From NCBI RefSeq assembly GCF_032854445.1, contig NC_088299.1, positions 13,013,608 through 13,077,607 on the forward strand: 64,000 nt of DNA, given 5' to 3'. The notes below the pieces were generated by a model. That model did no database searches. It worked only from the letters and a program-made list of their open reading frames with translations, and was not told the DNA's origin. Source of the DNA: Liolophura sinensis (lineage: Eukaryota; Mollusca; Polyplacophora; Chitonida; Chitonidae). Positions 1 to 64,000 of the stretch are shown here, piece by piece. The position numbers and the translations under genes were made by a program. How positions within the stretch are numbered: position 1 is the first letter of the stretch; each line of letters starts with the position of its first letter.

Positions 1-2
1 AC

Positions 3-114
3 CTGCTACCAAGAACTCTGTTTTCCAGTCAAGCACAGGGTCATGACTCAGAACGGACTCCAAAGCGTCAAAGTCGCAACAATATATCTCAAGACGGTTT
101 CTCCAGTAACCGAA
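3..114 (-). pseudogene. Duplicate copy of GLYAT-like exon 3
   Basis: Identical by eye to exon 3 of the GLYAT-like gene (6827-6938), including the acceptor and donor sites, and open in the same frame. It lies downstream of that gene's last exon in the same orientation. I found no matching exon 1 or 2 copy between here and 3143. It is therefore an orphan exon, part of a tandem GLYAT copy that continues left of the window, or an assembly duplication. Calling it a pseudogene is provisional. Confidence 0.6.
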
Positions 115-342
115 CTGTAACAACGAAAAAACAGCATTCTAATGGCATCTGGTGTAAACTCATCGAACTGTGAGTATACATAGACGTGATCATTTGCAGG
201 ATCGTTATCCAGTCATATTGTCCATCTTTAAGCCATTTCACAGTATTAATAATTCAGTCCGACTAATAATGCTCTGCTTCAGACCCATGCCCTTGCCATA
301 AGACACAGTATTAACGATTGACAGTTTCAGTATTCTGTACAC

Positions 343-562
343 TATTTATCTATTTGATCGGTGTTTTATGCCATATTCAAGAATATTTCATTCTACGACG
401 ACGGCCAGCATTATGGTGGAAGGAAACAGGGAAGAATCCAGGGGAAATCCACGACCATCAGCAGGTTGGTGGCCGCATATGAAGCCAGTATGAGTTGGTC
501 TTGTACTCACAACGACTGCATTGGTGAGAGGCTGCTGGGTCATTCTGCTGTGCTGGCGCTCT
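343..562 (-). repeat. tRNA-derived SINE (family A), minus copy
   Basis: Reverse-oriented copy: tail 'tttgatcggtgttttatgcc', body with 'ggccagcattatggtgg', and head end near 562. It lies inside the segmental duplication. Confidence 0.85.
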
Positions 563-1462
563 AATACCCTCTGTCCTTTTCAGTATTCTCTGCTACTAAT
601 ACTAAGGGTGCCAATAACAATGATTTGCTTGAGGTTTACGTCCATATCAAAAGACAAGAACACAACACACGCACAAAATTATGTCGTTACAATGCAAAGC
701 GCATCGCATATATTGAATGTATTGAAAGAAAGGGCTGTGAATAACTGGTAAACATATATATTTTGTTTTAACTGATTTATCTATTTTTTATTTCACTGCA
801 GTTCTGCAGATTGGAATTCGTTCTGAGTCATAACCCTGTGGATGCAGCAACACCGCTCTTTTGCTTAAAATTGTCCGGATTAATACCGTTTTGCACGGAA
901 AGTTGCTTTCAAGAAACTAATGGAAGATGGTAAACTTTATAACAAAATTTTTCTGCGATCTACTTTCTGTGAGACAACTTTGGTTCAGCTGTACCCGTGA
1001 TTGAAATGTTAACTTGCTGAGTGGCCGCCATTTTCCAGCCATCAGTTTGACGAGGTGAGAGTGCGCAACAAATTATGGAACGTGTGAAAGCTTATACAAA
1101 GATCAACATGTGAGTGAGTACGAATCATGTCATACATTTTCACTAGGCTTGGTAGGATGAACAACAATAGTTTTGGCGTGTGTACTTTGAGCAGTTATGT
1201 AATGTTTATGTGTACTCGAACAGCTGATCGATCGTGTACGAACGCACATTCTGTTAGGGACTTGTGTAACTAAACCAGAATTTGCTCTCCAGGTTCTTGA
1301 AATCGAAGAGACAGAGCACAATTTAGAAATGAAAGCTTTTCAAACCTCTTATTACTGTAGAAACATATAGTTGTTAAATTGCTTGTTCCTCTTATTCCAT
1401 TTGCGTGTATTCTTTCTATTGACTTAAATTTTTCAATAACACTTTATGCCAGAAAGTGAATT

Positions 1463-2545
1463 ATAAAAATACAGCCACTTCTCCAGACATCTTGAAATCG
1501 AAGAGACAGAAGAGAGTTTCGAAATGAAAGCTTTTCAAGCCACATTTTCCCTGTTAAATTGATCTTTCGTCGTTTAACATTAACACTTTGCTATGGCAAC
1601 TTTGACATCTCCTTGAGTGGTGTCACTGCTTGACACCAGAGCCTGTAGTTTCAAAAACATAGTTTATATATAGTTAATATGCAGTAATTTTAGATGATTG
1701 TGTTAAGATTGCAGGATGGTTTTCTTTGGGATCAGAAAAAAAGACACATCTCGATGATATAAAACAAATTTTTCAGGGAAGAGAAAAAGCAGACGTGGTT
1801 TATTTTAGAACCACAGATCAGGTGGGGGCAAATTTCGACACGGAAGTGTAGGTTGGAGTGGACTATTTTAGAATAGATTCCAGATCTTCGGGATTGACCG
1901 AATTCCAGTCACCATTTATGTGCGGACAATGTTTTAACTGGGAGAGGATACATCTACAGATGTTCAGCAACGCGTCTCTGCTGTTTGCTGTGTCACATCA
2001 TCTGAAAGTAGGCGTGGTTTCAGTTGAGCTTTCCTGTCTATCCTGACTCTCTCGTTGTGACATGTATAAAGCGCCATGACTTTTAACATCAAAAGTAGAG
2101 CCTGCAATAAACCCTTCAGGGGATTCCCCGGTCAGATCACTATGAGAATCAGCACACCAAAATTCGCAGCATAATCAGAAGAGTAACATGTTGCCAAAGG
2201 CTCTAACAACTGCTGATTGTCTAATAGTGAAGGCTCTAAGTGGTATTCATATTTACACTATGTTTTAGTCTTTCAAACGCTCAAACAAAAAGTGCACTTG
2301 TCCGATTCCTACAAGTAATGCTAAACTTTGCACTGCCCATTGTATCTAAAGGTCTGACTAAAGCAAACTTTGGCGGTAAGTGCAGGTAACTACCATCAGT
2401 GGAATGCCTGTAAATTAGATATAAGGCAGCTACAGAAAAACACAACCACCTTTAGTGGTATGGGCGTAATTTAACATTGTATGGCATAACAAAAAAGTAT
2501 TATATGAAATGTAACTGGCATCATCAGCCACACAACTCTCAGAAA
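1463..2545. repeat. Diverged duplicated block, copy 1
   Basis: Clearly similar, with indels, to 5015-6030. Shared landmarks include 'acagccacttctccaga', 'atctttcgtcgtttaacatt', 'agcgccatgacttttaa' and 'caacaactgc(t/c)gattgtct'. A shorter extra copy of the block head lies at about 1290-1380. No coding content recognised. It could be an unclassified interspersed element or an older tandem duplication in the GLYAT region. Confidence 0.7.
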
Positions 2546-2614
2546 TATCTATGTTTCTAGCAAAGATATTAAATGGCTATGTTTACGACTATTATAGACA
2601 GGCATATGATTTTC

Positions 2615-2806
2615 ATTTATTTCACTGGTGTTTTATGCCGTACTCATGAATATTTCACTTATACGACGGCGACAAGCATTATGGTGGAAGGAAACCAGGC
2701 AGTGCCCGAAGAAATCCACGACTATCCGTACGTTGGTGGCAGACCGTCCCACGCACGGCCGGAAAGAAAGGCGGCATGACCTGAACTTGAATTCACAGCG
2801 CCCGCT
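2615..2806 (-). repeat. tRNA-derived SINE (family A), minus copy
   Basis: Carries the family tail and body in reverse orientation. A plus-strand SINE tail follows at about 2870-2926, so the two tails nearly face each other. Confidence 0.8.
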
Positions 2807-2983
2807 TTTTTGTGGAAGGCTTCTGAGTGACAGGTATATGCATTGGCTGTAAACGATTAAGATGTCGCTAATATGAAATATTCTTGAGTGCGGCGTAAAA
2901 CACCAATCAAATAAATAAATAAACAAATGCGTATGTCTCAAATAACGTCACACCGACTCTTTTTTCTGGACCTGAAACAAGTA

Positions 2984-2989
2984 TTTATT
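2984..2989 (-). terminator. Polyadenylation signal of the GLYAT-like gene
   Basis: AATAAA on the minus strand about 155 bases past the stop codon of the GLYAT-like gene. This is a plausible 3' end signal, but the cleavage site is not identified. Confidence 0.45.
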
Positions 2990-3142
2990 AACTGAAAAAG
3001 ATATGGAAAACAAACTATAATGCTGTACCGCTTCTTCAGAAATCTCACAAAAAGGTTGTGTGTACAAAAGGTAAATTCGACGTTTTGGGGATATGAAATT
3101 AAAATTGTTGATCTAATACTTAACATGTCTAATGGGATGTTT

Positions 3143-6100
3143 TTAAACCCTAAAATTCAAGCATGAGCTTTCTGATGATATTGGTTTGAATAAGAACCAA
3201 TACAGTAATTTATTAACACGCCGGAAACCAAGCTTCTCGTACATTGCTAGAGCTCGTTCGTTGTTGGTGGCGACGACAAGATACGGTGTCTGTTTCGGGG
3301 CTTTCTGTTCAATTTTCTTGATCATTTCTGTTGTTACTAGCTTTCCGAGGCCTTTTCCGCGGTATTCCGGCTGCACATATAGGAGAGCGAGTGCCCAGTA
3401 ATAATACAGCAGGCAGTAAGCTATCGGAATACCATCGGCTGTGTAAACTGCAACTGACGGCATATTGTTGATGAGTGCCCGGATGTATCGCTCACACAGA
3501 GGCCCGCCATCAGGCTCCCAGATTTGGCTTAGGGAAGTGGAAAGACAGGAATCCACGGTACCCACACGGTAGTCTGATGGCAATGGCCTATCTGGGATGC
3601 CACTGTGAAGAAAAAAATATAGCAGTGGAACTGCAGCCATCCTGAAACCTGCATGTTCCAAGTAGGTGTAAATGACAGAAAATAAACAGGCATGACTGAG
3701 TTCCTTTGGAGGGTCAAGGATATTACGCATGGAATAGCTATCCAAATTCAGCTTATTAATGTTCAAATCAATGTGATTATTAATTTTTAAAAAGCCAAAA
3801 AACAAAAGAAGGTGCGAAACTCCATGGATATCCTTTTAACAAGCCCGTTGATATAACGATGACAAGATCGCTGATATTTATGCAAATTAAGCTTACAATA
3901 TGCAAATTAATATAAGGATAGACCTGAAAAGTTGAAAGGGTTTTACCATGGCTTTGTTCTGTTTCTTCCCACCATAAGGCTACCTGCTGTCATATAAGTG
4001 ACAATATTGTTGAATTCAGCGTAAAACCCCAATGAAATAAATGAATGAATAAATATAATAATGAATGAAGGAATAAAACTAAACAATGGTGAGCAAGTCA
4101 TGTACAATAATGTAAAATACATTACAAATCATACACAGAATTACAAACCATATTGGCAGGGGTAGATAGAATTCCAACTCACATTAAGGTATCACGTGTT
4201 GATTTCGGTAAGTAATATATATACAGCTCAGTATCGAAAGGTACCACAGTTCCAACATGCTTCTTCCTTACTACTTTAGCTACTGTCTTCATACATTCTT
4301 TCGATACACCTGGAAGTAATAAAAAAGAATCGACATTCAATAAGTATAGATAAATGGTTTACACTCGAGTCAAAAGTTTCGGACAAATTAAAGTGTACAC
4401 GTATGATGAGTGAGTGCTTAGGGTTTAACGTTGCACTTGACAATTTTTCAGTCATATGACGACGACTACATCTATGACGATGAAGGAATCGTTAGAGTGC
4501 ATGTAATGTGACTCCTTGTTGCAGGACAGATTTCCACCCCTATTTTATCTAGTGCTGCTTCACTGAGACGCCTCACCGAAGGTAAGTAAGCTGCCCGCCT
4601 AAGACACTGTACTAATAGGAGTCAACCAGTCTTTGCCCTATCCCTTCATGCTGAACGCCAAGAGAGGAAGTTACAACTTCCTCTTTAAGGTCCTACGTGT
4701 GACACGACCCGGGATTGACTCTGGATCTACCGTGCTATCGGGGCCGGTTCATTTTAGATATAAAGCAGCTGAGTTAAGCTAATATGTTTCCTTGTTAAAT
4801 CTCTTCTGGATTCAGTAAGGATAACACGGGGGTTTCCGTGGCCGAAGGATTCAGGTTATCAATAAAATTAGTGTACGATGGCAACATATGTAACTAATTG
4901 GCTCTGTCGTTTATCACCCGATGTGGTGTTTATTTGTTTACGCACAGAAAAAAAAGACAGATAATTAAAAGACCTTTCTGTAAGCGCCGTTATCTCTTTA
5001 TACAAGACAGTGAATATTAAAAAATACAGCCACTTCTCCAGATTTCTTGAAATCGAAGAGACGAAATGAAAGTTTTTCAAACCGCCTATCAATGTAGAAA
5101 CATAAAATCACATTTTCTCTGTTAAATTGATCTTTCGTCGTTTAACATTAACATTTTGCTATGGCGACTTTGATATATCCTTGAGTGGTGTCACTGCTTG
5201 ATATCAGAGCCTGTAGTTTCAAAAATATAGTTTATATATAGTTAATATGCAGTAATTTTAGGCCAAGATGATTGTGTTAAGATTGCAGAATGATTTTCTT
5301 TGGGATCAGAAAAAAAGACACATCTCGATGTTATAAAACAAAATTTCCAGGGAAGAAAAAAAGGACACGTAGTTTATCTTGGCTCTATATTTCCCCATTC
5401 CACATCTCATGCGGGGGCAAACTTCTACACGGAAGTGTGGGTTGGAGCGGACTACTTTAGGATAGACTGAAGATCTTCCGGATTAAGCCAATTTCAGTAG
5501 AAGCCATAAATGTGTCGACAATGTCCTGACTTGGCAGAGGATACATCTACAAATGTTCAGCAACCCGTCTCTGCTGTAGCTGTGTCAGATCATCTCAAAC
5601 TAGGCGTGGTGTCATGTGATCTTTCCTATCTATTCTGACTCATCGCGACATGCATAAAGCGCCATGACTTTTAATAATCAACAAATAGCGCGTGTAATAA
5701 AACCATTCAGGGGATTCTCCGGTCAGGCCACCATCAGAATCAGCAAACCAAAACTTGCAGCACAGTGAGAATAGTAGAATTTGGCTTAAGGCTCCAACAA
5801 CTGCCGATTGTCTCATAGTGACGGTACCAAGTGGGTTTCATATTTACAAAATGTTTTACCCTTTCAAGCGCTCAAAAACTACACTTAAGGGTTTGGCTAA
5901 AGCAGACTGTCTCGGTAAATACATTGAACTACCAGTCATGGTATGCGCGTAATTAAAAATGATAAGGCATCTACAAAATTCAGAATCATAGGAAATGACA
6001 TCAACATCATCGGACATACAACTCAAGACTGTATCAAATGATATCAACTTCCAGAAGAGCTCTGTACAAATATCCATTATACAGTACACCTTTGTGAACA

Positions 6101-8736
6101 ACGTAAACATAAGAAAGGTTCTGTGACGCATTCGACATTCGACAAATGTCATTGCTGTCTACTAACACAATTTTCAGAGGCGTGTCTCATGATCGTGGAT
6201 TCATCTTTTGGTTGTCTTTCCTTTACACATTTCGCGATTTTTTTTATCCTCATTCACGATACCAAGTACACTAAGTGTATAATCGACGATAAGCTCCATA
6301 GGACAAACTGATTCCTTTTCGTCGGAACTTTTATGAGCGCATTTAATGGCACCTAATTTAAAAAACAAGGATGACCTTAATACTTACAGTCAGTAACGTA
6401 CCAGTCGACGTGCTGAGACGGTTGAGGATTAGAGTGTCCACATAGCGGAGACATAAGTTCGCGCTCGACATGCGTCATGTCAAAGGAGTTAGCAATTAAT
6501 AATCTGGGCACCGCTTAGCTTCGTGCACTGATGCATAGCACAAGCTCATGCACAGATGACCGATCTGATCAAAGTGTTTTCTCAGGGTAAAACGTTTAGT
6601 CTGGTGTCTCGGGCGTGATGTCTGTCCGCATTGGTACCGGACTCCGACACATAGACACGTGGTCATGATATCGTTATGCTTTGAGTCCGAATAATGTTGA
6701 ATGCAAAACTAAGTCAAATACTCAAACAAGCATGTCAATAAAATGGAAACGAAAAAGAAACTTGGACAGCGGAAATAATTGTACGGTATGCGACTGTTAC
6801 AAAAAATGGTAATAAATACAATTTACCTGCTACCAAGAACTCTGTTTTCCAGTCAAGCACAGGGTCATGACTCAGAACGGACTCCAAAGCGTCAAAGTCG
6901 CAACAATATATCTCAAGACGGTTTCTCCAGTAACCGAACTGTAACAACGAAAAAACAGCATTCTAATGGCATCTGGTGTAAACTCATCGAACTGTGAGTA
7001 TACATAGACGTGATCATTTGCAGGATCGTTATCCAGTCATATTGTCCATCTTTAAGCCATTTCACAGTATTAATAATTCAGTCCGACTAATAATGCTCTG
7101 CTTCAGACCCATGCCCTTGCCATAAGACACAGTATTAACGATGACAGTTCAGTATTCTGTACACTATTTATCTATTTGATCGGTGTTTTATGCCATATTC
7201 AAGAATATTTCATTCTACGACGACGGCCAGCATTATGGTGGAAGGAAACAGGGAAGAATCCAGGGGAAATCCACGACCATCAGCAGGTTGGTGGCCGCAT
7301 ATGAAGCCAGTATGAGTTGGTCTTGTACTCACAACGACTGCATTGGTGAGAGGCTGCTGGGTCATTCTGCTGTGCTGGCGCGCTAATACCTCTGTCCTTT
7401 TCAGTATTCTCTGCTACTAATACTAAGGGTGCCAATAACAATGATTTGCTTGAGGTTTACGTCCATATCAAAAGACAAGAACACAACACACGCACAAAAT
7501 TATGTCGTTACAATGCAAAGCGCATCGCATATATTGAATGTATTGAAAGAAAGGGCTGTAAATAACTGGTAAACATATATATTTTGTTTTAACTGATTTA
7601 TCTATTTTTTATTTCACTGCAGTTCTGCAGATTGGAATTCGTTCTGAGTCATAACCCTGTGGATGCAGCCAACACCGCTCTTTTGCTTAAAATTGTCCGG
7701 ATTAATACCGTTTTGCACGGAAAGTTGCTTTCAAGAAACTAATGGAAGATGGTAAACTTTATAACAAAATTTTTCTGCGATCTACTTTCTGTGAGACAAC
7801 TTTGGTTCAGCTGTACCCGTGATTGAAATGTTAACTTGCTGAGTGGCCGCCATTTTCCAGCCATCAGTTTGACGAGGTGAGAGTGCGCAACAAATTATGG
7901 AACGTGTGAAAGCTTATACAAAGATCAACATGTGAGTGAGTACGAATCATGTCATACATTTTCACTAGGCTTGGTAGGATGAACAACAATAGTTTTGGCG
8001 TGTGTACTTTGAGCAGTTATGTAATGTTTATGTGTACTCGAACAGCTGATCGATCGTGTACGAACGCACATGGCCGCAGTTAGTGGTAAGATTCGCTCAC
8101 GGTAGACGATACCACATTTTGCAGCTTCAAATCGACAATGAAACGCTGTCTCACCCTGTACGTAATTTAGTTCTGAGACAATGGAACAGTGTTAATAGTT
8201 CTTTTAAGAGTTAAACACTGTACTGAGTTAGTAGTACAGACCGGATGGGGTTAGACACCATGGCAACTTTTGTCTAAAATTTTTGCACTGTATATGTTAC
8301 CTCTCTTGACTTGTGAGTACATATATAAGATAGAAATAAGAAAACTGTAAATGACTTTATTGTTTGTTGTGGTTGCCATTAACAATGATTACTGTCAGTC
8401 TACTAGAGATCAATGTGTGTTAAATAGTTAAAGTAACATGACGTTTGACTTTCCTTGCATGTGACATCTGCAGAATACATGATCATCAAGATTAAGGTTA
8501 AACCATTGGAATGGCCTACCGAGACATCCCTGCCAGGTTCTGTCAGTAACTGGTAGACACATTCGATGTGACATTGTGTTATATTGTAGTCATGCATCAC
8601 CATTATTTATAAGGACCTGTATGTAGTATATCACGGTATTTCCGGTGATATTTCTTCCTAACGTTTAAGTATATGCAAACAGCATTATGCATGTATGTAC
8701 AGGATGTTACATTTTTTTTTAATTTTCATGTTAGTC

Positions 8737-8773
<37 letters not shown>

Positions 8774-11700
8774 TTTATCCTAACTCACTGACATGCCGCT
8801 ATGATGCCATGCCACAAAGAACCACCACATTAGGTAATGATGGTATAGCTGAGAAGGGGCCTCTGTGGCTCAGTTGGTTAGCGTGAGTCTCCCACCAATG
8901 CGGTCGCTGTGAGTTCAAGTCCAGCTCATGCTGGCTTCCTCTCCGGCCTTACGTGGTAAAGTCTCTCACAACCTGCGGATGGTCGTGGGTTACCCCCGGG
9001 CTGTGCCCGGTTTCCTCCCACCATTATGCTGGCCGCCGTCATATAAGTGAAATATTCTTCAGTACGGCGTGAAACACCAATCAAATAAATAAATAAATAT
9101 AGCTGAGAAAATAGAGCTGACCATTTACATGCTTTTAGTCAGTCAGGTGTTTTACTGAGGTCAAAATATTGATTCGAGAGATAACTCATTTTAATTGCCA
9201 ATAGCTCCAAGTTACTCACGTTATATTGATTTTTCACTTTGACATTTTATTTTCTAAAAAAACGGTTGTTGTTTCAAGTTAAGTTCGCAGTTCGTACAAA
9301 GCTGAACTCGTATTTTAACGTTTCATGTCGGTTTCAGGAAAGTCTAGTAAAAGTGAATGAACTTTGTCAGAGGCACATTTCCACAAAACGTCTTGTTTTT
9401 ATTACGTCGATCTGCTATTGTTCATTCAACCAAATATGGAAAGCAAATTGACAGAAAGCGGCAATACTACTTTATTTGAAATCCTTAATCGCTCAGTGTC
9501 ATATCAGTTAACGATTAACACTAAGAGAAGTGTATCGATCAAAATGAAATGTACGAAAACGTCTTCATTAATTAGAGAAACCTCCCCTAGCGGTGACAAA
9601 GGTATCGGCGGGAGTGGGACAGCAGCGTGCTGTGTCGGATCACATGACGTGGTTTAACATGTATTAGATACAATGGAGACTGGAAATCGCGATCGGTATT
9701 CACAATAGACAAGTGTCGGTTTGTTCAATAAAAACAGCATGGGTTGTAAATGGAGACAAAAGCAGGCCAAGCGGCACGGTTGGTACTGACAAGACGTCGG
9801 TTAGTGTTGGTGTTGGCAAGTTTTACTGTAGTACAAGACAGTCCGGCTGCAAAGAGAGTGACTATTTGGGGAAGTGGGCAAACAAGGTTTCTGAAAGCAC
9901 TATAAAATTGGTGCGAATACAAAGTCAACTTTTATATTTATTTATTTGATTGGTGTTTTACGCCGTACTCAAGAATATTTGACTTGTACAACGGCTGCCA
10001 GTACTGATGTGGGAGGAAACCAGGCAGAGCCATAGGAAACCCCCCAATCATCCGCACGTTTCTAGCAGACCTTTTCACGTACGGTCGGAGAGAAAATCAG
10101 CATGAGCTAGCCTCAATCTCACAGCGACCGCATTGGTTCGAGGCTCCTGGGTCATTGCTCACCCCCTTGGGCACGGGAAGTGGTGGTGGTGGTGGGGGGG
10201 GGGATTGACTTTTATAAATCGTATATATATTTATATATATTTTTTGCCGCGCAACGAAGAACTTGAATTATTTATTCATCAATAAAGCAAGAGCTACGGT
10301 GCTTCGAGAGGTATATATGAATGTGTCAGGACTGTGACGTAAAACCAGCCAGCCCATGGCGCCTCTAGAGATTGGTAAGTTACACTGAGTGGATACAAGC
10401 TTAAAGAAAAACTCCAAAGGGTTGTTACATATAACATTGCATATGGTTGATAATTGAACGCCACTATTTTAGCTACAATGAATTCATTTTAAGCCACCAG
10501 GCATATTGTGGCTTTAATTGGCTGAATGTTCTATATTTTATGAAAACATCATTTTGGCCACTCAATGAAGATGAAAGAATATTAACAGAGAGAAAGAATA
10601 GTGGATGTAATCGATTGCAATGTTGGGAGATAATATGGAATTCGCTGTGTGAAATAATGTCATGAATCGATTTACGCTAAGGTCTCCATGCGTATCAAAG
10701 GTTTGTATTAAAACAAATTGTATCTTGTCGAATAATCTTCCTTGACGTCACGCGTGGCAATGCGTTCTAGGCGTATAAACTGAGCTTATGCAGTTTAATG
10801 TTATAAATTAGAAAAAGTGTTCCAATTTGATTTTCTTTACAAGAATATGGACTTCCAACATATCCATGTGTAAAGCTTGTGTTGTTACGTGTCACTGACT
10901 TGGTAGCGAGAATGACTGATTTTACAGAAAACTGAATATAGGCAACTTTTTGAAAGAATTTGAATATAATTATAGCATCCTCGAGACTTAGGCCCCTTGA
11001 ATTGTTTTCATGTTATTATTTATTTAATATTATGCCATCACAGGATTTTAAATCATTCTAGACCGGTGACGTCTCATAAACTGCAATTAACTTTACTACA
11101 TTTTTTACCTAATTCTGCACAGGCCATGGTGCTATGGAACGTGCAGTTTGAACCTATATACATGCATAGTTAGAATAAAACCCTACCGGAGGGAAATTGA
11201 TAAGAGGACATATTTCACCGGTTGCGTCTGGCCATTTGCAAACTATCACACTGCCCATAATGCTCTGGTGGTACTCTGTATGCTGTAAATCTTTTGTAAG
11301 TCTTCACATGGATACCCTAAAAAAATTCTTCTGTGTGTTCTTGAGATCCTGCACTTTATTGGAAGACATGTAATAAGGAATTTAAAAATTCTGATTCAAA
11401 GCGAATGTACCTTGGCATTATGACTATCCACCACGCAGACCACAGCCCGGACTTCCGGCCAGTCATCCACCCAGATTTTCTGTCCGTCACACCAACCACC
11501 CAGGACACTACGGATGTTTGACTGTACCTGTGACATGTCAAGAACCATGGAAATCCACAATCAGCCACATTCAAGGCCTGGTCAATCTTGCACAAAGACA
11601 ATGTAGCTACAATCGACTGTAGGCCCTGTCACTGAGCTTACAATTTATTGTAAAAATAAGTTGCGTCGTTTGTACGAAGGCAATTGTCAATTTTGGAAGT

Positions 11701-12835
11701 TACAACCGCGATCGTAGGTCAAATATGACTCGTACATTAAGATAGCCTATGGACAACGTGCCAGTCAGTAGCTTTTCTGCCCTTCATTTTCGAAAGAGTT
11801 CAACATCATTATGATTCAGCAATTAACAACAACATATGGAAATGTTTTCGTAACATCTTTTTGAGACAATTAAATTGCACATCTTTGCAAAGCCGAAAAT
11901 ATCACACCAACAGTCTACCTAAGGTAATCATTTGTACTTAACGTTAATTACAACAATTTAACTTTACGTAAAATATTTACAACATGGTGGCCCCAACTGT
12001 AATCTGTGATTGTAGGCCTAAGTCCAGCTATCGTAGCTTACAATCCCTTTGCGCATGAATGTGTCGATTGTAAATTAGATCTACGATCGCGGTCTTTGTG
12101 ATTTACAATCAACTTAGGCTTACGATCCCTTTGTGCAAAGGGGCCCAGCATTCGGAAACAAATAACTTCACTACAGGACAACGGTGAGGTTGATAAGTTA
12201 AGGAAACGGGATAGACCCCGGAAGAAACGAGTACCAGTGTATATTACGACATTTGTGTTAAGTCCAAAATGGGACGGATTTGCTGATCCATAAATACCCT
12301 CACTAGCAAGCCAGGTAAAACAGTATTTTATGAAAACTTTTGTCAAGATAATATGGAAAATTCTGTAACCAAATATACTTATCATAATAATTATTGAAGC
12401 TCGGAGTGATTTTTCGTGTTGTTTGATCAGAACACTTAATAGCGTCTTTCATAATTTGTGGAGAACCAAATGCTTTCTTCCTGTCTGAGAGCGGGTAAGG
12501 GGAAATAACTCCGAAAGCCTAAATGTCAGCTCGTCCTTGAATCGGTCTTACAGTGACGGCATGGCCCTGGGGGAGGTAGACATCATCATCTATATTACAT
12601 AACAGTCCAAAAGAACATATCTTCTGCTGGAATGCTTGGGTGTATAGATCACATCTTTTGCTGGTGGCCTGAACACCGTGGCTTAAATTGACACATTCAC
12701 TTCACGTCCTATGCATGCACAGATCAAACACGTTCCGAAATATTTCAATGTACTTACCCTTATAGCTTCTGGTAAATACTGCTCGAGTTTATCCACAAGG
12801 ATAGACAGTTCATCGCCGTGTACTTGAAGGGGCAT
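3143..12835 (-). CDS. Glycine N-acyltransferase-like protein (GLYAT family), five exons, 297 aa
   Basis: Predicted to transfer an acyl group from acyl-CoA to an amino acid. Exons in transcription order: 12835-12758, 11527-11411, 6938-6827, 4309-4183, 3602-3143. All have AG/GT borders, and the phases fit at each join (0, 0, 1, 2). The total of 297 aa is close to the roughly 296 aa of vertebrate GLYAT. Exon 1 starts MPLQVHGDELSIL. Exon 2 carries the family signature VDDWPEVRAVVC. Exons 3 and 4 align with the family's middle region. Exon 5 is the C-terminal GNAT/FR47-type fold with the acetyl-CoA loop QPEYRGKGLG and a late MYEKLGFRRV. The residue equivalent to the catalytic glutamate of mammalian GLYAT appears to be alanine (WALALLY before QPEYR), so the activity may differ. 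Introns 2 and 3 hold SINEs and a duplicated segment. Exon joins are inferred, but length, phase and family order agree. Confidence 0.85.
4408..4755 (+). repeat. SINE-like repeat family B, copy 1
   Basis: About 350-base repeat shared with 15674-16026. Landmarks are 'gggtttaacgt', 'caatttttcagtcatatgac', 'tagtgctgcttcactgagac' and 'ggaagttacaacttcctctt' (the last is palindromic). The 3' end reads as a reverse-oriented tRNA-like segment. The family is common in mollusc DNA from memory. It lies in intron 3 of the GLYAT-like gene. Confidence 0.75.
5015..6030. repeat. Diverged duplicated block, copy 2
   Basis: Partner of 1463-2545, in direct orientation. It lies in the third intron of the GLYAT-like gene. 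Short spurious reading frames inside it are not supported as genes. Confidence 0.7.
6825..8071. repeat. Near-identical segmental duplication, right copy
   Basis: Partner of 1-1249, in direct orientation, offset about 6.82 kb. This copy contains the exon 3 used in the complete GLYAT-like gene model. Confidence 0.9.
7165..7384 (-). repeat. tRNA-derived SINE (family A), duplicated minus copy
   Basis: Second copy of the SINE at 343-562. It was carried along by the segmental duplication rather than inserted independently, as the flanks are the same. Confidence 0.85.
8737..8775. repeat. (TTA)n microsatellite
   Basis: About 13 units of TTA/ATT. It produces a meaningless poly-tyrosine reading frame. 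Confidence 0.95.
8856..9099 (+). repeat. tRNA-derived SINE (family A), near full length
   Basis: The head 'ggggcctctgtggctcag' has an A-box-like TGGCTCAGTTGG and a B-box-like GAGTTCAAGTCC. The body and the 3' tail 'aatcaaataaataaataaa' follow. It lies in intron 2 of the GLYAT-like gene. Confidence 0.9.
9937..10160 (-). repeat. tRNA-derived SINE (family A), minus copy
   Basis: Starts with the tail 'tttatttgattggtgtttta' and runs back to the head. It is followed by a GGT/poly-G run at about 10180-10204. Confidence 0.85.
11690..12145. repeat. Palindromic cluster, possible small DNA transposon remnant
   Basis: Inverted related segments include 'ccgcgatcgtaggtc' near 11707 and 'gatctacgatcgcggt' near 12079. 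Near 12005-12140 there are facing copies of 'gatt(g)taggcctaag' and 'cttaggcttacgatccctt'. No coding capacity. It lies in intron 1 of the GLYAT-like gene. Confidence 0.45.
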
Positions 12836-13002
12836 ATCAAACCGTGGCTGGCTGGCGCTCTGCAGAAGTGCCGCATATGTATTAGCACGTTTAACTAGCG
12901 GGCTTTAATTACGAAATATAGGACAATATGTAGAACAATATGATGAACTAGGTCATTCAGTGCAACCTATGTATTCAGTACACGCACGATATACCTGGTA
13001 GA

Positions 13003-13239
13003 CGGCCTTCCGTGGCTCGGTTGGTTAGCATGCTGGCGCAGCGTAATAGCCCAGGGGCCTCTCGCCAATGCCCATATCTGCTTCCTCTCCGGCTGTATGT
13101 GGGAAGGCCTTGCAGCAGCCTCCGGGTAGTCGTGAGTTTCCTCCAGGCCCTGCCTGGTTTCCTTCCACTATAATGCTGGCCGCCGTCGTATAAGTGAAAT
13201 ATTCTTGAGTACGGCGTAAAACACCAATCAAATAAATAC
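13003..13239 (+). repeat. tRNA-derived SINE (family A), near full length
   Basis: The head 'ccgtggctcggttggtta' through the tail 'caccaatcaaataaatac' is present. It lies just 5' of the GLYAT-like start codon, about 170 bases upstream on the opposite strand. Confidence 0.88.
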
Positions 13240-13737
13240 ATATGCCTGGTCGCTGTGCATCAGACAGGCTTGTATGCACCTGTGGTTGACTGATATATTT
13301 ATATTAAAATTCTTTACAAACAAATACTTGAATAAGAGAAGCAATTTTTCGTATGGATAAATTCAAATTTGATCTTAACCCAGAGTTGAGTGAGGTTAAA
13401 TCGTTCACAGAACAGTTAGCTAGCATAGAGATTTAAACGGTTACGCTGACCCAGTTTAACCTACAAGTAATTCCACGTTGCATTTTTTTCTTCATGCGAA
13501 CTCTGATAGGATACCTTAAGAACTTTATTATGTCCAAAGTGGCAGGCATAGAGTTTCAGGATTCGGTCTGAAAACGGCCATGTCTATGTATAGTCTATGT
13601 ATATACGATATACGCATGTTCAGCTGCATGCAGATACAACTGAAGTACAACTTATAGAGGTCAAGAAATGAACGGTTTGCAAGAATGGTTGGAGGATATA
13701 AATATCGCCTATTCGTGTCTTTCGGACTAATCACATA
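13240..13737. other. No gene seen
   Basis: AT-rich intergenic sequence upstream of the GLYAT-like gene. No convincing exon, family motif or repeat recognised. Confidence 0.5.
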
Positions 13738-13890
13738 ACATAGCCTAATAATTGTAAAATGTTACGCCTAGTCGTATAATAGAGCCTAATCACGGTAAAA
13801 TGTTACGCCTAACCGTGTAACAGAACCTAATCATGGTAAAATATTACCTAATCATGGTAAATGTTACCCTTAATCGTGTCACAGAGCATA
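13738..13890. repeat. Short tandem repeat, about 40-base unit
   Basis: Four imperfect units of the form 'cctaatcacggtaaaatgtt' plus 'acgcctaaccgtgtaacaga'. No coding content. Confidence 0.7.
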
Positions 13891-15240
13891 ATCCTGTTAA
13901 AATTCTGTTTGGTTTATATACGTTTCATATGCCATATTGAACAAAAACAAAAGGGTAAACTCCTTAATATTATAGGTATCAAATACGTTTGAACATGATT
14001 GAACTACACGAGTCTCGAAAGGAAAAAAATTAATAAGACTAATGATATTTCTGAAAATAGAAATGCACTTTTAGCACTGATATTGGGTTGAGATCAGCTG
14101 AAGAATTATCAGTGGAAAAAAAATCATTTTAATTCGCTTATAGTCATCATTATGTTAATCAGATTTCACCTAATAAAATGCAGCACAAAATGACAATGCT
14201 GCACAACATGTCCTGGTGTGAGTCGAGGCAGCCATCTTGATAAGTTTATCCAATCAAACACGTTGCTATCAGGTTGAGCAGCCTAAGCTGTGACGTAGCC
14301 TACACAGAACTACTGCATAAGACAGCATTTTGTGATCGTTTACAACGTTTGAGTTGCATGTAGCCGAATGACCATTTCACACAGTGTTGTGGAGCAGGTC
14401 TGCATCACTTATGGGCCACCACAGACGTAAAATCAGTTGATTAACAAGCCGTGTAATATTCAGCGATGGTGTCACAAATTATGTCAGACAGTAACATACC
14501 GTTTCGGCCCAAAACCGCACTCGTCTCCCCTAATACATTTTTTTTTTGGTCGCTCATTCGTTTAGTCAGCCGTTTTTATATAGCAAATATCAGTCAGGGC
14601 AAAATTCATTACGGAAGCTGAAGGTTTATGGGAAGGGTGTCCCACCGTACAACGCTTAAAATTAATTTAAAATCTTATGATATAACTTTTTCTATGAATT
14701 TACTAGAACTGTAGAATTTAAATTTTGCTCATTCAAGGGATGTTCTTTTTTCTGCTTTCTTTCATACAATACAGTAAAATTATTGAAACGCCGTGTTCAA
14801 GCCGAGGTGCTTTCTGTGACGTCGGCGGTCCGCTTAGAAGTCACCGCAGTAGAAATGAACCATAAAATCCAGCAACAGTCGAATGCCTAGATCAGCTTCT
14901 GTGGTCCTTTGATTTATGTCCATTTGTTTCAAAATTGAGCATGAATCTAGTTGTACTAACCCTATTATACTAACCCCATATACTAACCCCAACCGTTCAT
15001 CCGCATCTTCAGCTAGGCTATTGAAACAGGGTCGCCGGAGTTCCTTATAAATGATAACGTAGCCCTGCTGTATCAACAGTTCAAGCAGTGGAAGAAATAT
15101 TCTTCGGGCATGTCCACTTTCCGAGAAAACTATATTTATCTCTTGGGCCTTCATCGCCAAAGTCCACTACTTTTATCTGCTGTCTTTCATTTCAGTGTGC
15201 TGACTCAGCAAGGTAACCCTCTCACGCTTCCTCCTGTCGG
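13891..15240. other. No gene supported
   Basis: Intergenic stretch. A 108-codon minus-strand frame at 14834-15160 has no recognised family, no splice context and no signal or membrane pattern, so I do not call it. Confidence 0.45.
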
Positions 15241-15244
15241 TGAC

Positions 15245-15412
15245 ATTTCCATGTCTTGGATGATCCACTCACAGTTTTCTGTCTCGGACGACTTCCTTCC
15301 AGTTCTGTCTCGGACGATCCCTTCCCAGTTTTCTGTCTCAGAGGACTTCCTCCCACTGTTCTGCCTCGGACGACTCGTCCCATTTCTTTGTCTCAGGCGA
15401 ACTCCCCCACAT
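15245..15412. repeat. C/T-rich tandem repeat, about 35-base unit
   Basis: Five imperfect units built on 'cagttttctgtctcggac' followed by 'gacttcctccc'. The open plus-strand frame over this region is a by-product of the repeat. Confidence 0.7.
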
Positions 15413-15673
15413 TTTTATTTTTTTCTTAAAACTTTTCGCTCTGTTGAAAAACATGCGAGGTGTTTAACAGAAAGCATCATGCATGCTAGTTTAAATTACA
15501 GCCGTGTTAATTATATGATTATGACGATTTAAAAGCTGTTGAAACGTTCACTGATATATATAGAAATGTGTGAAAAGAGTCTAAGATGTGAAGCGTAATC
15601 TAAGATGTTAAATGGTACTGTTTTATCAATTAAGGTCAGATGTTGATGGCAACTGTTCACAAGAATAAGACTG

Positions 15674-16026
15674 AGTGAGTGAGTGCTTGGGGTTTAACGT
15701 CGTACTTAACAATTTTTCAGTCATATGACAACGAAGGAATCCTTGGTGTGCATGTGATGTGCCCCCTTGTTGCAGGACGGATTTCCACCGCTCTTTTATC
15801 TAGTGCTGCTTCACTGAGACGACTTATCAAAGGTAAGTAAGCCGCCCCGCCAGAGCCATTATACTAATACGTGTCAACCAGTCGTTGCACTAACCCCTTC
15901 ATGCTGAACGCCGAGAGAGGAAGTTACAACTTCCTCTTTAGGTGTGACTCGACCCAGGACTGACCCTGGATCTACCACTCCCGAAGCGGACCCTGTACCA
16001 ACTGTGCCATTGGGGCCAGTTCACAT
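15674..16026 (+). repeat. SINE-like repeat family B, copy 2
   Basis: Second copy of the family seen at 4408-4755, with the same landmarks and the same palindromic 'ggaagttacaacttcctctt'. It ends in a tRNA-like 'gtaccaactgtgccattggg'. Confidence 0.75.
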
Positions 16027-16197
16027 GAATAAGATAGTAAGCTATCGAATGGTGGTTTGACATCATTAAATCGGGATGCATCCAATCTTTTACACCCGTC
16101 AGGTGGCGCACGTGTGAATTTCGATCTTCCATCATTATAGCAGGACTACGAAACTATTTGTTCACGGCAAAACTATCCATTCCCAGCTCTTCATTAT

Positions 16198-16338
16198 GAC
16201 GTCACATTAATGACGAACGACGTTACGGTAAAATTTATGCATTGTAGTATGGGAACCTGTCTAACGCTCGGTAGCAGGACCTAGACGTCATTTTACTGAC
16301 GTCAAATGTTCTTTCCCCAGTTCATCATGATGACGTCA
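16198..16338. promoter_or_regulatory. Cluster of perfect CRE palindromes
   Basis: TGACGTCA occurs at 16198-16205, 16296-16303 and 16331-16338, and again at 16984-16991. CREB/ATF-type bZIP factors are known to bind this palindrome. The cluster lies within 1 kb upstream of the small membrane-protein gene at 17183. Function is inferred only. Confidence 0.4.
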
Positions 16339-16655
16339 TATTAAAAACACTACTACGTTACAACAGAAACTGATACATTGTTACGGTGTTGACGTTACTC
16401 TACAATCCATTCTTGATGGAACAATGGTTTGATGTCATGCTTCACACGAGCGCCACCTCACGAGATTAAAAATATGCCACCTACCCATTGCAGACGGTGT
16501 GCTCCAGTCAGTTTGACGTAACAATGGACGGAGGTCCTGCTTGACACTAGCACCACCTCATGCGATTAAAACATATTTCGTCACTCTAATGTAGCACAAC
16601 GTTTCATATATGTATATCAGTTTCTACTGTACTGTTGTACCGTCTATGTTCACGT

Positions 16656-16795
16656 GCGGCCGTAAGTGGGAAGGTCTGTCAGCAACCTGCGGATGGTCGT
16701 GGGTTTCCCCCGGGCTCTGCCCGGTTTCCACCCACCATAATGCTGGCCGCCGTCGTATAAGTGAAATATTCTTGAGTACGGCGTAAAACACCAAT

Positions 16796-16826
<31 letters not shown>
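16656..16826 (+). repeat. Partial tRNA-derived SINE (family A) with long poly-A
   Basis: The 3' part of the SINE (from 'ggccgtaagtgggaaggtct') ends in an unbroken run of about 30 A instead of the usual AAAT repeats. Confidence 0.85.
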
Positions 16827-16828
<2 letters not shown>

Positions 16829-17182
16829 TTCACGTGTATATATGTCACTTGGACATTGGGCAATATGATGAGTTCGGAAAGTCAACAAAATTGCGTCAGT
16901 CATGCCGGGCGTTTGTCGGTTCCCCATTCTCATAACGTCACAACAGCACTTGGCAACAAGTGTTCTCGCGTGAACCCCTATGATGACGTCATAATCCATT
17001 CCCTAGTGTTGATAGCAGATCCGGTGGCCACCGGAGTCGCATGAGCTAGGGCGCTATATCACACACCACCGACTCCGCTGATACCTGACTCGGTGGAGAC
17101 AGTGGAGCCACTGGTCTCCTCCGGTGGCCAATGGAACGTTAGTGGCCACTACCTCCTCCAGTGGCCACCGGGGAGCGAATGG

Positions 17183-19141
17183 ATGAACTTTGCGAGGTGT
17201 TTAGTGTTTTTGACACTGTTATTCACTGCCAAGTGGGCAGGGGATATTGCCATTGCGCATATGAACAGCACGTGAGTATAAGTTGCTTGTTTTAGTCAAA
17301 GGATTACTGATATACTTCTTTGTCAGGCACTTGTACATTTACGTTAAAATTCTATATATACAAGTACTAGAAAAACAGAAGCCATTTTTCGTATAGATAA
17401 ATTCAATTTATAGAAACACTCTAGAGCAAAGTATTCTCATGTCTATAAGCACTCTGGCGTAAAACTATTTAAGCTGTTTAATCTATCCACATCTACAGCA
17501 TCTTCATATCTGTACCCATTCATAAAGTAAATAAAATTCGACTGGGTCAAACTTTTCTACCAATTCTATCCCAAATTTAACTTATTTTGTGTTCAAAACC
17601 CATTGTTGTTTCTGTTTCTATCTTCCAGATGCGTTCACGCCTGTGCGTACCGTCCTAATAGGCTGACGGCTCTTCTAGTCCACCTCCGGCTTAGGTCACC
17701 GCCTGAATGGCCAATGGGGGCACGGCCATGGTGGGCAGGCTTATGTGGCGTCCACAACAAACAAGGTATGTCACAACATATGTCATACCCTGTCACATAA
17801 AAAATGACATACATTAATGATAGAATATTGTAAGCCAACTGCAATAAATTATTATGTAAACAATTTCTTGATATACTTTAGAATTATAAATTTTGTTTAA
17901 ATTAAGTTATTTTAGGTGGTTTTAAATGTATACATGTTTTAGTTTCATTTTAGATGTTCTCTTTATAACATGGAAAACAACTTACCGTCTCGTGGTTTAA
18001 AATTAGACAAAAAGCTGATCTAGAGTTACTATGTCATATATGCTCTGTACATGCCGGTATATTTACATTATAACAGGCGGTCATTTTCGGTTTGGATGTT
18101 GACGCTGAATTTAATGTTCACAAATATCTATGAACATCTCCATGCTTCCATTCCGCCATAAATTATAACAGGCGGTCATTTTCGGTTTGGATGTTGACGC
18201 TGAATTTGATGTTCACAAATATCTATGAACAACTCCATGCTTCCATTCCGCCATAAATTATAACAGGCGGTCATTTTCGGTTTGGATGTTGACGCTGAAT
18301 TTGATGTTCACAAATATCTATGAACAACTCCATGCTTCCATTCCGCCATAAATTATAACAGGCGGTCATTTTCGGTTTGGATGATACAGAATTTCTCCTT
18401 TTGTAAGTGGCACTCGATTAATCGTGTGAATTCTTGGCTGTTCTCACTAGCATTTGTGCCAAGAACAAATGAGTTATTTTTTTTGTTCCTTAGACTATCT
18501 GGACTTTGCTGTCGTGTTGGTCCTCCTCGTTGTGTACATACATGTCATCTATGAATTAGCCAAAAAAAAACGTGAGTATCACACCAGTACATTTAGTTTA
18601 CCTTACTTTTCTTTACTATACTCAACTGCAAAATACAGGCTGCTAGAGCTGAAAACAACGCAGAGAAATTCAAAGGCAAGAAAGTTAAACCTTGCAATTC
18701 GCAAATTCGAATCCAAGTTTTGGTGGCTTGAGTGAGGCTTCAATTTTGCAAGGTTTGTCAGGTACACCTGGTGAAGGCGGTGGTTTACTCCAGGTATGGC
18801 ATTTTCTTCCTCTTATAACACTAACAATGCGGATTCGTTGGCTCGTATGTTAAAGCGCTGATTCAATGGAACCAATGAGGTCGCTTTGTCAGGATGTTTG
18901 GTAGATACCTGACAAAGGTCGCTAGTTGACTTCGATGTCCTCCATCCGTGACTGCCGTCGTTTAAGTAACAAATTCTTGACCACGGCGTTAAACACCAAT
19001 CAATTAAATAAATAAATAAACCTGATTAACGTCGTAAAAGTGAAAAATGTTGAGTTAAGCGCCTATCAAACAACTAAATAAATGTTTCCTGAATATGTTA
19101 CAGCCCCACGACGTATCATCAGGAGATCCCGATGGATATAG
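17183..19141 (+). CDS. Predicted small single-pass membrane protein, four exons, about 113 aa
   Basis: Family not recognised. Exons 17183-17271, 17629-17765, 18494-18571 and 19104-19141 have AG/GT borders and compatible phases (2, 1, 1). Exon 1 from MNFARCLVFLTLLFT encodes a signal peptide. Exon 2 gives a short Cys/Trp/Arg-containing ectodomain (TCVHACAYRPNRL...). Exon 3 gives a hydrophobic helix (DYLDFAVVLVLLVVYIHVIY) followed by KKK. Exon 4 gives a basic tail PPRRIIRRSRWI and a stop. A longer start at 17093 is in frame, but it would bury the signal peptide. A run of nine A at 18562-18570 makes the exon 4 frame fragile: one base fewer would open exon 4 to a strong donor at 19167. The function is unknown. 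Confidence 0.5.
18071..18380. repeat. 95-base tandem repeat, about 3.3 copies
   Basis: Exact period of 95 bases, each unit starting 'taacaggcggtcattttcgg', with the copies nearly identical. It lies in intron 2 of the small membrane-protein gene. Confidence 0.95.
18945..19019 (+). repeat. SINE (family A) tail fragment
   Basis: Diverged 3' end: 'gactgccgtcgtttaagtaa' through 'aaacaccaatcaattaaata'. It lies in intron 3 of the small membrane-protein gene. Confidence 0.7.
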
Positions 19142-19314
19142 AGTCGGTCTGCTAAAAACATCAGGGTAAGTTTATATTCTACGCTTCGTTTTATATATTT
19201 GACAATTTTTTTTTCATTTGGTGTACAGTCGAATTTTATTTCAATGAGACGTGGATTCTGTTTTACCAGCTAAGGTAGAGAAAATACAACTGGTAAACTC
19301 ACAGATAAATGACA

Positions 19315-20065
19315 TCTGTGACCATCCGGAGAGTAAGAGCTCATCTGTCACATATACTGAATCTGGAGAGTAAGAGCTCATATCTGACATATATTGAGCC
19401 TGGAGAATAAGAGCTCATTTGCTAATGTTAAAACGTTTAATAGAGTAAGAGCTTATGTACTACACATGTTGAATCTGGAGAGTAAAATCTCATCTGTTAC
19501 ACATGTTGAATCAGGAGAGTAAGAGCTCATTTGCTACACCTGTTGAAACTTTTAACTGAGTAAGAGTTTATGTCCTACACAGGTTGAATCTGGAGAGTAA
19601 GATCTCATCTGTTACATATATTGAATCAAGAGAGTAGAAACTCATTTTCTACACATGTTGAAATAGAGTAAGAGCTTATTTATTACACATGTTGAATCTG
19701 GAAAGTAACAGCTCATCTGTTACACATGTTGAATCTAGACAGTAACAGCTCATCTGTTACACATGCTGAATGTTAGGGGTTAGATTTCAATTGTTGCACA
19801 TAATGAATTTGAAAAGTAAGAGCTCAATCTTTCACGTGCTAAATGTGGAGAGTAAGAGCTAATTTGTTACACATGTTGAATTTGGAGGGTAAGAGCTCAT
19901 TTGTTACCCATTTTGAAACTGTAGAGAAACAGTTCATCTCTTACAAAAGCTGAATCTGCATAGTAATAGCTCAATTATTTCACATGTTGAATTTGGAGAG
20001 AAAGTGCTTATCTGTAACACATACTGAGTCTGGAGAGTAAGAGCTCAATTGTTACACATGTTAAT
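19315..20065. repeat. 37-base minisatellite, about 20 imperfect units
   Basis: Unit consensus runs 'gaatctggagagtaagagct' then 'catctgttacacatgtt'. Variation among units is high, so it is an older array. It is just 3' of the small membrane-protein gene. Confidence 0.9.
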
Positions 20066-20680
20066 CTGAAGGTGAAGTGGTAAACATTCTAAATGTGTAA
20101 ATGTCAAGTCATGAGAAATTAATAGCAAGAAAGCTGTCACGAGTTCACGTCAAAAGTGCAACAAAAAGAACACAGCCCCAACAGTACCAACAACAACTTC
20201 ATTTTTCTATGTATGAACCTGCTCGTCGTACGTAAAACGTTTGCCAGCTATAAATTCAGTTAACTAACAAGTACATGATGAAAAGACTGCAGCATAGAGA
20301 GTAAAATCAGAGCAGCATTCAGAGAGAAAACATTGTGACAAGAGGGAAATGTTCAATTACCCCAGTTAGTTTTTTTTTATCCAAATTATTCATGAAATGC
20401 CTAAATAATGACAAATTACACGCCCCCCAAGCACTGTGGCTTCAGCAGAATGAGATAAAAACATAGTTCATAGTTCCTTCAGATCCAGCACGTTTATTTC
20501 AGTCTGTCTGTTGCTGTAATTACTGTGGCGGCAAATGTACTGTGATTCATTTATTAATTTGATTGGTGTTTAACGCTGTACTGTAGAATCTTTCACTTAT
20601 TTAATGGGTAAGGTTTAAGGATGGCGGTATAATAAAATTCCCTATGGCAAACCACTTTTGCCGAGTATCTGGTAAACGTA
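20066..20680. other. No gene seen
   Basis: AT-rich sequence with a short reverse SINE tail fragment near 20549-20590. No exon or family motif recognised. Confidence 0.5.
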
Positions 20681-20687
20681 GCTACAG

Positions 20688-20831
20688 GGCCTGGCAGCAA
20701 CCTGCGGATGATCATGGGTTTCCCCCGGGCTCTGCTCGGTTTCCACCCACCATAATGCTGGCAGCCGTCGTATAAGTGAAATATTCTTGAGTACGGCGTA
20801 AAACACCAATCAAATAAATAAATAAATAAAT
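20688..20831 (+). repeat. Partial tRNA-derived SINE (family A)
   Basis: 3' part from 'ggcagcaacctgcggatgat' to the AAAT tail. Confidence 0.85.
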
Positions 20832-21779
20832 TGAAGCTACAGAGCCTGTGGTAAAAAAACGCCGTACACATTCAGCCCAGAGTGAACATTCATAACACAG
20901 CTTTTTGCAACCTAAATATATATGTGCAGTTTTGATTGATAATAATGATCATATATACACTGATAGAACTGTTAATAAATAATTTATTTATTTCCTCATT
21001 GTTTAACGATTTCCACCAGAGCATTTTTCATTTAAACGATGACAAATACGATGTTTACAGCAAGAGTTGCCAGAGTTACGTTCAAATTTTAATGTGAAAC
21101 ATTTATTCAATTTTGGAAGGTTTGGTTGCTATAGGATGACAACAACCCAGCAACAACAACATCGGAGCTTAAGAATCGGGCCGATGGAGAAGTGAGTCTA
21201 AGCCATGGACATTGTGCTGGTCAGCCTCTTTCCCCACCAGACCTGCAGTTGTCAGTCAACCGTGACCGGAAATCCGGACTATACAGGCGTCTGGGGCGAA
21301 CTTCGGGAGGTGACAATGGCAGCAGCAGGCAACTTACATTAATATACTCTATGGGTCCTGGGGATACTTTTTACTTTCTTTTAAACTTTCCCAATTTCAG
21401 TTTTTGAAAGAAACCACACAGTACATCTTTGTTTCTGATAAAACGATGCCAGCCATGCGTGTATGTCGAAGTTCAATAGTTCAAGAAATCAATTCTCACT
21501 GGTAACTTGAGACAACGTTATTGTGAAACATGTGGACGACTTGTTCTCGATTGAGGCTATGAGCTTTTGCAGTGCGCCTTCATATCTGCAGCAATTTCCT
21601 TGACCACTGTATCTTCTTTTGAATTATTTGTAATTCCGACTATTATGAAATAAAAGACATCCATACGTTTTGCAAGGAAAGTTTGGTCATGGAATACAGT
21701 TTTTACCTTCCCTTAAAAACTTAAAATCTGTTGGTGCTGGCCGCATTGATTGATTTTATACATTCATTTATTTGATATA

Positions 21780-21923
21780 TTTATTTGACTGGTGCTTTTC
21801 GCTGTACTCAAGAATATTTCACTCATACGACGGCGGTGGCCAGCACTATGGTGGGAGGAAACCGGGCAGAGCACAGGGGAAACCCACGACCATCCGCAGG
21901 TTGCCGGGAAACCTTCCCACGTA
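21780..21923 (-). repeat. Partial tRNA-derived SINE (family A), minus copy
   Basis: Tail and body in reverse orientation, truncated at 'ccttcccacgtacg'. The two short reading frames over it are SINE shadows. Confidence 0.85.
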
Positions 21924-21967
21924 CGAGTTTATTCATTGAAAACATATTTACACGAAAATATTTTATG

Positions 21968-22058
21968 GCACAGTGGTGGCTCAGTTGGTTAGCGCGCTAA
22001 TGACCCAGGAGTCTCTCACCAATGCGGTCGCTGTGAGTTCAAATCCAGCTCATGCTTC
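21968..22058 (+). repeat. SINE (family A) head fragment
   Basis: tRNA-like head only: 'gtggctcagttggttagcg' to 'gagttcaaatccagctcatg'. It faces the minus-strand copy just before it. Confidence 0.8.
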
Positions 22059-23060
22059 GCTTAGCAATTCCATGGCTAAAGAATACTTATGTGGTCATCC
22101 CTGCCCTGAGTCCACTAAGACAAGGCGCTTGATTGCACAGGACACGTCTTTGACCAATATTTTGCATCCACCTGTCGCTAACTCGCTACAAATTTACGTC
22201 TGGGGGTTTCTCCACTACTTGTTCGTGGCGAAGCTAGATAATTTTTCATAAGCATGAAAACTGTCGTTTAAGTAAAATGTTCTTGAGTACGTTTAAAAGT
22301 CTCATACAAATAAAAGGGACATCCAATAGTCCACAAGTGAGGTGGAGAGTTTGAATCCACGTGAGGCTCAAACCAGAAGCGCGTGAAGGTGCACAACAGT
22401 AACGGGCAAAGAATAAATAAAATGAATTCAGTATGTAACAGCAATATTATTGGTTTATTTTATGTACTGTCAAGTACTATTCCGAGATTCAGATATTTAA
22501 TAAAAATAAATAAATATTTTTTTATTTGATATATTAATATAATTTAAATAAATAAATTCGACAGGGCGTTCCCTCATTCCAGGCATGTTAATTCCGTCAA
22601 CTTCTTGATACACGTGCTTGTCTTTAACATTGGCTAGGATTTCGCAATTGTTGCACGGACAATGGCCAACTGGAACTTTTTACTTGGGCGTACACTTACA
22701 GTATCACAACCATGCCATCTTTCTGGTTTCCAATTTTCTCTTTGATTTTGTTTATACACGTATCATACAAATATCTAGAACGTTTCTTTAAAAAAAATTC
22801 CGAAAATTCTCCTTTCAAAGGAAGACCAGAAAGATAGTTAACACTGATAAGCCTATAAGCCTGATAATTCTATATACTAGGAATAACACTAGGGCAACGT
22901 AGGCGAGAAAGTTAGGCGAAATTTCATTGTTAGTTACCTTTGAAAGGAAGTCCAATGTGATATTACTTTTTAGCTCTGATTTGTCTTGTTAGTTATAGAA
23001 TTACAGTCCATTTGTCGATGTCCAGCGTCGATTTGCGATTGGTCCGTTCCGATTGGTCAG
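22059..23060. other. No gene supported
   Basis: Downstream flank of the beta-tubulin gene. The pair 'ctcctttcaaaggaagacca' (22810) and 'acctttgaaaggaagtcca' (22938) is a repeated palindromic core. No exon called. Confidence 0.45.
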
Positions 23061-23066
23061 CTCAGT

Positions 23067-25367
<2,301 letters not shown>

Positions 25368-25452
25368 GGTGTCGGGAGGTTGGGTTGAACAGGTTGGTTG
25401 AGGCTTGAAGGTAAGACTGAAATGCTTGATGATTAACTGTCGTATTCCTCTC

Positions 25453-25460
25453 TTTTTATA
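25453..25460 (-). promoter_or_regulatory. TATA box of the beta-tubulin gene
   Basis: TATAAAAA on the minus strand, about 86 bases upstream of the start codon. Position fits a core promoter with a short 5' UTR. Confidence 0.6.
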
Positions 25461-25479
25461 CGATTTTAGAGTCAAACTT

Positions 25480-26430
25480 CACATAGTAACAGTCAAGATC
25501 CGCTTCGAAATATAGTCCTAAATATGCCATTACGAATTGATTAACTCCAAGTGCTTTTCTGCGGAGCGATATTTCCATGGAGAAGATTATGGTCAAATGC
25601 GGACGAGTTATGACCTGCTATAACCATGTACCTTAAATGTGACGTATGTATAGATGGGAACAATACATCGCTGCGCCGTAAAACCCCACTCAAATTAATA
25701 ATCTATAAGTTGGGAGATTACGCTAAGCTGTTTACCACACTCAGTGCGCTAAACGGCGCGAAACACCATTGTGACTCCCTGGACTTGAGTGTTTCTCACC
25801 GTGTTAATCTGTTTGTTTACTTTGTTAATAACAAAGTTTAGTTCGTCTATTGCAATCACGCTTTAATCTGTTGTGGATCGACGTGTCAAAGTATAGGAGT
25901 AGAAATCTCATGTGCGGGCCTGTATTTTCATGGGAACCCTCAATCAATGTCAAAAACAGCAAAGTTGATTACCTGTTTATACCACTTCTGCACGACTATG
26001 GCTCCAAAAACACATTGACCATGGCACGAAAGGATTTGATGCACAAATATTTCTGCTGACAGTGTCACACCAATCTTTCAAAATATCTACGCGTATTTTA
26101 CAAGTTCACTGTGAAATTTTTCAGAAATCTATTTTAATTTGCTACCACACCATTCTATGACCTCTTTTAATGTTATATGCCCTAATCACCGTTAAGAAAC
26201 GAAGGATCATATCAACATTAAAAATATATATTTTGAATTTTGTATACTGTGTAAATATGATATTATTTATGTAACCATGCACATAAAGTGTAGGTGCTCA
26301 GGGCAGAAAAATAAAGCCAACACGAGAGTTGTTATACACACACAAAAAAAAAAATTAAAAAACGTGGAAATTAACCGGTGAGTACTTATTATTACAGGTT
26401 GTTTGAAAACTGATTTACATCCATTCCACA
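25480..26430. other. No gene seen
   Basis: Upstream flank of the beta-tubulin gene. Short open frames here show no family features. Confidence 0.45.
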
Positions 26431-26502
26431 ATGATTCATAAGTGCAATATTCTTGAGTGCGGTGTAATTCCCCTATTAAATAGATCAATAAATCAGTAAA
26501 TT

Positions 26503-26590
26503 GATTTATTTATTTCACGGGTGTTTTACGCCGTACTCAAGAATATTTCACTTATACGACGGCGGCCAGAAATATAGTGGGAGAAAACAT
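26503..26590 (-). repeat. SINE (family A) tail fragment, minus
   Basis: Reverse tail and first body segment (ends 'cggcggccagaaatatagtg'). A diverged plus-strand tail lies immediately before it at about 26436-26495. Confidence 0.8.
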
Positions 26591-27800
26591 AACTCAGTAA
26601 ATAAATTAACTAATAGACGGATTTTTTCTGCACACCAGATAATTCCAAATTAATACGCTTTTTATCTAATCGCGCATAAATTAGTAATTTCAATAGATAT
26701 TACACATGTATTTATATGAGAGAATTACTTTAGTATGGGTAATTTTTTTCAATAAAATTTGCAACAATGGCTTTGCAGTTCTCAGTTATGTGAAATTTTT
26801 ACTGTTCTTTGTTGTTTTTTATTTCTCAGTTATGTGACTTATCTTCGGGTTTTATTTTCTCCCCTCTGGAATATAAAGCTAACATTTACACGCAGCTTCC
26901 GTTATTTTTCCAGTGTTAATGGACATCCTTGATTTTGTCTGTCTATCATCCGGGAAATATTTCATTCATTAAAATAAGGGATATACAGTGTACTTTATGT
27001 CGGAGGAAAGATGTTCAGCGGAGCGTAAAAACGCACATGTATTTAATCATTTTTTATCAACTAAAAACACATTGATTACCAGAGTGGATCACTTAATACT
27101 GTCTTTACAATGAAGTAACACTGTTCAATTCAGTTAATAAAAAAATTTGTAGATAACGGAAATTTGTTCAAGTAAAAACCATCGCCACAGGATATCGCTC
27201 CTTGACCGTGAGGCAATGTGTTCGAATCCAGCAGTCGCTCGGTTGTTAAATGACTAGTGTCCAAATTTAGCTAATGGTTCTAATTTAAAACATTATAATC
27301 GGTATATTACCGGGAGGGTTTCTAAGGAACGTAATAATGAGTTTAAATATACCTAAACAATAAATTTACCGCCCAGCCGATCTGCAGCTGGCCACAGCTG
27401 AGGTCATATATGACCAACCCAAGTGCAGCTGGCCTAAATAACCTGGGAATTCCATCAAAACGATATCCTTTTCGACATAGAAGCAAACATATTGCTGTTT
27501 CAATATTGAACCTATACTGGACGACATTCCGATTTATGACACTGACATCTCTGACCAGACTTTAGATTCTGAGATTTCAGACGTTGAATTTGATCTTTGT
27601 CAACTTGAAGGCATTTCCTTGTACACTGGCAATACAGACTGGTCAGCTATAGTTATATTGTATATTTCATGTGTTCATCTTAGAATGTAGTATTTATTGA
27701 CTGTTCTTTCCCTCTGATCGCTTCACAGTAAATATCATTCTATTCCCCGAGGAATACTAAATTCATACCAAAATGCGAAGACAATGTTGTTATTGGCATT
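26591..27800. other. No gene seen
   Basis: AT-rich intergenic sequence. A tRNA-like B-box remnant ('gtgttcgaatccagc') near 27220 suggests a dead SINE. Nothing else recognised. Confidence 0.45.
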
Positions 27801-27806
27801 CCTAAT

Positions 27807-28007
27807 AACCCATGCGGTCGCTGTGAGTTCGAGTCCAGCTCATGTTGGCTTCCTCTCCGGCCCTAAGTGGGAAGGTCTGACAGCACCCTCCGCATGGTCG
27901 TGGGTTTCCTACCGGGCTCTGCCCGGTTTCATCCCACCATAATACTGGCAGCCGTCGTATAAGTAAAATATTCTTGAGAACGGCGTGAAACACCAATCAA
28001 ATAAATA
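27807..28007 (+). repeat. Partial tRNA-derived SINE (family A)
   Basis: From 'catgcggtcgctgtgagttc' to the tail 'caccaatcaaataaatag'. The A-box part of the head is missing. Confidence 0.87.
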
Positions 28008-29910
28008 GCCTATGCCTATATAGTCGTGTTCAATAAAAAAAGTGGACGTCGTCGTCAGAGGACATATATTTGCTATCTATCAGTTTTAAGTTCAGTGAAG
28101 CTTGAGGTTTCAGTCGACTGCGGCGCCCATAGTCTTTTGATTTCAGCCAGCTCTTGTAACGTTCCAGTGCATAATGGATAAATCAGATACGGGTGTTTTT
28201 TTTAGTGAGAACCTTCAGTAAGGTGTTGATCTTAGAGCATGTTTTTTTCACCCATTAAAAGGGCGCTTACAAATGTAGAGGCTTTTATGGTAAGTTCACT
28301 TTAGGATTAATGCGGAGAATAAGATGCAGATGCCGGCACAGTATTTATGTATATGTTATATATGTCGAATTAGATAAAATCTGATAAATGCTTACATCCA
28401 GGCTTATTCTTAATATTTTTATTTTTAAACGTATCAAATGAGTATTCCCGGAAGACGATTGTAGTCTAGTCGGTGACCAATGAGGTTGCGTGTTTAAATC
28501 CTGACGTAAAAAAACAGATTGCAATCAAATCCTGCTGGTTTCTGTTGCATAACATGTCTTGAGGTTCACATGACATCTCATGGCTCTGTTCAGCACAGTT
28601 TCCTCCATCAGTGAAACTGATCGCCATGGCTAATGGCGAATATAGTTCATTACCGATATATCATAGAAAATACAACAGCAAATTGTTTGCTTCATACTTA
28701 CGGGGCAACGTAATGCGTAATGCATGTAGCACAATAAATAGAAATAACAAGTTAAGAGAAATCGTCAGTATATGACTAAAGTAATGCTGACATTGTGGTG
28801 TTACCCGAAGCAAGCAAACTAACAACATACATGTTTTATATAAGAGCTAGTCAATCACTCCTCCATCTGTTTTATACCAAACGTTGTTAATTTCATCAGG
28901 ATCAAAACCGGATCAGAAAACAATTTAACGGAGTGGATTTCGCGAGATATGATTTCAGTTAGGATGTTTAGCTAATTATGTTTGGTTTCATCAATTTGCT
29001 ATGATAGGAACGTTATTAACTCAGTTATGTTCTAACAGCAGCTGATCTGCCTGTGATGAATGAAGTCACAGGTTAGAATCCAGATGTAGCTTTTTGTCAG
29101 GAGGTTTATTATTTTCCTAACAAGTAACGTGCAACAACGAACATAAATCAATTAATCTTTGAAAAAAATATTAATTAGAGGCCGAGCGCTCAAAAGTTTT
29201 CTACAAGCTGACTCCGGCTTATACTCTAATACGAATCTTATTCCAGTTCATTATTCCATGTGCAGATTTAATCTGAAATCGGGCTTAATAGCTAATACAC
29301 TTTTTAACAACTAGGCCCAGAACACTCGCAGATAGCTCGCTGATTATAAAACGTCATTTTAATTGAAATTTGCAAGCTGTGGGACCTAGCCAATGTCAGC
29401 AGATAAAGTTTTGGGTTATTCTATTGAGTAAAAAGTTATTCATTTTTTAAAAGAAGCCATCTACTTATTTCTGGGTTATTTACATTTTTTAACGCTACCA
29501 TTACATGAAGCGTTTCCTTATTTCGTTAAATAAACTTCGGCGGATGGAATGATCAAACCGAGTCGGTGTCTCTTTGTTCATTGGAAATTCAGGTTGGTCC
29601 AAAACGTGACAAAGGTCAGTGCATTGACCGTTCCTTTTTCCTGTTTGGAGGACAACTTGGATAGATTAGGTATTCAAGTTATGAAGAACCGATTGATCGA
29701 ATAATCAGCCCAATGACAATTTCCTTATTTGTCACAGGAAATTAGAGACAGCATGTCCTTGTGAAGAAACGAAATAATTGCTACCAAGCGTCATTCAGGA
29801 CATCCGATGTAGAGGGTGGCAAGCAGTAAGAGACTCCATTAGTCTCGTGATTCAAGACTTTTTTCTTGAAGTAAATAGTTTCCTTAAAATCACCTCGTGA
29901 CGGGGTATGA
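28008..29910. other. No gene seen
   Basis: Upstream region of the first M15 peptidase gene. Two tRNA-like B-box remnants (about 28490 and 29075) suggest decayed SINEs. No exon is supported. Confidence 0.45.
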
Positions 29911-29915
29911 GATAG

Positions 29916-29922
29916 TATATAA
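29916..29922 (+). promoter_or_regulatory. TATA box of the first M15 peptidase gene
   Basis: TATATAA, 64 bases upstream of the start codon. The paralogue has a TATA box 61 bases upstream of its own start. Confidence 0.6.
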
Positions 29923-29979
29923 GCAAGTGATGTTGTCTGGGAACTGTCAAAAGTACAGAAGTGTCAAGAGCTGAACATC

Positions 29980-31929
29980 ATGAAGTCTCTCATTCCTACT
30001 GCAGTCGTCCTCTCCTTGATATGTGTGGTTACCGTTTTTGGTAAGTTTTCATAAAAAATATGGCTTATTTGTTCGTTTGTTTGTTTGATTGTCTCCTTGT
30101 AGCAGACCGCGTCCAGTCTTAGCATACATATACACCTGGCTTCAACCATGCAAAAAACACAAACCAAGACTTACATACTTGTGACACCGGAGGGAAGCCC
30201 TTGACCTCACGTTCAGCGTTAAGTGGCAAAAGTCTTAATTGTCAGTCTTAATTAACACTGATGCAATCAGGCGTGTGCGTTGCTATTATTTATGCATTTA
30301 CACGAACAGTCAATGACGTTGTTTTCAAATTCATGATTATACCAACACAGCATTTTCAGTAATTCTAGACCAATACCGATATCTAACAAATTGCTGTCAT
30401 GTCTTATGGTGCTGTGTAATAGCTGAAACACAAAGCATGTTACTGTCAATGATAATTACGTACCAGAGGAAAGGATTTGTTGTCAAACCGATTAAATGAA
30501 AGATAGGCCGAATTCTAAAAGAGATGATAATTGGCTCACACTTCACATTTCGGTGTGGTATTGCTTGTCTCATTTTTGTGAAAGGCACTGCAACTAAGGC
30601 ACCAATGGGCCTCCGATTTGAATTTACTGTTTTGTTGATTTTTTTTGGTATGTTTCACTTATATTAAAGAAGGCGATGAGGTTTACAGGTATGGAAGACT
30701 GGAGTACCCGATATAAAACACCGCCCAATTAAAAACCTGATTTGGAGCCAAGGCTCCAGAGCTGTATTGAAAACCTTTAGCACAAATGAAGATTATGTGT
30801 GCAGAAGTTTACGTCGGCATAACTTCACATCCAAACAAAGTGCGAATCAAAGAACGGTGAAAACCGAGTTATTTTATTAAACCTTTCAATCCAAAGCCCA
30901 GCGGGATACTTAATTCTGTTTTGAAACCTTCTGGTGTAAGTCCTTGATAAGTCAGGGAAAGACAACCAATTATGGTTGTGTCGAACGTTTTTACGCATAA
31001 AACAAAGATGATGTTGATCGGCCATGATCAGCCTGCCTATGATCTTGACTTTATCATTAGCTGTGTGAGGTGCTCATTTTTACAAAACAAAAATGTCTTT
31101 ATGATATGAATGATAGGTCACTGATTTCATTTTAGGTCGCGGCTATGTGGACTACAGAGGGCATCGAGTCTCTGACTCTCAAGTCAGACAGAAGCTACAG
31201 CAAATAGCCAATTTGTACGGGAAGCGCGTCTGGTTGACGAGTGGCGACCGCAGAGGAACAGGAAGATCTCACGTGAGTTTATATAGGAGTTATTTCCCTT
31301 GGCAAATGTTGCGACTGTGGGCAAATCAAGGGTACTTGAGCGACATTTCTAACTATTTATGTATTAAATTTAACTTAAAATTTGTAATAAATATTTTCCC
31401 TGACTCTTCGCACAGAGCCATACCATAATACCACCTGAGACTTGCACTTTACAACGTATCAAAAATCATCCATAAGTAATGTTATCCATAAGTAATGCCT
31501 CTGTCAATCTGTATCAAAAATCAACCTGACACGACCACTATTTTTTAGCTATTTGTTGTTATAATTGGAGTAATATCATTTTGTCACCTTATCAACCTCC
31601 TCGGGAGGTGGGTAGTATCACTGGGCAAAGCGTTTTTAGTTCATCCGCCAGCGGTCCACGTTAAGCTGAGACATTTTTTTGTTTCTCAGCATTACAAGGG
31701 AAGGGCTGCTGATTTCTGGATAGACGGGGAAACATCCGGTGTAAACATCCTCAACCGAATCCGACGGAGCGGGATCATGCCGAGGAACTATCAAGTCATC
31801 TATCACGGGAGAAACACGTGCACACAAGGCTTTCACATGCATATTGGTCGCTATAACTACAGCCGTGCCACCTGTTGGGTGTTCGAAGGTACCAACAGCA
31901 GGAATAGATGTGTCTACAATTGTATGTGA
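29980..31929 (+). CDS. Secreted M15-type zinc peptidase, catalytic domain only, three exons, 145 aa
   Basis: Exons 29980-30040, 31136-31272 and 31690-31929 have consensus splice sites and phases 1 then 0. Exon 1 is a signal peptide (MKSLIPTAVVLSLICVVTVF). The catalytic domain carries WLTSGDRRG and then SHHYKGRAADFW, split across the exon 2/3 junction. That matches the S-x-H-x-x-G-x-A-A-D zinc-ligand motif of M15 D,D-peptidases. The third ligand lies in HMHIGRY. Known M15 enzymes cut D-Ala-D-Ala or peptidoglycan cross-links, so an antibacterial or digestive role is inferred. Four cysteines after the catalytic core (ending CVYNCM) suggest two disulfides in an extracellular protein. It shares exon lengths with the paralogue at 36081-45962 but lacks the cysteine-rich modules. 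Family assignment rests on motifs only. Confidence 0.82.
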
Positions 31930-33543
31930 GCGATAAAGCACTCAGTAAAATCAAATTACATCAAGATTTCTTTTGAAATGTATACCATGTCGTGAAACAG
32001 GCTTAACTGAAATTATTTCTGAAGTGTTTCCGGATATTAAAGCGGTGTATATTCCCCTGATTAAATATACATTCTCTTAATTTGAAAATCAGTATTCTGT
32101 ACGTCTAATTTCTATTATTTTGTTCTCGTGTCACATAAACATTAAACAGTTCACAGGTTTGACTGACTGGAGTCATATACTTATGCTTAGATTTTGGAGT
32201 AATACACTTTTGCTCCGATTTTGGGGTCATATACTTACGCACAGATTTTGGGGTCATACACTTACGCACAGATTTTGCTTTACTTTATACTGCAAACTAT
32301 ACAGTAAAGAAAACTATAAACACTACACATAAAATCATATCATATATATACATATACATTATACGTATATATGTATTACCATGTATTTGTTTTCTTGATT
32401 GAAGTTTAACTCCCTACTCTGCAATAATTTTTCACTTAGACGACGGCCCGGTATACATGCAGCAGGGTGTCTTACGAACTGCATTCACTCGTTGGTAATG
32501 TGTGATCGTAGCTTCTAGCTCTCTGCGTTTCACTTTGTGAGTTCAATTCATACTATGTAAATGTGGTATATGACAAATTTACTCCAAAAACTGCATGGAT
32601 AATTAGTGGTGCCTTAAAATGTTGTACTGGTTTTCACAGAAACTTTGTGATTGATGTGGTCTCCAGCATATTGTTCCCGGATTGTCACATATAAATTATC
32701 GTACCTTCCAGATAACGTCACCTCATTGAATTCATCTGCAGTTACAACAGTTTTAATATATCACCCGAATGTACCCCATTCTGCTTGGGTCGTCTACATG
32801 CAGGTTGGTGAAATGTATACAAGAATATGTCATGACTATAATGTTCTGAAGAAGATTCAAACTACACACAAAAATCAATGTGTCAGTTTTAACAGAGAAT
32901 CTGTTCTCTGAGTGATGCTAGAATGCATTCTGTTATTACAACATAATGTTCTGTCGTATTCAACATAATAACTGTGTTGGTGTAATGGAATCTTTAGGTT
33001 GAAATAATAGAATATGTGTGTTGTATTTAACAGAACAATCTGTTAAATCAGACAACAGTTTGAGTATTTGCTCCATAACACGATAAAGTATGCGTTCTGC
33101 CCGTCACACCCATAATATTCGACTGATCTCTTTTGTGGGAGAGCTGTGTGGCCTTGCTGGTTCCGATGGTTAAAGCGCTGGGTGGACGCAACGATCAGTC
33201 TCATAAATTCCACCAGTCGAATACCATTAATATTGGAATGGGTTCGGAGATTAGAAATTAAAGTGATGTTACAGCAAAATTCACCACAAAATAGTCCTAA
33301 TGGGATTTTGTTCTGTGAAATATTTAAGCATAGTAAGCATCATTTACTCGGAGAAATGACAGGATAATCAAACACTGACAAAGAGTCACCTGACTTGTTT
33401 TCAAACTAAGTACATGCCTATGAGTGCAGGTGACCCTGTTCCAGTTGGCTAAACTAGAACACGGAAATACTGCCCGTGCGAACTCTCAAGGAAATTACCT
33501 GGACTTATGCGAAATGAAAACACAAAGGCTCATTAAGAGATAA
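31930..33543. other. Intergenic; tandem repeat and decayed elements
   Basis: Holds a roughly 30-base tandem repeat at 32170-32277 (core 'acttacgcacagattttggg'). A diverged relative of the palindromic element at 40156-40451 lies at about 32880-33070. No gene supported. Confidence 0.5.
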
Positions 33544-34288
33544 TGTTACGACCCAAACTGCCTGTATTATAAAGAGATGGCTTGTTCGAAATACACGACA
33601 GTTTAGCCGCACAAAAAAGTAACCAAAACCAGCAGATTTTATTTTACAACAATTTATTAGCTTAACAAGAACAGATAATAAGACTTATACAAATACTAAA
33701 GTACTTAAATTTAACAAGAAAGGATAGCAGTATCTATACAAATACAAAAGTACTTACGGTGTCAAGTCCAAACGGACCACACATGCATAAATGCTCAGAG
33801 GCAAATTCACAAGAGGGAAAATCCACAGTATAACTGAGTGTATGACGAAATATACACAAAATTCCACAGACAGGGTCCGTGTACTAATAGGCACAGTGTA
33901 TACAAGAGCACAAATTAAACATACAAGTTCAGACTGAACAAGTGCTCGGTGGAGATAGGATATAACAAAGCCAGAGGCTATAGAGACACCAAAATTCAGC
34001 ACAAATGGCCTACTAAAGTAATACACAGCAAAAGCATCCAAGCTCTAAATAATTCTCCGTTCTCCGTTCTCTGTTCTCCCCGCTTGACCTGCTTTCATAG
34101 GTCTTATATAGCCTGGTGGAATTGTCTACAATAAGAAAATTCCTGAACACTTGATGTAAACAAACAGGCACCGAACTGCGTGCATTCTGGAACACTCTAA
34201 GGCAGAGGCAGACAGCAGGCGCCGAACTCAGCGTATGTAAACAATGGCAAGCTAAATTTAGAAACTGACGGCAGTCGTGCACATAACA
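33544..34288 (-). repeat. LTR of a Ty3/gypsy-type retrotransposon
   Basis: About 745 bases with short inverted ends TGTTA...TAACA. On the minus strand there is a TATA-like 'ctatataag' near 34110. A purine-rich tract (gaagggtgga) lies just upstream of the LTR at about 34290-34299. It is placed as the 3' LTR of the element whose RNase H follows at 34421. No second LTR found. Confidence 0.7.
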
Positions 34289-34420
34289 CATCCACCCTTC
34301 AAGAAAAAAAAAAGTTTTCCTAACTTTTTTTTTACTTACAATATATGTTAAACAATATATGTTAAACAATAATATATACAACATTGTAAAACCACATGTA
34401 ATTAAACATTTATACACAAC

Positions 34421-35010
34421 TTATACACGAGACAAGCAATCTGCAATAACATTATCTTTTCCCTTTACATGTTTGATTTCAAGATTGTATTCCTGCAACA
34501 ATAAACTCCACCGTAACAATCTCTGATTCTTTCCATTAACTCTCTGTAGAAACACAAGTGGATTGTGATCAGTATTTACAATCACAGGTTGTCTCGAAGC
34601 TGTTACATAAACTTCAAAATGTTGCAGAGCTAAAATAACAGACATTCTTTTTCAACAGTTGAATAATTCCTCTGAAACTTGTTAAGTTTACGGGAAGAGA
34701 AACAAACTGGATGATCAACACCAAGATTGTCCTCCTGAAGCAAAACAGCACCTACAGCAACATCGTGAAAATTGATACCAGTTCTTGATGGTACATCCGG
34801 AAATAAATGTGAAAACTCAAAAACAAGTTCAGACAGTTGCTGTTGCAGAATGGGTTCCAGATGTTGCAGTTTAGAATCAAGTTGTTTTAAGACATTTGAA
34901 TTCTGAAGCTTTGAAGAATTGAGCTTAGAATCAACCAACTGTTCGCCAATATCATCTGTATTACAGCAACTCTGGTCAATGTCAGCAATGAAAGTTAATT
35001 TACAAACACA
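34421..35010 (-). mobile_element. Decayed Ty3/gypsy-type pol fragment with RNase H
   Basis: On the minus strand, a pre-reverse-transcriptase segment (about 35010-34790, with LFPDVPSRTG) runs directly into RNase H sequence (VGAVLLQEDN, CFSSRKLN, NYSTVEKECL). A frameshift near 34640 leads to LALQHFEVYV, TDHNPLVFLQ, RLLRWSLLLQEY and VIADCLSRV, then a stop. Nearly all of the reverse transcriptase core is missing, so it is an internally deleted copy. No integrase follows RNase H before the LTR. Confidence 0.85.
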
Positions 35011-36019
35011 GAAGTGCTAATGGGAGAAGGGTTCAACTAATGGGCGCTGTTGTTTGCGTTTAAATCTAATTTGTTCACCTCCACAACAGAAGATCCTCTG
35101 GAGCGTAACTGACATACCCATCAACATTATTAACCTACATAGGCAGGCCAGGTCTACCACGATTGTTTGATCATGGCTCACAGGTTACCCATACCACCAC
35201 CCTACCCCACCACCCTCACCCTAGACATACTATTTAGAATCGTGTGAATAAATTAAACGCACTCCACCTATTTTCAAAGGTCGCATATTTATTTGTGAAT
35301 TAAAGCTGAGATGTACTTCAACGACAAAAAGGGTAAATGCACAATAACTGGGACATCCTCTGTGTAGGATTTCGTGTGGTCTTCCGCAACGGCCTGACGT
35401 GAAGCGCAAAGGCCCATGTAAAAGTATAGGCCCATGTTCAGAGATATGATGTCAAAAAAGACCTGGTCTCACTTGCACGTAGCCCTCTCAACCTTATGAG
35501 CTCGAAACTACCATGGCAACCAGTACTGTAGGCATTATGTCGCCGGCTTCGTACAAGTTGGCCCTGGAACGGTAAGGTGGGGAACGGGACATGCCGGCTT
35601 TCTTTTTTTTAACTGATTTATCCACTTTTGCAGTCAGAATTTTTCTTTCTTTTTTTTTACGCACCTCCAAAGAAACTTTCCCAGAAAAAGATCTCGGACC
35701 TCTAGATAATCGTCCAAATGGATTACAACTTGATTCTGGGTTTCGTCTAAATCGCGATACCTGCGGCCAAATGATTGGCTGGTTATCTCGGGGATCACAA
35801 TATTATGTCAGGACCTTAGAAAATCAGCCAATGATAATGTCACATACATGAATCTTTCAACAAAAGCGCGAGGCAAAACGTAATCCGATTGGTTCGGTGG
35901 ACAAAGTTGTTTTCGGCGAGTTTTTGTTTTTGTTATGTCGTATGAATGAAAATTATTAGATCGTGACTAACGATAAAGAGATCACAGAAAAAAATACTGT
36001 CTGTTGGGGAGGCTGCCAA
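35011..36019. other. No gene seen
   Basis: Upstream region of the second M15 peptidase gene. Open frames here have no recognised features. Confidence 0.45.
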
Positions 36020-36027
36020 TATATAAA
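36020..36027 (+). promoter_or_regulatory. TATA box of the second M15 peptidase gene
   Basis: TATATAAA, 61 bases upstream of the start codon, nearly the same spacing as in the first M15 gene. Confidence 0.6.
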
Positions 36028-36080
36028 TAAAGCTTGAGACCTCATTGCGAAAAAACGTCCAGCCATAGCCGCACGTGAAG

Positions 36081-38835
36081 ATGACAACTGTGCTCCGCGT
36101 AATCTTGCTGGTCACTTTAATGTGTGTGGCCAAGATTTTGGGTGAGTTGATGTTATTTAATGTAGTTGAATGTCTAGTGTTATCTGTGAGGCAAGTATCT
36201 GGGGTGAGCTAAGGTCAGCAGGGGATAAGTTAATTTATTTTTTTATACTTGTGTATATTGCTCGTTTGTGGTATCTTATGATTTTGTTGCTTGAGAATAA
36301 CAACGGTTTGGGCTTAGTTATAGTTGTTTATGCTACTTTTGTGTAGCAATCGCTTGGAGTAAGTTATTGTTTCCCTGTTATTTTGACGTTAAACAATGTT
36401 TTGTAGACTGCGACTAGGTTTGAGGTAAGCTGAGTTTGCCATGTTACCTGCCTGGCAAGTGTTTGGGGTATGTTAAGTTTGCTGATGTTACCTGCATGGC
36501 GAGTGTTTGGAGTAAGCTGAATTGGCTATGTTACCTGCGTGGCGAGTGTTTGGAGAAAGCTGTTTGCTTATGTTATCTGCGTGGCGAGTGTTTGAGGTAA
36601 GCTGAGTTTGCCATGTTACCTGCGTGTTGAGTGCTTGGGCAAACTGAGTTTACTGATGTTATCTGCACGGCTAGTGTTTGAATAAGCTGAATTTGCTATG
36701 TTACCTGCATGGTGAGTGTTTGGGGTAAGCTGAGTTTGCTGATGTTATCTGCATGACGAATGTTTGGGGTAAGCTGAGTTTGCTGATGTTACCTGTGTGG
36801 CGAATGTTTGGGGTAAGCTGAGTTTGCTGATGTTACTTGTGTGGCGAGTGTTTGGGGTAAGCTGAGTTTGCTGATGTTATCTGCATGGCGAGTGTTTGGG
36901 GTAAACTGAGTTTGCTGATGTTATCTGCGTGACGAGTGTTTGGGGTAAGCTGAGTTTGCTGATGTTATCTGCGTGACGTGTGTTTGGGGTAAGCTGAGTT
37001 TGCTGATGTTACCTGTGTGGCGAGTGTTTCGGGTAAGCTGAGTTTGCTGATGTTATCTGCATGGCTAGTGTTTGGGGTGAGCTGAGTTTGCTGATGTTAT
37101 CTGCATGACGAGTGTTTGGGGTAAGCTGAGTTTGGTGATGTTACCTGTGTGGCGAGTGTTTGGGGTAAGCTGAGTTTGCTGATGTTACCTGCGTGACGGG
37201 TGTTTGGGGTAAGCTGAGTTTGCTGATGTTATCTGCATGACGGGTGTTTGAGGTAAGCTGAATTTGCTTATGTTACCAGCATGGTGAGTGCTTGAGTAAG
37301 CTGAGTTTGCTATGTTACCTGTATGGCGAGTGTTTGGGGTAAACTGAGCTTTATGTTGCCTGTTTTATCATAAGGCTCAAGTTTTAGGTTAATTGTAAAT
37401 CAATTTATTTACGCTGCTGTTCCTTTCTGATGTGTTGGCAGATTTAGAAGTCATATGGTTAAACATAATGATTTCTATCTACGTTTAAAACACTGTTAAA
37501 ATCTTTTTACAGGTGATCAAAAATGCACAGCCAAAAGAGGGAAATGTCAGGAAGACAGTATAAACTGCCCAGGAGGATATCAATCCAACTTGTGCGATGG
37601 CGCAGCGGACAGGCGATGCTGTCTTCCTAAAGCTGGTGAGTAGGGGTTTCCCGCATAAACCAAAGATTAAACATTCTAGTCATTTAAACAATTAAACCTG
37701 TTCATAAAAAATGTCTTATAAACATTGTCATGCAGTCTATAGTTAGAAATTCTTTGCATATCAATTATTTAATCCCCGCGGAGCTGGTCGTTATCTCTTG
37801 GAGATATGCTAATGTATAATGCGTAAATGAGTTGATTTTTTGTATATATCTATGAAGAATGGCCTTCGTTCTGAAACAAAATCAAGTTTTCTTACCTTCA
37901 TTTTTAAATTCAAATTACAACTGATTCGATACTTATTTAATCTTCATCGAATTAAATAAAGATAATAGACAGATTTAGATATACAATTTACCTGAAAAAT
38001 GCCCATATACCCATGTTGGCTGTAGGTCCCTAATCTTCAGTGAATGTCCATAAATCACAGGTGATGGTGACAAGAAATGTACAAATAAGGGAGGAAAATG
38101 TCAGAAAGACAGCCTAAACTGTGCGGGAGGGTATCAGTCCAACCTGTGCTCCGGTGCTGCCAACATACGATGTTGTCTTCCTAAGGCTGGTCGGTATTTT
38201 CCTTTATATATAGTGCTTTTGTCATTTTTTTAAAATCCATTTGGTTAATTTATTTGGAGTTCCCAATGAGATATTTACCAAATTTAACAAATGAAAATAA
38301 ATTTGGAATTCCAGACTATGTTCCTGATTCAGATAAAAGACTACAATACATCGAAATCGTTTGCGATGGAGATGTTATTTTCATTTTACATTTAGGGTAA
38401 AATGTTTCAAAAATTAACTGTAACAAAATTTGTGAGTGCTTACTAGAATTGACCAGTCCTTTATGTACAAAAACAAATATATAGATTATACCGAGTAGGA
38501 AACCCAGTGGCTTTGGAAAGACGGGATACACACAAAGGTCCAAAATGCAGATAAAAACGTACCGGTTTTTTGATGTAGTGTGCAATACAGTGCTTATGTA
38601 TACTTCCTAACTGTTTAATAAGTCCACACACTCCACAAAGCGTGACCTGTGAAAGAAAAAACAAATGGGTACATAGCTTTGGGCCACTGTGTGAAAAGCG
38701 TAAAGGAGATCCGCATGAGTAAGATTACCTTATATTTAATTCATTAATGTCCAAGCCGTATGCTTTAAAAACACTATGGAATGGTATTTCACAACGGGAA
38801 ATGGCAGATAAGAAATGTAAAGTTAAGGGAGGAAA

Positions 38836-38908
<73 letters not shown>

Positions 38909-41900
38909 CGCTTTTGTGGGTAACATGAAAGACCAAAATGCATTTAATCATTTTTTTCCTGTTTCCGTTTTATATTTTGGGGAAAATGTCTGAACAATTA
39001 CTTGCTATAAAATATGTGGGAAGTTATTAGAACTACACTGTCGAATATGTAAAAGATCGACTACATACTTGACTGAGATACCCATATACAGTGCTATAGT
39101 TATTTTAGACTGACACTTTCTGTGTACAGAACACATGTCAAACTGGCCACTCCAAGTCTTGAACTAAAGACTTCAAAGTCAGTCTCCTTAAAACCAGCAG
39201 TACATTTCAACCATCTAGATCATACGGCGTTTGCCTGATTTAGAGGTCGTTGGTTGGAAACCATGAGTGGTCTCTGCTAAATTTAAGAGTTACAATTTTT
39301 AATGGTAAATCCCGAATATCGATAGTACTGTCACTAAACGTGCATGTACATTCCAAATAACATCCATCAATATGGTAGATACATTTGACATATGGAACCC
39401 GGCTAATGCAGATTATTTTCCAGCCGTTAAAACCTTGCGTTTTTCTTCGTAAACACTGTATGGTGATGTTACAGGAGATGCAGATAAAAAATGTAAAGAT
39501 AAGGGCGGAAAATGTCAGAAAGATATCTTAAACTGTGCGGGAAAGTATCAGTCCAACTTGTGTTCCGGTGCTTCCGACAGACGATGTTGTCTTCCTAAAG
39601 CCGGTGGGTATATCTCCATTACATATATACAGTGCGTTGTTAATTTTTGTAATTTATTTAACTGGAAATATTTAACATACTGCAATTTGCCGTACAAGGT
39701 TGTAAATAAAACACTTGTCTTTAGATCATTATAGAAATAATAGCTTCATTCAGTGTGCATGCGCTATAATAACTGCAGTATTTGAAAAGTGTCCATCGTT
39801 TTTGGACGAGGCCAACGAACAGCCACCATGCTTTTACATCTTTTATCATACAGACACTGTTTTGCTTTTTTACATATTTTTTTTTAATTTAATTTTTTTT
39901 TCCATTTTCTAAACCCATGTGAAAAACCCAGGGTAACAGTTCTATAATTTTTGGAAGCAATTCGGAAGAAATTTAAAAATGACCTAGTGAAAATATACAT
40001 AAGCCTACCTGTACTATTCTATTTGTATATGTAGGGCCTCACATAAAAACAATGCACACTTCCTTTTTTACTCCAATTATTACAGCGTGTACGCAGTGAA
40101 GCCGTTATTCCTTTTTTTAAGATCTGTAAGTCTCAATGGCTGATGTCATATTTTCTACACAGGAAAACTTAATCTGCTGATTTCAACAGAAAGTCTGCTG
40201 TCTGAGTGATGCTAGAATGTATTATGTTATTATCAGATAATATTCTGTCATACTGAACCTAATATTTTGTCAGTCTAGTAAAATAATGTTAGTCTAGTGT
40301 TTATAATCTTTATGTTGAATTAACTGAATATGTGTTTTATATTATATTATTATATATAACAGAACAATGTGAGACAAAAGCAAAATACATTCTATCATCA
40401 CTCAGGCAACAGAATTTCTGTTGAAATCAGCAGATTAATTTTTTGAGTGTACATTTTGTAGAAAATAATAAACCTAATGTCTCACTTATTGTTGTTGCAC
40501 GCCTCAAAAACTAATCTCGCGTTATGCCATCACTGCTATCGTGCCCGGTCTTACAGACGTTGCATAGAGTTTATAACATTGTTTAATGTTATTTCGTTAC
40601 AGGAGATGGAGATGAAAAATGTAAAGATAAGGGTGGAAAATGTCAGATAGATAGCTTAAACTGTGCGGGAAAGTATCAGTCCAACTTGTGCTCTGGTAAT
40701 GCCAAGAGACGATGTTGTCTTCCTAAAACCGGTCAGTAAAATTTGCTTTCAGTTGTTTTTTGTTAAATTAATGAAAATTCAGATGTTTAACTTGTCAGTT
40801 TTCCCTTTAAGGCTTTACATTAAAATCATCAACTTATTTTAGTTTAATAGCCGCATATGGGCAGAAATATCAAAATATTAATTCACATGGAAGGCCACCG
40901 TACTTTCAAATTGTTCCCTTGGTCCGTGTGACAATCGTTAATTTCTTTTTTTTTTTAATTTTTTTCATTTTGCAGGGGTTTTTTTTAGTCCATATATTCA
41001 AACCTTGCGTATGTTTCATAAACACTATATGCAGTATAATTAAGACGTACAGTACAGAGAGAAGAATCATAGCAGCGACCAACTTGTGATAACTGCGAAA
41101 TACGAAATGATTAAGTAACCGATGAAATACAGCCCCCAGTTTCATTTAATTTACCTCCATTGGGGTTTTATTTTAACTGTGCACTTAAATGCTTAAACTG
41201 TAGCAAATTACACCCCCCTCCTCCGTTCTGGTTTTACAGAACGAATGTTTCAAAGATGAAATTGATTCCTTCACTGCATAAATTTCCCATGCCGTCCTTT
41301 AAATCTTACGTTTGTTTCGTAACCATTATTAAATGCTATTTCATTACAGGAGACAGAGATAAAAGATGCATAGACAAAGGAGGAAAATGTCAGAAAGACA
41401 GCATTAAATGTCCAGGAGGATATCAGTCCAATCTATGTTCTGGTGCTTCCAACAGACGATGTTGTCTTCCCAAAGGCGGTGAGAATATATGCTACACTTT
41501 ATGGCATAAAGGACTTGCCATCACAACAACCAAAAACGTCGTGCTATGTCACTGGTTCGAATCCAGGTTTGACAATTAGCGTAAAATTTAGGTAACTTTC
41601 AGGTTGAATTTACCAAAACATTTATACGCCGTCTAACAGATGAAGTAAGTGTATTAAATTAACAATCACGTTGACGAAATAGTAAGTAACCATCTGATGT
41701 TAAATACCCCCAATATCTTCGGTCACTTGAGGTCTGTGGTTAATAGAAATTTTCCTTATATGCCCAAGCAGATGAAATACCTTAGATAACACCTAGATTG
41801 CAAAATTTATTGATCTGAGCTTATTACATTATTTGTTTCGCAGAAAGAATAAACATGGAGAAAAAATAGATGGTACGAAGAGTATTATTTCCAGCTACTG

Positions 41901-44900
41901 TGTATGGCCCAGAATTACGAAGCTGTATTAGACTAAAGCCAGGCTTAGTTTTATCGTCAAAATGCTATGTTTACTTGAGGAATTTTCAATTTGTTCAGGC
42001 TTTCATTACAAAATTTTTAATTAGCCTTCACGTTTAAAACTGTAAGCTCTGAAATAATACTGCAAGCTGGATGCAAACTCGAAAAATCCAAATAACACAA
42101 CTGAACACTAAGTCAGACGTAAGGCAGTTTCATGATTATGGGACATGGCGCTGAAGGGAAGAAAAAATTCACTGCATTTATGTTTTAGATGACAAGAAGT
42201 GTAAAGAGCTGGAGGGAGTATGTCAGAAGGACAACATTAAATGTGCGGGTGCATATCGCTCCACGTTGTGCTCTGGTGATGCGGACAGACGTTGTTGTCT
42301 TCCTAGTGCTGGTACGTAGCACAGTGTAAAGATATTCTATAAGTGCCGAACTAATAGATTTGCATAATTGACTGGGTATGGAAATGTATTGTAAAAAGTA
42401 CAATGGTTTTCAAACATAAAAAAGGGTTCTTTTCTGTAAGTATTTAGGCCATGTTTTCACGTATGATTTCTTAGTTTAGTTGTACCGTGTAAATAATAAA
42501 GTCTAAGAAACGCTTTCAAATCTCGTTGTTTGCCTGGTAATGTAAGCCTGGGCCAACCTTGTTGAGGAGATCTAACTTTTCCCATGTCCTTTAATGACTT
42601 TAAATGGAAACGAAGCATGGAATGAAATTGTGCTTATAGGTGCATCAATGAAAATTGGATCTATAACAATATCAAAAGCACCGCATTCAAATGTTGACAT
42701 CCAATTAAGGTGCATTCATAGCTTCCAGACCCAATACGACAGATTTAAGGCATTTGCTCACATACATATTAATCCTACCTTGCATTTCAAGTATCTAAAA
42801 GCGTTTAATTATTTTATTCGCAGTCAAGAAAGTTTTCCTAATTACAGATTATCCGGTTTTCTCTCACTTGACCTCCAGATTACGTGATTTTATAATTCAG
42901 TTGCGATTTGTTGTGAGATGACGATAATATCCCCATACTCAACAAAAACAAAGAATGCCTGCAGATGGTGATTAGATGCCTGGGAGGATGAAGACGACGT
43001 TTTCGTATATAGCATGAATGCATGGATGACAATGGTTTCACACTACCTGTGCAATATTACAGTCATATCATAGTGATACTTACCATGCAGTGATTACCTT
43101 AGGCATCTGGTTCCACGAAACCATTTCTGACATAAGCGGAAATTTGAAATACGATCTTAAAGCTTGTTTTTGGGCTTTGAAAATTGAAAGTTTGACCGTC
43201 TCTCCCACTGTTACCCCTCCACTCATCAATGACATTTTTAGACCAAGCGTGTCTAAATTTCTACTCCCAGTATCATAAAGAATATCGTAAAGAGTTTTCC
43301 AATTTTGGACTAAAGTCAGAAATAGCTTTGAGGAATCGGCCCCGGAGGATATATCAATATTAATAAACCGGGGTTTCTAAAGCAGCATTATTGGTTTATT
43401 TTCAGACCTAAAATGTATTAACCAGGGAGGTAAATGCCAGCTTACTAGCAAAAGCTGTACGGGGTCGTACAGATCCAATCTCTGCGGGGGAAAATCCAAC
43501 CGGAAATGCTGTCTAGAGGTAAAAAAAGGTAACAATTTCATTTTTGTCTCGATTACTGAATTGTACATGGGATTAATCGTGGGTTTGAGCAGGTCATAAA
43601 TCATGATCGTCTTATGTCCATTACTGGACTGTAAATGGGATTAATCGCGGATTTGAGGAAGTCGCAGCCCTTCTTGTTACCATCACTGGTGTACCATTAA
43701 CGATACACGTGATTCATCATGAATATATCGAGGTAACAAAATCCCAGCATCCTCTTTATTATAATAAAGCAAGGGTTTTTTTTTGAACTGGTGAAATCGG
43801 TCCAGCTAGCAACATTACCATTTAAGATTTAAGATTTAATCAACTACTCAAACTTAAACGTGGGTTTAAATTTCATCACACTTTTGAACCATCGGACCTT
43901 TTTATAATGAACACGTTTGAGTATGTGTTCTTAACGTATGATTTTGTGATTAAGGATCCGGAACAGTGGCTTACCGTGGATTCACGGTTTCTGACAGAAT
44001 CGTACGAAATAAGCTTAAGGAGATAGCCGATCTGTTCGGGCGTCGACTGTGGCTAACCAGTGGGGATCGCGATGGAACTGGTCGCTCTCATGTGAGTCTG
44101 CGTGTAGTTATCTCCCTTGGCATGATGACCGTCAACTGATCTAAACAACCTTTTTACACACATTCTTTAATTTGTCTACCTCTGAACAGGATTCACACGC
44201 GTCAAATGGCTCAACAAAGCCTAAGTTTCCCCTCCACAACCAAAATCTATAACCAGATGTTGGGCCTTGCTGGTTTTTAGAGCATAAGCCGTGGTCGATC
44301 AACGCAAAGAAAACGTTTATTTGTTTCGCACTAATAAAAAGAATGTGGCAAAATGGGCAAATGGGGAAAAAATCCAATGAGCATGGTGCCATAATTTTAC
44401 TCCTACTGTGATGAAAAGAACAGTTGAATACTTTTGAAGAATTTACTTCTGGAAGATCCGGTAGAGACTTGTGATACTTTTGCCGCTTGAGGCCTCTAAA
44501 CAGCATGGGACTACATAAACCTTTATCCTTTGGATGTTTTCATCATTCCTTTAAAACATCGCCCAGAAGCTCTTGTGGCTGGACCCAAACCAGTCAGTTT
44601 CGTCCTTGCCTGCTGATCACAATATCACCGTTTTGGTTGTGAAGGAGAGAAATTTGACATTTGCAAAGGCTGAGTGTTGAGTGACGCGATTTCGCCTACT
44701 GAGAGTACTGTACCATTCGCATCGTTATCCAAATCGACATCTTCTCTTTCGAAATCAAAATTGCCAGAATCACATTCATCATAGTATTCTGTCGTCTAAT
44801 CTTCTTCGCTCGTTTTGGGGCCTCCGTGGCTCAGTCGGTTAGCGCGCTAGTGCAGCGTAATGACCCAGGAGTCTCTCACCTATGCGGTCGCTGTGAGTTC

Positions 44901-45962
44901 AACTCCAGCTCATGCTGGCTTCCTCTCCGGCCGTACGTGGGAAGGTCTTCCAGCAACACGCAGATGGTCGTGGTTTACCCCCGGGCTCTGCCCGGTTTCC
45001 TCCTGCCATAATGCTGGCCGCCATCGTATAAGTGAAATATTCTTGAGTACGGCGTAAAACACCAATCAAATAAATAAATAAATAAATAAATAAATCTTCG
45101 CTTGTTTCATTTGATTAGCAACTCATCATGACCTTTCATGATTGAAATAAATCAGCTGGTTAGTGACTATGATGACGTAGTATCGCTGCCAAGCACAGAA
45201 ATATATGACAGCTCCGACGTTTAATAACTGTGCGATAGTCAATGACTGATAATATTAACAGAAAATGACATTGATTTTTTTTCGACGTTGGAAGGCTCTG
45301 TATTAAAGGTTTTAAAGATTTTATTTTATTGTCCACAAAAAAAACGCAAAGAGAGACAACTCCAGGTTGGCCTGACCTGGTTAGCAGCAGTTTTCCTTAG
45401 TTCCACATGTACGTCTCAAAAATGCTCTTTATGGTTATAAATTCATTATATGACGACCTTCCTGGGGTATTGATCTCCAAATATCTACCCGTGTATCCCC
45501 GGAAGATCGTCATATAACTAATATTATATGGCATGACATAGTTGATTTGCTGTTATATGTTATCAGCTTTATTTACCACCTGTATTTGTATATAATCTCA
45601 AATATATTCCTTTGGGAACTGGTGAAAATGAATCTTTGGAAGGACGTTCATGGTTTACAAGTGCATAGTATATGCATGGATATCGCACTTGACCTTTTTA
45701 CAGCTGTCTGGTTAATTTCCAGCACAATGTGGGCCGGGCGGCTGACTTTTGGGTGGACGGAGGGCTGACGGGAGGTCAAATGTTCAACCGGATCCGGAAC
45801 AGTGGGATACTGGATCAAGATTTCCAAGTGATTTGGCACGGAAGAGGCACGTGCACGGGAGGAGAACACATCCATATTGGTCGCTACGGAGATGGCCGAG
45901 AAACGTGCTGGGTTCACGAAGGGACACGCGCTAGCAACAAATGCGTTTATACCTGTATGTAG
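36081..45962 (+). CDS. Secreted M15-type zinc peptidase with seven N-terminal six-cysteine modules, ten exons, 440 aa
   Basis: Exons: 36081-36141 (signal peptide MTTVLRVILLVTLMCVAKIL), 37513-37635, 38061-38189, 39475-39603, 40603-40731, 41350-41478, 42189-42311, 43406-43528 (one module each), 43955-44091 and 45723-45962 (catalytic domain). Module borders are all phase 1, and the sum is exactly 441 codons with the stop. Each module has C-x6-C-x6-C-x8-C-x7-C-C with a core like GGYQSNLC and ends RRCCLPK. Similar small cysteine modules precede cell-wall hydrolases in fungi and some animals (from memory). The catalytic part has WLTSGDRDG, SHHNVGRAADFW and HIHIGRY, with the H, D, H zinc ligands of M15 D,D-peptidases intact, and ends CVYTCM. 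A secreted peptidoglycan-binding and cleaving role is inferred. The exon 3 donor (gtcggt) is weak. Confidence 0.85.
36405..37345. repeat. 44-base minisatellite, about 21 units, in intron 1 of the second M15 gene
   Basis: Unit 'gctgagtttgctgatgtta' then 'cctgcgtggcgagtgtttgg' and 'ggtaa'. Most units contain GGTAAGC, a fair 5' splice-site match. The sequence just after the true exon 1 donor resembles a unit, so the array may have grown from the intron start. Confidence 0.95.
38796..38838 (+). pseudogene. Broken cysteine-module exon
   Basis: Encodes the first third of a module (ADKKCKVKGGK), closely similar to the start of exons 38061 and 39475. The acceptor reads 'acaac' instead of 'acag'. The rest of the module is replaced by the AT microsatellite that follows. 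It would have been a further module between the second and third. Confidence 0.75.
38839..38907. repeat. (AT)n microsatellite
   Basis: About 34 AT units inserted directly after the broken cysteine-module exon. The flank beyond it ('gcgcttttgt') resembles the sequence after exon 3 ('agtgcttttgtcat'). Confidence 0.95.
40156..40451. mobile_element. Palindromic MITE with TA ends
   Basis: Long terminal inverted repeats: 'ttaatctgctgatttcaaca' with 'tgctgtctgagtgatgctag' on the left mirror 'tgttgaaatcagcagattaa' on the right. TACAC...GTGTA ends suggest a TA target duplication as in mariner-type elements. No transposase. It lies in an intron of the second M15 gene. Confidence 0.75.
44817..45095 (+). 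repeat. tRNA-derived SINE (family A), full length
   Basis: Best-preserved copy in the window: head 'ggggcctccgtggctcag', A-box, B-box 'gagttcaactccagc', body, and a tail with a clean AAAT run. It lies in the last intron of the second M15 gene. Confidence 0.93.
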
Positions 45963-46031
45963 GAAGAAAAACGAATGTCTGATCACAAGCTGCGACACAT
46001 GAGCATTTTTTAAAAAACATGCTCCTAGCAA

Positions 46032-46037
46032 AATAAA
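46032..46037 (+). terminator. Polyadenylation signal of the second M15 gene
   Basis: AATAAA about 70 bases past the stop codon. Plausible but untested. Confidence 0.45.
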
Positions 46038-48469
46038 AATATGTACATCAATTCAAATAACTGAACAACAACACCGTAGCTCCAAGTGGTCTGTAGCTAT
46101 TATAATCTATAGCACGGAGTATGTTGTGAATGACCTGTGAAAACAGTAACCTGTATTAAGTAAATAGATTACATTCTAAAATTCACCCATCGTGTCACAC
46201 ATGCAAATTTGACAATGTATATTGCTCATGAAGTTTGGTTTCGTTATTTTTGTCAGTCTTTATCTGATATGATTGATTTACTCGGTTGTTTTTTAACGCA
46301 GAGGTAAAAAAAAAAAACAATTTTGCTTTAGGGACAGCGGTAAGATTCATGGATGGATGAAAGCGGAACGCACAGAGTAAAACCAATCACCTTTGGCATG
46401 AAACCGATGAATTTTTCCTTCATTATAGCAAAACCGTTCTGAGCAGATCCAAAAACTGTGTTGTATACAGTGTGGCAGATGCTGGGCAGGTTGATATTGG
46501 CATGCATATATGCCTTGCTGGCGAAGTGCTGCCCCCATTGAAGTAACATGTCTAAGACACAAGACATGACACCCCACCCAAGCACATTATACTGACACTG
46601 GGCCAACCAACCATGTTTCCTTGCTGTACCTCTCAGTGCTGAGCGCCAAGCGAAAGGCCCGGGTGGAGTCCTTGGTGTGACTCGACCCAGGCCTAATGTC
46701 ATGAGATTTGTACCCGATGATCACCCCCACCGATCCCACTCAACCAATCTTCTAACTGCGTGTGTCCGAACGATAGTTAGACAAGCACCTTAACCGCGTG
46801 ATACGAATAATTGCACCGTGTGAGCCTATTCTGGAGAAATCATACGCGATTTTTCTACAATGTTTGTTACCTCTCCGATTTCCTTTTTTATCGCGAACGT
46901 ATGGGTTCACGTAAGACGCTTGACACAGTTATTAATGAGTACAACCCCATTGCTTGCAACAGGGTATGTTCCCCCATTAAAGATTGTAAGGGAAAAAATT
47001 CGTTTGAGTTTAAGATTAAAAACATAACTCTAATGACGCAGTCAGTCTAACTTCTTTGGGACCAATGTCGTAATTTGAAAGCTACTTAAAAGCTCAGCTT
47101 TTGGTAGTTTGGTCCATTTGGCTCACCTCTCGATACTGACGAGAGGCCTTTCATGTCGCTTGCTAAAATCCACCTCCCACTGTTGCTTTAAGGAAGAAAC
47201 TAGGTGATGGTTTCCACTGAGGTGATTCCTTCACGAATATGACTGAGTGCTAGCGTGAAACATTCTTCACAACACCAATGCAAGAATGAAAACAATGCAA
47301 GTACAAAAAAATGGAGCAGTGTTTCAGATTTTGTACATGTTAAAAGCAATATAATTGGACAGGCTAAAATGGGCGCCATAAACCCAGATAAACCGTGGTT
47401 ATTTTATTAATGGAGCTTTACAAACTAAATATGTAAGTACTCAAATACAAGCATTTGACGAATAGAATTAAGACGTACAGCACAGCATAATGTCATAAGC
47501 AGAGTAAAGTAAAAATAACACAATGCAATGGTGTTAATTGCAATTTGTGGGACGTCACTGGTACAGAATTAATCACAATACTGTGTTACCGTCACATTCT
47601 TATCGTACAATAACATTAAAACAAGATTGATCAACTTCTAAACGGTATTCACTTATTTTTAACAGGTGTAAGGTGTCGGTTGTCATAACGGAGATTTTCA
47701 AAAGTATAATTCTACGTGTTTTTCACTGTAGTCTACGCACGCGATATCTATGTCTGTGTGCTCGGGGTTTTATGTCGTACTTTATGACAAGGCGGAAGCA
47801 TTAGCTGTGTGTACATCTACTTATCTTCTTCTGGCAGGGCGAGTCCATGCCGCCAAACGTATTGCCGTCACTGAAGTATCATGCAGAAGATACCCGACGT
47901 GACACCCAGTTACATTATACTGACACCGGGTCAACCAGCTCTGTTTCCTTGCTCTAACATTTAGTGCTGAGTTTCATGCACCATTTTTTAAGAATCTTTG
48001 GTTTCATCCCGGGTCTCCCGACTTCAAGGCGGACGCTCTAACCATTAGGACAAATGACATGTGTAACACAGTTACACAGTTAAAGGTTGAGGTGATAGGT
48101 TTTTTTTTAACTTTCTGTGCATGTGTAGTTAGACTGCGATATATACGTCTCCATGTGTATACACGCTCTGTTTGAACACACTTGATCCTTGATAAGGCAT
48201 TGACACCTAACAAAACCAGGCTAACAGTGACACGTTAAGGTCCCCTCCCCTAACCGAGAGCCCGTGTTGTTTATCGGTTGCTCGTCGTCTAAAAGATAAC
48301 TCACATGGATTTGACAGACAAGTGCTGCAGGACACCGATACACAGGCATCTTGTGATCTTGTTTCGGACAAGAGTCAACAAAGCGAGGCTGAAAAGTACG
48401 AACTGTTTTACACAGCTGGCCTAAAGTCAGACGAGCTATTCAAGAACAAGAGGAGACGAAACAACTAGA
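46038..48469. other. Intergenic, with repeat remnants
   Basis: Diverged repeats at about 46490-46700 and 47750-48070 share 'ttacattatactgacac(c/t)ggg' and 'gtttccttgct', so they are copies of one old interspersed family related to family B. No gene supported. Confidence 0.5.
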
Positions 48470-59285
<10,816 letters not shown>

Positions 59286-59487
59286 GTAAAGTAAAAAATT
59301 GTCTTGAGCACTAAGTTCATGAAACATCAAACATATGATAACGTTTTCTGTTACAATGTCACCAGATTCGCGTTAAACACGGGGTCATAGTTTTATTGGT
59401 AGGACGGAATAGACCAGCTAACAGCGAATAAATGTAAATGAAAGTCTCGTCATCGTGAAATACCGTATCTAAATACAACCCTGTGTT

Positions 59488-62400
59488 ATGGTAATAATCC
59501 GGGAGCCAGCAGAGGTTTATCGGTCAGGTGGCGAACGAAAGGTTTGACACCCTGAACATACAGAATCCTGTGTGACGCCAAAATGGTGATTCTTAAGTGT
59601 GGCAGCCGTGCACAGCCCGCTAGGGTTGGGGTAGAAAGTACCCCAAAACTAATTTTATTGGTCACAATCACAAATGCAAATGAAATTCATTTTATATATT
59701 CCTTATGTCGACATGATCACTAATATCTAATTCTTTAAGCTCTCTGCCCGTGCACTTAGCCACTTAAGAACGGTCTAATTAACGTTAATTATGACTTGTA
59801 TCGGTCATGTCGCGAAATTTGAAAATTTGTTTTACCAAAAGATGCCTTGAGATATGCTAATTATAAAATGTTAATTCTTAAGTTCCAACTCCATGCTAAA
59901 AAAATTTAAGAAGTGGTCAAAGGTCAATATTTGGGCTGAATTACCTTAAAACAAGGGTATCGGTCACGACTAGTACGAGGATGAAACTTATTTTATACAT
60001 TCCTACAGACAACCTGATCGCTAAAAGCCAATTCTTAAGTTCCTAGGTCATGCACAAAGTCACTTAAGAACCGTACAATTAACGCTAATTATGACTTTTA
60101 TCGGATTTGTCAATGTCAATTCGTAACTGTTCAGCGTGTGTACTAAACCACTAATTAACGTCTGTTATGATTTTCCCCATGTTATGTTGAGTGCGAGAAT
60201 TAATTTTTGACGACAATTGCTAATGAAGTTTCAATATGCACATATACACTTAACAACGGATCAAAAGTTATCTGCCGACCAAGGCAGAAGGACTGCCGTT
60301 CTGTAGCTAATGGTCTAGATTTATAAATACATGCATTTAGGTGACTTGTATTTAATAATACAGCAGAATGTGTGTTCATTGTTCTGGAGGAGTGCCGACC
60401 ATCACCAGGTGCATGGCAAATCGTAGGCTAAACATCGCCAGCTTAATGGAACACGAGTCAGGGCTTTAATATAATGAACAAAGCCGCTGAATAATCACAT
60501 AATTAACGCTTTTGTGACAACTGTTGGTAATGTCGGTTACTCAAGATGCACCAGGATATGGTCATTATAAAATGGTAATTCTTAATGTCTTCAATCCTTT
60601 GTGCTGAATGGCTTGTAAGAATGGACCAGATTGAATGGACTGGCAGGAATCGTTTTCTGAAAAGGCATAATCACAATAACCCAATTAGATACAGGATTGA
60701 AAATCGTTTGTTTTTTTTTAACCAAATCTGAACAGAAAATGCGAGAAGATTGCCATTACTTTTAAATGTCAATTGCACTTGGAATGATTTTTGAATCTTT
60801 TCTGGAGAATGACAGCTTGACGTTACTCCTCGTGGGTATATTGTTCTACGGTCTACATTTGTCAGGAAGAGATGGAGTTCTCAACTCTAAGATGCAAAAA
60901 CAAGCTACACAGTGACATGTCATACTGAAAATGTATTAACAACAATAGGAAACAATATGACAATTGGTTAATATGACTAAATTTTCTCCTTAAGATTCAC
61001 TTCACTTAATTCAGAGCTAGCAACAGAAAATTATTAGAAAAATATTTATTATCTGAATGGGACTCAAACAAAAGATTAGGAAAGACGTCTCGGCCTAGGA
61101 TTTCTTCGATTAACAAGTCGTCCAGGGGGCGTGTAATTTACTGCTATTTATGCATTTACATGATCAGCTAGAATAGATTACCTGACAAGATGCGGTATTT
61201 CACCAGTTACGCGTGACCATCTGGTAGCTAAACCCTTACCCTTATAAGGTGGAAACGAGGTATACTTGAGGTTCATCTGAGGTGTATCATTAGGGTGTAG
61301 CATATCTGATCTGAGGTGTGTTTCAGGTATTTTTGAGCTGTATCTGAGGTGCACTGAAAGTGTATCTGAGGTACTACAAATTATGCAAATTAGTACCTCA
61401 AGTACACCTACAGCACACCTCAGTGGAGGTGAACATTGTAAATAATGCGTTAAAATCTGATGCCTGAGGTGTACCCGAGGTACAACTGAGACATAGCTGA
61501 GGTGCATTCTTATAGACCAGGTGGTTGTACACTGGTTTCACTTTTATTTTGATATAAATTATTTCTATAAATTATACATAAATTTAAGAAAGTTTGTAAG
61601 TGAATGTTGTTCTTTGTTTACAGCATCTGTAAACCTCAACTGACTCACAACAACAACAGTTATATACTTTACATGAGGTTTTCTAGCTGCTTGATCAAAA
61701 TTTGCGTTTCTATGCCTTTTAAAACGGTTCCTTGAATATTGTTCAGTTCAGTGCAGCCATCTTGGAATAATCAGGGGCAAATATATCCATGCTCTGATTG
61801 GTCAATATCTGTGCACTGAATAGCAAGTCATTATAGGGCGAGACAAAGGCTTATATTTATTTAGTAAAAAATTTTCTTTTGCACAAAAATACTTGCGAAT
61901 TTGTACTCACCATTTTGTCTGAAGTAATATGTAAATCTGATCTCTTGTTAAAACTTGTAAAAAGTGGCTGAGGTGTACCTGAGGTACATGACCAGTAAGT
62001 TATAATCAAAAACTCTCAAAGTTTCTAAGGTGTACCTGGGATACATCATTTATTAGGGGTTTTATTTAATTTTCAAATTTTCTAAGATGTACCTGAGGCA
62101 CATCTTCTAGGTGTTGATTTTTTGCCACATTTCTGATGTACATCTGAGATATAGGTACATGACTGGGACGTACTTGACGTGCAGTACAACTCAGACAATC
62201 TGAAGTCGAGACTTCCTCTGATGACTTCCCTTATCATCCTAATCACGTTGTATTCAATCTGGAACCACTGTGTCGGCAAGTGTTGTTGTTACTGTGCAGT
62301 TTGTATTTGCATGTTGAAGTTGGAACTTCTTCTGTTCTTGACAAATGTAGAAGGAAAAAAAAATAAACCCACGAGGACTAGCGTGGATCTATCATTCTCC

Positions 62401-63885
62401 CGAAAAGACACAGGCAAGGATGTCCAGAAGTAATTCGATGTGCATTTGACATTCAAAAATAATTGCCGACTTCTCATATCTTCTGATCAGATTTTATTGG
62501 TTTTTTTAAGCGACTTTCTATCATGTACCCGATTGGGTTATTGTGAAATGTTCAACCTATTCCGTTCCAAAAAATAATTTAATCCATTCCAGTAAAGCTG
62601 GTCCATTCTTAGTGCATTCAGAACAAATAATTGAATACCATTTCATAATAACCATATCCTGATGCATCTTGTTGCACAAGTTCACCTGCGTAACCGACAT
62701 TGCAAATATGTGTCCTAAAATCGTTGATTAGGTGGTTCTCCAGCGGCTTGGCTCATTATATTAAAGCCTTCACTGGTATTCAAATCAAAGTCACGCTGTT
62801 CAGGCTGCGGCTTTATTACCTACGGTTTGCCAGGCACGTGGCGATGTTCGGCGCTGCTCCGGAGCACGAAGAGCACGAAATTGTATTATTAAATACAAGT
62901 CAGATCTGTTTGATCTGTTCTTAAATGTACATGTTGGATCTTCATTAGCATTTTAAAATCAGTATACCTCAAGCACGTTTCCGTCAAAAAATCATTCTCA
63001 TACTAGATATAGGAAAAATCACCTTTGACGCTAATTAGTACATAAGATGACCACTTAAGAATTAGCGATCAGTAATCAGGCTGCCTTGACTCATATTCAG
63101 TTGTGACTGACACCCTTGTTTTAAGGTAATTTAACCCAAGTATTGATCCTTGACCCGTTCTTAAATGGTTTTTTAGCATGGAGTTGGAACTTAAGAATTA
63201 CAATTTTTATAATTAGCATATCTCAAGGTATCTTTTGGTAAAAAAAAAATTCCTCGTAAGCGACATAACCAATAAAAGCCATAATGAGCGTTAATTAGGC
63301 TGTTCCAAGGTGCTTAGTGCATGACCTGGGGAATTAAGAATTGGATTATAGCGATCAGGTTGTCTTGAAGAATGTTTAAAATAAGTTTCATCCTTGTACT
63401 AAGTTGTAACCGATGCCCTTGTTTTAAGGCAATTTACCACAAATATTGACCTTTGACCAGTTCTTAAATGGTTTTTAGTATGGAGCTGGAACTAAGGAAT
63501 TACCATTTTATAATTAGCACATCTAAAGGTATCTTTTGGTAAAAAAATTTCAGAAGTTATAGATAAAAGATAAAAGTTATAGTTAGTATTAATTAGACAT
63601 TTCTTAAGTGGCTTATTGCATGAGCTGGGAACGTGAGAATTAGCTTTTAGTGATCAGGTTATCATAAGGAAGGTATAAAATAAGTACATTCGTGGCCGTT
63701 AAAAATTAATTTGGGGTACTTTCCACCACACCCCTAGAGGGCTGTGCACGGCTGCCGCACTAAAGAATCACCATTTTGATGTTTTCATACATAGTTCTGC
63801 ATGTTCAATGTGTCAAACCTTTCGTACGCAACATGACCGATAAGCCTCTGCTAGCTCCTGGACTATCAGAAGCCGTGGTAATATT
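59488..63885. mobile_element. Large inverted-repeat (foldback-like) element
   Basis: The left arm (about 59488-60180) and right arm (about 62990-63885) are inverted copies. Outer ends match: 'agccagcagaggtttatcgg' on the left against the complement of 'ccgataagcctctgctagct' on the right. Each arm contains subrepeats of roughly 300 bases with 'ccttgagatatgctaattat', 'aattcttaagttcc' and 'ccttaaaacaagggtatcgg'. The middle (about 60180-62990) has no recognised transposase. It sits after exon 7 of the NRF-6-like gene, probably in intron 7. Confidence 0.75.
61245..62175. repeat. Dispersed short motif cluster, TGAGGTGTACCTGAGGTAC type
   Basis: Many imperfect copies of 'ctgaggtgtacctgaggtac' on both strands, densest at 61245-61510 and 61965-62175. 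It lies in the core of the foldback-like element. Confidence 0.7.
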
Positions 63886-64000
63886 CTCAAAGCTGTCGCT
63901 AAGTGTTTAAATGCATGTCGCTTAATCTTGCATGATTACTTAATTGGATGTACTTGAACCTGTTGTGCCCTTTGCTTTACCTATTTTCTGTGGCACTCCT

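Follow-up and report, generated by a model that had tools for sequence, protein, structure and literature searches.

Proteins that combine cysteine-rich repeats (CRRs) with an M15 peptidase domain have been described in tunicates, amphioxus, coral and Trichoplax (available part of PMC6339383). The rusticalin-like proteins named there come from Styela, Ciona, Botryllus, Diplosoma, Oikopleura, Branchiostoma, Asymmetron, Alveopora and Trichoplax, and a mollusc is absent from this list within the available text of PMC6339383. In the available sections of PMC7379824, CRRs are reported in 382 proteins, 301 of which are fungal, and they accompany phage lysozyme, Amidase_2 (Mollusca included) and, in fungi and Trichoplax, an M15 domain given as PF13539; these sections do not describe the combination of CRR and M15 in a mollusc. 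A further CRR protein is PLys, a g-type lysozyme of Trichoplax (available part of PMC12855814).

The two mollusc genes described here extend this design. The predicted product of gene 2 has the rusticalin-like layout of a signal peptide (assigned by eye), CRRs and an M15/MD-clan peptidase domain. Predicted secretion, N-terminal CRRs with the spacing Cx6Cx6-7Cx8Cx7CC and a C-terminal Hedgehog/DD-peptidase domain with conserved zinc ligands are common to both, as are introns in the catalytic part. Whereas the rusticalin-like proteins carry two CRRs, the mollusc genes carry seven (gene 2) or none (gene 1). The rusticalin-like peptidase is described as resembling the phage A500 L-Ala-D-Glu peptidase (2VO9; available part of PMC6339383), while the mollusc domain, compared here by description, meets only PF08291. 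No PF13539 match was obtained in Pfam scans of the mollusc domains, in which families below threshold can be missed. PLys and the proteins combining CRRs with phage lysozyme or Amidase_2 resemble gene 2 in that the CRRs lie N-terminal to an enzyme that attacks, or in gene 2 would attack, the bacterial wall, but the enzymes differ. The combination of CRR and M15 is already published, and the new elements are the mollusc, seven CRRs instead of two, the M15_3-type domain and a CRR-free tandem partner. The array is the longest among those found here or described in the available parts of the cited papers.

Gene models and selection

The window is the whole stretch of DNA that was analysed, 64,000 nucleotides in length. 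Splice modelling of this DNA gave two tandem genes with exons within 29980-31929 and 36081-45962 (Table 1). Gene 1 has three exons and a spliced product of 145 aa, and gene 2 has ten exons and a product of 440 aa. All introns of both models (11/11) are bounded by GT..AG and keep the frame. For module 7, use of the donor at 43518/43519 would break the phase, and the exon end was set at 43528. A preliminary description had claimed a tandem pair of M15-type peptidases, both with an H, D, H zinc-ligand pattern and one with seven cysteine modules; its coordinates, motifs and module count agree with the spliced models and the pattern search.

Table 1. Exons and related features of the two tandem genes in the window
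Feature	Positions	Strand	Content
Gene 1 exon 1	29980..30040	+	Start and signal-peptide-like segment (signal peptide by eye)
Gene 1 exon 2	31136..31272	+	N-terminal half of M15 domain, with TSGDR
Gene 1 exon 3	31690..31929	+	C-terminal half of M15 domain: H67, D74, H115-x-H117, stop
Gene 2 exon 1	36081..36141	+	Start and signal-peptide-like segment (signal peptide by eye)
Gene 2 CRR module 1	37513..37635	+	Phase 1-1 exon; cysteine pattern
Gene 2 CRR module 2	38061..38189	+	Phase 1-1 exon; module used for structure model
Remnant of extra CRR exon	38804..38836	+	Cut by a (TA)n run; without intact acceptor; outside gene model
Gene 2 CRR module 3	39475..39603	+	Phase 1-1 exon; cysteine pattern
Gene 2 CRR module 4	40603..40731	+	Phase 1-1 exon; cysteine pattern
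Gene 2 CRR module 5	41350..41478	+	Phase 1-1 exon; cysteine pattern
Gene 2 CRR module 6	42189..42311	+	Phase 1-1 exon; cysteine pattern
Gene 2 CRR module 7	43406..43528	+	Phase 1-1 exon; cysteine pattern
Gene 2 exon 9	43955..44091	+	N-terminal half of M15 domain
Gene 2 exon 10	45723..45962	+	C-terminal half of M15 domain: H362, D369, H410-x-H412, stop

The genome contains six genes bearing this M15 domain. Where paralogues of matching length differ (six pairs), codon positions 1 and 2 have diverged by 0.19-0.33 and position 3 by 0.59-0.65; one set of copies, unlike the others in length, was compared only internally and is identical. The corresponding values among the seven CRR modules are 0.24/0.21/0.42. 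Judged from these sequences, the M15 domain is under purifying selection. A pseudogene reading of the frame was ruled out by the intact splice sites together with the codon-position divergence.

Predicted catalytic domain

Both proteins end in an M15 zinc-peptidase domain, as identified by profile comparison and motifs. In the search against Peptidase_M15 profiles that the preliminary description had proposed, gene 1 matched PF08291 (Peptidase_M15_3) with 22.0-22.1 bits (E 1.7e-4 to 1.9e-4), just under the gathering score of 23.2 bits, and gene 2 alone reached 12.9 bits (E 0.13), also below the cut-off. Four of the five paralogue domains matched this family at E <= 1, with none listed above the cut-off, and no Pfam scan of these domains gave a match at the curated score. 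The M15 relation itself is borne out by the profile-profile comparison. With hhalign, the mollusc domains matched 12 phage M15_3 sequences with a probability of 96.3 % (E 1.8e-9, 59 columns), and the best of 50 column shuffles reached 1.64 % and the reversed profile 0.16 %; for this reason the match is not attributed to chance. The phage profile consists mostly of endolysins. Two of its 12 members, L033 and L034, were scanned, and both pass PF08291 with 69.9 and 72 bits, which places the mollusc domains in homology with proteins above the cut-off. This profile also retrieved 1LBU (E 2.3e-8), a zinc muramoyl-pentapeptide carboxypeptidase of solved structure. By counting along the alignment, its paired residues are R138, H154 and D161, the catalytic arginine and two zinc ligands of that enzyme.

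Other searches were negative. The NCBIfam scan gave no match apart from one chance hit to L28, and a PDB search with the profile of the five paralogue domains retrieved no chain. Family searches of the genome itself with PF01427, PF13539 and PF08291 found nothing, these two genes included, and they say little because the PF08291 search also missed the window's own genes.

The zinc-ligand motifs are S-H-H-Y-K-G-R-A-A-D and H-M-H-I-G in gene 1, and S-H-H-N-V-G-R-A-A-D and H-I-H-I-G in gene 2, which supply the H, D, H ligands of the MD clan in sequence. In a joint MAFFT alignment, the animal TSG-x-R, S-x-H-x-x-G-x-A-x-D and H-I-H-I-G fall on the phage TSG-x-R, S-x-H-x-x-G-x-A-x-D and x-V-H-I-D. 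The local hhalign core stops before the last H, and this ligand is placed by the MAFFT and forced global alignments. Relatives with PF08291 include the endolysins of Escherichia phage K1-5 and Proteus phage Pm5460 as well as Microviridae peptidases. TSG-x-R, S-x-H-x-x-G-x-A-x-D and the final H-I are common to the mollusc domain and phage M15_3, but the mollusc domain has four cysteines, a C-terminal extension and H-x-H where most of the 12 phage proteins have F/W-x-H. The phage proteins also have about nine more residues between TSG-x-R and S-x-H (14 in L033 versus 5 in the animal domain).

This shortened loop before S-x-H, and the H-x-H at the last ligand, also found in the hedgehog chains weakly met by the phage profile (E 0.13 or worse), would fit an M15 fold that still binds zinc but serves in binding or signalling and not as an enzyme, the situation known from Hedgehog. 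Such a role is improbable given that the arginine of TSG-x-R, S-x-H-x-x-G-x-A-A-D and H-x-H, including the last H, are invariant in all five aligned paralogue domains.

Exon 3 modelled alone gave a poor structure (pLDDT 54.3; strand-helix-strand-strand). None of its 235 Foldseek matches was significant, the matches were mostly antibody chains and no M15 protein was among the 50 listed, and the model was not accepted for the zinc site.

Cysteine-rich repeats

All seven modules of gene 2 were recovered by the pattern C-x6-C-x6-C-x8-C-x7-CC, which corresponds to the CRR spacing of rusticalin, and their exons are all symmetric (phase 1-1). The model of module 2 (pLDDT 86.8) consists of one helix and three strands. 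Foldseek gave 14 hits with E values of 1.5 to 7.5, each insignificant by itself; nine of them are to beta-defensin-like structures or to tick carboxypeptidase inhibitor, and the top hit is a luciferase. On this model, the module may have a beta-defensin-like fold. The CRR alignment found no relative in viral contigs and none in the PDB.

The presence of the tick inhibitor (2jto) among these hits is consistent with a chain that inhibits or regulates a peptidase, which is one proposal for rusticalin by the authors of PMC6339383 (available part). This is very improbable here, as CRRs in this genome also stand before a PGRP amidase, an enzyme other than a peptidase of this type. A mainly stabilising pro-region, removed on enzyme maturation and without bacterial binding, is rather unlikely as well. 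It has a precedent in PLys, where the CRR part shifts melting from 25-35 to 50-60 °C, reduces activity and is shortened as the enzyme matures (available part of PMC12855814). Seven copies seem more than stability requires, gene 1 has no CRRs and the CRRs of gene 2 carry a strong positive charge (net +29 over the region), points that speak against this reading indirectly. Within one animal, the same enzyme is preceded by no module (gene 1), two (a paralogue elsewhere in the genome) or seven (gene 2), a ready-made series for judging the contribution of CRRs.

In the gene with the PGRP amidase, the CRR lies before an Amidase_2/PGRP domain (2.9e-19, 70.1 bits). This arrangement and the 1-1 phase of the CRR exons suggest exon shuffling of CRRs between hydrolases, a simpler possible account than the published one, in which CRRs came to stand beside hydrolases through phage attachment sites. 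In another group of genes, the partner of the CRR is tentatively a T4-type lysozyme-like domain, recognized by eye and matched by PHROG 7 (endolysin; E 0.0019-0.0023); it had no Pfam match, and a PDB search gave ribosomal chance hits only. For one further gene, the partner of the CRR was not found. A gene with one CRR-like module had appeared by eye to have an M15-like partner, which was ruled out by hhalign (0.50 % against phage M15_3, for which the 50 shuffles rise to 1.9 %, and 4.17 % with the mollusc domains). An all-against-all comparison of open frames was swamped by repeats.

Proposed function

The two genes probably encode secreted M15-type peptidases, nearest to M15_3 (PF08291), that cut peptidoglycan peptides, with the CRR chain of gene 2 holding the enzyme on the wall and stabilising it. 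The label D,D-peptidase, used in the preliminary description, is tentative; M15 also includes L-Ala-D-Glu endopeptidases. In both products the target of the secreted zinc enzyme would be the peptides of bacterial peptidoglycan. Gene 1 would be the bare enzyme, while in gene 2 seven basic, beta-defensin-like CRRs would precede it and tether it to the bacterial wall via many weak contacts. The chain may also make the enzyme sturdier, as in the placozoan PLys. The array would most likely have grown from about two CRRs through exon duplication, and CRRs may pass from one hydrolase to another on symmetric exons of phase 1-1.

Many molluscs feed by grazing bacterial films, and a digestive enzyme for eaten bacteria is an appreciable possibility. 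PLys is secreted for external digestion (available part of PMC12855814), but rusticalin itself is a blood-cell protein (available part of PMC6339383), and an immune rather than a digestive use would be expected for the peptidases proposed here.

A more far-reaching version, possible but doubtful, is that gene 2 encodes a self-targeting bacteriolysin, in which a polycationic arm of seven linked beta-defensin-like modules would grip or damage the envelope and hold the M15 peptidase. The CRR exon would then be a freely shuffled 1-1 phase tag common to M15, PGRP amidase and perhaps a lysozyme-like enzyme. If so, CRRs would accompany wall hydrolases through exon shuffling rather than through a phage attachment site.

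Origin of the M15 domain

A bacterial or phage origin of the M15 domain is plausible, and such an origin has been published for rusticalin (available part of PMC6339383). The sign of horizontal transfer named by its authors, a tRNA or phage attP-like sequence in the CRR introns, concerns Ciona only in the same text; in the 64 kb window, ARAGORN found 0 tRNA genes (bacterial code, standard setting). Viral contigs searched with exon 3 and with the five-domain alignment yielded no relative, nor did bacterial and archaeal genomes searched with the latter. When the phage protein L033 was used as the query, three bacterial relatives were retrieved, which were left out of the comparisons. Among plasmids, one record matched the domain at E 1. 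A tblastn search of phages with the domain gave four records at E 0.01 to 0.6.

Gene models and products

In the spliced models of the two tandem genes, all 11 introns have GT..AG borders and keep the frame. The predicted products have 145 residues (gene 1) and 440 residues (gene 2), and both start with a signal peptide as judged by eye. Past this peptide, gene 1 comprises a 125-residue domain only, and gene 2 carries seven C-x6-C-x6-C-x8-C-x7-CC modules followed by the same domain, which is 63% identical to that of gene 1 in the alignment. The genes are about 4 kb apart. These models agree with the preliminary description of a tandem pair with introns and signal peptides, one gene consisting of the catalytic domain only and the other adding seven cysteine modules.

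Features of the window with their positions and strands
Feature	Position	Strand	Remarks
Gene 1, three exons	29980-30040, 31136-31272, 31690-31929	+	spliced model
Gene 2, ten exons	36081-45962	+	spliced model
Broken extra repeat exon in gene 2	38804-38836	+	remnant runs into (TA)34 repeat, to 38907
44-bp minisatellite	36418-37348		gene 2 intron 1, ~21 copies
Retroelement-like frames	34421-35016	-	between the genes; reverse transcriptase/RNase H look (by eye)
Open frame, 540 residues	48425-50047	+	signal-peptide-like start; internal repeats around VNLTGV.TSN; 0 matches in Pfam scan
Beta-tubulin-like gene pieces	23067-24616	-	piece 23070-23885: Tubulin_C, 6.9e-45
Frame like GNAT acetyltransferase	3143-3835	-	FR47, 5.9e-15
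95-bp tandem repeat	18067-18383		99% identity
37-bp array	19324-20068		20 copies

Family assignment of the catalytic domain

The proposed membership in the M15 peptidases was borne out by the Pfam scan only in part. Gene 1 matched Peptidase_M15_3 (PF08291) with an E-value of 1.9e-4, but its 22.0 bits narrowly miss Pfam's own rule for membership, a cut-off of 23.2, and gene 2 matched at 0.13 only. Among the paralogue domains, four of five matched PF08291 at E <= 1. An NCBIfam scan gave only a chance match. In PHROGs, an endolysin family matched gene 1 with an E-value of 0.0049 and gene 2 with one of 0.092. A tblastn search of phages returned four records (E 0.01 to 0.6), two of which, L033 and L034, exceed the PF08291 cut-off with 69.9 and 72 bits.

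These two sequences and their relatives, partial ones included, formed an alignment of 12 phage sequences. Compared by hhalign, the five mollusc domains matched it at 96.3% (E 1.8e-9, 59 columns), against a maximum of 1.64% in 50 column shuffles and 0.16% for the reversed control. When the two sets are aligned together, their TSG-x-R and S-x-H-x-x-G-x-A-x-D motifs coincide, as does the final H. A PDB search with the phage profile found 1LBU, a solved structure of a muramoyl-pentapeptide carboxypeptidase, at 2.3e-8 and hedgehog chains at 0.13 or worse; the mollusc-domain profile alone found no chain in the PDB. The 1LBU residues paired in the alignment, by counting, are Arg 138, His 154 and Asp 161, which we take to be its active-site residues. 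Because of the hhalign match with its controls, the joint alignment and the path from the phage profile to 1LBU, sequence comparison firmly supports homology of the mollusc domain to M15_3. For the present, the label D,D-peptidase should be dropped.

The mollusc domains share four cysteines and differ from their phage counterparts in having five residues between TSG-x-R and S-x-H, compared with 14 in L033, and H two residues before the last H, where most of the phage sequences compared have F or W. No close relative outside the chiton's own genome was found in viral, phage, plasmid, bacterial and archaeal collections, which contain no other animal.

Cysteine-rich repeats

The modules of gene 2 correspond to the cysteine-rich repeats (CRRs) of rusticalin, for which PMC6339383 describes two repeats with the spacing Cx6Cx6-7Cx8Cx7CC ahead of a phage A500-like peptidase domain, and homologues with conserved zinc ligands in tunicates, cephalochordates, a coral and Trichoplax. 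A survey found the CRR in 382 proteins, of which 301 come from fungi and 69 from metazoans; 124 have a known domain, including 26 with phage lysozyme, 17 with Amidase_2, a combination that includes Mollusca, and six with M15 (PF13539) (PMC7379824). The literature searched for rusticalin and peptidase M15/mollusc yielded no report of CRRs with M15 in a mollusc. A Ciona rusticalin-type gene has a tRNA, whereas ARAGORN detected none within the window.

A search of the genome lists 18 CRR matches: seven in gene 2, five on contig C10, two each on C3 and C11, and one each on C6 and C7. On C6 (L028, L030; minus strand), the exons after the N-terminal CRR encode a PGRP (Amidase_2, 2.9e-19). The five CRR genes on C10 form a cluster (L020-L027, 27.04-27.15 Mb) whose last exons resemble T4-type lysozyme by eye; matches at E ~0.002 make these partners perhaps lysozyme-like. 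Phage lysozymes have been co-opted by bivalves (PMC5303276).

All seven CRR exons of gene 2 have phase 1-1. Ten further module frames, leaving out the fifth C10 copy, showed phase-1 acceptor candidates in nine and donor candidates in eight cases, some frames also having candidates in other phases. C7 departs from the pattern, and no phase-1 donor was seen for the second C11 module. Since gene 2 retains a broken module, its array has gained and lost copies.

AlphaFold2 predicted module 2, aligned with the other six, as a helix followed by three strands (pLDDT 86.8). Foldseek returned 14 matches for this model, all insignificant (E 1.5 to 7.5) and led by a luciferase; nine were beta-defensins, a SCRiP from a sea anemone or the carboxypeptidase inhibitor of ticks. 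This picture is in line with the HHpred result for the rusticalin CRR in PMC6339383. The seven-module region has a computed pI of 9.07 and a net charge of +29.

Judging from homology, the protein would be secreted and its M15 domain would cut wall peptides; the step in between, contact of the CRR chain with the envelope of the bacterium, is a guess. The main rival is that the chain serves stabilisation; in a placozoan lysozyme, CRRs stabilise the enzyme and are then removed (PMC12855814).

Paralogues in the genome

The catalytic domain occurs in six genes: gene 1 and gene 2, a single gene on each of C3 and C8, and two more on C2. The C2 copies (L014, L015), about 30 kb apart, are identical across 125 codons; either the gene was duplicated recently or the second copy is an artefact of the assembly. 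The six comparable pairs that differ diverge by 0.19-0.33 at codon positions 1 and 2 and by 0.59-0.65 at position 3. The C3 gene has two CRRs, and no credible CRR was seen in the stretches taken upstream of the C2 and C8 genes. The first catalytic exon is present a second time, in broken form, upstream of the C8 gene (L016:8710-8822). The molluscan haemocyanin beta-sandwich family, with eight tandem matches on a single contig, marks the genome as that of a mollusc.
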